In this document: positions 1 to 64,000 of the stretch, one piece after another
Layout of the letters: each line of letters starts with the position of its first letter
Position numbering within the stretch: the stretch's first letter is position 1
Source of the DNA: Antedon mediterranea
Taxonomy: Eukaryota > Echinodermata > Crinoidea > Comatulida > Antedonidae
Assembly (NCBI RefSeq): GCF_964355755.1
Contig: NC_092677.1
Span: forward strand, 19,004,101 to 19,068,100
DNA length: 64,000 nt
Reading direction: 5' to 3'
Program-made: the position numbers and the translations under genes
The notes under the pieces: generated by a model
Database searches by the model: none
What the model was told of the DNA's origin: nothing
Seen by the model: the letters and a program-made list of their open reading frames with translations, nothing else

Positions 1-434
1 GGCCTATACATTTACCACAGTTAGTGCATGGACCTCTAATTTATAGGTCCATGGTTAGTGTACTACAGTATATTAACATATCCTCTATGATGATGATATA
101 GCCACACATACTGTAGGTAACCAGCCACGGCTTTCAATTGTTGTCCTTTGTACGAATCGTCTGTGCCCCAGCTCGCGTCAACGTCAAGTTACATCCAGGG
201 ACCAAAATGTGTTTGACTTGATCGTTGTACTTTTCTTTTGTTTAATCTCGGGCGACAATTACAACTGAATGGAAAAAACAGGTCATTTCGAGCGGCGGCA
301 AAGTTATAACATTAAATGCACTTTATTTAAAGTTTATATAGGCCTATTAACATTGAACTTAGAATTTTGATTATAGCATTCAATTTTCTTTCAATTCTTT
401 TGTTGATCATATTGGTTTTGTATTTTTTAAACAG
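1..434. other. Upstream AHCY intron or 5' flank, no exon seen
   Basis: No coding exon is recognised here. The AHCY coding region enters at 435 through a splice acceptor (TTTTTTAAACAG). This stretch is therefore the 3' part of an intron, and the exon with the start codon and about nine residues lies before the window. It is AT-rich with no clear promoter signal. Confidence 0.6.
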
Positions 435-4645
<4,211 letters not shown>

Positions 4646-4738
4646 GAACGTGAACACACATTGATATAATATAATTTCCTTTATAATAACGTAACAATAT
4701 AGTATAATAATGTGTCCTGATTTGCCGTTTTCGATTAC

Positions 4739-7269
4739 TTTCTCTCACTCTGTTGCTTTAAATTGTCAAGAAATTGAAATCATAATGTGGCTTAATACAA
4801 TATTTGCATTAGTTATCCGCATATAACGGATAAATGTATTGAAAGTGGGTTTTAGATATCAATTATCAGACGTGTCCAAGGGTCGCTATCTTACCAGACC
4901 TGACATAAATTATTACAATGGCGTAAACAAACCGTAAATATGAATAGTATATTATCAGAGGGAAGAGTGAAATTCTAAAATAAAAATTAATTGCACTCTT
5001 CCTCGACTATCCCTGATAGTAGGGCCTTGTCGACTTGCCAGATGCGGGCAGAAAATAGATCGTACATTTTAATAATTATCGATTTATAATTGCCCCTATG
5101 TTTCATAATTGTTAGGATTTTTATTGTGCTACACTATTTTGTTGAAAATAAGCATTTTCTTATCAGTGGTGGATAGTTCAAATGACACAGTGAAATCCCT
5201 ATTGTACATAAATGTTGTAGAGAGGCATTTTTAAACAATTGGAAAAAAATAAACATTGTCGTAAAAAATATTATCAGATTACTAAATATAGATAATATAA
5301 CTTAAATGTTACGTTTTGTGCTATAGCAAAAATTATCCACTTTCTAGGGATTCACCGGATCTGGTAATACATTGGTTAAACTACGTTGTTTATAATTATA
5401 ACCATGGTGATATCTTGATACTTAAATGTGTTTTTTGCTGCCAAATAGCACTTAAATTAATATGTATATTGCAGTTGAAATGTTTGACACTAAAGAAATA
5501 TAAAAAAGCATTATAAAAACTGCTACCAAGTGGTGATTAAATATACAATATATGTTTTTTGTTCCTTTTTAAACATTTTGTTTAAAAACCCCTATTTCCA
5601 CGACCGGTCGGTCGATAGTCACTAACTTGTATATGGCCTTGTCTTGATATCAGTTTCATCTAGCTAAGTTAATTTTTCACAGAATATTCCTTATGGCCAG
5701 GAATCGATGTGGTTATGTTTTCACGGTGCGCAATAAAAAATTACGCGGTCTACGCACGATTTAACGAAATCACGTTTGTAATCATATCTTCACAAGCAAG
5801 AATCACAATTAAATAAAAGTTGGTACTCATAAATATTAGGGCATAAATGGCAATACAATTACATGCGTAGCGCATGTAACGCATGCGTACGCGCGCTTAC
5901 AATTTTCAAAATTGTTTTCGATGAAATAAGGCAACATTTCAGGCAATTTTAGGCGTTTAAAAAATTGCCCTGAGTGCGCAGATTTTTGCACGCGCACTGC
6001 GCGTTAATGTTAATGCACTCTTTTTGCCCGATTTATGTTTTTCAACCTTTCTTTAATAATATCATCATATTAGATTCACTTTTCAACTCGAAATTACGTC
6101 ATACGAGCACGTCAAAAGTGACAGGCTACGCACGTGTACATTTAAAAAAATAAAAATGTTTTTTCAACTTTTTCAACATTTTTAAACATGTTCAGCAATT
6201 TCGGTTGGTTGGTCCGTCAGTAGGTCGGTCGGTTGGTCGGTAAACACTAACTTGAGCACGCGACTGCAGCCTTATGGCCTTGTTTCATATAGAAATGCAT
6301 TATGGTGAAAACAATTCTTTCAACCTTTTACTAATTCTGAACATATCTTTCCTGTACTATTCATCAACAACAGCAACAGTCATCCTCCAAGCACAGGAAC
6401 ATAACACAAAAGTATGTGCAACATCAAAACAGTACAATTACATTGAAATCCCTTCACCATGCCTTCAACAAACACTGCATTTAGCCAAAGTAATTATATT
6501 AATTAATTATTGCTAACACCTTCATCTTTTAATTATTGTGTAGCGGCACAACATCTATAAATGTACAGGTAGCCCTTTCATCTGGGCCAGACGCAAAACA
6601 TGGCATCTATCTCTAGTTCCGAACAACTTTGGATGTCGTTGGTCGGTAAAGGGCCTAATCCTATTTTCCTCAGTTTAGAGTTAAGCTTGACGAGGATACC
6701 TTTGTTAATATCACCATTGATTATTATTATTATTATTATTATTGTTATTATTAGTGTTATTATTATTGTTATTATTATTATTATTATTAAGGAATAGAAG
6801 GATATACATCGACGGTGACATATCAAACGATTTTCCAACGCGCTTGGCTTTACTTTGTGAGAAATAACCCAATATTTTTAATTATAGATTCTGTAATTCC
6901 CAATTTTAATGTCCTTTTATAGGTTACGGTATATCTATAGAAATTTGAATAAATTATCAGATCGTTGTGAATTGTAATCTTTGCAACAGATTACTCCTCT
7001 CTTATTTTGAAGCTCCTCTTTCATTTTTTTACTCGGGGAGGCGTTTATTCAAAGCGGGCGTTTATTCGAATAAATACGGTACTTAACTTTTCATGACGTC
7101 TAATGGAAACGAGGCTTAAAAAGTTAACAAATCACTGTAGCCCCAATTAAATTCACCGGTGATTAAATTAACACCTTAAAACATCACAAGATACAGTTAA
7201 AAATGCGAATTATTTCAAATATAACCAGTGCCTTGTTCCCACAATGTAAAATAGGGAGTGACCCCTTAG
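4739..7269. repeat. Tandem duplication, copy 1
   Basis: It starts TTTCTCTCACTCTG about 94 bases after the AHCY stop and ends AGTGACCCCTTAG. Copy 2 follows head-to-tail. Copy 1 holds an ACCGGTCGGTCG-containing stretch (about 5554-5640), a GGTCGGT-rich run (about 6205-6250) and about 320 bases near 6850-7170 that copy 2 lacks. An 80-codon ORF at 6274-6516 exists in both copies, but nothing besides the duplication supports it as a gene. AHCY 3' UTR and poly(A) sites may extend into it. Confidence 0.9.
6720..6789. repeat. (TTA)n / (ATT)n microsatellite
   Basis: An uninterrupted-to-imperfect ATT/GTT trinucleotide run. It is much shorter in duplication copy 2 (about 9224-9249), consistent with slippage after the duplication. 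It creates poly-Ile ORFs that are not genes. Confidence 0.95.
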
Positions 7270-7339
7270 TTTCTCTCACTCTGTTGCTTTAAATTGTCAA
7301 TAAATTGAAATCATAATGTGGCTTAATACAATATTTGCA

Positions 7340-7370
7340 TTAGTTATCCGCATATAACGGATAACTCCTT
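7340..7370 (+). mobile_element. 5'-end fragment of the TTATCCGC Helentron-like family
   Basis: TTAGTTATCCGC, a short loop, then CGGATAACTCCTT matches the left ends, in element orientation, of the elements at 47697-48118 and 61767-63231. A shorter version is in copy 1 at 4809. It looks like a solo terminal fragment carried in the duplication. Confidence 0.5.
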
Positions 7371-7971
7371 AGGCCTATCTTACCCTTGGATTTTTTTTCA
7401 TTTTGTACAAAGTAAACAAATGTGTTGAAAGTGGGTTTTAGATATCAATTATCAGACGTGTCCAAGGGTCGCTATCTTACCAGACCAGACACAAATTATT
7501 ACAATGGCGTAAACAAACCGTAAATATGAATAGTATATTATCAGAGGGAAGAGTGAAATTCTAAAATAAAAATTAATTGCACTCTTCCTCGACTATCCCT
7601 GATAGTAGGGCCTTGTCGACTTGCCAGATGCGGACAGAAAATTGATCGTAGGCCTACATTTTAATAATTATCGATTTATAATTGCCCCTATGTTTCATAA
7701 TTGTTAGGATTTTTATTGTGCTACACTATTTTGTTGAAAATAAGCATTTTCTTATCAGTGGTGGATAGTTCAAATGACACAGTGAAATCCCTATTGTACA
7801 CAATGTTGTAGAGAGGCATTTTTAAACAATTGGAAAAAAATAAACATTGTCGTAAAAAATATTATCAGATTACTAAATATAGATAATATAACTTAAATGT
7901 TACGTTTTGTGCTATAGCAAAAATTATCCACTTTCTAGGGATTCACCGGATCTGGTAATACATTGGTTAAA

Positions 7972-8005
7972 CCAGGGAGTTGTTATTAACAACTCCCTGG
8001 TTAAA
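7972..8005. repeat. 34-base foldback insertion
   Basis: AACCAGGGAGTTGTT and its exact reverse complement flank a 3-base spacer. Compared with copy 1 the insert is bordered by a repeated GGTTAAA, as expected for a target duplication or templated repair. Confidence 0.8.
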
Positions 8006-9502
8006 CTACGTTGTTTATTATAACCATGGTGATATCTTGATACTTAAATGTGTTTTGCTGCCAAATAGCACTTAAATTAATATGTATATTGCAGTTGAAA
8101 TGTTTGACACTAAAGAAATATAAAAAGCATTATAAAAACTGCTATCAAGTGGTGATTAGATATACAATATATGTCTTGATATCAGTTTCATCTAGCTAAG
8201 TTAATTTTTCACAGAACATTCCTTATGGCCAGGAATCGATGTGGTTATGTTTTCACGGTGCACAATAAAAAATTACGCGGTCTACGCACGATTTAACGAA
8301 ATCACGTTTGTAATCATATCTTCACAAGCAAGAATCACAATTAAATAAAATTTGGTACTCATAAATATTAGGGCATAAATGGCAATACAATTACATGCGT
8401 AGCGCATGTAACGCATGCGTACGCGTGCTTACAATTTTCAAAATTGTTTTCGATGAAATAAGACAACATTTCAGGCAATTTTAAGCGTTTAAAAAATTGC
8501 TCTGAGTGCGCAGATTTTTGCATGCGCACTGCGCGTTAATGTTAATGCACTCTTTTTGCCCGATTTATGTTTTTCAACCTTTCTTTAATAATATCATCAT
8601 ATTAGATTCACTTTTCAACTCGAAATTACGTCATACGAGCACGTCAAAAGTGACAGGCTACGCACGTGTACATTTAAAAAAATAAAAATGTTTTTTCAAC
8701 TTTTTCAACATTTTTAAACATGTTCAGCAATTTCGGTCGGTTGGTCCGTCAGTAGGAGCACGCGACTGCAGCCTTATGGCCTTGTTTCATATAGAAATGC
8801 ATTATGGTGAAAACAATTCTTTCAACCTTTTACTAATTCTGAACATATCTTTCCTGTACTATTCATCAACAAAAGCAACAGTCATCCTCCAAGCACAGGA
8901 ACATAACACAAAAGTATGTGCAACATCAAAACAGTACAATTACATTGAAATCCCTTCACCATGCCTTCAACAAACACTGCATTTAGCCAAAGTAATTATA
9001 TTTATTAATTATTGCTAACACCTTCATCTTTTAATTATTGTGTAGCGGCACAACATCTATAAATTTACAGGTAGCCCCTTTCATCTGGCCAGACGCAAAA
9101 CATGGCATCTATCTCTAGTTCCGACAACTTTGGATATCGTTGGTCGGTAAAGAGCCTAATCCTATTTTCCTCAGTTTAGAGTTAAGCTTGACGAGGATAC
9201 CTTTTTTAATATTACCATTGATTATTATTATTATTATAATTATTATTAAGGAATAGAAGGATATACATCGACGGTGACATATCAAACGATTTTCCAACGC
9301 GCTTGGCTTTTTTAACACCTTAAAACATCACAAGATACAGTTAAAAATGCGAATTATTTCAAATATAACCAGTGCCTTGTCCCCACAATGTAAAATAGGG
9401 AGTGACCCCTTAGAGAAAGTGAGAGAATGATAAATTATGACAGATTAAAAGAATTAAAAAAAGATAAATGTCCTTCTCTGGGACTGGATAGGCCACCCGT
9501 AT

Positions 9503-9960
9503 TGGTTATCCGCAATAAAATTGTTGATATTGTCTATAGTAATTTGTCATAGATCAATGACATTTAAAAGAGCGCGCATCCATATTCTACGTATCCAAAT
9601 TTCTTTAACACGTTAATATGTTGTTGATCATATAATTCCCTTCCAAAATTGCTATATACGTGTTTAATTTTGATGACGTAATCATGTCAACAATATTGGA
9701 ATAAAAGGCGGGTCCCGTTATTTTCACTTTTCTGCACTGTATGTAGTATGTATAATGCAGTATAGGCCTATAATATATAGTGTATACCGTACTGTATATA
9801 TTTAGACACAAAATAGAGGGCACACTAACATTTTATTTTCTTTAGGTTACATTGGCATAATCGTTTTTCTGTGCGCAATATTCTAACGTATAACGTGTAC
9901 GTGGTGTTTGTGCGACGGCAGATAACCTAACTCGTCCATAGTGAACGAGTTCAAATCTAG
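9503..9960 (+). mobile_element. Non-autonomous Helentron-like element (TTATCCGC family)
   Basis: The left end is GGTTATCCGC. The right end has the inverted GCAGATAACC followed by a hairpin (AACTCGT...ACGAGTT), then CAAATCTAG with T next to it. The inside shares GCGGGTCCCGT-TA-TTTTCAC and the GTGCGCAATATT tail with family members at 47697, 50480 and 61767. No coding capacity. Confidence 0.6.
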
Positions 9961-10938
9961 TTAAAGATGGTATTAATAAATAAATAAGTAAACACGGTAT
10001 GTCACGCACGTCGACCTCGGTGTAAGCTTGTCATCGTGCACGTCAACTTTGGTGGAAGCGTGCACGTCAACCCGTGGTACTAATAATGTGCTGTATACAA
10101 ATAATAAATGGTTATGAGTGGAATGGAATCTATATTATAAGTGAGAGAGTTTCTATGTTTGTACGTTTGTGTGTTTGTTTGTTATACACTAACACTTGTT
10201 GTTACTGCACATAACCTTACATTATTAAGTATCAAAATGACCGCAATTGTACCCGGAAAGTTCTAAACTACATTTGAACATCATCCGCCATCTAGGATCC
10301 GAGTTAGGGGCCAAAATGTGTTCAAAATGGCCCACTTTTCCCCACTTTCGATTTGTTTGTTATACAAATGTATGTTTCTACACGTAACCATACCTATGGG
10401 GTATCAAAATGACCGCTATTTGTACCGGGAAGTAATACTGTTTGACAGGATGGTGGGAATTTTTGCTTAGGATATGGGTAGTAAGCTATCAAACTGACCA
10501 TAATTTTAATAGTAAATTGTAAAAGTATTTTAAATATCTCTGGGAAGGGGTTGGGAGTTTGGTGTGGGGTCGTAGTTTCAACACAACCAAAACTGTACTG
10601 GAAATGTACTATACAAACTATGTACTATGAAAACTGCCAATGTTTTTTGCTTCCTTATATCAATACAAATCAATTTTTTGCTGTTGGCCGAAAAATAAAT
10701 GATGCAGGTGAACCCTTTCTGGCTCCCCAACTATTAGCTTTCCTTATATATCACTGTTACGACCACTTTTGGCCTAGGCCGAAATACCTAAATAAATAGC
10801 AACAACGAGGCTTGGAACAAACAATAGTCGACGCTCAGAGTATTATGCAAAGAGCACGAGCTCCATTTATTTCCTTTCACGAAGCACAAAATACATAACA
10901 ACACAATTATAGATACGTATGATACCGAGTGGTTGGTT
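9961..10938. other. Non-genic; diverged direct repeat
   Basis: No gene recognised. Two diverged direct copies (about 10176-10262 and 10350-10430) share TTTGTTTGTTATACA and AGTATCAAAATGACCGC then a CCGG-AAGT block. This is probably an old interspersed repeat. GTGCACGTCAAC is repeated near 10035-10075. Confidence 0.5.
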
Positions 10939-10947
10939 TGCCTGGCC

Positions 10948-11822
10948 GCGATTTTTTTTTTCGTACATAAGTTGGGGACCCCCTCATGAAACGTCACAAA
11001 ATAAACATGAATAATTCATCAGTTAAATTTTCTTGTTCCGTGTGCACCCAAGCGTATAGCAACAAGAAGTGATTACACAAGTGCGGTACGATTCTAGGCC
11101 TATCTCCGCTGTTGTTGCGGCGTGCAATTTCATAGAAGAATAGCGGCGTTTTGTGTGGATTGTCGAAATAATCAGCCTTTAGTTTATGGTGTTTTTAATA
11201 TAATTTATTACTAAAGAATTACGTGTTAAAATTATAGTTTCTATTAATACTATTAGGCCTAATTTAGTCTCTAAACCCATGTCTATTCTAGTAGTAGCTG
11301 TGTGGATGTGTGTGACGTGTATGTGTTAGGTATGACCAAAGATAGTGTAACTATCCGAGTAATAAGTCAGCAAAATTAAACAATAAACATTACACAAAAA
11401 TACATTTTTTATTCTCGTGGGTCAAATCTTCCCATCTCATGTGTTCATGTCGCGCATTTTTAAAGTTCCTTTGAGTACATGCATATTTGTTTGATAATAA
11501 AAGCAGAATTAAAAAATTACAGTACACAAATTATACACATTCTTTATTCTTGTGGGTCTAAGCTTTCTTTGGGCTACGTCCAATGAATTACTACTTAGTT
11601 TAATGTCTTGCCTAGCTGTCGATTAGCCTCGACTCGACACATTTTGCATAGTGGTGTGTGTAGGCCTACTGTAGAAAGTATCGTATCGCAGTTGTGTAAT
11701 CACTTCTTGTTGCTATACGCTTGGGTGCACACGGAACAACAAATTTAACTGATGAATTATTCATGTTTATTTTGTGACGTTTCATGAGGGGTCCCCAACT
11801 TATGTACGAAAAAAAAAATCGC
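10948..11822. mobile_element. Mutator-type MITE with 9-bp target duplication
   Basis: Inverted arms of about 150 bp begin GCGATTTTTTTTTTCGTAC and end AAAAATCGC. The direct repeat TGCCTGGCC flanks both sides (10939-10947 and 11823-11831). A perfect 9-bp duplication plus long TIRs starting with G is the Mutator-superfamily hallmark. The 875-bp body has no transposase, so it is non-autonomous. Confidence 0.85.
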
Positions 11823-11831
11823 TGCCTGGCC

Positions 11832-12051
11832 ATCTGTACACATCACAACCTCCCCATTCTTATCGTCCTGCCTCGCTTCCAGTCTCAATAATTCAGTTAA
11901 AAACGAACGTAAGTCCAAAAACTCCCTCTAGCGGACAAACTGCATAGACCTATCTTTATTCTAAAACAACTGCATTCCTCTGCTAGTTTTAAACGGACCC
12001 CGATAACATAAACATAAACGTTTCCTGATGTACTGTAGGCTTTCTTAGGCT
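11832..12051. other. Short non-genic spacer
   Basis: Ordinary sequence between the MULE-type MITE and the Helentron unit array. Nothing recognised. Confidence 0.6.
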
Positions 12052-12395
12052 CTTTTTACTCGGGGGTACCCGAGTCTAGGACTTACTCATTTTCTCCTCC
12101 TCTTCCTCCATCTGGACACTATTGAGTAAAAAGTGCGATATTTAAAGTACTACTCCTCCCTTATTAGTTGTAGTATTGAGCTGGGATTTGGCATGAATAT
12201 ACTACAAGGACATGTCCTCAAATCTATAGAGCCGCCGGATTTTTAAATTTCAAACCGGATGCAGCCATATGACGTCTCGAAGATGGTACCATATAGCCGT
12301 ATTTGGTAGGTTATTGATGTGTATGTGACGTCACATCCCGTCTTATGACGTCATTACAGCTTCATTTGCTGTACCCCGAGTATCGCACACTCGTG
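12052..12395 (+). mobile_element. Helentron-like ~340-bp unit 1 (HINE)
   Basis: It starts CTTTTTACTCGGGGGTACC and ends GTACCCCGAGTA followed by the small hairpin GCAC-ACTC-GTGC, then runs straight into unit 2. A terminal inverted repeat paired with a subterminal 3' one and a 3' palindrome is the structure of non-autonomous Helentrons. The orientation shown assumes that reading. No ORF. Confidence 0.65.
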
Positions 12396-12735
12396 CTTTT
12401 TACTCGGGGTACCCGAGTCTAGGACTTACTCATTTTCTCCTCTTCCTCCATCTGGACACTATTGAGTAAAAAGTGCGATTTTTAAAGTACTACTCCTCCC
12501 TTATTAGTTGTAGTATTGAGCTGGGATTTGGCATGAATATACTACAGGGACATGTCCTCAAATCTATAGAGCCGCCGGATTTTTAAATTTCAAACCGGAT
12601 GCAGCCATATGACGTCTCGAAGATGGTACCATATAGCCGTATTTGGTAGGTTATTGATGTGTATGTGACGTCACATCCCGTCTTATGACGTCATTACAGC
12701 TTCATTTGCTGTACCCCGAGTATCGCACATTCGTG
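12396..12735 (+). mobile_element. Helentron-like ~340-bp unit 2
   Basis: Nearly identical to unit 1, with a few substitutions, a 3-base difference in the TCC/CTC run, and GCACATTCGTGC in the 3' hairpin. Head-to-tail with units 1 and 3. Confidence 0.7.
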
Positions 12736-15700
12736 CTTTTTACTCGGGGTACCCGAGTCTAGGACTTACTCATTTTCTCCTCCTCTTCCTCCATCTGGAC
12801 ACTATTGAGTAAAAAGTGCGATTTTTAAAGTACTACTCCTCCCTTATTAGTTGTAGTCCAGTCCCTAAGGGGAAATGATGTTACCATAGTGGATACAAGT
12901 GTGCCCTTTGGCATGTTGATAGAACATGATATGGAGATACCAAAACAAAGTTACTGGAAATCTGATTTGACCTCTGTGACCTCTGACCTCAATTTTTATA
13001 TTTCTATCTTAAACAGCCATATCTCCGCAACGGGTTTGACAATTGAAATGATATTGGTGTCAAATAGATCAGAGGGTACATATTTATATTCGCTCTAATA
13101 GAACTTTTTTCAAAAAAACGACTGGAAATGTAATTTCTCAATGTTTTGACCTTTGACCTCGGCTTACTATATCTCAATAACTACTGGTCAAAATTTCTTG
13201 AAATTTGTTTCAAATTGTTAAGAGCATACATATTTATATATACTCTAATTAAACATGTTCTTCCAAATCCACAGGAAATGTCATTTACTGACCTTTGACC
13301 TTTAATGTTTAAATATGTCTGTATCTCTGTAACAAAATGTCATAAACAGTTCAACTTGGTGTCAAAATGTTCAAAATGTAAACATTTATATTAGCTCTAA
13401 TAGAAGATGTTATCATATTTTTACTGGAAATGCCAGTTTGAGGTATGACCAGGATATACTGTTAAGCGTGCGTGTGTCATACTTATAATAATATACCTAA
13501 AATATAGATTTAATGGACCAGAACTACATTCAATATCCTATTTAGCCTTTTACAATTTTCTTAAAACTTAATGTTTAATTTAATTTCAATATATAATTCC
13601 ATCGCATGGTAGGTCTACACCGTAAGAGCAACACTTAATATCAACAAAAAATTAGATAAACTTAACATAACATTTAAAAAAAAAGAAAGAAAATCAGGAT
13701 CTTAAAGAAAGAAAAGAAGAATTAACACATGCGATTTGATACTCATAAAGCATATGACCTAATTATCAATTAATTGCTTGAAGTATGCTGAAAAAATAAA
13801 ATGTTTGAAACAGTGAGGAAAAAGCGAAGAAAAGAAAAACATATGTTTAAAATATTAGAAATCTGAAAAGGATCAAAGACAAATTAATTACAAAGCTGAT
13901 TTCTTTTCAAGAACATACTGTAGTGGAATATAAAAGGAAAACTTAAAGAAATTAAGAGAAGCAATGATAATTATACTTTAATCCACAAAAACATGACAAA
14001 ACTGACATCAACCATTACCGACCAAACGAACATTATCACATGTACACAAATAATTTACAAAAGTAATCAAAAAATAAAATCAGAGACCGACTAGAAGTAA
14101 ATAAACCAATATATAAGGCTTTATACAGGAGGACCATCTTATACAGTTTGTCAATCAACTAAAATAAAAAGGAAATGAATATCACCAAATCTTTGATTTA
14201 GAGATTATCAGAAAGCATTTGACTCAATAAAACAAGCATTACCATATTAGAGGGAAATATTATACCTCAACAAATATTGATTACGATCGTTTAAGAGAAG
14301 TTAAGGAAGATTAGTAAGACAAGGCGACATTTAAGATCTTCACTGCATTGGAAGAGGTGTTTAATCAAAGAGCTAATCTAAAAAATAGAGTAAATATCAC
14401 TTTAAAGACAAAATAAACAGTTAATTTAACCAAAATCACAGCCTATTTTTTGCTTTGAATTACAGTTTTTTTGGGTAATGCACTATATCATTTTTTTTTC
14501 AATCCAATTTTTGGTGAAACTATTATGTGTGACATTAAAATTGCATATTCAACAAAACTATTTGTCAAAATTATTTTTGTCAGGGGGAAAATAAGTATAT
14601 CTTTAATAGCATGTGATATTATTAGCAAATATTTCAAATGTAGTTTTAAAACTTTCCCATTACAAACAATTGCCATAATTCTGATAACATTACAATACAC
14701 CCATCCTCTGGGACTTATTTTCAAATGTAGCTAAAAACTTTCCAGTACAATTCCGGTCATTTTGATGTGTATAGATGCATGCAGTGGCATTGGAAAAGCG
14801 AGAGAGGGGGAGGTGGTTGGGGTGATGGAGAGACACATATATTTTACATGTTTGTCTACACTATAAACTAGTTTAACAAAAAAGGTGTGATGTGCCCAAA
14901 TATGGTAGTGATATGTCATTCATCGTGTCCATATATGGGCACATCACATTTTTTTGTCGCATAAAAATGTTATAATGTAGACAGAGTTTAACATTTGTGT
15001 AACATGTAACAAAAATATGTGTCTCTCCATCCACCCCAACCCTCTCCCCTCTCTCGATCTCTTTTTATAGATTATTAATTGCTAAATATATGCAAAACGA
15101 TGGGTCATAGCTCAAAATGACATTTCCAATTGAATTCTGACAAAATATTTTGTTAGAGCAAATATAAATGTGTATATTCTAAACAATTTGACACCAAACT
15201 GAACTTTTTAGGACAAATAGTTACCGAGATATTGACATATTCAAACATTAGAGGTCAAGGGTCAAAAAAGCTTAATTTATGGTAATTTTTTGAAAAAAGT
15301 TTCTATTAGACTAAATATTAGATTTATTTTCTTAACATTTTGAGCCCATTCTCAAATCTCTGAGATTGCCTGTTATTGAGATATTAGGCAATCAAGGTCA
15401 AAGGTCAAACTGAAAAATAAAGCTTTTGCGGCCATTTTTGTACAATTATTTTCATTATAGCGAATATAAATATATATCTTCCAAGCATTTTGAAAAAAAA
15501 ATAAATGTAAAATGTCCCTGCGTTGTCAAGATATGGCGATTTTTAGTTATATAATAGAAAAATATAAAAATTGAGGTCAGAGGTCACAGAGGTCAAATCA
15601 GATTTCCAGTAACTTTGTTTTGGCATCTCCACACTATACTCTACCAAACTGCTATACTGAAAAATTTGTATCCAGTCTGGTAACATCCCACCCCTTTTTC

Positions 15701-15945
15701 TCCCCTTAGGGACTGGACTATTGTAGTATTGAGCTGGGATTTGGCATGAATATACTACAGGGACATGTCCTCAAATCTATAGAGCCGGATTTTTAAATTT
15801 CAAACCGGATGCAGCCATATGACGTCTCGAAGATGGTACCATATAGCCGTATTTGGTAGGTTATTGATGTGTATGTGACGTCACATCCCGTCTTAAGACG
15901 TCATTACAGCTTCATTTGCTGTACCCCGAGTATCGCACATTCGTG
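12736..15945 (+). mobile_element. Helentron-like unit 3, split by a foldback transposon
   Basis: Unit sequence runs 12736-12853 and resumes at 15724-15945. The intact neighbours show the empty site TTAGTTGTAGTATTG, which proves a secondary insertion at 12854-15720. Confidence 0.85.
12854..15720. mobile_element. 2.87-kb long-TIR (foldback) transposon, TTG target duplication
   Basis: The ends are TAGTCCAGTCCCTAAGGGG and its exact complement. TTG is duplicated at 12851-12853 and 15721-15723. Arms of about 600 bp (to ~13447 and from ~15110) are themselves built of ~150-bp modules. Each module contains TGACCTTTGACCT-like, TATCTC-like, ACATATTTATAT and ACTGGAAATG motifs. A second, nested inverted repeat lies at about 14795-15055 (GGAGAGACACATAT / ATATGTGTCTCTCC). 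No transposase ORF was found; the superfamily is unclear. Confidence 0.8.
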
Positions 15946-16067
15946 CTTTTTACTCGGGGTACCCGAGTCTAGGACTTACTCATTTTCTCCTCCTCTTCCT
16001 CCATCTGGACACTATTGAGTCTAATAATAGACGCGGATATAAACAGAAGCATGAAACAGAGCGACTT

Positions 16068-17978
16068 ATGAATGAAAGCGATGAAAATCGTTCTAAGAGG
16101 CTAGGTAGATTCAAAAGTTATCACGAATCTCATCGAGATGATATCAGCGTTAAGAAGAAAAGTTATCACGAATCTCATCGAGATGATATCAGCGCTAAGA
16201 AGAAAAGTTATCACGAATCTCATCGAGATGATATCAACGCTAAGAAGAAAAGTCATTACGAATCTCATCGTCAAAAAAAAGAGAAGTGTGTGAAACGATA
16301 CACACATAAAAAACATAGTAACACCGAAAACGATCGATTGAGCAAATTTCCAGAACATTTACGTTATGGTCCAATATACCCATGCATAGTTTGTCATCGG
16401 ATGTTGTATAAAAATGGTGTAACGGAAATTACCGAAAAGTTACGAACAAAAATGAACACGAACAACGCATATGAACTATACGTCATCAAAGCAGAATTGC
16501 TCTCTACCGATAAAACAAAATACGTTTGTCATACATGTAAAGGTTACTTGGTGAAAGGTAAAATGTCACCTATGTGTGTGAGAAACGGCTTGAATCTTGA
16601 TCCTATTCCACCAGATCTAGAGCTGTCTGAACTTGGTAGAGTACTCGTAGCTAGATCTATTTTATTCCTAAAATTACGTGTTCTACCGTCTAGTGGATGG
16701 TCAGCAATGAAAGACCGGGTCATTTATGTACCTATAACTGATGATGATATATTGAATACTATGTCACAATTAAGGAGTTTACCACGACTGCCAGATGATG
16801 CTGGTTTGATTACAGTGAAACTCAAGCGACAGATAGAGAAACAGCCTTATATGTTAAATGCATATATTGATCCGAAGAAGCTAATACAAGCTATAATGAC
16901 ACTTAAAGAGCTGGGACATCCTGGGTACACTGATGTCAAGATCAACGAATTCTATCACGCACAAATCAAACAGGAGGTGGCTAATGATCCAGACGAAGAA
17001 GAAGATTCTCCCATAGTTGAAATAGTCAACGATGATGATGTAAATATCAAGACTAATGAGAATAATGATAGTAATGATAGAAGTGATACTAAAGAAACCA
17101 ATGAAAATGAAGAAGACGGAAGAACTCGTTATCAAAGCTGTAATAATCTTTCCACGGTGATGTCAGACGATCATGCAGAAATACATCTAGTTTGTCCGGA
17201 GAGAGAAAAGAATCGGTCTGATACAGATAGCCTTTCTGTCGCACCTGGACAAGGTAAAACACCTACTAATTTCATGAGAGATGAAAGTTGGGATATAAAT
17301 TCATTTCCAACATTGTATCCCACTGGTCGGTATGGTTTACACTACTTGCGTGCTATCAAATTGGCTCCTTGGAAGTTTTTCTGTCAAAGACTTTATAATG
17401 TAGACAGACGATTCATTTCTAGTGATGCATTCACTTTCGCTTCCTTATATTATCTCGAACGACACTCTATTGAAAGTCAAATCAGTGTCAGTTACTTGAA
17501 GGGAAATGTCAATTCATCGCGGGAATTGCAAAATGTGGAGGACGCGTTTTCTGTTCTTGACCAAATTCCAGGTTCACCTCGATATTGGAAAAAACAGCGA
17601 AATATAATGTTCGCACGACTAGAGAATCTTGGTCCGTTTCTTTTCTTTTTCACACTGTCCTGTGCTGATACACGATGGCCAGAAAACATCACGTCTATCC
17701 TTTCACGGAACCATGACATCAGTTACCAAATGGAAGATGGGATCGAAACTATATATGTTGATGGTGAACCACTAGAGTATACGGAAGAAGGAAGAATAAA
17801 AATAGACAACTTGAGCAATTTACTTCAAGAAAACACGGATATAGTGGCACGTAATTTCAACCAAAGAGTAAAGGCATTTATCAAAAACATAATGATGGGT
17901 ACAAACAGTCCTATGCATATTGAATCCTATAACTACAGGGTAGAGTTTCAAAAACGGGGTGCTGGACACATTCATTGA
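16068..17978 (+). pseudogene. Rep N-terminal block with zinc finger and HUH motif
   Basis: The 636-residue block starts with three 15-residue repeats (KSYHESHRDDISxKK, residues ~16-60) and a basic tail. Paired cysteines follow (C106xxC109, C154xxC157, C170), in the region found N-terminal to many Helitron Reps. Residues ~175-300 contain PPDLELSELGRVLVARSILF, which resembles the DUF6570-type domain of these proteins. An acidic low-complexity linker covers ~310-360. The Helitron-like N domain (SSDAFTFASLYYLERHSI) ends in FQKRGAGHIH, the HUH metal-binding motif. The TGA then interrupts a frame that continues VCWPTFEKLEEDF, so it is a point nonsense mutation. Confidence 0.85.
16113..16270 (+). 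repeat. 45-bp in-frame coding repeat, three copies plus a partial
   Basis: Units at 16113, 16158 and 16203 are nearly identical, with a decayed fourth at 16248. Each encodes a Lys/His/Asp-rich 15-mer. The high identity compared with the lesions downstream suggests recent slippage or homogenisation. Confidence 0.9.
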
Positions 17979-18083
17979 GTCTGTTGGCCAACTTTTGAGA
18001 AACTAGAAGAAGATTTTCCAGGAATTACATCATCTATTGATTCCCTGCGGCAGAACAAGCATCTCTCTGATAGTCAAAAAGAT

Positions 18084-18695
18084 GTGACAGTAAAGTTGGT
18101 AGATAATTTCATCACCTGTGATACAAAACCGGAAAACGATCTATATTATATTGCCAAACAACTGCAAACTCACAGTCACACTAAATCCTGTCGCAAGTAT
18201 GGAACAGATTGCAGATTCGGATTCCCACGTTTTCCTAGTGAAAGAACGATCATCGCACAGCCCTTGAACAAATCACAACTGACTGACGATGAATACAAAC
18301 AGATACTGGGCAATCATCACACTACACTGGAAGCAGTGAGGAAAACCTTGCTAGATCTGCAGAAAAAGAATAAATTAGACGAAACATCAATAGATCAACT
18401 ACTGCGATTAGCGGATGTTTCACACGAAGACTATTACAGAGCGCTCGAAGTTAGCGAGAAAGGCACAGTAATTGTACTGAAACGAGCGGTGAATGAAATA
18501 ATGGTCAACAATTACAACAAAGAATGGATACGAGCGTGGGATGGTAATATGGATCTACATGTCTGTTTGGACTATTATGCAGTGATCACTTATATTACCG
18601 ACTATTACATGAAGGATGATACCGGAACGATGAAATATCTCATAGATGCTGCCAAAGAAATGCGTGGGAGCGATAAAAGTAACCAAGAGAAATGA
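18084..18695 (+). pseudogene. Rep C-terminal block
   Basis: Same frame as the block before the TGA, so real coding begins at 17979 rather than at a new start. It contains QLQTHSHTKSCRK and CRFGFPRFP (cysteine-rich Helitron motif). The tyrosine motif VITYITDYYMKDD is the family's Rep motif 3, where paired Tyr residues attack DNA. It ends at a TGA overlapping the next block by ATGA. Frame loss here is judged a mutation, not translational coupling. Confidence 0.85.
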
Positions 18696-19714
18696 GATAC
18701 CTAGCAAGAGTATTCTTGACATACAGAGACAAAGGTAAATTTGAGGCCATTTACCTTATGGATCCTAGCCTTCATCTGACAAATTCCAACATAAAGCCTG
18801 TTTGGGTTGACACTAATCTTCCGGAGAAACGGAGGAAATTCCTCATGCAAATAGATGATGGTGATTACAGTGATGATGCAGATCCCGCAATGTCTGAGCC
18901 TGACGATGACGATGACGAGAATAATCGTACAATGAAAAAATCTAACAGAGCAAATAGTAATTTCATTACTATACCTGGCAAAAAAGGTAAATACGTTCAG
19001 CGAAACCTCTTGATACATGAGAAATTCGAGAAACGACCTGGTCCCATACGTATTATGACCATTGCTCAGTTCAGCACCATGTATGATACTTGTCCATTCA
19101 GTCAAACGAAAGGAAAAGTCTTTACAGACCAAGTACATGGTGTGAGTGATAAACCTATTGTTACTGCGGATGTGAGACCCACCGAATTCCTACCAGCATT
19201 GATCAAACTCACTGATACATTGTATATGAAACTACGTCAACGACCAGCTATATTACGTCAACATAAATGCAATCAGATAAAAGAACCACATCAGTTTGCC
19301 TACTCGGAGCTCTTACTTTACTGGCCGTGGCTGAAAGAAAGTGATTGCATAAGCGATGACTTCCAAAAGTGCTTAGACTTGTATGAGAGCAAACTAAACG
19401 AGATAAACATAGTGAAAAATATGCTATTCCCTCATCGTAACAATGTAGAAGCGGGTCGAAACTTCATCGAATCGCAGGATAATGGTCATCGTGCTAACCA
19501 TATTGGTGATATGCTGGATCCATCACTGGAACAGGAGAATGATGAACAGCGTGAGATTGGTACAAATGTCAACGTTCAGAACCTAGCAACTGAACCAGAG
19601 GGTATCGTCGATACAAATGACGAAGTAACCAGTGATCTTGGATCGATATTCAGGCGAATTGACATATCTGATAAAGAACAAATGTGTCAGTCAGTGCTTT
19701 CAATTGGGTACTGA
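18692..19714 (+). pseudogene. Helitron Rep-to-helicase linker block
   Basis: It encodes 340 residues beginning RYLARVFLTYRDKG and then SLHLTNSNI, standard Helitron sequence directly after Rep. FAYSELLLYWPW, the conserved aromatic linker motif, follows. An Asp-rich stretch (GDYSDDADPAMSEPDDDDDE) lies near residues 57-77. It runs out of frame at DKEQMC, where the helicase continues in another frame. Confidence 0.8.
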
Positions 19715-20529
19715 AATACTTGAGAGATATACGAAAATCTACTCAACTCGGGACCAGGGTAAAAGATCCACCACTTTTGGTAGTTCATGGAGGTGCAGGT
19801 TCGGGAAAATCAGAGTTGATACGTGTAATAGCACAGTGGGCAGAAGCCACACTGAGAACAGACGATGACAGAAATCCCGATCAACCACTTGTGATCCTTG
19901 CTGCTCCAACAGGAACTGCAGCCAGTAACATCAAAGGTCTGACTATGCATACAGCGTTCAATCTGCCCTTTGGAAACAAATTTATCAGTTTGAGTGATAA
20001 AAAGCGAGATGCAATGAGATCGCTGTTACAAGGGTTGAAGTTAGTCGTGATAGATGAAATGTCAATGGTAAAAGCAGACCAGTTGTATCAGTTGAATCTA
20101 CGACTTCAAGAGATATTGGGAAATCAGCGAGACTTTGCTGGAATTTCTATTGTCCTGTTCGGTGATCTACTTCAGCTCCGACCCGTATCAGCAAGATATA
20201 TTTTCGATGAGCCATCAAACGAGAATTTCGCTCTTTCTTTCACACTCCGTTCCTTATGGGATCTCTTTACTATGATAGAGTTACGTTATAACCATCGTCA
20301 AGGCGATCATCGCGAATACGCAGAAGTTCTAGGACGTATCCGATATGGCCTGAAAGAACAGCCTGATATCGATTTCCTGAAAAAGAGAGTTACTAAAGAT
20401 ATCCCCATAGATGGGATACATTTGTTTGGAACTAACGCAGAAGTGAACCATTTCAATGATGAGAGACTGAGCGATCTAGAAGGTACTGAATATACGATAC
20501 ATACTAAAAATCGGCTTGTCAAATTTTGA
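19684..20529 (+). pseudogene. Pif1-like helicase block, C-terminally truncated
   Basis: The 281-residue SF1B helicase core begins AFNWVLKYLRD. Walker A is GGAGSGKS (36-43), motif Ia AAPTGTAA (73-80), Walker B VVIDEMSM (121-128) and motif III FGDLLQLRPV (159-168), followed by ELRYNHRQGDHREYAEVLGRI. Motifs V and VI are absent. The block stops a few residues after SDLEGTEYTIHTKN, so the ATPase fold is incomplete. The first codon here is GTG within a continuing frame, not a true start. Confidence 0.9.
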
Positions 20530-20700
20530 ACTCATCTGTGTTTATAGGTCTCCAAATAGTCCGATCACAGAATTTACAGAGGCACTTTTACGTTGTATAT
20601 CAAACAACAAGAAAACCGTGATCTGCGGCGATATAAACACCGATCCTACAGGAAACAAATTATTTGAAAGTTTGACAAATCTTGGCGTATTTGGTAGGTT
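20519..20700 (+). pseudogene. APE-type endonuclease fragment
   Basis: A frame different from the helicase reads FELICVYRSPNSPITEF, then KKTVICGDINTD and FESLTNLGV. The VYRxPN and GD(I/F)N motifs mark the endonuclease/exonuclease/phosphatase fold of non-LTR retrotransposons, which is also fused to Helentron helicases. It is truncated at both ends: it abuts the helicase directly and runs into 340-bp-unit sequence at 20686. A LINE fragment is the alternative reading. Confidence 0.7.
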
Positions 20701-20824
20701 ATTGATGTGTATGTGACGTCACATCCCGTCTTATGACGTCATTACAGCTTCATTTTTTAATTAATTTGTTTAATTAAGAAGCCACAATGAGTGACACACA
20801 CCACAGCGTTATGTAGTTATATGC

Positions 20825-20896
20825 GGCTTCTTGGCGTAGTGGTTATCACGTCTGTTTAACACGCAGAAGGTCCCCGGTTCGAGCCCGGGCGAAACC
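20825..20896 (+). tRNA. tRNA-Val(AAC)-like gene or tRNA-derived SINE head
   Basis: A 72-base cloverleaf can be drawn with anticodon loop TTAACAC (AAC, Val) and a perfect T arm CCGGG/CCCGG. The A box TGGCGTAGTGG and B box GGTTCGAGCCC both fit the Pol III consensus. A T10 run directly after the 3' end could terminate transcription. The acceptor stem has two mismatches (C-A and T-C), so it may be a pseudogene. Confidence 0.6.
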
Positions 20897-20906
20897 TTTT
20901 TTTTTT

Positions 20907-20959
20907 AACTTTATGGTGAAAAGTACTGTATACGCAATATGATATACAGTATATCTTAT
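20907..20959 (+). repeat. Shared tail after first tRNA-like sequence
   Basis: AACTTTATGGTGAAAAGTAC and the following ACGCAATATGATA recur at 21195-21245 after the second tRNA-like sequence. This indicates a tRNA-plus-tail unit: a SINE-like element or a local duplication. Confidence 0.75.
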
Positions 20960-21109
20960 TTTTATTATTTTTTTAAATATTTATTTTGTGTAATCGGTAA
21001 TTATCACTTTTACACATGTTTATCTTGCTTTGTGCTTATTACCATAATAATTTATTTGTAATTTAAATGGATTAAAAAACTTTGTGTAACCCACATTTTT
21101 GGTGTAAGA

Positions 21110-21184
21110 GGTTTCGTAGTGTAGTGGTTATCAAGTCCGCTTAACGCGCAGAAGGTCCCCGGTTCGAGCCCTCATGGCGAGACC
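21110..21184 (+). pseudogene. tRNA-Val(AAC)-like pseudogene
   Basis: The acceptor stem GGTTTCG/CGAGACC pairs fully (with one G-U) and the anticodon loop is TTAACGC. The A and B boxes are intact. The T arm is broken by extra bases (GAGCCCTCATGG) and the anticodon stem has a mismatch. It shares about 50 bases of downstream sequence with the copy at 20825. Confidence 0.65.
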
Positions 21185-21250
21185 ATTTTGCTTAAACTTT
21201 ATGGTGAAATATACTGTATACGTAATATGATATAGAGTATATATATCTCG

Positions 21251-21601
21251 TTTTATTACTCGGGGTACCTGAGTCTAGGACTCTCTAATCTTTTCCTCTT
21301 CTTCTTCCATCTGGACACTATTGAGCAAAAAGTTCGATTTATAAAGTACTACTCCTCCCTTATTCGTGGTAGTATTGAGCTCAGATTTAGCATGAATATA
21401 CTACAGGGACATGTCCTCAAAGCTAGCTATAGAGCCGGATTTTAAAATTTCAAACCGGATGCAGCCATATCACGTCTCGAAGATGGTACCGTATAGCCGT
21501 ATTTGGTAGCGCGGTTATCGATGTGTATGTGACGTTACATCCGGTCTTATGACGTCATTACAGCTTCTTTCGCTGTACCCCGAGTATTGCACATTCGTGC
21601 T
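21251..21601 (+). mobile_element. Diverged Helentron-like unit 5
   Basis: A full-length but older copy of the 340-bp unit, with TACTCGGGGTAC at the left, GTACCCCGAGTA at the right and the GCACATTCGTGC hairpin. It differs at many more positions than units 1-3. Confidence 0.8.
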
Positions 21602-21852
21602 TGTTATTTTTGACCAGTGAAAAATTTGGTCAAAAACGGTCATTTTTGGCAAAAGTTGTCCATTAAAGTGAATAGAAATATGTATCTTCTCAGTATTTTT
21701 ACACCAACTACAACCATATCCACCCAACAATTTCTGAGATATGAAAAGTGTGCTCTAAGCCACCAAAAAAAATCGTGTCGGCTATAATGTCAAAGGTAAA
21801 AATTAGGGTTTATTCACAATTTTGTGATTTTTATTTGAAACCACGTTTATCT

Positions 21853-22045
21853 TAGGTTTAAATAGAGATATCTTATTTTTTTTAATAGAGATATCTTAGT
21901 TTTAGATAGAGATATCTCTTTTAATAGACTATACCTATACTTAATAGAGATATCTCTATTAATAGAGATATCTCTATTTAAAACTAAGATATCCCTATTT
22001 AAAACAAGATATCTCTATTCAAAACTACGATATCTCTATTGCTTG
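21853..22045. repeat. Cluster of GAGATATCTC palindromes in a large inverted repeat
   Basis: About nine copies of (A)TAGAGATATCT(C/T)A in two opposed arms. The centre has two perfect AATAGAGATATCTCTATT palindromes back to back. The whole could fold into a long stem. The only function suggested is secondary structure. Confidence 0.85.
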
Positions 22046-22405
22046 AATAAATGACAGCTTGTCGCGCCATAGCTTATAGCTAGCGTATGCCTAGGCCTAT
22101 AAACCTCTACGAGAGAACTTTCGACGCGATGCTAATAAGTGCATTGTTTTTTTCTTTTTATCATAATTAACCTTATTAGAACGCACATTTAAGACAAAAA
22201 TGACCTGGTTTAATGTTTTTAAAGTTATATATATGCATTATTTTTACAAAACGTCAAACATTGCAGGTCTAGTGTCTTTAACAACAACATAAAAATGAGT
22301 ACAGTAACTGCGAACGTGTTTTTAATGTGGTGCTAGGATACCAAAAATGCTAGGTAACAAATTTTCACGATCTTGTAACCATGGTAACAGCCCCAAGCTC
22401 AAAAT
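22046..22405. other. Non-genic stretch
   Basis: No gene seen. It contains AGGTCTAGTGTCTTTAA (near 22266), a motif recurring at 35650 and, in variant form, at 43110, so it is probably the end of an interspersed repeat. Confidence 0.5.
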
Positions 22406-23005
22406 GGCCATATCTCCATATACCCTCTATTGACAAGATATTGGTATCAAAATACTCGGAATATATTATATATTTATATTCTTTGTAATAGAACATTTTT
22501 ACTAAATGCAACTGGAAATGCTATTTTATGTACTATTGACCCTTGACCTTGACTCGTACTGTATCTTAAAAATGGCTTGATCATAAACATTTTAAAATGA
22601 TCTCAAATTGCTTAGACCTTATATATTTATATTTATTGTAATGTAATATTTTGTTTAAAAATGTCCGGAAGCAAAGTTATTGACCTGCGACACAGAGAAT
22701 AGCTTACAAGGATTTTTATTCTGTAGTCTCTGGTCATATCTCCATAACCCTTTGGTCTATTGACAAGATATTGGTATCAAATACTCGGAATAAATATATT
22801 TATATTCGTTCTAATAGACCATTTTGACTAAATGTACCCGGAAATGCTATTTTTCGTTACTAGTGACCCTTGACCTTGACTCGCACTGTATCTAAAAAAC
22901 GGCTGGTCATGGAATTTTAAAATGGGCTCAAATTGCTCAGACCATACATATTTATATTTATAGTAATGCAATATTTTGTAAGAAAATGACCGGAAGTAAA
23001 AATGT
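22406..23005. repeat. Two ~280-bp direct repeats related to the foldback transposon modules
   Basis: Units at about 22406-22683 and 22731-23005 share CATATCTCCATA, CTATTGACAAGATATTGGTA, TGACCCTTGACCTTGACTCG and a CCGGAAG block. The motif order resembles the modules of the 12854-15720 element, so it is probably a diverged relative. Confidence 0.75.
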
Positions 23006-23050
23006 TATCGCAATTCAAAAGTCATTCTCCATGGAGAGAGAACCAACAAG

Positions 23051-23089
23051 ATGGCGGCTGCAATCGACCAATTAGATATGCCCCACGCA
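23051..23089 (+). CDS. Possible isolated first coding exon
   Basis: AACAAGATGGCGGCTGC opens 13 codons (MAAAIDQLDMPHA) followed by a perfect donor GTAAGA. The context AAGATGGCGGC is also the YY1 consensus found at many animal start sites. No downstream exon with matching phase 0 was recognised. It could be a real first exon of an unfound gene or chance. Confidence 0.25.
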
Positions 23090-23282
23090 GTAAGATTCCG
23101 TTTTTATTTAGTAATTAATTTTATTAATGGTATTGATTTGGTAACATATATATATTTTTTTTATAACAACAACAAAATAAATGCTAGGGCCTACATGGAA
23201 GTTAGGATACATCAAAGAATGAACCAATACAAAAAACACACAAATTCACCTCTCTTTTTATGCAGTATATGGCTTTCTGTGT

Positions 23283-23745
23283 GTTTTTTACACAAACTAC
23301 GCCGCCAACGTTAACCATTCAGAGACTCGTTCATCATTTCATTTGTAATAATTTGCCTTTATTATTTAAATATTGTTCATACCCTTTTCAGTATATTAAC
23401 AAATATATCCACGACACTTTATTATTTTATTTAGAACCTTTAATCAAATTGATTTGTTTTGATATTAAATTCGATAATTAAAGCCTTTTGAACGTTATAC
23501 ATTTTCAAAACAAAAGACTCAACTCCATACGCTACATAGAAATTGTTGGACACAAACACGGCTTCTAATCCATTCAATGCCGTAACTCTCTCTCTCTGGT
23601 GTTTTTGAACAAACTGCGCCGCCAACGTTATTAAAATTCAGAGACTCGTTCATCATTTCATTTGTGATAATTTGCCATTATTTAAATATTGTTCATACCC
23701 TTTCAGTATATTAACAAATATATCCAACTTTAACTAACTAACTTT
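23283..23745. repeat. Pair of ~140-bp direct repeats
   Basis: About 23283-23425 and 23598-23735 share CGCCGCCAACGTTA, CAGAGACTCGTTCATCATTTC and TTCAGTATATTAACAAATAT. The 170-base spacer is AT-rich. Nothing coding. Confidence 0.8.
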
Positions 23746-26446
23746 ATTATTTTATTTAGTCATCAAAGCATACATTATGAATTAAAAATAGTACATAATT
23801 GTTATTAATGGGACGTAGTTATGGGATGTTTTGTTCCAAAATCAATCAATCGAACGCTATAATGTACTAGCGCACGCGCGCGCAATAATCTTTGCCACAA
23901 GTACTTCTGTACGCTGTGCACATTGGTATTTCATCGTAAAATGACCAATTACATTTTTTTTTAATAATAAAAAGTTGAAAATATTTGTTTGCTCCTATAC
24001 TTTACATGCATTAATGCAGACAGGTTTGACACATTTTGATCTGCATATCACGTGACTATAATCCAATGTCGTAACTCTTTATATATATGGCTCTGATATT
24101 TATGATATATGCACGCCCTCTACAGTTTCTGCCTTTACCTAATAGGAAAAAAAATAATGCTACCTGGGTTGGGGAGGAGAGTTTTCCGGGTTGTATTTGT
24201 CCGAGGAGTAGTTTTCAGGCGTTTCCGGTGTGTGTATTTTGCGTGTCATCATCTACGAAGACAAGGTGTTAAAATAAAAGTTTATTGATTCAATGATTGA
24301 TTTAAAATGTATGGATAATAAAGATCAATAAAACATCTGGGTAAAATGGTATCCCTAAATAGCGCCGTGTAAATGTGTATACATACCCCACCGAGATACA
24401 CGCACTGTGTCGTCTTTAATTAAAAATAGTAATGTTTTTATACATCTCCCGTAAAGCCCCTTTGTTACCATTGCCAAGCACAGCTCATTTGCCTTCTCAA
24501 TTAAACATTTTTGCAATTCGGTTTTGATTTTGGGGTTTTATATTCAGAAAAGGCGAATGCCTATGGACCTGGTTATAGGTATATTTTATTTCACCTTGAG
24601 TAATTAATTCATAAATTGAACAAAAATACCACATACTTAAAAAAGTGTAGAACATAGTTAATCTCCATGGGAACGATTTATAGCGTTGGCGTTTCGTTTG
24701 TTTATGCTGTTTACTATTCATATGGTAACACACAATTCATTTTCATTTGAAAATGAGTTTTCTTGTCACATGGTTGTCAGTTTGGAATCTGATATTCCTA
24801 ACATATCAGGTGGCCATATATTGATCTACCGTACCAATTAGTTACACTCTAATTATAAACCCAGCATAAACGAGGCTAGATGATGGGTGGAGCTAATGCA
24901 TTGATAGGCGTTCATTCGTTTATAATTAAACCAATTTTTTATTTTTGTTGGCGAGATCCTGGTACACCATGACTGAATTATTCAAACATTGTGATACTGT
25001 ACCGTAATGTAGAAGTGATACTAGACTGTACCCCCAAAATAGTACGGTGCTGTGGTGCTCTGATGAGATATTCCGGTATGCTACACATGACTGTGTAAAG
25101 GTGTTTCCGTATAATTATGTAATTTGTAAGTGACGTCACACCCGAAGAATTGCATTTTAAAATCATAAATAAAATAAATTTACATAAACCATTGCATAAA
25201 CATTTATTATTGTTATTATTATTTTTAATGAAATAAAAAAGACAGTCCCATCAAAGTTACAACCAACAAAAACTATTTATTTATTACCACCTACAGGCCA
25301 CACACACCGAATCTTGCCAAATGATCTAGATCACTTATCAGAGCTATTATGAAAGGGGCAAGGTTAAAAACCTATTTTTAAAAAAAATACCCTCCTCAGT
25401 AGGATTCGGAACCAGGTTTTCAATTATGGTGTGTTAAGTGCTAAGGAGGTCTCAAACTCACTTCACTTGTTACCGTATGTCGTGCATTACTATTTTACTA
25501 AGGCACAACAACACTTAGGGTGCTCTCTGCTCTGTTTATTGAATTGATTATGTGTTTTGACAAGAGATAGATGAATGAATGAATTAATGTTATCAATTAT
25601 CAATTTTATTTTATCTATTAGGTCAAATTCTAGCTTTTTATTTGGAATATATCGAGGAGTATAACTGGGAGAACAAAATAAATATGATACAAAATAAATG
25701 ACTGAATAAAATGTATTTCTTGTAAAAACGCTTTATCAATCGGAAACACATATATATTTATACGGCCTAGGATGGCCTGGGTGGGGTATCGTCTGCGTCA
25801 CGTTTATCCCCATTCGCGTCATATCATGAGGTTGATGACAATCTGATCGGCATATAGTAATTGCGTCTCGCAACACCGAAAATCAGAATTGTACAATTTT
25901 ATTTTCACCACCTACTCTGGTTTCACGAATGTTGAATAAGCCTAGGTATATATCAGCTATCAAATTATCACATTCGGCCGCCGCACTTTTTATAGACCAG
26001 ATTATGTGAATGTTATATGTTGTAATAAAATTGACGTAGGGCCTACTTACCACCTTAAAGCAAAGCAAACACTTTGATTTAAATTTCATTTAAGGTTTCC
26101 TAACCCTTAGTTAATGTTTTAGATTAACTTTTAAAGTTTCCATTTTTAAATAATCGGAATGAACGTTGTTATGGTGCCGATTTCGCGCCGCGGCTTTAGC
26201 CAGCTATATCCCCATTGGATCGGACTACTCTTAGAAGCTACACATCAAGCGGAAAGCTTATTTACGGCTGATATTTTTGGTATTTTGTAAACTCGACTCA
26301 TTGATAGGTCCAAGCTGCTGGACCCAATAAACGTCTGGGAAAAGAAAGTCTATGAGGGCTCACGGTTGAACGATTTTGGATTCTCGCCCTTTGATTGGTT
26401 GACTTGATTCGCTAATCAGGACTAAATATCCAACACACGGGAAAAT
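23746..26446. other. Non-genic region
   Basis: AT-rich sequence with only short chance ORFs. No RNA gene, TIR pair or conserved coding block recognised. Confidence 0.5.
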
Positions 26447-26488
26447 CATGGAGCTATAAAATTAGATTTTTAATTTTATAGCTCCATG
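26447..26488. repeat. Perfect 18-bp-stem hairpin
   Basis: CATGGAGCTATAAAATTA and its exact complement flank a 6-base loop. GGGAAAAT lies just left of the hairpin and again inside its right edge, hinting at a duplicated target. Confidence 0.85.
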
Positions 26489-26545
26489 GGAAAATAATGT
26501 ATTGAAATTCTTTGAATATTAGGTTAAATAAACACTCTTTTTTAT

Positions 26546-27066
26546 TTAAAGATGTATTGTCCCTTGAAACACGAAAATATGAAGGTCATAATATTAAAGT
26601 TATTCACTTTAAGTCGAAAATTTGAGCCAAAACAACAAGTTTACCTAATTAACAGGTAAATTAATTTGATTACATTTCGTTTGGAAAATCGTCAGGAGCG
26701 AAGGTAAACAAAGATTTCAAACCATGAGTATGCATTATGCATGATGCTAATTAGGATTGTTTACAACTCGTCACGGTTGAGAAAGTCTTTTCATACAGAT
26801 TGCGAGGAAGTTTTATGATTATGCATACAGAGTAGCCAAATGAGCGTGTTGCATTATGAGATATGATTTGATCGAAAACTTTGACTGGAAGTCAAAGTTA
26901 TTTTTTTAACCAAAAAACGTCTGTATTTTAGTTAAATGATTTTTTTTCGACAAATTTTTGGTTAAAGTTAATAACTATTATGATACTTCAAAATAACCCA
27001 CTTTTTTTCGAAATCTTTTTTTTTTTAATTTTTTTGGATTTAGTCAAAGGGACAATACATCTTTAA
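26546..27066. mobile_element. MITE with TAAAGATGTATTGTCCC inverted ends
   Basis: TTAAAGATGTATTGTCCCTT at the left is matched by its exact complement at the right. Internal arms also pair loosely (ACTTTGACTGGAAGT). TA duplication is likely (Tc1/mariner-like). Single ends of the same family occur at 40438 (+) and 53584 (-). Confidence 0.75.
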
Positions 27067-27829
27067 TAAACATGTAATATCATATTCAATTGAATGTTAC
27101 AATGTTGATATCCAAAATATATTACTAAAAACCGTAATTTTTTAAGTTCATACTGAGGGCAAAATTTATTTACTTTGTGGCTAAAAAGGATTATTTTCGA
27201 CGATTTTTTGGACCCTATATTTCGAAAAGTACAAGTCATATTTTCATAATTCTTTCTTTATTTTAATATTGATACAATATATCAACAGGCAATGTATGCT
27301 ATTAACTTTTAATGTTGCATCGCTAATATACTGTCGTTTAGTTTATGAATATATTTTTGTTCTGTACAGTAGGCCAGACTATATTTACACAAAATGTTTA
27401 CTACTGATTGTTAAACAAAAATAATCGATACAATAAAGCATTATATCTGAAGAAAGAACAATGATTAAAATTATTAGTGAAAAAGTCGAGCGGCGTTTTT
27501 GTAAGAAATATTTCTTGTTTAATTCAAAATCAGTTTACGTGAGACACAAGAGGGGTAGTTTCATTGTAATTTCAGTGCTATCTAAACTTTTAAGCTTCAA
27601 CCGCAGTTTGAACGATGTCCTTAATTTGGACGCAACGCGACGAAAGAATTAATTGAACAATCACGACATGATGGGTCATCCAAACTGTCGATTGTGATTG
27701 ATCAAATCACGTACGTTGCGTCTACGTCCCAATCGCGACCATTTAACGATTTAAAAATTCAACGCAACTCGTCGTACAGGAAAACAGGTTTTAACGATTT
27801 ATTAAGTTTTATTATTGTTTTTTAGGGTG
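27067..27829. other. Non-genic region
   Basis: A 63-codon ORF at 27461-27652 has no recognisable features. Otherwise AT-rich spacer. Confidence 0.5.
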
Positions 27830-28105
27830 GGTTACTATTAGAAGTGGGGATACTATGAGTAGTGGGTATACTATGAGTAGTGGGTTACTATTACTAATCT
27901 TAAATTAGACACCTGAAAATAGGTAGCAACTCATAGCAAAATAATAAAACAGTACGAATAAATAAATTTGGTTGAACTCTAACTCAAAACACTCAATCCT
28001 CCCCCACTCCTGAGATCAACATGCATTATCTCCTTATTTTCAAAATACGGCTGCATCATAGGTTTTTGTGACTCTAATAGTAACCCCCATGGGTTACTAT
28101 TAGAG
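27830..28105. repeat. GGGTTACTATTAGA inverted repeat element and palindrome
   Basis: GGGTTACTATTAGA at 27830 faces CTCTAATAGTAACCC at 28072, outlining a ~257-bp MITE-like unit. The latter also forms a perfect 16-bp-arm palindrome (28071-28106, loop CCAT) with the sequence after it, as if two copies abut end to end. Confidence 0.65.
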
Positions 28106-29184
28106 TGTGGGTTACTATGAGAAGATTAACGGTACAGATTTCAACGATTTTTAATATTTGTAGATGGATACATTCCTATCAGCAGACCTCCTCCTAACTT
28201 GACAAAATTAGATATCGGTAGGTTTTATGAAACTACAGAGGGCGGTATAATACATACATACAACAATAGAGGGCGCTATAACAAATCAATATTGGCATCA
28301 TTGTAAAGAGTTGGGTCAGGTCAGGGGTGCCAATTATTTCACTTAAACAATGCCTGTATGAATTGGTTACAGTATTTAACATCTAAATATCAACTGAAAT
28401 TTCGACATAGCAATAAAATAAATAATTAAAACAAAAATAGTATGTCGAAATTTCGACACACGTATGTCGATATTTATACATAATATTTTTTTTTTTTTTT
28501 TTTTTTTTGCTAAATATTATTTATGTGGCAGGATTAGGCTTTTTTTCAAAATATCTAGAAAATTGCATTTTTGTCGGGCGACACATGTTGGGGGACCGGG
28601 AGATGACTCGAAATATCGGGAGACATTAACAAGTTGGGAGGTCTGTACCTGCTAAAATAATTGATTTAATACACTCAGACATCATTTTTAGGTTAGTAAG
28701 GTAAGTATAATATAATGTAAAAAAAGTATTTTATCTATTTTCCGCGTAGGCGAATAACTGTAAACTTGTATACTAGTATTAAACTAATGTCTGTTGTATG
28801 CGGCTCTCACAACACACTCTAAACGCGATGATCGAGTATTCCGATCCTATATTCTCATTATTATTCATAAGTCCTTCCCACAATCCAACGCTCGTCGTGT
28901 GTGTAGTATTTGTCGCACCCATCTGCTATTTTGAGAGCACTGAGGTCTTCTTGCGATCAAAAGGAAAACAAGATAACTTATCAAATAAAACTGGACCAAG
29001 GGAATCACATTTTTAGTTACTGTTGTTCTTGGATCATTACTGGATGGTTATTCATCTCTAATTTACTGACTTTGGATTTATTTACTTGCCGAATTAGTTG
29101 CATTAGGGTGAAGTTTCATGAATGGTTCGTGGCTCCATTTCTGAGCCCATCGAGAGCTCTAGTTCACATCAACACATCACCATC
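28106..29184. other. 5' flank / 5' UTR region of the Gs-alpha gene
   Basis: It contains a perfect 16-bp palindrome TGTCGAAATTTCGACA (28442-28457) and a T-run at 28488-28508. The last few hundred bases before 29185 should include the promoter and 5' UTR, but no TATA box or initiator could be assigned. The frame is open upstream of the ATG to 29122, but only the MGC start is conserved. Confidence 0.5.
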
Positions 29185-29323
29185 ATGGGGTGTTTCGGGA
29201 ATGGTATGCCGCGAGAGGAAAAAGAGGCAGAAAAGAGGAGAAGAGATGCTAACAAACGTATTGAAAAACAACTACAAAAGGATAAACAAGTGTACAGGGC
29301 TACACATCGTCTATTATTACTTG
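29185..29323 (+). CDS. GNAS: Gs-alpha exon 1, lipidated N-terminus
   Basis: [20 protein letters not shown] begins the protein. Gly2/Cys3 is the family's palmitoylation site, and the charged helix following it is the beta-gamma contact. This ATG was chosen over the in-frame upstream GTG at 29122 by homology. Donor CTTG|GTTAGT, phase 1. Confidence 0.95.
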
Positions 29324-32300
29324 GTTAGTGACGCAACACCGGGCACTGCTAAATATTTCAAGTGCACGCCCAAGTTTATTCGTTTCTAAGCGAGATCTTG
29401 TCAATTGAATAGTAGTAGTAGGCCACCAACCTTCGTATGTCAATCGGCTAGAGAAGGGCCTAGCCTGGGCCTAGCTCTCTGTGATATTTTTTTTTTGGGT
29501 CGTAGACAAACATCTGGCTTCACCTTATAATTACTTTAATTAAAATGATTTAAAAACTTGTCGTTATGTCTGTTATATTTTTTGTTTTTTTTTATTTTTT
29601 ATATTTATTATATAGCCTATAGCCTATATCTCTTGGTATTCTTGTTGGGTCAGATGAATGAAACTAAAGGTCAACCTACCTAGAAATTCATCAAAATAAA
29701 ATGACTAAACTTCTTGGTCACTTTAATTCTATCTACGTAGCATTAGCCTAGGCCTAATGCATTACTAACTAGCCTAGCCTGCTAGGCCTAATTTAATTGT
29801 TTAGATTGAATATCAGGGTTTTTTATTCAAAATTATTTAATGTTCATTAGTTTTCAATTTTTAACGATAGTGATTGTGAATTGATTGTCTGGCTATATTG
29901 CACCGCATTGAATTATTCGCTTGTAAGAATTAACAATTACAAAGTTGTTTTTCTAATTTTTTAAGAATCTATTTTATGTAGAAAGAATGATTTTGCTATT
30001 TAGTTAAATATAAATTTCATTAATAAAAATACTATACACTATTAACTTATTTGATTTAATAATTCTGTATTTTAAATTGCCAGTATGTGTGCATGGGGGG
30101 GGGGGGGGGAGATGGGGGTTTAAGGCTGTATTGCAGTTTGCCTGAAGTACAATATCTTTATGATACATGCATGGCGTGCACAGTTTTTAAATTTTAGTTA
30201 TACTAGCTGAAATAAGACAACATAATTATTTTTAAAAGTCAACATTTTTGCGATTAGCCTTGTTTGATTTGTACTTGGTAATACATATACAGGTATAAAA
30301 TAATTGGTATGATTACCAAGTCATATCAAATAATTTGCAATGCAGACTCATATTTATTAATGATAGCTTTGTGTACAGGACAGTTCTATTATAAAATAAC
30401 TATGCAAATGTTCTTTCAAACCTTGTATAAAGTATAATATGATTATGAATATTTTGGCACAAGCCCATCTAATCTATAATGTGGTATTATTTAATTTAAC
30501 AATAACACAGTTCCTTGATTCCTATATATTGTATTCTGTACCCAATAGTTTGAGTCTAAATGTGTTCTTGTACCTGTATATAGAAATTCATGTTCTTATA
30601 TTCTGAGCAGTTGCTCCCATGAAGGAAACAATGATGTGAGCGATGTGCAGTATGCTACATCTAAATCAGCTGTATGTTCAAGAAAACGAATGACATATAT
30701 AATTTTAAGTTAGGCCTAACTTAAGTAAACTGAGGCTATCTACAGTAAATCATACTTCAATCAATGTAAAAAATGTAGGCCTCTGTGAATCATTTTCATC
30801 CAGGAATTGGATGGCGCCTGTATCAGCCTTGATAATTATACAAACCCTGCCTAGCTAACTGTAATACTTTGCTGTGTAGTAGTATGTACTGTAGTTAGGT
30901 CGTTAGTAATAGTAGTATGAAGATGTATTTTTAGCAGTAAGCGAAATAGAGAAATTCAGTTAGAGATAAAGATGCTACTATAGTCTGGTCACTAAATATT
31001 TAAAATACAATATTTAGATACTGTAATGTTTTTTCTCTTTGTGTAGGGGCTGGTGAATCTGGTAAAAGTACAATTGTGAAACAAATGAGGATATTGCACG
31101 TGAATGGTTTTAGTACAGAGTAAGTACAATTGTGTGTGTTTATTAAAACAGTTAAATCGCTGCATGAAAAATACCATATTATTCACGTATGCATGAAAAA
31201 TACAATATTTGTTTTAAATTATTTCCTCCAACTGTATCTCTTTTACTGTAAGTGTAAGTGATTACTTTTCGTCACTTGTTACTTAAAAGTAAGTGTTTAT
31301 GGCAAACATTATCTATTTGTTTGTTTTATAAAATAACTGAGTAGTTTTATTAATTTTATGTATCTTCGTCATTATCCATTGTAAAAACACATATTCCTTG
31401 CATACAGAAAGAATTTTGTAGAAAAAAAGTTTCTCTTCTCCCTTCCCTTTAGAATAACCCATTGAGCACAAAAAATAAATGAAAAGAATTTTCAAATGAA
31501 CCTGTTTTAGGATTTTTTAAGATTGATTTTTAAATCGCCATTTAAACAGATTTTAAAAGGTGGAATTACCACTGCATAGTGAAAGTGTTGAGTGTATACA
31601 GTACACATGGGTAGGAACCATTGCCAAATAATAGGATGACAAACAGATAAAATGAGCAACACTGTAGAATGTAACAGTAAAAGAAGATGTTATACTTTTT
31701 AAATGAAAAGTAACAATAGTTTTAAAATAATACTTTAAGCACTGATCTGTGCATACAAGTTATGGATCCTATGCTGTATCATGCTTTCTAAATCTAGGGA
31801 TCTATAGTAAAAGCATGAATGTTGAACCTTAAGGTGATAGTAGGTTTATATTTTTCTAAATATACTTTGTTTATGTTTTCGATTCATTGGTATTAAATTA
31901 CCTGATACCGTTATTTTTTTATACCTTAATCTTTAATATATTTACTTTTTTTACATGCAATAATTTACCATGATTTATGGATTGTACAGACAAAACCAAT
32001 ATTCATTGTATTGCGTATACATTGGAAAGTTTCAGAGCTTTTATTGATCAAGTTTTTGAGGTTCTATGCATTGATTAATAGACTAACTTTATAATTTGTT
32101 TAACAATAAATTAAATTGCAAAATTAAAACTTGCGAAATGGGTAAATTTATGTAATAGACATGTTTGTATTGTTTAGTAATAGTATTAATTAGATGTTTT
32201 AAAGAGGACAATGAACTCAAATCTTGAGTTGTTTGTTGGTTAATTGGAATAAAATTAAAGAAACTAAACACTTAGCTTTCCTGAATTGCAAAGATGGTTT

Positions 32301-35300
32301 ATTTAATAAAGGATTAAAGTGGGAGCTGCATTCCTGTCAGTATGTACGTTTCTATGCGGTGTTCTGATGCGTGTTATTGTTACCTTTACATGCTGCTAGT
32401 TTACAACATTAGCTAGCATGAAGACTTTTGGGAGAATCTGAGTGTTACTATGCAGTTGTTGTTATGATGCTTTCAATCAAGGCATACCGTGTGTTAATGT
32501 GTTTCTACAGTTTGTTGCTATGCTGGCTCTTTTACATGTTGTACAGTACATTACAGTATTATAGATCAAGGATTAATTGTAAATAATACAATTTTCAAAT
32601 TCAGTTTTGAAAAAAAATCTTTTGAAATGCTTGATATTGTTTGCAATAATAAATGAATAGTTTTTTTTTTATTTCCACTAAAAAGTAAATTTTGACATAC
32701 TGCAAAGTCTACTTTCCTTCACTCTCATTTTGATGCTTTCACTGAAGGCAATTGCCTTTACATTGTAACTACAGTAGCACAGGTATACAGTAGATTGCAA
32801 GAAAATATTGTAAGGGCTGTTTCATTCAGGAACCCAGCATGAGTGGTCTGTGGCTCATATATTTATTCAGCCAGTCCTACACACTTTTCAACACCAGGAT
32901 CCGAACCCCCCTTGTCCTCTCCTGTCTTCTTGAGACGCCATCTAACCACCTTGTCCTCTCCTGCCTTCTTGAGACGCCATCTAAAACCTACGCTACATTA
33001 TATTTAGTTTATTCTTGCTATAGTGTGCTATTTTTATTATTTTTATCATGATTTCCAGAGAAAGAAAATCAAAAGTTGAAGATATAAAGAAGAATATTCG
33101 AGATGCAATTTTGGTAAGTGAATATTATAATTATTTTACTAAATTTGGTATACAGTGTGTGAAAATTGTAAATAATAATTTTTTTATTTATGTTTTTTAT
33201 ACATTCTTGTAAAAATAACTTTATAATTTGTTTTAATTTTATTTAGAATTATTCTATATTTATTTTTAGATAATTAGAAAGACTAAAATGTTTACCCCTT
33301 TGTTGCAGTTCTCTTTGCATTTTAAACTGATATTTTTTTATGGTGGATTTACTAAACCAAGTGTTCAAACAACATACACATGATCATATGATAAATATAG
33401 CTAACTTTCTCATCAATAAATTAGATGAATTTGCTCAGAAATTGAGCAAAATGTAGTACTAGTAGTGAAAATATACTTTGCCAAAATGTTCACTACTACT
33501 ACTACTTACCCAGCTGAGAAAACGATAAGTACTATTACAGACTATTACCAATTGAAATTGCCAGCGTTATCATGTAAACAACCAAAATAGAAGTCGTCAC
33601 TACTCAAAACAATTTCATTTTGCCAAGTAATAAAATCAATAAATATTATTTGTTGCAGACTGTGACAGGAGCAATGAGTACGCTCACGCCACCTATACAG
33701 CTAGCCAACCCTAAAAACCAATTTCGATTGGATTACATTCAGGATGTTTCAAGTGCACCAGATTTTGACTACCCAGATGTAAGTAAAAGTTTGTGCACAA
33801 GAATAAGCATTCAAGGTTTGATAATGATGTACTGTATGATGTTCTGTGCTACAAATACCAGGACTTGCCATGCCTTTATTACCCAAACTACAACATCACG
33901 ATAAGTTATATTGACCTCACAGACCATGACTATGAATTCTAGAAAAGTCCACATAATCCAATCCAAAGAACAATAAAAGTATTGTCTCTAAGATATGCTA
34001 TTGCGGTTCAAATCATAGTATTAATATTTATCACAATATTTGTTTTAATTTTTAGCCTCCCAAGTGAAGGTTCATTTGTACTAGGATAACAATATTCCGG
34101 AACTGTACAATATTATTATTCATACATCTAAGATAGGCAGACCCAGTGCAAAAACTGTTGTGCTTTATAATATTTTTGTCCATATTATTATTAATTAAAT
34201 CATTAAATTGCCACTAAGAGAACTTACAACGTGATACTTGCTTGGCAAATCCTTTGCCCAATAAACCACTAATTGTCTTGTGATGTTTTCATTTGAAGCT
34301 AGCTAGCCGGGTGTAAAACAATTATTCCATGTACTGTAGTAAAAAATACCACCGCCTCAAACCTTGTGTTTGTTGCAGAGCAGAGACGTTCCTTGGTCGA
34401 GATAAAAATACATTGGTATAGTAATTAATTATAAGGGTGTTTACTATTTAAGAACATTAAACAGATGCCTCTATAGTATCACTGTTTTAGTCAAAATGCT
34501 TATTGACATGTCCACTCTTTTAAGAACATTAAACCTGTGCCTCAACTGTTTATTCAAAATAGTTAACCCCTAAATTGGCAATCGCATACTGTATTCTGTA
34601 ATCGCTTGACTGATTTGCTACACAGTGTGGCTATTTATTCGACAGGGTAGTTTTTGACTCAGGTCAAGCCAAAGAATACAATAGAGTAGGCAAATGATGG
34701 CATACCCTAAAGATTGTCTTTTTATTATTCACCAGCTTAGCATTGAACAAATCTAGATTGCTGTACTATAGCATTTTCAATCTTTGTATGGGAAAATGTC
34801 ATGTACAGCACGCGATATGAAATCAAACAGCAAGAATACACACACTTATGTGTTTTAAAATATTTCAATTTATACACTATAGATTTTGATATGAATGCTA
34901 ATATTAATAATAGTATTTTAAAAGCTTCCTGTGAAGAATTTATCTGTTCATTGAGATTTGTCAAAAGGAATGCATTGTAATACGTAGAATTGATAACAAA
35001 ACTATTCATTTTTAAATGAATTATAAAGAGGTTTTCATAGTTTAAAATATTTCTAGAGAATGATAAGGCTGACTAGGTTGATTTTATAACAAAGCTTTAT
35101 TACAAATATTACAAATTTGGTATCATATCATTTTCTTTTGCCACAAATGTTTTAAAGTTAAAAAAAATCTTTAACCAAATTAAAAAATGCTGAAATTATG
35201 AAAATAAAATTGTTTACATGATTGCTAATGCTATGCCTTTGAGATTTAAATATTATTTTAGATTTATATAGTTTTGTACATAAATTAAAATATTAAAATT

Positions 35301-38300
35301 AAATTAATACTAAGTGAAAAGCTGGGCCCTAACTAATCAGCTGGTGCCTCTTCCACATTCTGGTCTCTCTTACCATGAAGAAATTCCTCATTAATCATCT
35401 TAAATTCCGTAGATGTTCGAACCCAATCTGAGAGTCACTCAAACCTGAGGATTACCCGTTACGCCACAAAGTAGTACTGACTGAACATGCATGTTGGGAT
35501 TTATAGCGAGCCGCTAAAACTATTAGAATCGACTTAATTTTCACATTTTTAACCGTTTAAAAGACGAAAACAATTATCGCAATAGGTCCATATGGTACTT
35601 ATTTACATAATATTAAAATGTAGTGTGTGACCTTAAATTAGGTAAAAAACGTAGGTCTAGTGTCTTTAAGTAAATGTTATTAAACTTTTATACTTGCTTG
35701 GTGAATCTTTTGGTCATTAAATCATTTAAGTTGTAATGTGTCTTGAAGTTAATTATTCAAACTTTTCAGCAAAAAATCATTGCATTGTGCATGTGAAACA
35801 TGCTCTTTGGTAGATCCAGCTATTAAACATATATTGGTAGAGTCCATTAATAATAACTGGGAGTATTTAATATTTAAGAATTACTGTAAACATGTCCTTA
35901 AACCACTGTGTAGTCAAAACGTTTATTCAGTTGCAAGCCTAAATTGACAATTCGCATTTTGTAACCATGGTGCTGGTTTGAGGCCCTGTTTTGACACCGA
36001 GTGAAGGCAAAATGTATTCGCTATTTAATTTGGCAAAGAGGATATTTTTTGCAAATTGGTTCTCCTACCTACAGTAAAATGCAAGCGTAGCATGTAAATG
36101 CTTTTCTTTTTTGTGACCGATCTACAGTAATATACCCTTTGCCATGTAACTTTTTTAGAAGAGTTATTTTTAACATTGGCAAATGTTGATTAATTATTTC
36201 TATCTATCCAAACTTGTTTAAATTTTTCATGGTAGAAACAGGAAATTGTCTTAAAAACCTTATATAAAATTTAGATTTTAAATTAATCAACAAGTTTTAT
36301 TTTAATTTAAATTATATTATAGGTAAAACATAAGTTGTTTAGTTGTATTGTTTGCTTCTTTTTTCCCCGTCCCGCTACAAAATTTGGATTGCCAACTTTC
36401 ATGTGCATTAAGGCAAAGCCGTAAAAATGTACTGTAAACTATCAGTAGGAACTCTAGGAAATGTTAGAAAAAAAAACGAAACATTGAAACCAAAATTTAA
36501 AAAAAATTAATTTTTTACAGTGTTCAATTTGGATTCTTATTAATTTTCTTTACAAAGGTCAATCCTACTATAGCCCACCTATCCTTGCCCACCTATCCTA
36601 GCCCACCTATCCTAGCATCATCTCAGTCTAAACATTCTATAGCCAACATAACCAAGTCAAAAGGTCTGGTTTACAAATTACACTGTATACTAAACTTACA
36701 TATTTAACACTATTCATTGCAAACTAAAATAAAAGAATGTGTGAAAAAAGGGGATCAGTGATAATGTTATTAGCTTTTTTAGTGTGAATGTTGCCACCGA
36801 CATACAAAGCTGAATAATATTAAAAATACCATCAAGACAACCCTTATGATATAACGGCTATAAAACGATGTTCAGCCATATTATCTACTGTAGCCACTAT
36901 TATTACAAGCCACAGAATAACTGATTTAGGGTATGTTCAGACTCACGGAGTTACGGTGGAGTTATGTAAGCGGCGTACATATTTTTGTGCCTGAACCATG
37001 CCGCGGATTAGCGTTAAGAAGCTGTTGCTCCGCGCCAGTGGCGTTAATAACTCTAGCGGGAGGGTAGATTTCATAACGCTAATCCAGTGATGCATCAGTG
37101 ATTTTAACCTTAACCAATGAAAATACACGACCACGATTAGCAGACAGCAACTACATACCCGTACCCTATGATACGACAGTGAAATAGCTATGTCAAATGT
37201 ATTTTCAGGTTCAGATTTTAAAGAACAGTAAAGTTGGCGTCAGTAATATGATATTTTCATAAATTAAATCAATTAATCAGATAATTGTCCGTGTAACAAT
37301 TACGTTTTAAATTATTTTGCATTAAAATGCAATTCTACAAGTAGTAAGAACAAATCAGTATATTTGAAGGTAAACATTATATAAATAAAAATTAAAAAAA
37401 CAATGTAAACGATGTAAACTTTCATGCATTGTCATGAATGTATACACATATAGTTCTATCTGATTTGACCTGATCAGAGTGTTTTAAACGCAAGGCATTG
37501 GAATTTTGATCGTTGTGTCTGAACACTTTGGCTTTTAACGCCACGGATTACCGTACGCCTTGCGTAGATAACTCCACCGTAACTCTGTGAGTCTGAACAT
37601 ACCCTTAATTAGTCAATTCAATGTGCTAGCTATTCAGACCATTGGAAAGGTCACTATGCTACCACTTCATCTATTGACCTCTATCCTAACTAAATGAAAA
37701 TCTATTTTTAGAAACTTTATATAGTAGTCATGGAAACACAATCTACACATTATGCTCTGCCCATACTGTGGAGAGAGTAAAATGCTAATAAATGATGCTA
37801 TTAGCAGCTCACTGTGCATAATTTTCATTTATTCAAATAGTCATTTATTAACCAAAATTAAAACTTTCTTCATTCTTTTATATAATGTTGTTTAAGTGCT
37901 GTGTTATCCTCTGACATTTCATATAAAATATTTTAATTATTTGGCAATTGTGCAAATTAAGGCTTGGAAGCAAGCAAAACCCAGTTTTGGTAGTTTGAAA
38001 TCAATCCGGCTGTAGCCTGATTTTTACTCAAAATACAACATTATTATCCGGAGAGGGAGAGAGTAGATTAGTTTAGTTAAAATGAAATATTTGTACCATT
38101 AAGAGTAAGACTGTCTTGATTGTATTCTCCTATAAAGAACTTGAACATGGTTATTGTTCTAAGGGATCAGTTTTTTAGATGGACCACCCTCATAAAATAT
38201 ATTTGACATGAATAAAGGATAATGTAGCGGCAAAGTCAAGCTTTTGCCTTTTTCAGCCATTTTGATGATTTTTATGCATTATTACTTGAATGATTTAGAG

Positions 38301-38542
38301 AAAGTGTCATGGTACTTTGACCCTGGCCTCAGAGTGCTGTATGACAACATTGAAATTGTAAAGTTAATTAAAAGATGTTTTTCTATATTGGGACAGGTAC
38401 AGTATTTCAGTAGCTATTGAAATATACAATGATTTTTCTTCTAGGAATTCTGGGAACATACAATTGCATTGTGGGAAGATAAAGGTGTTCAGATGTGCTA
38501 TGACCGATCAAATGAGTATCAACTTATAGATAGCGCAAAGTA
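29185..38542 (+). CDS. GNAS: Stimulatory G-protein alpha subunit (Gs-alpha), 3'-partial, five exons
   Basis: A membrane-associated GTPase that couples receptors to adenylyl cyclase, partnered with G beta-gamma. Exons are 29185-29323, 31047-31119, 33059-33113, 33659-33778 and 38445-38542, all GT-AG with phases 1, 2, 0, 0 and 2. About 161 codons cover the N-terminal helix, P-loop GAGESGKS, linker 1 and the first part of the helical domain ([14 protein letters not shown]). [20 protein letters not shown] is diagnostic of Gs rather than Gi/Gq/G12. The Ras-like switch regions, guanine-specificity motif and C-terminus are not in the window. The split TA of the last codon needs a downstream exon beginning C or T. 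No counterpart of the mammalian 15-residue alternative exon 3 is seen. Confidence 0.96.
29324..31046 (+). other. Gs-alpha intron 1
   Basis: AT-rich intron of 1.7 kb with a G-run near 30096-30109 and GGCCTA-rich patches. No further exon or RNA gene recognised. Confidence 0.85.
31047..31119 (+). CDS. GNAS: Gs-alpha exon 2, P-loop
   Basis: [20 protein letters not shown] is the GTP-phosphate-binding loop and alpha-1 helix, identical in type to animal Gs. It follows acceptor TTTGTGTAG and ends ACAGA|GTAAGT in phase 2. Confidence 0.97.
31120..33058 (+). other. Gs-alpha intron 2
   Basis: 1.9-kb intron, AT-rich. Near its end (32910-32985) a 39-bp segment CCTTGTCCTCTCCTG... is repeated twice in tandem. 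Nothing else recognised. Confidence 0.85.
33059..33113 (+). CDS. GNAS: Gs-alpha exon 3, short linker exon
   Basis: Acceptor TTTCCAG. The first A completes Glu, then [19 protein letters not shown], equivalent to mammalian exon 4. The next AG two bases on would hit a stop, so the first acceptor is correct. Donor TTG|GTAAGT, phase 0. Confidence 0.93.
33659..33778 (+). CDS. GNAS: Gs-alpha exon 4, helical domain
   Basis: 40 codons starting [20 protein letters not shown], then [10 protein letters not shown] and PDFDYPD. Matches the alpha-A/alpha-B region of Gs. Acceptor TTGCAG, donor GAT|GTAAGT. Confidence 0.96.
36572..36613. repeat. 14-bp x3 tandem repeat
   Basis: Three copies of WGCCCACCTATCCT in the Gs-alpha intron. 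Confidence 0.9.
36929..37604. mobile_element. PIF/Harbinger-type MITE with TTA duplication
   Basis: GGGTATGTTCAGACTCAC and an imperfect ~40-bp inverted partner at the right, flanked by TTA at 36926-36928 and 37605-37607. The 3-bp TTA duplication and terminal G-rich TIR fit Harbinger MITEs. No transposase. Confidence 0.85.
38445..38542 (+). CDS. GNAS: Gs-alpha exon 5, helical domain
   Basis: [20 protein letters not shown] then [13 protein letters not shown], the strongly conserved alpha-D/alpha-E segment. Acceptor TTCTTCTAG, donor AAGTA|GTAAGT in phase 2. Last exon found in the window. Confidence 0.97.
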
Positions 38543-39516
38543 GTAAGTATTGCACATTTAGTCATATTTATGGTGTAAAATATGCTGGGTCAGATTACCA
38601 CCAATTCATTTGAGATTTTCAGTTCTGATTTTAAAATCAATTTAACAATAATCAAATTATTAATGATAAACAAATTTTATATTTTAAATTCATTTTGTAT
38701 ATAATTTGGGTTTTGTTATTACACAAATAAAGATGTACAGTAGTCTTTAATTGGAAGGAGTTCTCAATTGGAGGTTTTTTTCATCCAGGGTTCACATTTC
38801 ATTAAAAAAAAGCTGCTGTTGAATTATGTGTTTACCATAATTATTTATTACTCTTTGAAGTAAGTTATATTAATTTAACTATAATTTGATGAAAATAGTG
38901 TCAATGTCAAGATGATTACAAATGAATTTTGTTGGAAAATAACATGAATGTAAATCTATATCATCCCCAACTGAATTATTATCTATTACTACCAAAATAT
39001 TAGGAGCAGTAGGCATGCTCATCTACCTCAGAACTAGGAAATACTGTAGCCATGACAACCATGCAAACAAATAATGTGATAACTGACACTGCTCTTTTTT
39101 ATTTGTGATGAAATTGTATGATAAAAATAATTTTTAACGAAGCGAAAATAATACCTTATTCCAATACCCATTTATTGATTAGGTTAGAACATACAGTCAA
39201 TTTACCAACACAAACATTTCTGATATAACTGCATGCCAAAGTTGCATGCGCTAGAGAAAGGTACTGTACTGATGCTTGCTACAATTGTACCAGTTGGTAA
39301 TACTGTACATTACTTTTGATTGTTTATGCTATTTTACGAAGATAAGCAAATTGGACGTCGGAAGATATACGAGGTGTTAAAATAATTTATATAGTGTACG
39401 AATGAGATTTCAAACAGCAAAATGTTGTTACTAAGAAAGTAATAGGCCTCTCCTATGATAATTGAAACCCTACCACACGGAAATATTTAACAATACATTG
39501 TGGGTTTGCCTACATC

Positions 39517-39791
39517 GGGACTTCAATGGGAGGAGCGGGTAGGGACTTTAATGGGAGGAGCGGGTAGGGACTTCAATGGGAGGAGCGGGTAGGGACTTCA
39601 ATGGGAGGAGCGGGTAGGGAGTCCAATGGGAGGAGCGGGTAGGGACTCCAATGGGAGGAACGGGTAGGGACTCCAATGGGAGGAGCGGGTAGGGACTCCA
39701 ATGGGAGGAGCGGGTAGGGACTCCAATGGGAGGAGCGGGTAGGGACTTCAATGGGAGGAGCGGGTAGGGACTTCAATGGGAGGAGCGGGTA
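39517..39791. repeat. 25-bp minisatellite, 11 exact-length copies
   Basis: The unit is GGGACTTCAATGGGAGGAGC plus GGGTA, repeated 11 times (275 bases) without indels and with only C/T, C/G-type variants. G-rich on the + strand. Reverse-strand Pro/Ser-rich ORFs are artefacts of the repeat. Confidence 0.97.
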
Positions 39792-40437
39792 GGGTGAGGT
39801 TATACTTTGTATATTGCATAAACAATAGGACAGTATCTGAAATCTTTCAAATGGAATACAGTATTTGTAAGTAGATTTCAATGTTTTTTTGGGGGGTCTA
39901 AAGTGTAAAACTAGTTCAGAATGGAAAAGTAGTGCAAATAGCTTATTTTCTATTAAGCGATGGATCATTTATGAGCTCTTATTGACATTTTTGAACATCA
40001 CAAATATTTAGATAAAAAACTTGCTATGCTATGTTTTTGATTCGCGCCTTATGGTAAACGTGTTATATAAGTAAAGTATTGTGATCTACTGAAAACACAC
40101 ATTTCTAGTTTGTTGTTGCGTACTGTGTATTGTACAGTACAGAAAGTGAATATAAACCCATAAAAAATGAGGCAGTATGATTGTTCATTTGGTAGTAGTA
40201 GGTATAGTTATTAATGTAGAATGTATGCCTTGGGCATAGGGAATTAGTAATGCAGGTTATTGCATGGTATTAGTTAGATCACTCCTAGTACTCGGCTATC
40301 CTTACTAGATTCTCGGAAATCACATGCTGTGTTGGTCTAGGGTTAGCCTAGGCCTTCCAGCTTCATTTGGACAGGTGAATGGTTACCTTTTGTACTGCAC
40401 TCATCTCTGTGTTTAAATACCAGGAGTGGATAGTTTC

Positions 40438-40710
40438 TTTAAAGATGTATTGTCCCCCTGAAAAAACAATTCTTAAACAATTTTTTGTTTAATATTCCAT
40501 TTCCAACATAATAGTTATCCACTTTGACCAAAAATTGGATTAAATAAATGTATTACCTGAAAAAAATGTAATTCAAAGCAAAAAAATGGTCAAATTGGCT
40601 GCCAGCCAGCCAATGGATTTTTGGTTGAATTTAACCATTTATTTTGTCATTTTACAAGTTTCTATGGAAGTGATTAAATTTATTAAAACTACAAAATAAC
40701 ACATTCAAAG
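40438..40710 (+). mobile_element. Single end of the AAGATGTATTGTCCC MITE family
   Basis: Begins TTTAAAGATGTATTGTCCC like the MITE at 26546. Internal sequence (TTCAAAGCAAAAAA, TTTTTGGTTGAATTTAACC, GGAAGTGATTAA) matches the reversed copy ending at 53584. No opposite terminus seen. Confidence 0.65.
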
Positions 40711-40855
40711 TATGATTTAATTAATCTTCATTTTTCATGTTTTAAGCTTTAAGATAGAGATTAACAATCTTATCCATGTTGATTATTAAATGTTTAGTAT
40801 CCAAAGCAAAGTATAGACTATAAACAAACTAAAATGTCAGTATAAAATCTTCTTT

Positions 40856-40909
40856 ATACAGTACTATTTGTTTATACAGTACTATTTGTTTATACAGTAC
40901 TATTTGTTT
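40856..40909. repeat. 18-bp x3 perfect tandem repeat
   Basis: Three identical copies of ATACAGTACTATTTGTTT. Confidence 0.97.
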
Positions 40910-43582
40910 TCATGAAAAATTATTTTAAAATAATGTTTCATTTGAAGCTAGAAATAGCTTAATATCAATGCGATAATATTTGGTAATAAGTTGCATATTT
41001 TAAAAGTATTTTGCAAATTAATAGTAATTTTAATATCCAGTATAAAACAAATTATAACATACTACTAATGAATGAACATAATTTTAATAATTTGGTTATA
41101 AAGATCAATATTATATTTCTTCTGTTACCATTTCATCAAATTATTCTCGATGTTTCTAGGCATTTTGTTGAAATGCAATTTTCTAATTATTTCTTCATAA
41201 CCATGACTACAGTGATAGAGCTGTAATTTAGATGGACATTTATCACTAAACATTTGTTTATTCTGCTAGACTACAGTATCTGATACCAAATTGCATACAT
41301 ATTGTATTATGTGGCCTAAATTCTGTAGAAACAATAGCAAGATTTCATATTATTTATACATTAACACAGAAATCCTTTGGATTTATGTAACAATATATTA
41401 CTATTATTTTTTATTGATGGTGACAATTGGTTTTCCTTTTTGGATCATTGATTATTAATATTAAGTGGTTTTTTTTTGTGGTAGGCAAGCACTTTGAATT
41501 AAGAAAAAGAATATTATACAATACATTATAAATCCCTATATTTCTAACCTGGTAGTATGAATATTATATAATTACAGTACGTAAGAATATAAATATTTAC
41601 AGGCATTACTTTAAAAACATTTAACCAGTCATTTCATGTCTTGAATGAAAAAAAAAGCAGCCCCCCCCCTCCCCCACCACCCAATTGGGATTCAACAAAC
41701 CTTGGAACGTTTTGCTTGATAATGATATGCAAAAATAATCAGTAAAACTATATTTTGTAGACTCACTTTGACAATATGCTATAGTTGTGTAGGTTTTCTG
41801 GTAAACAGCAGTACATACTCAATTTCATACCATGGATAAAAGCCTAGCCTAGCTAGGCTCTGTGTGTACTGTAGGTCTGCTGGTAAACAGCGGTAACATA
41901 CATATCATACCACGACTAAAAGCCTAGCCTAGCTAAAGTCAAATTTTGTTATTTAGCCAAATGAATCAGTCCCAGCTACTGTTATAATTTAAAAAAATAT
42001 TAATTTTCGTTGTATTTTAGACCAACTGTTTCAAATTGTTTTTAATCATACAGTTTATATCAATATAAATTTTAAAATCTCCAAAACGCTATGTTATTTT
42101 TGTTTTTTTAAGCATGGCTGGTCATGTGTGGCTGACCACGCGAAAATCGTGTCCTAAGACACCCGCGCAGCGGGTGAATATTTATTAATTGGGTAAGCCC
42201 AAGAGGTGCGAAAGTAAAAACATTGAGGAAAATGAAGACACGTATGGTTGTTGAATGTACAGATTTTAATATACTGTAGGCCACATCACCCCTTACATTT
42301 CCCACCATTATGGCCACGCCGAAGCATTTCCATCGTGAAGGGAAATTGCCATCCAGATTTTACACCAACAACACATAAGCCGGCGGGCGGCCCTGCTGTA
42401 TATACAGTAGTCCCGCATTTAATGCATGTGTGTATGTTTAGCTAATTCCCTGTTAGACTACCAGTTCCCGAATGTTGTTTTGTTTACGCACTGTACGCAC
42501 GAGAAAAGTTTATTAAGAAGGGTCAAATATGAAACTACATTAAATAGGCAGCGTCTAAAATGCATAACGCATAAATATTTGGTTTCGATAAAGATTAAGA
42601 TAACGTTCATCGAAAAGACTATATTGTTTCTTTTTAATCTAAAATACACTCCTAATCCTATCGAAAAATAGCCAATCCTGGTAAATAGCCGACCGTCGGA
42701 TGTCATTTTGTGAAGCGCACAGCATGTGATAGTCTAGGTAGACTTCATCATCCATGTGTTGTGTAATGTCTGTTTCTCAGTGCAGTCTACCTCTGCTAAC
42801 TCCATCATATTGAAATAATGAAACGCCTGGTAAAACAAGACAAAATGGAGCTTGAATTAAACAAGATAACAAACAAAATAAAAGCTTGGATATCGACAAG
42901 TAGACCTTTTAGTTGGACTTTATGCTTTCAACAAAATGATGATTTGATTATCTATTTTATCTTGTCATCGCCAAAATGGCTAGAGCAGCCGTTTTATTTT
43001 TCGCCAATCTGGAAACGTTTTGGCGATTGACCAGTGCAAGCCCCAGGGTATTTATAATTTTTTTTAATACAATTTGTGACCTTAAATTAGATTTACAAAA
43101 ATGTAGGGATAGTGTCTTTAAACAGTCTATAAATAAATAATAACTTTACTATGGTAACCTATGACCTGTTACCTGCTTACCATTTGTGGGTAGTGTACAT
43201 GCTATTAATAGATTACTGTTCTATTTTTGGTTGTATACACTATTTGCTATCTTATTTTAAATGTCATGTCATCAGCTAGTCCTATAAATAGAATGTTATT
43301 GAATATGTTGGACTTGGCCAACCAGTATGACCTATGACATTTTGCATGCTTTATTGAGTTGTCACATGCATGCTGAATATTTCTGTATGTAGTATTGAAA
43401 ATGCTTTAGTACCAGTCGACCTTCCCATTTATACCACCCTTGTTCTGAATGCATTCAGTAAAACCCCTCAATTACAGTACATACTGCACAGGCCTGCTGT
43501 TGTTCGTAATTCAAAATATTCGTAAAATTGAGGTTACATAGATTTAAACTACACTATATCCCATAAGGCCTAAAAACAGCCA

Positions 43583-43715
43583 TAAAGTCATTAATGATGT
43601 GGTTCTATAAAAATATGACGAAACATGTCTGACATTAAAAGTTTTTATGTTGCTATCAAATTTGTGTTAATTTTACTTTCTGTTCGTAAGTTTGGCCACA
43701 TCATTAATGACTTTG
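43583..43715. repeat. 19-bp perfect inverted repeat with ~95-base spacer
   Basis: AAAGTCATTAATGATGTGG (43583-43601) and its exact complement (43697-43715). The arm contains the palindrome CATTAATG. It could be MITE ends, but flanking duplications are not evident. Confidence 0.8.
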
Positions 43716-45898
43716 CCTCGACTAGTACAGTAACCAAGCAGGACCTTAGACAGTTTAAGAAACTTAACAAGAAGGTCGCAAAAGCAGACGCGGATATATT
43801 TCTTAAAGAATATATTTAATGTACGTATTTCATCATGATGTCATAAATTTGCATTCTTAAAATTGAGAATTTGTTAAATTGAGGTTTGTATTGAGGGTTT
43901 TTACTTGAAATGAAAATGTTTGTAAATGAGAAATTAAAATTAAGAAGAAAACCAATACAACAAACCTTTTTCATACCCGGTTCCTACCATGTCTATATAT
44001 AGTATTGCCTTAATAAGAAAGTAAGGGTCATATCAGCTATTAGGCTTGTCGATCGACCCAATACCATCAAGCAAGTATCATACTTGAAAATATAATTATT
44101 TTATTTCAATAACTAATATTGTGTAAACAAGTTAAAAAACCTGATTGGAAAAAATGTAGCAATGATATCCTTAAACACTATTGTAATAGAATGTATGAGA
44201 AGTGTCTAATTATGAGAAGGTTGATCACCAAAAATGCTAATAGAATTCTCTAAATATAGTTCTTGATATAATGAAGAGATATGGCAGATACTATAAGCCC
44301 ATTTTTAGTAGTAATAAGCTTTCCCAGCAGAACACAAAATAAGAAAATTGGAACAAAATCGCATGCTATCTATTAGGTAAATTTAGTAAAAATTTGTTAT
44401 AGTAGGACTATACAGTAAGTTGTCACTGTCCATAAGTTCACCTAACCTCTTTCCCATTTCTCTCTTTCCCATTTCTCTCTTTCCCATTTCTCCCTCTCCC
44501 CCTCCCCAAAAAAATCCTTATAATTTTGGTCCTAGATTGTTTCTGATGTATTTAATATAATTTTGACTCTTAATAATAATTCTTGTCATTAATATTATCA
44601 AGCATGACAGAAAGGTCTTAAAAATAGTGAATTTATCGATAAGGGTACAGAGCGAGGGTGTGGGATCTAGACAACTCTTGCAGACTATAGATTAGACAAT
44701 CCTGTTCTCTGTAACAACACATGATTTAAATGTGTAGTCCTGTGGCTGGGGAAATTGAAGTCCCTAGATATATTGTGATAGCTTTAATCCATATTAAGCT
44801 TTTCTCTGAGGGATTTTGACAATTCCTGAAAGAGCTTATCAGCAACCATTCAAACTAAATTAAATTGTATATTATTTTCTTTGATTAATTCAGGGCTGTT
44901 TATATTTCAATATTACATTTCAATTTTAACAAATGTTATCAGTTAAACCCCAAAACTATTAAAAAAATGTTATTGTTTGTACTGTAAATCAGTACTATGC
45001 AATGTTTACTTAGACCACTGTACTGTAGAAGGAACAAAAGTTGTGTTAATTTAATATTTAGGCAAGCAGTAGGTAAGGATTGTGGGGATAACAGTATGAT
45101 AAAGACAGGTTAATATAATGCAAACAGACGTAGATCATGCATTATTTTGAAGAGCCTAATAATATAATATTTAAAATGGGTCAGCGGGTCAGCAGGTCAT
45201 AGCACAGAGACAATGCTAAGCTTTGATATTACAGTTTAAACTAGGCTTGAATTACTATTGCATTGAATAGGCTAGTATAAATTTGTATTTAAGCTTATAA
45301 ATTAGTTTAGATTTGTTTTGTACCAGTTGACAGTAACACTATTGACGCATCGTGCTATAAATAGCTCCTGCGCTAAATTTAGACAAAACAGGAAGACACC
45401 CAGCCTTGCTGGGTCACCTTGTACAAAGGGATTTCATTCAGGTCATTATCGTTAACAAGCGTTTAATGAAAAGACAAAGGCAAGGTGGATTAGTTCTGGG
45501 TTCCAATGATTTTCGAGCACCTGAGTCATGCTTACACATTTAAATTTGCTGTGCTAATTATTTCATTACCATACTGTAGAGAATTAAGGTATATAATTCT
45601 ACTATTCAAGAAAATATTTGAACCTTAGTATGGAAATTTTTTTAATTTTTAGTTTCAATTTTTTAACCTATAAATACTTGTTTGTACAGTATTCATAGAC
45701 TGGTTCTAGGCTTTAAGCTTTATTCTAAACTTGCTTCCCATGAACATCATACATTTATAATTAAATACTGTATGCTTGTTAACAGTATTGACACACACAC
45801 ACTTTATCATGGCCACCAAAATGCTCTGATAATGTTGCCACTTATGGAATACATGGCCTAAACTTATTTTATAATATTTTGATAAACTATAATAATAA

Positions 45899-47635
45899 CT
45901 AGAATTTAATTGTCACTTTTACAAATTATAGGTGATCATTTTTATCATTTTATTGACATTAATATTTTTTAAACATGCACATGTACGTTAACAATAACAT
46001 ACGATCTGAAAATGTTGATGTATGCCATCCTATTATTTTTATACGCTTATAGTGTTGAGTTGTGCCTATTATTATTATGCCATATACAATATGTAAAGTA
46101 TATACCTGTATATCTATATACAGTGTAACATAGGTGAAATTACGGGACACACATGTTCTAAATTTTTGATATGATGGAATTATCAAAATAAACTCGAAGA
46201 GGACAATTTCGAAAGATAATGAATTGAGCAAATAAATATAAGAATTGGAAGAGAATTTGGCACGTAGAAGCGCAATGCGCGCTCTTTGAAATGTTTATAA
46301 CTTTGACTATTAAAAGAAAGTTAAAAACTGACCATATGATAACATCACATCATCTGATAAGCTTAATTTTTATATGAATTCATATCTACATTTCATCAGC
46401 TTTCATAATAAGTTATAATCTTCAAGGTCACCTTTAATTCTGAAGAGCTGTAAGATATTCAAATGTATGGTGTAGGTGAAATTACACGACCTAGGTTATT
46501 CAAGTTTTTACGCATGATGACGTCATCAAAATGTAAATGTTGACAACTCATGAGAAAGATAATTAATTGAGCAAGCACATACTAAAATTTGTGCGAAAAT
46601 CGGGTTCAAATAACGGAGATGCGCTCTATTGAATTTGATAACCCACACAAAAAGAAAAAAATTACTAATTTTTAAATTCAAGTGGCCATTTGACGACGTC
46701 ATACCATTTTGTACGTCTAATGTGTATATACATTTATATCTACAACTTTAATTGGCTTCCCGAATAAGTTAAAAAAATTGGGGGTCATCTTGCATTCTGA
46801 AGAGTTATTTTCATTTTAAAAAAGTCATATTTTTCACCATTTTCAGAACTTTTGTGAAATTAATGTCCGCATTTTGTCATTTTTAACGTGCTCGTATAGC
46901 GTTATTTTAAGTTTGAATGGACTCAAAATCGAAGAATGTATTAAGGATTGTGAGTAGAATGTAATGTATACATCAAATTTTATTTTTTACGCTTTTTAAA
47001 AATCGTGTGCGCAAAAACAGTTTTTGCGCAGTAATTTTTTTTAAACACGCAAATGGCCTATTTCATGCTCTAAATTGATCAAAACTTAATTTTGAGCTTT
47101 TTAAAATTTTGAAGCGCGATTTCACGCGCATGACCTTGAAACGCGCGAGTTTTTATTTGCTAATATTTTTTACCGATTTTACCTATCGAATGTTGTGCCG
47201 TTATGATATGGCTTGTTGAATTTAAAAAGTAGTTTTTACATCTCTTTCGTCACATTTATAACAATTTTAAAGAGCGCGCACTGCGCATCTATATGCCAAA
47301 TTTTCTTCCAAAATTTATATTTTTTTGCTAAATTCATTATCTTTGAATGTCATCTTCAATTTTAATTTGATAACGTCATCATACCAAAAAATTAGAACAT
47401 GATGTGGGTCCCGTAATTTCACCTATGCTACACTGTATGGATATACAGTATACTGTACATATTATATATGACACATAATAGGTACAACTAAGCACTATAA
47501 GCGTATATGCATCATGTCATAGGATGGCGTACATCAACTTTTTACGAACGTACATGCATGTTTAAAAAATGTTAATTTCATTAAAATTATAAAAATGATC
47601 ACCTATAATTCGTCAAAGTGACGAATTAAATTCTA
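45899..47635. mobile_element. 1.7-kb element with two outward Helentron-type 3' ends
   Basis: The right end reads TGATCACCTATAATTCGTCA, AAGTGACGAATTAAATTCTAG then T. The left end is the diverged inverse (CTAGAATTTAATT...ATTATAGGTGATCA). Arms pair for over 400 bases, including TAGGTGAAATTACGGGAC and the CGCGCTCTTT stretch. The inside is related to the 61767-63231 element. It may be an inverted dimer or foldback derivative. No protein coding. Confidence 0.65.
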
Positions 47636-47696
47636 GTTTTTATTTATTTCTATCTTTATTGTGACGACAGTATTGTAGAACAAAATAAAACGTACT

Positions 47697-48118
47697 CTAG
47701 ATTTGAACTTGTCACTTTGACGAGTTAGTTATCCGCACCACAAACGCCACGTGCACGTCATATGTTGGAATATTGCACACAGAAAAAGATTATGGCATTA
47801 TGACCTGAACTGAAGAATTTTGTGTAAAGTATATCAGTACACACTGTATACTGTATGCATACTACATACAGTGTAGCATAGGTGAAATTACAGGACCCGC
47901 CTTTTATTCAAATTTTGAACATGATGACGTCATCAAAATGAAACACGGAGATCGCAATTTTGGAAGAAAATAGTCCGATGATGACGTTACAATGTCCGAG
48001 AGGTAAATAATTTGCACAAAAATGACAGAAGGAAAAAAGCATAATACAGAAAAAAATATGATAAAACAGGACAGTTACATTTTACAAGGAGTTATCCGCA
48101 ATTAAAGCGGATAACTAA
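47697..48118 (-). mobile_element. Short Helentron-like element (TTATCCGC family)
   Basis: Read on the minus strand: TTAGTTATCCGC at the 5' end, then GCGGATAACTCCTTGT. The 3' side has GCGGATAACTAA, then a hairpin (ACTCGTCA-AAG-TGACaAGT) and CTAG. It is an internal-deletion version of 61767-63231; both ends match closely. Confidence 0.7.
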
Positions 48119-48128
48119 CAAAGATGAA

Positions 48129-49582
48129 CTAGATTTGAACTCATCACTTTGACGAGTTTGGGTTATCCGCACAAATGCCACATGCACATACATTAAAATA
48201 TAAACGCCAACAATTATGCCATCCTATGACATGAATTAAATGTTTACAGGACTGAATTTTACCAATTTTGTGTCGTGAAGCATACAGGTATTTACGGAAT
48301 ACACTGTATATGTTATATACAGTGTAGCATAGATGAAATTACGAGACCCATCTTTTAATCAAATTTTTAACATGATAACGTCATCAAAATGTAACATAAA
48401 GATTTTAAAGATTTATGTGGCCATATGGTCAGAACATCCAGTAGATACAAATTTGACATGAATTGATATTACAACCCAGCTTCCATACTACATTAAAAAA
48501 ATTGGGGTAACCAGCCATCCTGAGGAGCTATAACTGATAAAAAAAAGGTATTTTTTGCACTAATTTGCATTAAATTAACGATTATTAAAGTTTAACGTGT
48601 ATGTGCGTCATTATTTTGCAATTCAAGTTCATCAAAATGAATGAAATGTACTACAGGTGGTATGAAAAACAAAAATCAATTGCAAAAACTATTTTTCTAC
48701 GCTTTGTACGAGCTGTGTGCACAAGTGTGTGTGCAAAACGCAAACAATTTATACAATTTTTTAAATGCTCAAAATGACCTGAAATGTATGCGAAATTTCA
48801 TAAAACCATGCATACTTACGCTGTGCATCTCCAACATCATATAACAAAGTTTGCTGCACATTTACAGTTTAAGGTCAATCTACTTACAAAGTTATACGTT
48901 GTTATGTTCACAAAAATTTGAGATACAAAATTCTGGGAATGAAATAAGAATAAGATAGGAAAACAAAATGTTTAGATGCCCTATTTTTTTACCATTTTCA
49001 GCACTTTTGTGCAATTATGTGCATTTTTTCATCTGTAACCTGCTCGTATAGCGTTATTTTAAGTCGGAATAAACTCAAATTTGGTGAATGTGTTAACGAT
49101 TGTGAGTAGAATGTGATTTGTACAAAACAGTCGTAATTCTTACGTTTTTTAAATTTAAAAAAATGTGTTTTTATGTGCAGTAATTTTTTGAAACATGGCC
49201 TAATTCATGCTGTAATCAAAACGTTATTTTAAACTTTTTTAATTGTTAACACGCGATTTTATGAGTATGATCTTGTATGTGTGTGTGCGTTTGTTTTTAT
49301 TTGCAAATATTTTTACCCTTGACCTGAACTTATTTTAGTGAATTTGATTGATAATGAAGACGAGTTATACAGTACTGTAGAGATATGCCTGATAATGTGA
49401 TTTCACAAAATGGCGTATAAATGATGTCACGGATGAGTGATCACATTGAAAAGCTTATAAGGATTAAGATAAATTATTTGAAAGATATTGTGAAATTTCG
49501 GTGATAATTGACATTTACTTTTTTCAGAAAGAAACAAAGAAGAATAATAATAAAGATTTCATACAATAATAATAGGTGATCA
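48129..49582 (-). mobile_element. Helentron-like element with mixed ends
   Basis: The 3' end (plus-strand 48129) is CTAGATTTGAACTCATCAC with GAGTTTGGGTTATCCGC, like its neighbour. The other end, near 49560-49582, has CATACAATAATAATAGGTGATCA, which resembles the TGATCACCTA terminus of the 45899 element. The boundary is approximate. A chimeric origin is inferred. Confidence 0.45.
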
Positions 49583-50479
49583 GTTTATTTTAAATGATCA
49601 TAAATTATTATTTAGAAAATGTACATTTCATTGAATTCAGACATTGGGCATTGAAACATGTTTTTCTTTAGTGAATATTATGATGGAGGAAAGTGGAAAA
49701 AATAGACAATCATTGAACAAACATGGAAATGAGATAGAAATATTATAATGAGCAGTATTTGTTCTGGATACACTATATTGTATCAGTGTTGCACACTCGA
49801 TCTATTGAAACAGTGATTTCTTTATTTAAAAATAAATTATTCCTAAAACAAAAATCTATCTCATACCAAAATGCAGGAACAGGGGTCAGATTTATCAAAT
49901 TTGCTTAACAAAAATTTGTCTTAACTTTGCCTTAAATCCTTGATTTCGGATTTATTAATTATACTAAGCAAAAATATTTGCCTAATTTTGTCTTAAATCT
50001 AATACAAACATCTTATCTCATTTTTGCAACAAAATTATTTTTCTTCAATGCAAGCGTGCTAGTCTGAGACATTGCAAGTTTGGAAAGACTATCCGCAGTA
50101 TCATGGACTTTAATAAAGATATTGATCTTCAGTAAGATAGCCTAGAAATTAGACGAGCAAAACAAAAATTTTGAGATGCATTAAGTGTTACCCATTTGAC
50201 TACCCAGAAGCTACTTTTATAAAACTGTATCGGTTGCAAATACTTGGGCCGCTGTTATTGATACAAATAAATAAATGATGATTAGTTTTGAGTTTAGAGC
50301 AAATGATTTTCCCATGTATTTCAAATTGTTGTGCCTTTTTGTCTATTTTTCGTTTTAAGACAAAATTTGCTCTCTCAACATTTTGCGCATGTGACAAGAA
50401 AAATTTAACTAAGATAATTTTTTTGCTAAGACGGTGTGATAAATAAGCATTTAAATTTGAAAATCCGCAAAAGTAATTT

Positions 50480-52208
50480 ATAATCAACTTTTTACACGTT
50501 TCATGTCATTTTAAGCATGTAAAACTCCCATACGCGTGTGGACTTTTACATGTGAGGTTCACACATAACATTAAAACATAATTTTTTTAAACCATTTCGA
50601 CTTAAAATCATGTCATATGAGCACGTCGAATTAGACAATTAGCGCACATTTTTTATGAAAAAGTTCAGAAATTTGTCAAAATTATGTCTTTTTTTACACA
50701 GTCATAGTTTTTTTTTTTTTGATTTACCACTTTTTTTTATTTTGATGATGTCGTCATGTTCGTAAGCATGAATAACTTGGGTCACTTATTTACATCATTA
50801 CAGTAAATTTCAATGTTATAGCTCCTCAGAATGAAAAGTGATACTCATAATTAAAACGTTTTGTGGAAGCTGTTGAATTGTAGATACGAATTCATTCACA
50901 ATATATAGTGTATACTGTAGGCCTATATACTGTACTTGGACACAAAATAGAGAACCAGCCCTTAAAATTAACGCCGGCATTCGGCATTGCCGACGTAAAC
51001 GGCGATGTGAGTCTAGCTAGGCCTGATAATTATCTACGCGTCGATCGTAGGGTGGTTCGTAGGGTTAGTAAACACCATTGTCATCGCCTTTAGAAGCATG
51101 GACAATGCAAACAAACAATGTATTGTTTGCTATATAAAATCCTGTCTAAAGCTAGAAGACGTAAATTTTTGTAACCGCCATACGCATCAGTTATCCTAAT
51201 TTGGCCGGACATCCGCCGACGAGACGACATCAGGCCCGTGGGTCTTCAGCTCATGCAAAGAGAGTTTTGGCGGCCTACACTATAAATGATTTAATCCTAC
51301 CTTGGGTTAGCAAATTATAAAAACGACGACACCTAGGCTAGGACATTAACAAAATAATGCAAAATAAATATATATTCCATGCTAAGATTTAAGTAAGATA
51401 GGCCTTTTAAATAATTTTTTTAATGTGTAAAGAAAATGCCCGACTAGAATTTGGATGGAAAGAAAAATACATGTGAATCGTGGGAACAGTTTAGAGCAGC
51501 TAAGAGAGTATTATCATGCGACACAAAATCCAGGTACACGATCTTAATTAGCCTCCCCTCGTACCGAGTTAAAAAAAAAACATGTGAGAGGTTGCGGTAA
51601 ATAGAGAGTAGGCCTATCGTGTTTCATGCCATGTGACCAAAAAAAAACTAGGTCTGTATTATTTACGGTCTTCTGTCGGCAGTCTTTTTGAGCGACCGAC
51701 TGAACGTTCTGATACTATATTTAAAATGAATTGTTCACAATCTTTTTTGTCGGGATCGTTTCTGGAACGACTGGACGTTCATTATATTACTTTTATTAGT
51801 TGGTCTAGTTCATTGTGTTGGATCGTGTCTCTCTGTTCATTCACATCGTGGGAAATTTATATTCGCCGTTGAGTAGATAAACACGCACGAAGGAAACGAT
51901 TACAATTAAAAAATATTTTATATTTCTTATTAATTTACAACTTGGTCTTCCGCCAGTCACATTAATTTTCACACCTTGTTACTTCACTAAGAACATCGTA
52001 GGGTAGTTTATTAAGGTTACGAACTCCCTACGAAGTTCAGAACGTAGCTCATTGAAAGTTGTTTATTGAGGTTACGAAACCAAACTGTTCAGTTTATAAT
52101 GGCATAATCTTTTTTCTGTGCACATTTTATGAAACAGGCTTAACGTACGTGTGCATGACGTTTGTGGTGCAGATAACTAACTCGTCAAAGTGACCAGTTC
52201 AAGTCTAT
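50480..52208 (+). mobile_element. Helentron-like element, interrupted
   Basis: The internal part (50480-50950) is a reversed relative of 61767-63231 (GTTTTGTGGAAGCTGTTGAATTGTAGATAC). The 3' end lies at 52095-52208: GGCATAATCTTTTTTCTGTG, GCAGATAACTAACTCGTCAA and CTAT at the terminus. About 1.1 kb (~50952-52085) absent from relatives sits between. The 5' edge is uncertain. Confidence 0.5.
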
Positions 52209-53359
52209 TTTTTTTCTTTCTGTTAATGTTGTGTCTCGCGTATTTCTAAAACTTTCAAACATGTTAACATTTTGTAACTTTCTTAACATATCGTCATTCA
52301 CATGAAATTGTGCAGCTAACATTTTCACGATGTTTACAATTGCGCGCAATTGTGACTTGCGTGCGATTTTATTTTGTGTTTTTAACATACAGTAGGTCGG
52401 AAACGAAACAACATTTTAAATTGAAACTTCGCAAAAGTGTAATTTATATCATGCGTTATTCTGTGTTGAAAAGAAATAGCAAATTCCACAGAAAGTTACG
52501 CACGCACACAAGTTAAAAAAAAAAGATAAATCTACAGTAGTTGATTACATTACTACTTTTAGTGCTAGGAGAAAGTCTTTGGTTGCCAATATTATTTTGT
52601 GATTATATTAATAATTTTTGATAATTTTCAGGAGCAAACAACACTTTTTATTTAGTTTAAGCATTCTTGTATATAGTACACAACTGCTGTTTTCTCTAAT
52701 TGCGGTATTGGCAGTGGAAAACATAATCAAAGCAGAGTGAAGTGTGTTGTTGTACTGATCTTATTCTCAAGTTGATGATCTAATCCAAATATAGTAACAA
52801 CACATCCTTCTAGTTTCTAAAAATAATAGTAACGAAAGGTGTAATGAATATCTGCAAAAAAAAGATAGACTTTATAAAATAAGAGTGCCAAACCTCCAAA
52901 GCTAATTCACATGATGCTATATTTAGAATAATTACAGAGTATATGTCTTAAATTTGATTCTTGTAACGGCAAATTTATTTTATAATACATTACCATCTAA
53001 TTGTTCCAGATTATTACTTTTTCAAGTCTTATTATTATTTTTTTTTAAATACAGTTTCGTAAAAATTGTTTCTTTGCAATAATTTTGCGGTACTTATAAT
53101 ATCAAAGTAAAATGTTTTGCAATACTGTACTGTGTATTATGGAAGTCCATCACAAAATGAATACTCGCCCTTACCAAATAAGGGGCGACCGTTTCAGCCT
53201 TGCTTATTTCTAATTCTGACAGTTAAATCAATCGATTATTTCATCTTTTTTAACTTTTTATAGTGGTCAATGTTCCTTTTTTATTGTTGTGCAGCTTCCT
53301 GGCAACAAAATTTAATTTACTTTGGTATATGAAAAATTAAGAATAATAAAAAGACTTTA

Positions 53360-53584
53360 AATAGGCCATTTCACAGTTTTAATAAAGTTAATCACTTCCG
53401 TAGGGGAAAAAAAAGTATTTTTTTTTACTTTATAAAAAGACAAAATTAACAGTTAAATTCAACCGAAAACTCATTGACTTCCAGTTAATTTGACTAATTT
53501 TTGCTTTGAATAATACAGTTATGGTATATTAAAAAAAACATTAAACATTTTTTTTTCAGGGAGGACAATATATCTTTAAATAAT
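53360..53584 (-). mobile_element. Reversed single end of the AAGATGTATTGTCCC family
   Basis: On the minus strand it starts TTTAAAGATATATTGTCC and matches 40438-40710 through ACTTCCGTAGG...TTAATAAAGT. No partner end seen. Confidence 0.6.
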
Positions 53585-54237
53585 CTTCATGTGATAATTA
53601 TTTTTCTGTTATTTTGTCAATAAAGTGTATAACTACATTCTAAATTTTAAAAGGTGTTTGGAGACCCCTCCAATGCACCCTGGCAATAGTATGTTACTAC
53701 TGTAGGAGTAGCAGGAGTGCAGGATTGTACAGTATATGCAATGATTGGTTTATTCTTGAATATTTGTGATTTTTTATGATAATAAATGTATTGATATAAA
53801 CTTATTATTTTTAATTAATGATAATTTAATTAATATAACAATGAATTCCTTATTTTTTAAAAGATAATTTATGTTATCATTTTCTTGTTAAATTCTCCAG
53901 AAGATTTTATTTTCATACATGTAATTATCATACAGATAGAATTACAATTTTGTCTTCTATAAATAGGTATTGGTTTAATATTTATATTTATGTTAGAGAG
54001 AGAATGATTTTGCTATAATTAATCATTTCTATATTCTATTTTGGATTTAGATTGATTTATCAGACCACTCAGATCATAAGGTCTGTTTTATCTTACTTGC
54101 AGGAAAAAGAAAAAAATTTATAAATGTGTGTCCCTGTCAAACTTGTGTATTAAGAAGACCAATATGTTTGAAAATTTTCCCTAAATTTTTAAAATAAAAT
54201 TTAAGTCAATTTCTGAGAATTATAGGCCAATTTAAAC

Positions 54238-54363
54238 ATGACGAGTGGTAATGGTAAGCGGAAATCTGTGTGTTTTGTCCCATCAGCAAGAGGAATTTGC
54301 GAGCGGTGTGGTGGAAATGAGATGTTTGTAGGCATCAAGGCTGCATGTTGCAGGAACTGCTAA
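54238..54363 (+). CDS. Unrecognised 41-codon cysteine-rich ORF
   Basis: ATG to TAA encodes MTSGNGKRKSVCFVPSARGI followed by CERCGG, a short spacer, and CCRNC at the C-terminus. Spaced CxxC/CCxxC pairs could bind zinc. GC content is higher than the surrounding DNA. No family is recognised, no splice signals were assigned, and 41 codons can arise by chance. Confidence 0.2.
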   Translation: MTSGNGKRKSVCFVPSARGICERCGGNEMFVGIKAACCRNC

Positions 54364-54772
54364 CTGACTGAGCAGTTAGCCTAAGCCAGGCATACAGTAG
54401 ACCTGGTTAGCTGATCAGTAATTAATACCAGTCATCGACATTTGTTGGCTAATAACATCCCAAATGTATCTTTTCTTTACACTATCCTTATACAATCAGT
54501 CACGTCGTTTGTATTTTTTAATAATGAAACTACGCTACGCCTACTAAGACACTCGTATTTATTGACATCTTGGACTTGACGCACGCACGCATGAAAAAAA
54601 AGTTGTTGATATATGATGTCACATCAATCATGTGGTTGATTGGACAGAATCAATAATTACTGCGCAGTATTTTGACAAAACAGAATCTGTTTCTATCCTT
54701 AGTGGATTTCCGCCACACTCGCGTCATATTGCGAATTTTGAAAAACGGTGTTTTGAGGGCGCTTTTGATTTA

Positions 54773-55621
54773 CCGTATATTTCGGTGTATAAGTCGCACC
54801 TGTGTATAAGACGCACCCCCAACTGAGAGTAAAATATCGGTATTTTCTATATCGTCGATGTATAAGACGCACCTTATATTTCATCAAAACAATGTTTTTT
54901 TTAAATTGTAATCAATATTATTGTAATAATATATTTTGTTATATCTACAACGGCGTCCTTTATTTAGGTTTTTTCTTACCTAGGCTCGGCCGCGCCCAGC
55001 CTCAACAAGTTCTTTCTAACTTGTTATTCATGAGTTTCGCCGCAACATCGAGTGCATGACCGTGTGTGTAACACGCACGTGTGTGGGCTAGCCTCGCTCG
55101 ATCATTTCGAGAGGGCGCACGTTTTCACGGACAATCGTATTCGATTAGTATCTATGTATCCGAGAAGTGTGTACGCTAGGTCCATGCTATAATCACCTGG
55201 AGAATATACTAGTCGAATACCGTACACCATGTGCCACCAAAAGAAGGGCTTGCGCTTGGGGTACGCCGATCGTGCGTATAACTACTGTATAAATAAATAC
55301 TATTCCAATCGTACGACGTAAACGTTTACAAATGATATTTTATCGGAGCGCTATAATGAACAAATCTTTTCATCATATTTAGTATAACATCATGCTAAAA
55401 TGACTTGAAAACTAGGCCTAGGCAGAAGCAGGTTGCCGTTACGTTAGTTAGTTACTGTAGCTAGGCCTAGCCTACTCAGGCCTAGAAAACGAGGTGACGA
55501 TAGCCTAGGCCTATGTACAATCTGTGTGGTGAGGCATTTATGTTCGGTGTATAAGACGCACCCTTAATTTAGAGGTCAAATTTGCGTGTCAAAAGTGCGA
55601 CTTATACACCGAAATATACGG
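54773..55621. mobile_element. TA-flanked MITE with CCGTATATTTCGGTGTATAA ends
   Basis: A perfect ~28-bp inverted pair, CCGTATATTTCGGTGTATAA continuing into GTCGCAC, is flanked by TA on both sides (54771-54772, 55622-55623). Three further internal copies of GTGTATAAGACGCACC occur (near 54797, 54858, 55540). The TA duplication suggests a Tc1/mariner-type origin. No transposase in 849 bp. Confidence 0.85.
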
Positions 55622-58600
55622 TAAACATTACAGCGAGCCTATCTAACCGCTGAGAATATATTGAGAAATAATAAGAAAACTCCCTAGCATATTAAAAAAA
55701 ACCACTTGACCCTATTTGGGAAAAGTATTTATTTATGCAAAATTGTGCAATGTATACTCAATAAAAATATCAGAAATAGAAAGATCTGGAAAAATTACAT
55801 TAAAAAAATTTTTTTTTTTTTTTTAGTGAATAAATTGATTTTCGGGACTATTCAAATGTATACCCCTTTTTTTGCATGTAAAAGAATAAGAAATTACAAA
55901 GTATCCTCCCAAATCTTGAAAAGGCGTGATTTTCAGGAAAACTGTACACATTGAGTATGAGGGATGATAAAATAACAGTTGAAATGTATGAAAAATATAA
56001 ATTTTCTGGGTGGAGCTCCACTTCGTTAATGTTAATTTGTGGAACTGATCTAATACAAGCTTCTTTTTTATCTTGCTTCCTCTTCAAAAAATTGTCTTGT
56101 TGTTGTCATGTTTACTATAAATAATGAAATATCCATTTACTTGCAACATTGTGATTTATAACAAAAATATTTTAATCTGATTCATTTCTTAGAAAAAATA
56201 ATAATGAATAATGTTTTTAAAATGAATTAAAAGATATAATTGTTTTTTGCACAATACTATTTGTAAGTTGTGACTATCGTTGCCAAGTAAGATGGTTAAT
56301 ACTCGTATCCTTATGCAAGCTTTTGTTGCTGGCCTGTCTTCCTAAGTGAAACGCTTCACTGAGCCTCAGCAAGGCCATTGTGAAGAGGCTTTAGTAGCTA
56401 TAAATAACAGCCAGCAATTCTAAAAATAGCTTTGTGCATAAATAATTATATCACTAGGTATACTGTAGTAATTGATGAGGTCTCAGGCTGGTTTGATGAT
56501 AGATTCTATTAAGGCCAAGATTATTCGTCTACGTTTCCTATGCGCTGTTTCCAGCTACACCCATTTTTCAACTTGTCATCAGCGATAATGATATGATAAT
56601 GTGCATGTAAACCTTTTTTGTGAATCACAGATGTGTTATGCAAATTATATTAATTATTAACTCATAATTCTTGGACAAATTATATCGGTGTCGGTTATAT
56701 ATCGTATATTGAAAAATTATGTATGTATTGTAGGTTTAAAGTGTATCAAAGAGTAATATTAAGAGTAATGCCGCTCATGTAAATATTTATTACAGATAGA
56801 TAAATTACTAAAAATTATACAGTATGTACTGTAATGACAAGGCAAATTGATAACTGATTAAAAATTATTTTGTTTCTTTAAATCGATAATAAATGATGAT
56901 ACCAAGTTACTCAATTTTCTTTGAATAGCTCAGTTGAAGAATTATTTTGATTTATATTATTATAATTTTATTTTGTTATTTTATTTCATCATCACCCTAC
57001 AGTGAGCAAACGTCACCATTACAGTGTCAATAATGTTCAATATAATTTAATAAATGGGTAGGTCGGTAGGAAATTTTTGTTTTTCCAAACCTAAAATGTG
57101 TTACCGGCAAAAAAATAAACATAAATTATGCAAAAAGACCACATCACTTTCATGTTTTCTTTTCATAGCACCCTAGGGTCACGCTAGCTGTAAGGTCACA
57201 TATAAAAAGAACTTGTTTAGGGTCACCGCCCGCCCCTGAATTTTGGCACGCATCAATTTTTTAACAATTTTTATTTATTATTTCTATAACAAAAATCTAT
57301 CGACAATCGCCGAAAAAGATTGTTTTTTTTTTTCAAATAATTTTATAATATTACTTGAATGTTATCTTTTAGTTATAAAAGTAATTAAATCGAGAATTTA
57401 GGCCCTAATACAGCTGACGTCAACAGCGCCCTCTATCTATTATCATGAGGTAAAGAGTGCAGTGTGTGACATGACAAGCGGTATCGCGTAGTGGCTATGT
57501 GAGTGCAATCCCCTTTCCGTTGAGAAAAAAAATCAGAAATTTATGACCGCAGAGGTATCCTTTCTCTGTCTTGGCGAAACAAAATTTCTTGTCAGCACGA
57601 GCCTAATTGGTTAACATGTTACCATATTATGCTTAAAAAAATCCCATCTAAAAACCAGCCTGAACAATAAATGTCACAGGCGTTTATCCGATTAAATACG
57701 GTATTAGGCCTAGCGCTCTTAATGTGAAAGTGCTTAACATCAAAATTATACAGTATGTAAATGACAGCCTTTTTCTCCGCATGTGAACAATTTACATTGT
57801 GTGGCCCTGATTTGACACGTTACTGTTCGTGATCTGTATAGCCTATCCTGATTGACCAAGCTGGATCGAAGGTTCTAGTGTGGACCAGGCCAAAAACAAT
57901 TTCTTTTTATCATACAGTTATTTACATAAGCTAATCTTGACAGTAAATTACAATTTTTAATTGAATATAAACATATAAACGGACCGATATTAGTTTGTTT
58001 TATATTCGCTTATCTCTATCTAGTTTATATCGGGAAACATGATTTGAATTTATTTGGAAAATCATCATAAAAAATACATACAAAGTGATAACATAAATTA
58101 CGGACATTTTCCAGGATAGCCCAAAGAGCTAATCAGCTTATTTCCATTGAGATCCTTTAACAATCTAAAATAAAAAATATAAACATTACAAAGTATTGCA
58201 TTAAACACATAAATATAACAAAAACAATAATATAAAAAACAAGTTAAATTAAAAGACTATGATTGACTTATATAGTTATTTGGTTGAACAGAAATGTGAT
58301 TTAACATTTTTCTTAAATTAAAATTAAATTTGTTTTCTATTGTCAGTTGCACACGCTTGCATTGTCATTTGGTTATTCTGGAATCTCCCAACTTGTCGCG
58401 AGATTTTAAAAAAAATTGTTATACCCCAGTCGTGGCAGGTATGATATTGTGTTTGACTGTTACATCGTATATCCAAAAAAAATGTATCAATAACCAGTAA
58501 AACTATTACATTGAAAAAAACTGGGAAAAAAAATGGAGATAATTAATTCACATTTTATTTAACACATATTTCCTCGCAGCAGAACAGACTATGTGTTGTA

Positions 58601-59299
58601 GAATAAGAGTAAGATCACTTGCAGCAATAGAAGCTACATGCATGACTGTGTTTAAACAATTCAGCCATATTATTATAATGGAACATTATAGCTCTGTATC
58701 AATCAATACAAAGCACAGGCATGTAATGGCTTGGCTATTAATAGAACAGCTTGGCTATTTTTAGCTCATCCAACCAGGCTGTATAATTAGAAGTTTGGTA
58801 GTCCATCAAGGCACCTAATATTTGTGGCAGATGGCTATTACTTGCATACAGTAAATTATGCTGGAGCATGTTACTTCAAAGGAATCAAATCTCTATTAAC
58901 AAATTATTCTCAGTGGCATGTCAGTGCACTTCTCCAGTACTATATTAACTACAGATTTTAAATCACATACTCTAGTATAGTAGTCGTTTAGTAGTACTGT
59001 GAGATGTATAACCTATTAATTCATTTATAGTATTAAGTATATTATTTTAAAATTTATACATTCTTAAAATTATTCTGATCTGATCTGATTTTTAAGGTTA
59101 CAAGTTGCATTTTATGTAAAAATAAATACTATATGGGCCTATAGCCCTATCTAACGTAAAAGTGATATCTAATGGTGATAATTAACATGCTCTTAAATGC
59201 ATGTTAAGTTAAGTAAACATTTTGAGAATTTTTACCATGTGATCGCGCTGGGAAATCAACTTGTTGTGCATGCTGTCTACTGTATAACTGTTATAAAAC

Positions 59300-59480
59300 A
59301 AATAATGAATGTTGTGTATTCGTTAAATGGCGAGAATATTTCATTTGATGAAAACTTGACTGCTCTATTTTCAACTCCTCGTAAAAAATTCAATTTTTCA
59401 ACTCAAGAAATATTCTCACCATCGAACTCATAATAAACATTCATTATTTTATATTTATATATGTTGTTTTATAAACTACT
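59300..59480. repeat. Imperfect foldback repeat
   Basis: AATGAATGTT...ATGGCGAGAATATTTC faces GAAATATTCTCACCAT...AACATTCATT about 60 bases on, with outer TTATAAAACAA/TTGTTTTATAA pairing. The overlapping 78-codon ORF at 59197 is likely incidental. Confidence 0.6.
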
Positions 59481-59652
59481 ATTGCATGGATAGTGTCATA
59501 AATTATGCCATTGTTTCAACCATAATAGAAAGACATAATATAGAATTGAATGTAATGTTTATTTTAATACAATCAGAAGTTTACCATTTACTTTCGATTG
59601 ATTTTAAAATGATATTTTTTAATGACTATTTTAAAATTATTAATATTGTTTA

Positions 59653-60704
59653 TTAACACTTTGACTGCCAAACACGAAGATCTTCGTTTTTGGAAACACA
59701 ACGCTTGACTGCCAAACACGAAGATCTTCGTTTTTCGCGTTTTTTTACGAAATCCGGTAGATAGGTTAATTATTGGTATATACTATAAATATGGACACTA
59801 TATTCGGTCTGGACCGTGAATATTTTACTTTTTGAAAGTAACTAATCTGGTTACGAACAATTGTCAAAATGGTACCTGTCGAAATAACATACACCGCGCA
59901 TCACAGTAGCGCGTACAGCGATGGTTTGGCGCATTGTGTATCGGTCGCGCGCTAGCTATGCCGCCGAAGCATTACAAAGGTTTATGTGGATTGGCATGTT
60001 TGTTTGTTAGCTGAATAAAAAATAATGGATGAATTTTCAATATGAAGTCTTTAATTTTATTATTGTATATACCCTAATTGTTTTGGTGTTTCACTGTAAG
60101 TAAGTGGCAGAGTTTCACGCAACAAACTTGTTAGAAATGGTATGAATATTATCATCAGTTTACTAGCTAGGCTAGTAGTACTAGGCTATAGCCTAAGCTT
60201 AGTCGTAAAACAGTTCCGGACCAACTTTAGGCCTAGTTAACTAGGCCTAGTGTCTTTACTATGTGGATTTTGGCGAAACATTGATGTAAGATTTATGATT
60301 TATAAAATGTAATACATTTTTCGATAGTGATAACTTGTTTTTATAGGCCTACCGGTGCCGTGTAAGTAACTTTTTCGTTGTTTGTTGATCTCACCGGGCG
60401 ATATTTTCATATTGTGATGTCTTGCACAAAATCGCGAATATCTCGACTTTCTTGCGCGAAACTACGAAAAACTCAAAAAGTGGATTACTTTCATTTTACT
60501 ATTACGATTTACATATTGCGATTTGAAAATCGTTCTTGGTACCATTGTAAAGCTAAAATCTTTATGATTATTTTAGTCTAAATTACATGTAAATCAGATC
60601 ACATACATAGTTTCAATCAGCTATAATAAGAACATCGAATTGGGCTATAAACGCTGGCGGTGGCAGTTTCTAACTGGAAAAACCTCTGGCAGTCAAAGTG
60701 TTAA
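59653..60704. mobile_element. Non-autonomous piggyBac-type element with TTAA ends
   Basis: TTAACACTTTGACTGCCA at the left and its exact complement at the right, each including TTAA (59653-59656, 60701-60704). TTAA plus a TIR of this kind is typical of piggyBac. The subterminal sequence CTTGACTGCCAAACACGAAG is repeated, and each copy contains the 14-bp palindrome ACGAAGATCTTCGT. The 67-codon ORF inside (60378) is not a transposase. Confidence 0.88.
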
Positions 60705-61766
60705 GAATGGCTAATGTTGGGCTAAATCATTGCAAAACAATAAATACAACAACTAGAATCAATAAAGACTACATATTCTAAATAACAAAAATGAAAAAGG
60801 CTGAAATTTGAGTAGAATATTAGAAATTTAATGTATTATATTTATAGCTAGATTATGGTAGGTAGCCTACTTTGGAATACTCCAATTTAATTTAGAAACA
60901 GAGATTACATAGGATAATGGTGCAATCAAGAGGAAATATACTTAATTCTTAAAAAAAACAAAATAAAAGAAACGAAAGAAAGGAAAATTACTTGCACTAA
61001 GAAGATAAATACCCTGGATGAGCTATAAATGGAGAATTTGATTCTATCTGGAACAGCGTTTAACAACATTGCTGGCAATAGTTGGTTTGCTGGAAGTGTA
61101 AAAGGTCCTTAGCAGGCTAAATTTATTAATATAAATACAGTTATCAACAATAATAATAATAACGCATAGTTTCCTTTGCTAAAAATGTCTACTTGCGATA
61201 ACGAACACAGCTTTGGCGATATTTGACGCCACACCATGAACACATATTATAAATAACCTGGTAAGGTTGTGCTCGCTGCCGCTGCATCCTGTTTTTAAGG
61301 TCATTTTAAAAATAAAACTTGTTGAAACATTTACTGTGAACGTAAGATGGATTAGGGACATACTTCAACTATTATAGACTTCACCTGCAAATTTAAGATT
61401 ATGTTTGTCACGATTATAGGTACTGATTACAAACAACTGCCACGTGGTGTCTGGAAACAATTTGTTTGCAGCATGATATGATAGTAGATTGTAGTACCCT
61501 CGCCTCTGTTTGTGAGAAAATATGTACAATTCTCATAATGATGGGAAATAACAATGCACACGGCATTTTGTCTACCGTGCTTGTCTTTCACTGTTGGCTT
61601 TCCTTCTCAGTTTAATGATGTAACAACTTTGTTAATCTACAGTAAACCAATTATTAAATTTGATGTTTTTATAATCTTAAAGGACAACTTTACCAGTATT
61701 CATAGTGTGACAACATACCGTAGACCAACCTGTTACCCACCACACACCTCAAAAATAATTACAAAA

Positions 61767-63231
61767 CTAGACATGAAACTCGTCACTTTGACGAGTTAGT
61801 TATCCGCACGACAAACGCCACGTGCACGTCATACGTTGGGATATTGCACACAGAAAAAGATTATGGCATTATGACCTGAACTGAAGAATATGATATGTTG
61901 TTATTGCTGAATTCTGTTATTTTATGTCATATAGTATACACAGTATAATCTGTATACATATCACATACAGTGTAGAATAGGTGAAATTACGGGACCCGCT
62001 ATTTATTGCAATTTTTAACATGTTGACGGTTTTAAAATGAAACGCGAAGGTAGCAATTTCGGAAGGAAATTATCTCAGCAACAACATATTAACGTGTAGA
62101 AGAAATTTTAATACGTGAAATATTAATGCGCGCTCTTTTAAATGTAATGAACTATGACGCAAAATATGAAAATACGACTTTTTTTATTTAACTGGCCATA
62201 TGATGACGTCACAATATCCGATTGGCGAAAAGTTTGCATGATTTCGTATCTACAATCCAATAGCTTCCAGAAAACGTTTTAATCGTGATTATCACATTTT
62301 ATTCTTACGAGCTATTACAGATTAAAATTTACTGTAAAGATGAAATTAATGACCCACGTAATTAAAATTTTTAGGCATGATGACGTTATAAAAATTAAAA
62401 TATTTTTATCTCATGCTAAAGAAAATTGATTGACCTAGACAATATATAAATGTAGGAGAAAAAGGAATACAGATAAGCGTGATGCGCTCCATTGAATGTG
62501 ATGAGCAATAACGAAAGAGACAAAATCCTATATTTTACATTCGTGTGGCCATACGATTACGTCACAATGGTTTTTAGCCTTATCGATGCATGATCCGATA
62601 TCTACAACTCATCAACTTCTAGATTTTGTAATAAAAATAAACGGTTCACGGTTTACTTTAGAAACTATGACTGTTTTAAAAAAGACATTATTTTGATGAT
62701 TTTTAAAGCTTTTTCATAAAAAACGCGCACGAATTGTCTAATGCAATGTGTTCGTATGGCGTTATTTAAACTGGAAAAGGTCTAAATTTTTTTCAAAATT
62801 ACTAGGAAAGGCTTGAAAAAGGTGATTAGAAATTAATTTTGCGCATTTCGAAATTTTAAATGCGCGTGCGCGCGTAACTTCTTGTGAAACATGCCATTTT
62901 TAATCCGTAGAAAGTTTGCCCCTGATATGACTTAAATTTTGTCAAAGTGTCAATACTAAATGACTTTTGGTTTTTAATCTATGTTCAATCATTGAAATTC
63001 ATAAAATTGCGCGTAAGTCACGTTGCGCAACTATGACGTCATTCAAAAATAGGAGGTGCACAACTTCACGTAAATGCCCATATGCTGTCAAAGTTATGAA
63101 ATGTTATGTTTACACATTTTAGAGAAACGCGACTCACAAAAAGGAAGGAAGGAAACGAGAATAATACAGAAAAAAAATGTTGATCCCATACAATAACAAG
63201 GAGTTATCCGCTCTACCAAGCGGATAACTAA
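61767..63231 (-). mobile_element. Longest TTATCCGC Helentron-like element
   Basis: On the minus strand: TTAGTTATCCGC, a short hairpin and GCGGATAACTCCTTGT at the 5' end. The 3' end carries GCGGATAACTAA, the perfect hairpin ACTCGTCA-AAG-TGACGAGT and CTAG followed by T. The interior has the family marker TAGGTGAAATTACGGGACCC and several GCGCGCTC-rich patches. No ORF of Rep or helicase type, so non-autonomous at 1.47 kb. Confidence 0.7.
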
Positions 63232-64000
63232 TTATCTCATTTAGTATTCTTTTGCAATTTCTTAAAATCACATTATTTTTCACACATAAATATTGCACAC
63301 ATAGGTGAGACATATGCTGCGCAGTGAAAGGGTTAAAATACAGGTCAAATTAGCAATTGTGACGACTTCATCAATTCAGGTTTGAATTTTCGATGTTCAC
63401 ATGGCCTATTTACGACAAAGGCAGTGCAGCGAGTATGCGTAATTGTTTTGATATCATATGTACATCCCAATATTAAGTTGTCAAACTATGTATACCGGTG
63501 AATTTATCTGGATTTTTGTTGTCACACTTTTAACTTTTTCTTACTCAATGCAGATTTTCTCATCTTCATTTTTTATAAGCAATTTCTATTTAAATTAATA
63601 AGATAATACTACTGTAATACATGAAGTATTCCTTTAATTTGAATATCTGTAAGCTACAAAATGAAAGCAATACCAGATATGGGACTTTGTGCTGTGTGAA
63701 TATTAATCTAGGGTGCGATTTAGAAAGTGACAACGTGCATGAGAGTATGGTATTTGTAGATCCAACCATGGCGGTACATAACAGAGGAGGTTGCGTAGTT
63801 TATACAGTGACGTAACATGGTCGCTGATATGTCAACATACTGTGATTTTCTTGCCTTTTTTTAGTGTTTATCCTTAAAATTCAGGAAAGTGATACAGTAA
63901 AAATTTAATGATTTTACATTTTTAACTATTCCAAAACCTTTTATTTTCGCGATTTGAGTTCCTCGTGTAATTTGTTGAATCAAATTGGCGAATGTATTTC

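Follow-up and report, generated by a model that had tools for sequence, protein, structure and literature searches.

The window analyzed here, a stretch of 64,000 nucleotides of the Antedon mediterranea genome, harbors a series of repeats and coding remnants on the plus strand. The series opens with copy 1 of a short non-autonomous Helentron (HINE) of ~340 bp, termed unit U (12053..12396), which has a unique flank on its left side and starts with the left end TTTTTACTCGG. Copy 2 (12397..12736) follows head to tail, with its junction reading GTGC-TTTTT-ACTC and the terminal G absent, and copy 3 is split into a 5' part (12737..12853) and a 3' part (15721..15945) by an unrelated 2.87-kb insertion (~12854-15720, read by eye). 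This bears out the head-to-tail arrangement described in the initial annotation for units at 12052, 12396, and 12736. Copy 4 (15946..16020), previously recognized as a piece of the 340-bp unit, matches unit bases 1-76 and is fused to the middle of a decayed Helentron coding block (16021..20685; Rep, PIF1 helicase, and endonuclease stub) with an overlap of one base. To the right of this block lie unit bases 247-316 (20686..20756), lacking the hairpin at the 3' end and left over from the unit on the 5' side of a composite element; spacer s (20757..20824), which occurs also upstream of the tRNA genes of a host cluster; an apparently captured tRNA-Val(AAC) (20825..20897); spacer f of the host tRNA cluster (20898..21104); a second captured tRNA-Val, degenerate (21110..21185); and a terminal unit of the 3' lineage, U' (21253..21603), which ends in GTGCTTG followed by unique flank. 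The last of these, formerly listed as a diverged unit at 21251, is a complete unit with 88.5% identity (~21253-21603). The segment 20686-20755 is likewise a piece of the unit, as had been claimed, but does not form the 3' terminus of the Rep-Hel copy: it continues into spacer and tRNA sequence, which are located on the 5' side in other coding copies, and therefore belongs to a second element. The tRNA cargo was absent from that earlier account. As a whole, the window very probably comprises a tandem trio of units, a broken coding block to which a fourth unit was joined through a deletion, and what is left of a composite.

Unit U exhibits both end signals, which agree with those initially reported, i.e., a 5' palindrome, the 3' GTACCCCGAGTA, and the tip GCACATTCGTGC. 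The subterminal inverted repeats read ACTCGGGGTACCCGAGT at the 5' side and TACCCCGAGTA at the 3' side, where the palindrome GCACATTCGTGC is found; the 5' palindrome folds better than shuffled sequences (z -3.2), and the 4-bp 3' stem folds no better than shuffles (z -1.2). A genome search for the unit ends, suggested at the outset, returned 593 left-end matches at up to one mismatch in the 354-Mb genome, against six for the reversed control, so that chance does not account for them, and unit copies were located on C1 to C11. From 100 listed matches (C1 to C3, exact matches only), 40 places (20 + 20) were hand-picked blind to content, and their forms were tallied from annotations; an earlier set of 38 places is biased because it comprised the best matches to the window's unit. 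The exact ends sit in differing flanks across the 40 sampled places. An extra T precedes the left-end TTTT in 20/20 places of the first sample and 18/20 of the second, and at least three empty sites were detected among the spanning matches listed (L074 and L087 clear, L018 weaker; L038 and L080 were left out as weak, with 73-74% identity), showing a T run and no target duplication, in line with the T|T insertion sites originally proposed.

Unit-unit head-to-tail junctions number 43 in the genome. Together with clustered copies at C1:28.43-28.50 Mb and flanks shared at loci L031-L033 and L038-L040, they speak for the repeats being a satellite dispersed via segmental duplication. That reading is nevertheless contradicted by the 593 left-end matches and the occurrence of copies on C1 to C11, by the different flanks at exact ends in the 40 sampled places, and by the empty sites, and with 43 junctions against 593 left ends the unit does not have the tandem-array organization of satellite DNA; we regard it as extremely improbable. 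The same two counts overturn the proposal that the units are mainly deletion products amplified in tandem, as does the occurrence of solo units in 11/40 sampled places (L073, L080, L083, L087, L100, L101, L102, L106, L107, L115, and L117). The short unit is a mobile element in its own right, found mostly outside tandem arrays.

Beyond solo units, the sample contained seven expanded unit variants (L078, L086, L088, L098, L105, L109, and L111), and a segment with tRNA-Val(AAC) sequence was present in 22/40 places. Composites, with the layout unit-tRNA-tRNA-unit', accounted for five places (L072, L075, L076, L085, and L104; two decayed), intermediates for two (L099 and L116), and a nested pair for one (L082). 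The commonest tRNA-bearing form in the sample was a streamlined carrier of 0.7 kb that has a single left and a single right end, found in 14/40 places (L074, L077, L079, L081, L084, L089, L090, L091, L103, L108, L110, L112, L113, and L114), several of which show small changes. A series of forms is visible, running through plain unit, composite, intermediate, and streamlined carrier. Divergence from the majority sequence was 0.7% in seven streamlined copies versus 2.4% in 16 composites. Within the latter, the tRNA genes vary by 3.3% and 2.4%, the long spacers by 3.4% and 3.7%, the short spacer by 0.9%, and the units by 1.8% and 2.2%; selection on the tRNA genes is unsupported by these figures. 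In the seven streamlined copies, the first tRNA gene varies by 1.4% and the second shows 0 changes in 504 bases versus 0.7% overall, the one figure pointing toward selection.

Five copies of the Rep-Hel coding block were found, including that of the window. The other four conserve OTU-Rep-Hel-EN sequence together with the unit's right end, each ending in GCACATTCGTGC-TTG followed by TT in a different flank. In the C7, C6, and C4 copies, the common sequence begins at the left end of U, and a complete 5' unit is found in three of the four; the C2 copy has a 5' unit without bases 1-72 and hence no left end. Comparison of the Rep-Hel-EN termini with the unit thus showed agreement at the right end in 4/4 and at the left end in 3/4, supporting the earlier view that the short units have their ends in common with coding copies. 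Both unit ends are present in 3/4; no intact coding copy was seen, the frames of three copies having been examined. The coding copies have the same tRNA-bearing 5' side as the composites. The C7 copy (L001) bears OTU, Helitron_like_N, PIF1, and Exo_endo_phos domains, with PIF1 (117-297) and Exo_endo_phos (586-768) together in one 777-aa frame, and the Rep domain (Helitron_like_N, PF14214) scores 79.8 bits in L001 and 75.0 in the window (cut-off 28.9). The window block, rightly perceived as decayed and surrounded by units, is without the OTU part and has an in-frame stop in Rep after GAGHIH. Its PIF1 helicase is present, and ~0.9 kb found in C7 is missing at ~20502, where C4 has 0.6 kb; the endonuclease part is mostly deleted, and the fragment formerly noted after the helicase is seen as a stub of 23.4 bits, below the Pfam cut-off of 27.4. 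The Rep, PIF1, and endonuclease domains, together with the end signals and T|T insertion, uphold the assignment to a Helentron family.

Measured in 18 elements, the divergence between U and U' is 9.4% both within an element and between elements, and same-position units differ by only 4.0% (U-U) and 4.2% (U'-U'). In a tree of 74 units, 19/19 terminal U' fell on one branch side (93/92) and 0/27 5' U did so. U and U' of a composite are hence separate lineages, which indicates that composites were copied whole, past the inner right end. An early model in which every round renews both units as terminal direct repeats copied from a single template, LTR-like or by more than one turn of the circle, with solos as recombination products like solo LTRs, draws on the unit-internal-unit layout, on array L011, and on solo L012, which combines a start of the U type with a 3' end of the U' type. 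It is contradicted for the composites tested by the grouping of units by position and by the distance of U and U' in one element, no closer than across elements, and we consider it very unlikely. A circle of one unit and one internal segment was dropped on the same grounds. A second tree (60 units; L076, L102, and tandem and array units left out) placed solo units on both the U and U' sides with 82/88 support, the bootstrap being unsettled. Ten sampled solos in the tree fall outside the 5' U group, which also argues against LTR-like regeneration, and the best-match solos L010 and L012 fall inside.

The likely donor of the cargo is a host cluster on C10 spanning 46.5 kb with 114 tRNA-Val genes (47 AAC, 40 CAC, and 27 TAC anticodons), within which no unit match, coding-block match, or any of four end motifs was found. 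The cargo aligns with its best place in the cluster at 86.4% over 470 columns, and with at least 19 further places at 83.5-88.5% over 382-406 columns; as the cluster is built of repeating blocks, the true donor copy has probably been lost. The tRNA-Val(AAC) of the window scores 39.3 bits with Rfam versus 46.0-65.2 for host genes in L093, and the second tRNA-Val gave no ARAGORN call and no hit at Rfam's cut-off; the captured tRNAs may well have lost their function. Genome-wide, we counted 131 unit-spacer junctions at up to two mismatches (control 0), 351 spacer matches (control 0), 12 of them inside the cluster in a plus-strand count, and 410 tRNA-Val-like pattern matches, 103 of these in the cluster. 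A Helentron family thus appears to have picked up a tRNA-Val pair from the host cluster and spread it through the genome, with the cluster-to-element direction being the presumed one.

Together, the element ends, T|T insertion, coding domains, cluster homology, position-specific unit lineages, and intermediate forms lead us to a reading that we hold with high confidence, namely a Helentron nest in which a host tRNA-Val segment came to be enclosed by U and U' and the composite became mobile and was later streamlined. The enclosed segment would be ~500 bp of cluster sequence, in which two tRNA-Val genes alternate with three spacers. The composite would then move as a single piece, starting at the left end of U, reading through its right end, and stopping at the right end of U'; transposition was not observed, and such rolling-circle read-through is the presumed mode of movement. 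Later copies would have lost the inner right end first and the inner left end next, yielding the 0.7-kb carrier; this order, and the descent of the streamlined form from the composite, are presumed.

How the enclosure arose may be conceived in two ways. Replication may have left the right tip of U onto a host spacer sharing TTCGTGCTT, run through the tRNA pair, and rejoined a left end at TTACT, a template switch to which we give somewhat less than an even chance. In its favor, the join reads TTCGTGCTTTTTT in one cluster copy (C10:15254993), which there shares 13 bases with the composite and nine of them with the unit tip, and a host f spacer reads TTTTATTACT, the same as the start of U'. This closest cluster copy was, however, picked post hoc, the other copies shown reading TTTGTG, and U and U' as different lineages would favor two insertions. 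Alternatively, separate insertions of U and U' may have flanked a tRNA pair of the cluster, with transposition running from the first to the end of the second; this too is tentative, falling a little below an even chance. Solo units on both sides of the tree would fit such an end-bypass, as would 14 of 100 listed unit-spacer junctions (131 in total) that read CTTGTTTGTTAATT, as expected for T-run insertion. The start of U', on the other hand, agrees with the host sequence and not with a clean TTTT end, and the two cases are not told apart by the AU test, in which a tree holding U and U' together apart from the other solos was not rejected (p 0.147).

Right-end tails extracted by a regular expression were 44 G, 5 T, and 1 A at terminal ends and 2 G, 33 T, and 1 A at internal ends. 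After hand-moving L041, L023, L085, and C6 from terminal to internal, given that spacer sequence comes next, 44/46 terminal ends had the G and 38/40 internal ends were without it. In the second sample, 16/17 terminal ends had G, with T in L108 and no match for the right ends of L098, L099, and L117. In searches allowing few mismatches, G was found at 1/43 unit-unit junctions and at the 14 of 100 listed unit-spacer junctions. It is conceivable, albeit unlikely in our judgment, that the final base of the right end determines the stopping point of the Helentron, with G ending the element and its absence allowing read-through; a G-less unit would then be a capture device that seized the tRNA pair because its 3' tip happened to resemble the tRNA spacer, its descendants shedding the inner ends. 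The 14 inner junctions bearing G argue against such control, and the inner right ends are of common ancestry, so the missing G reflects few events. A plain G-to-T change at the inner right ends, considered at first, is not claimed, as the T may derive from the host junction sequence at the join.

Helentrons as described in part of PMC4067079 resemble the present family in combining Rep, helicase, and endonuclease, with an OTU domain in some cases, in inserting at TT, and in having numerous short derivatives, subterminal inverted repeats that are palindromic and lie close to the 5' end, and a 3' subterminal repeat ahead of a short palindrome, and capture through missed ends has been suggested there for Helentrons and their HINE/DINE-1 derivatives. 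In contrast to the elements covered in those sections, the short unit here flanks the full element and the composite as direct repeats, the cargo is a tRNA gene pair, and the 3' distances are shorter than in the mite families. The Cg_HINE elements of the Pacific oyster, as presented in portions of PMC7492417, are likewise short Helentron derivatives at T-rich sites, with empty sites joining the flanks; unlike ours, they have a satellite-like repeat center and could not be linked to any autonomous partner. The term 'tRNA' is absent from that paper's main text. FoHeli (Helitron2) of Fusarium oxysporum has asymmetric terminal inverted repeats as here, and tandem copies and end-bypass are discussed for it, but it has no endonuclease and its joined ends are evidenced by PCR, with no RNA gene cargo mentioned in the passages searched (parts of PMC5148889). 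An Arabidopsis tRNA-Cys cluster annotated as Helitron also places tRNA genes in Helitron-tied repeats (PMC10701932, in part); according to those passages, the programs for detecting Helitrons made no reliable call across the tRNA genes, and capture of a non-coding RNA would be the first of its kind. Those repeats form a local cluster, whereas the present family shows ends, empty sites, and several hundred copies in dispersed positions. In the literature searched, capture of RNA genes by such elements is only conjectured; as far as these papers show, the present family is the first well-delimited example of RNA genes carried as cargo.

Missed ends, neighboring insertions, and template switching are the rival explanations for the acquisition of host genes by rolling-circle transposons. 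With a likely donor, the composite, the intermediates, and the streamlined form all in one genome, it becomes possible to date the order of events and to compare the end signals at the level of single bases. The finding also explains some 300 tRNA-Val-like copies scattered beyond the cluster, which would otherwise confuse tRNA gene counts.

In the window, the left end of the nest lies at position 12053, and its right end, at 21603, reads GTGCTTG. From left to right it comprises two units (short non-autonomous Helentrons of ~340 bp), a third unit that is split, the 76-base start of a fourth and a broken Helentron coding block. Next come unit bases 247-316 and, after a spacer, a tRNA-Val(AAC) gene; another spacer separates this gene from a second, degenerate tRNA-Val, and a short spacer then leads to a complete but diverged unit. 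The third unit is interrupted by an unrelated 2.87-kb insertion (12854-15720) with ends TAGTCCAGTCCCTAAGGGG and CCCCTTAGGGACTGGACTA, a 3-bp TTG duplication identified by eye and long inner inverted repeats, which looks like a non-autonomous cut-and-paste element. Directly to the right of the nest, positions 21848-22040 hold an inverted-repeat string based on AATAGAGATATCTCTATT. The initial annotation read positions 20686-20755 as the 3' terminus of the Rep-Hel copy; together with the downstream sequence, this piece instead aligns to the 5' side of the coding copy on contig C7, comprising its leading unit, spacer and tRNA. The simplest account is that deletions joined the coding block to a unit on its left and to an adjacent composite on its right (unit, two tRNA genes and a unit of the diverged 3' lineage, U'); each of these two joins exhibits a one-base overlap.

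Throughout the 354-Mb genome (18 contigs), the left-end pattern TTTTACTCGGGGTACC produced 593 matches at up to one mismatch, against six for the reversed control, and coding-block DNA was found in five sizeable places. The four coding copies outside the window run from a unit through a spacer and tRNA sequence into OTU-Rep-Hel-EN sequence, interrupted by gaps and insertions, and on to a unit-like right end. All four terminate in GCACATTCGTGC-TTG, then TT, then differing sequence, and the left end of the unit is where shared sequence starts in the C7, C4 and C6 copies (with a short duplication of this end in C7), the C2 copy being without unit bases 1-72. An unbroken frame across all domains was seen in none of the three copies examined (the window copy, the C7 copy L001 and locus L002). 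Pfam analysis, run on L001 among these four, detected OTU, Helitron_like_N, PIF1 and Exo_endo_phos domains. The OTU part is missing from the window copy, as is ~0.9 kb near 20502 (0.6 to 0.9 kb depending on the copy), and the Rep frame of this copy hits a stop where that of L001 continues, at what we take to be the HUH motif. A 45-bp tandem repeat precedes the Rep domain in frame (16113-16270) and has a higher copy number in L001. Elsewhere in the genome, 41 of 87 Helitron_like_N matches fall in open frames of at least 2,500 aa, mostly near 3,100 aa (e.g., C8:893169-893765 and C1:14160828-14161424), representing a separate, apparently younger Helitron-type family, and a minisatellite-like array at C1:1068566-1076507 matches a short low-complexity part of the Rep-Hel block.

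Downstream extension of 20 of the 38 best-matching places revealed the order unit, spacer, tRNA-Val, spacer, tRNA-Val, spacer, unit' in 17 by manual count, several of these having gained an insertion or lost a piece; the last unit is partial in loci L017, L028 and L030. For 63 oriented sequences, ARAGORN predicted a total of 63 tRNA genes, of which 60 are tRNA-Val(AAC); 20 of the sequences contain no predicted gene. The tRNA core pattern matched 410 genomic sites at two or fewer mismatches (control, 0), densely at C10:15.238-15.281 Mb. There, a host tRNA-Val cluster (C10:15236000-15282500, 46.5 kb; L092-L097) comprises 114 predicted genes (47 AAC, 40 CAC and 27 TAC) in repeating blocks; within these 46.5 kb neither the unit nor the coding block gave a match, and four end motifs were all absent. 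The element segment covering the first spacer and both genes matches the cluster best at one place (86.4% over 470 columns), and at least 19 further places match the gene pair with its intervening spacer at 83.5-88.5% over 382-406 columns. Because the cluster has mixed anticodons and no element ends, we infer that transfer ran from cluster to element. At the Rfam cut-off, host tRNA genes of L093 scored 46.0 to 65.2 bits, and element genes scored 47.4 bits in L077 (one of two), 47.4 and 33.1 in L072, and 39.3 in the window (one of two). Across 16 composites, variation in the tRNA genes is similar to that in their long spacers and exceeds that in the units. We read the captured genes as decaying passengers, which leaves unexplained that the second tRNA gene shows 0 changes in 504 bases across seven copies of the streamlined form, a 0.7-kb tRNA carrier with one left and one right end.

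A tree branch (93/92) places all 19 terminal U' on one side, accompanied by just two units of the L011 array, with the 27 5' units (U) on the other. Within the 18 elements carrying both, U and U' are on average 9.4% apart (7.2 to 11.9%), the same as between elements, while same-position distances are 4.0% (U-U) and 4.2% (U'-U'); the two distance sets correlate (r 0.47, with 15 of 2000 permutations equally high). Given this sorting by position, the within-element divergence and the correlated distances, the composite appears to be copied whole from the U left end, past the inner right end, to the U' right end. The G of CTTG was present in 44/46 terminal right ends of fetched copies and absent in 38/40 inner ends (counts including four hand corrections). 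It was also found in 16/17 terminal right ends of a second sample, in 14 of 100 unit-spacer junctions listed and in 1 of 43 unit-unit junctions. Since inner junctions stem from few events, these counts make a role of this G in stopping no more than possible. When the joined flanks of 39 copies were compared with fetched sequence, the matches listed included paralogous empty sites for L074 and L087, each a T run without duplication and without G at the join, and a weaker one for L018; with no G at the empty join, the G of CTTG is most likely the element's own.

Manual tally of 40 sampled left ends gave 11 solo units, seven expanded unit variants, five composites, two intermediates, 14 streamlined copies and one nested pair. 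On its left side the streamlined form retains bases 3-199 of the unit and on its right side bases 304-344, with a U'-type right end, and the intermediate L116 combines a streamlined left part with a complete U', L099 being similar. Such an order would result had the composite first shed the inner right end and later the inner left one. Divergence from the majority is 0.7% in seven streamlined copies versus 2.4% in 16 composites, and therefore the streamlined form probably spread later.

As to the capture itself, the left join reads TTCGTGCTTTTTTG in the composite, TTCGTGCTTTTTTA in one cluster copy and TTCGTGCTTG at a solo unit end; at the right join, the U' start is TTTTATTACTCGG, a host spacer TTTTATTACTTTT and the usual left end TTTTTACTCGG. 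Both joins thus sit where element ends resemble host sequence, a likeness that fits template switching between element and host as the source of the capture. Two insertions followed by read-through would be an equally probable origin, consistent with solo units falling on both sides of the U/U' split, although a tree that keeps U and U' together, apart from the remaining solos, is not rejected by the AU test (p 0.147).

The literature comparison took in PMC5148889, PMC4067079, PMC7492417, PMC3627910 and PMC10701932. Among the matches listed for Helitron or Helentron with tRNA, capture, tandem or direct repeats, a literature with most subscription journals outside its scope, titles and abstract openings report no tRNA cargo of this sort. 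The Helentron family is a known one, and its tRNA cargo, together with the preserved series of forms, is new as far as we have seen.
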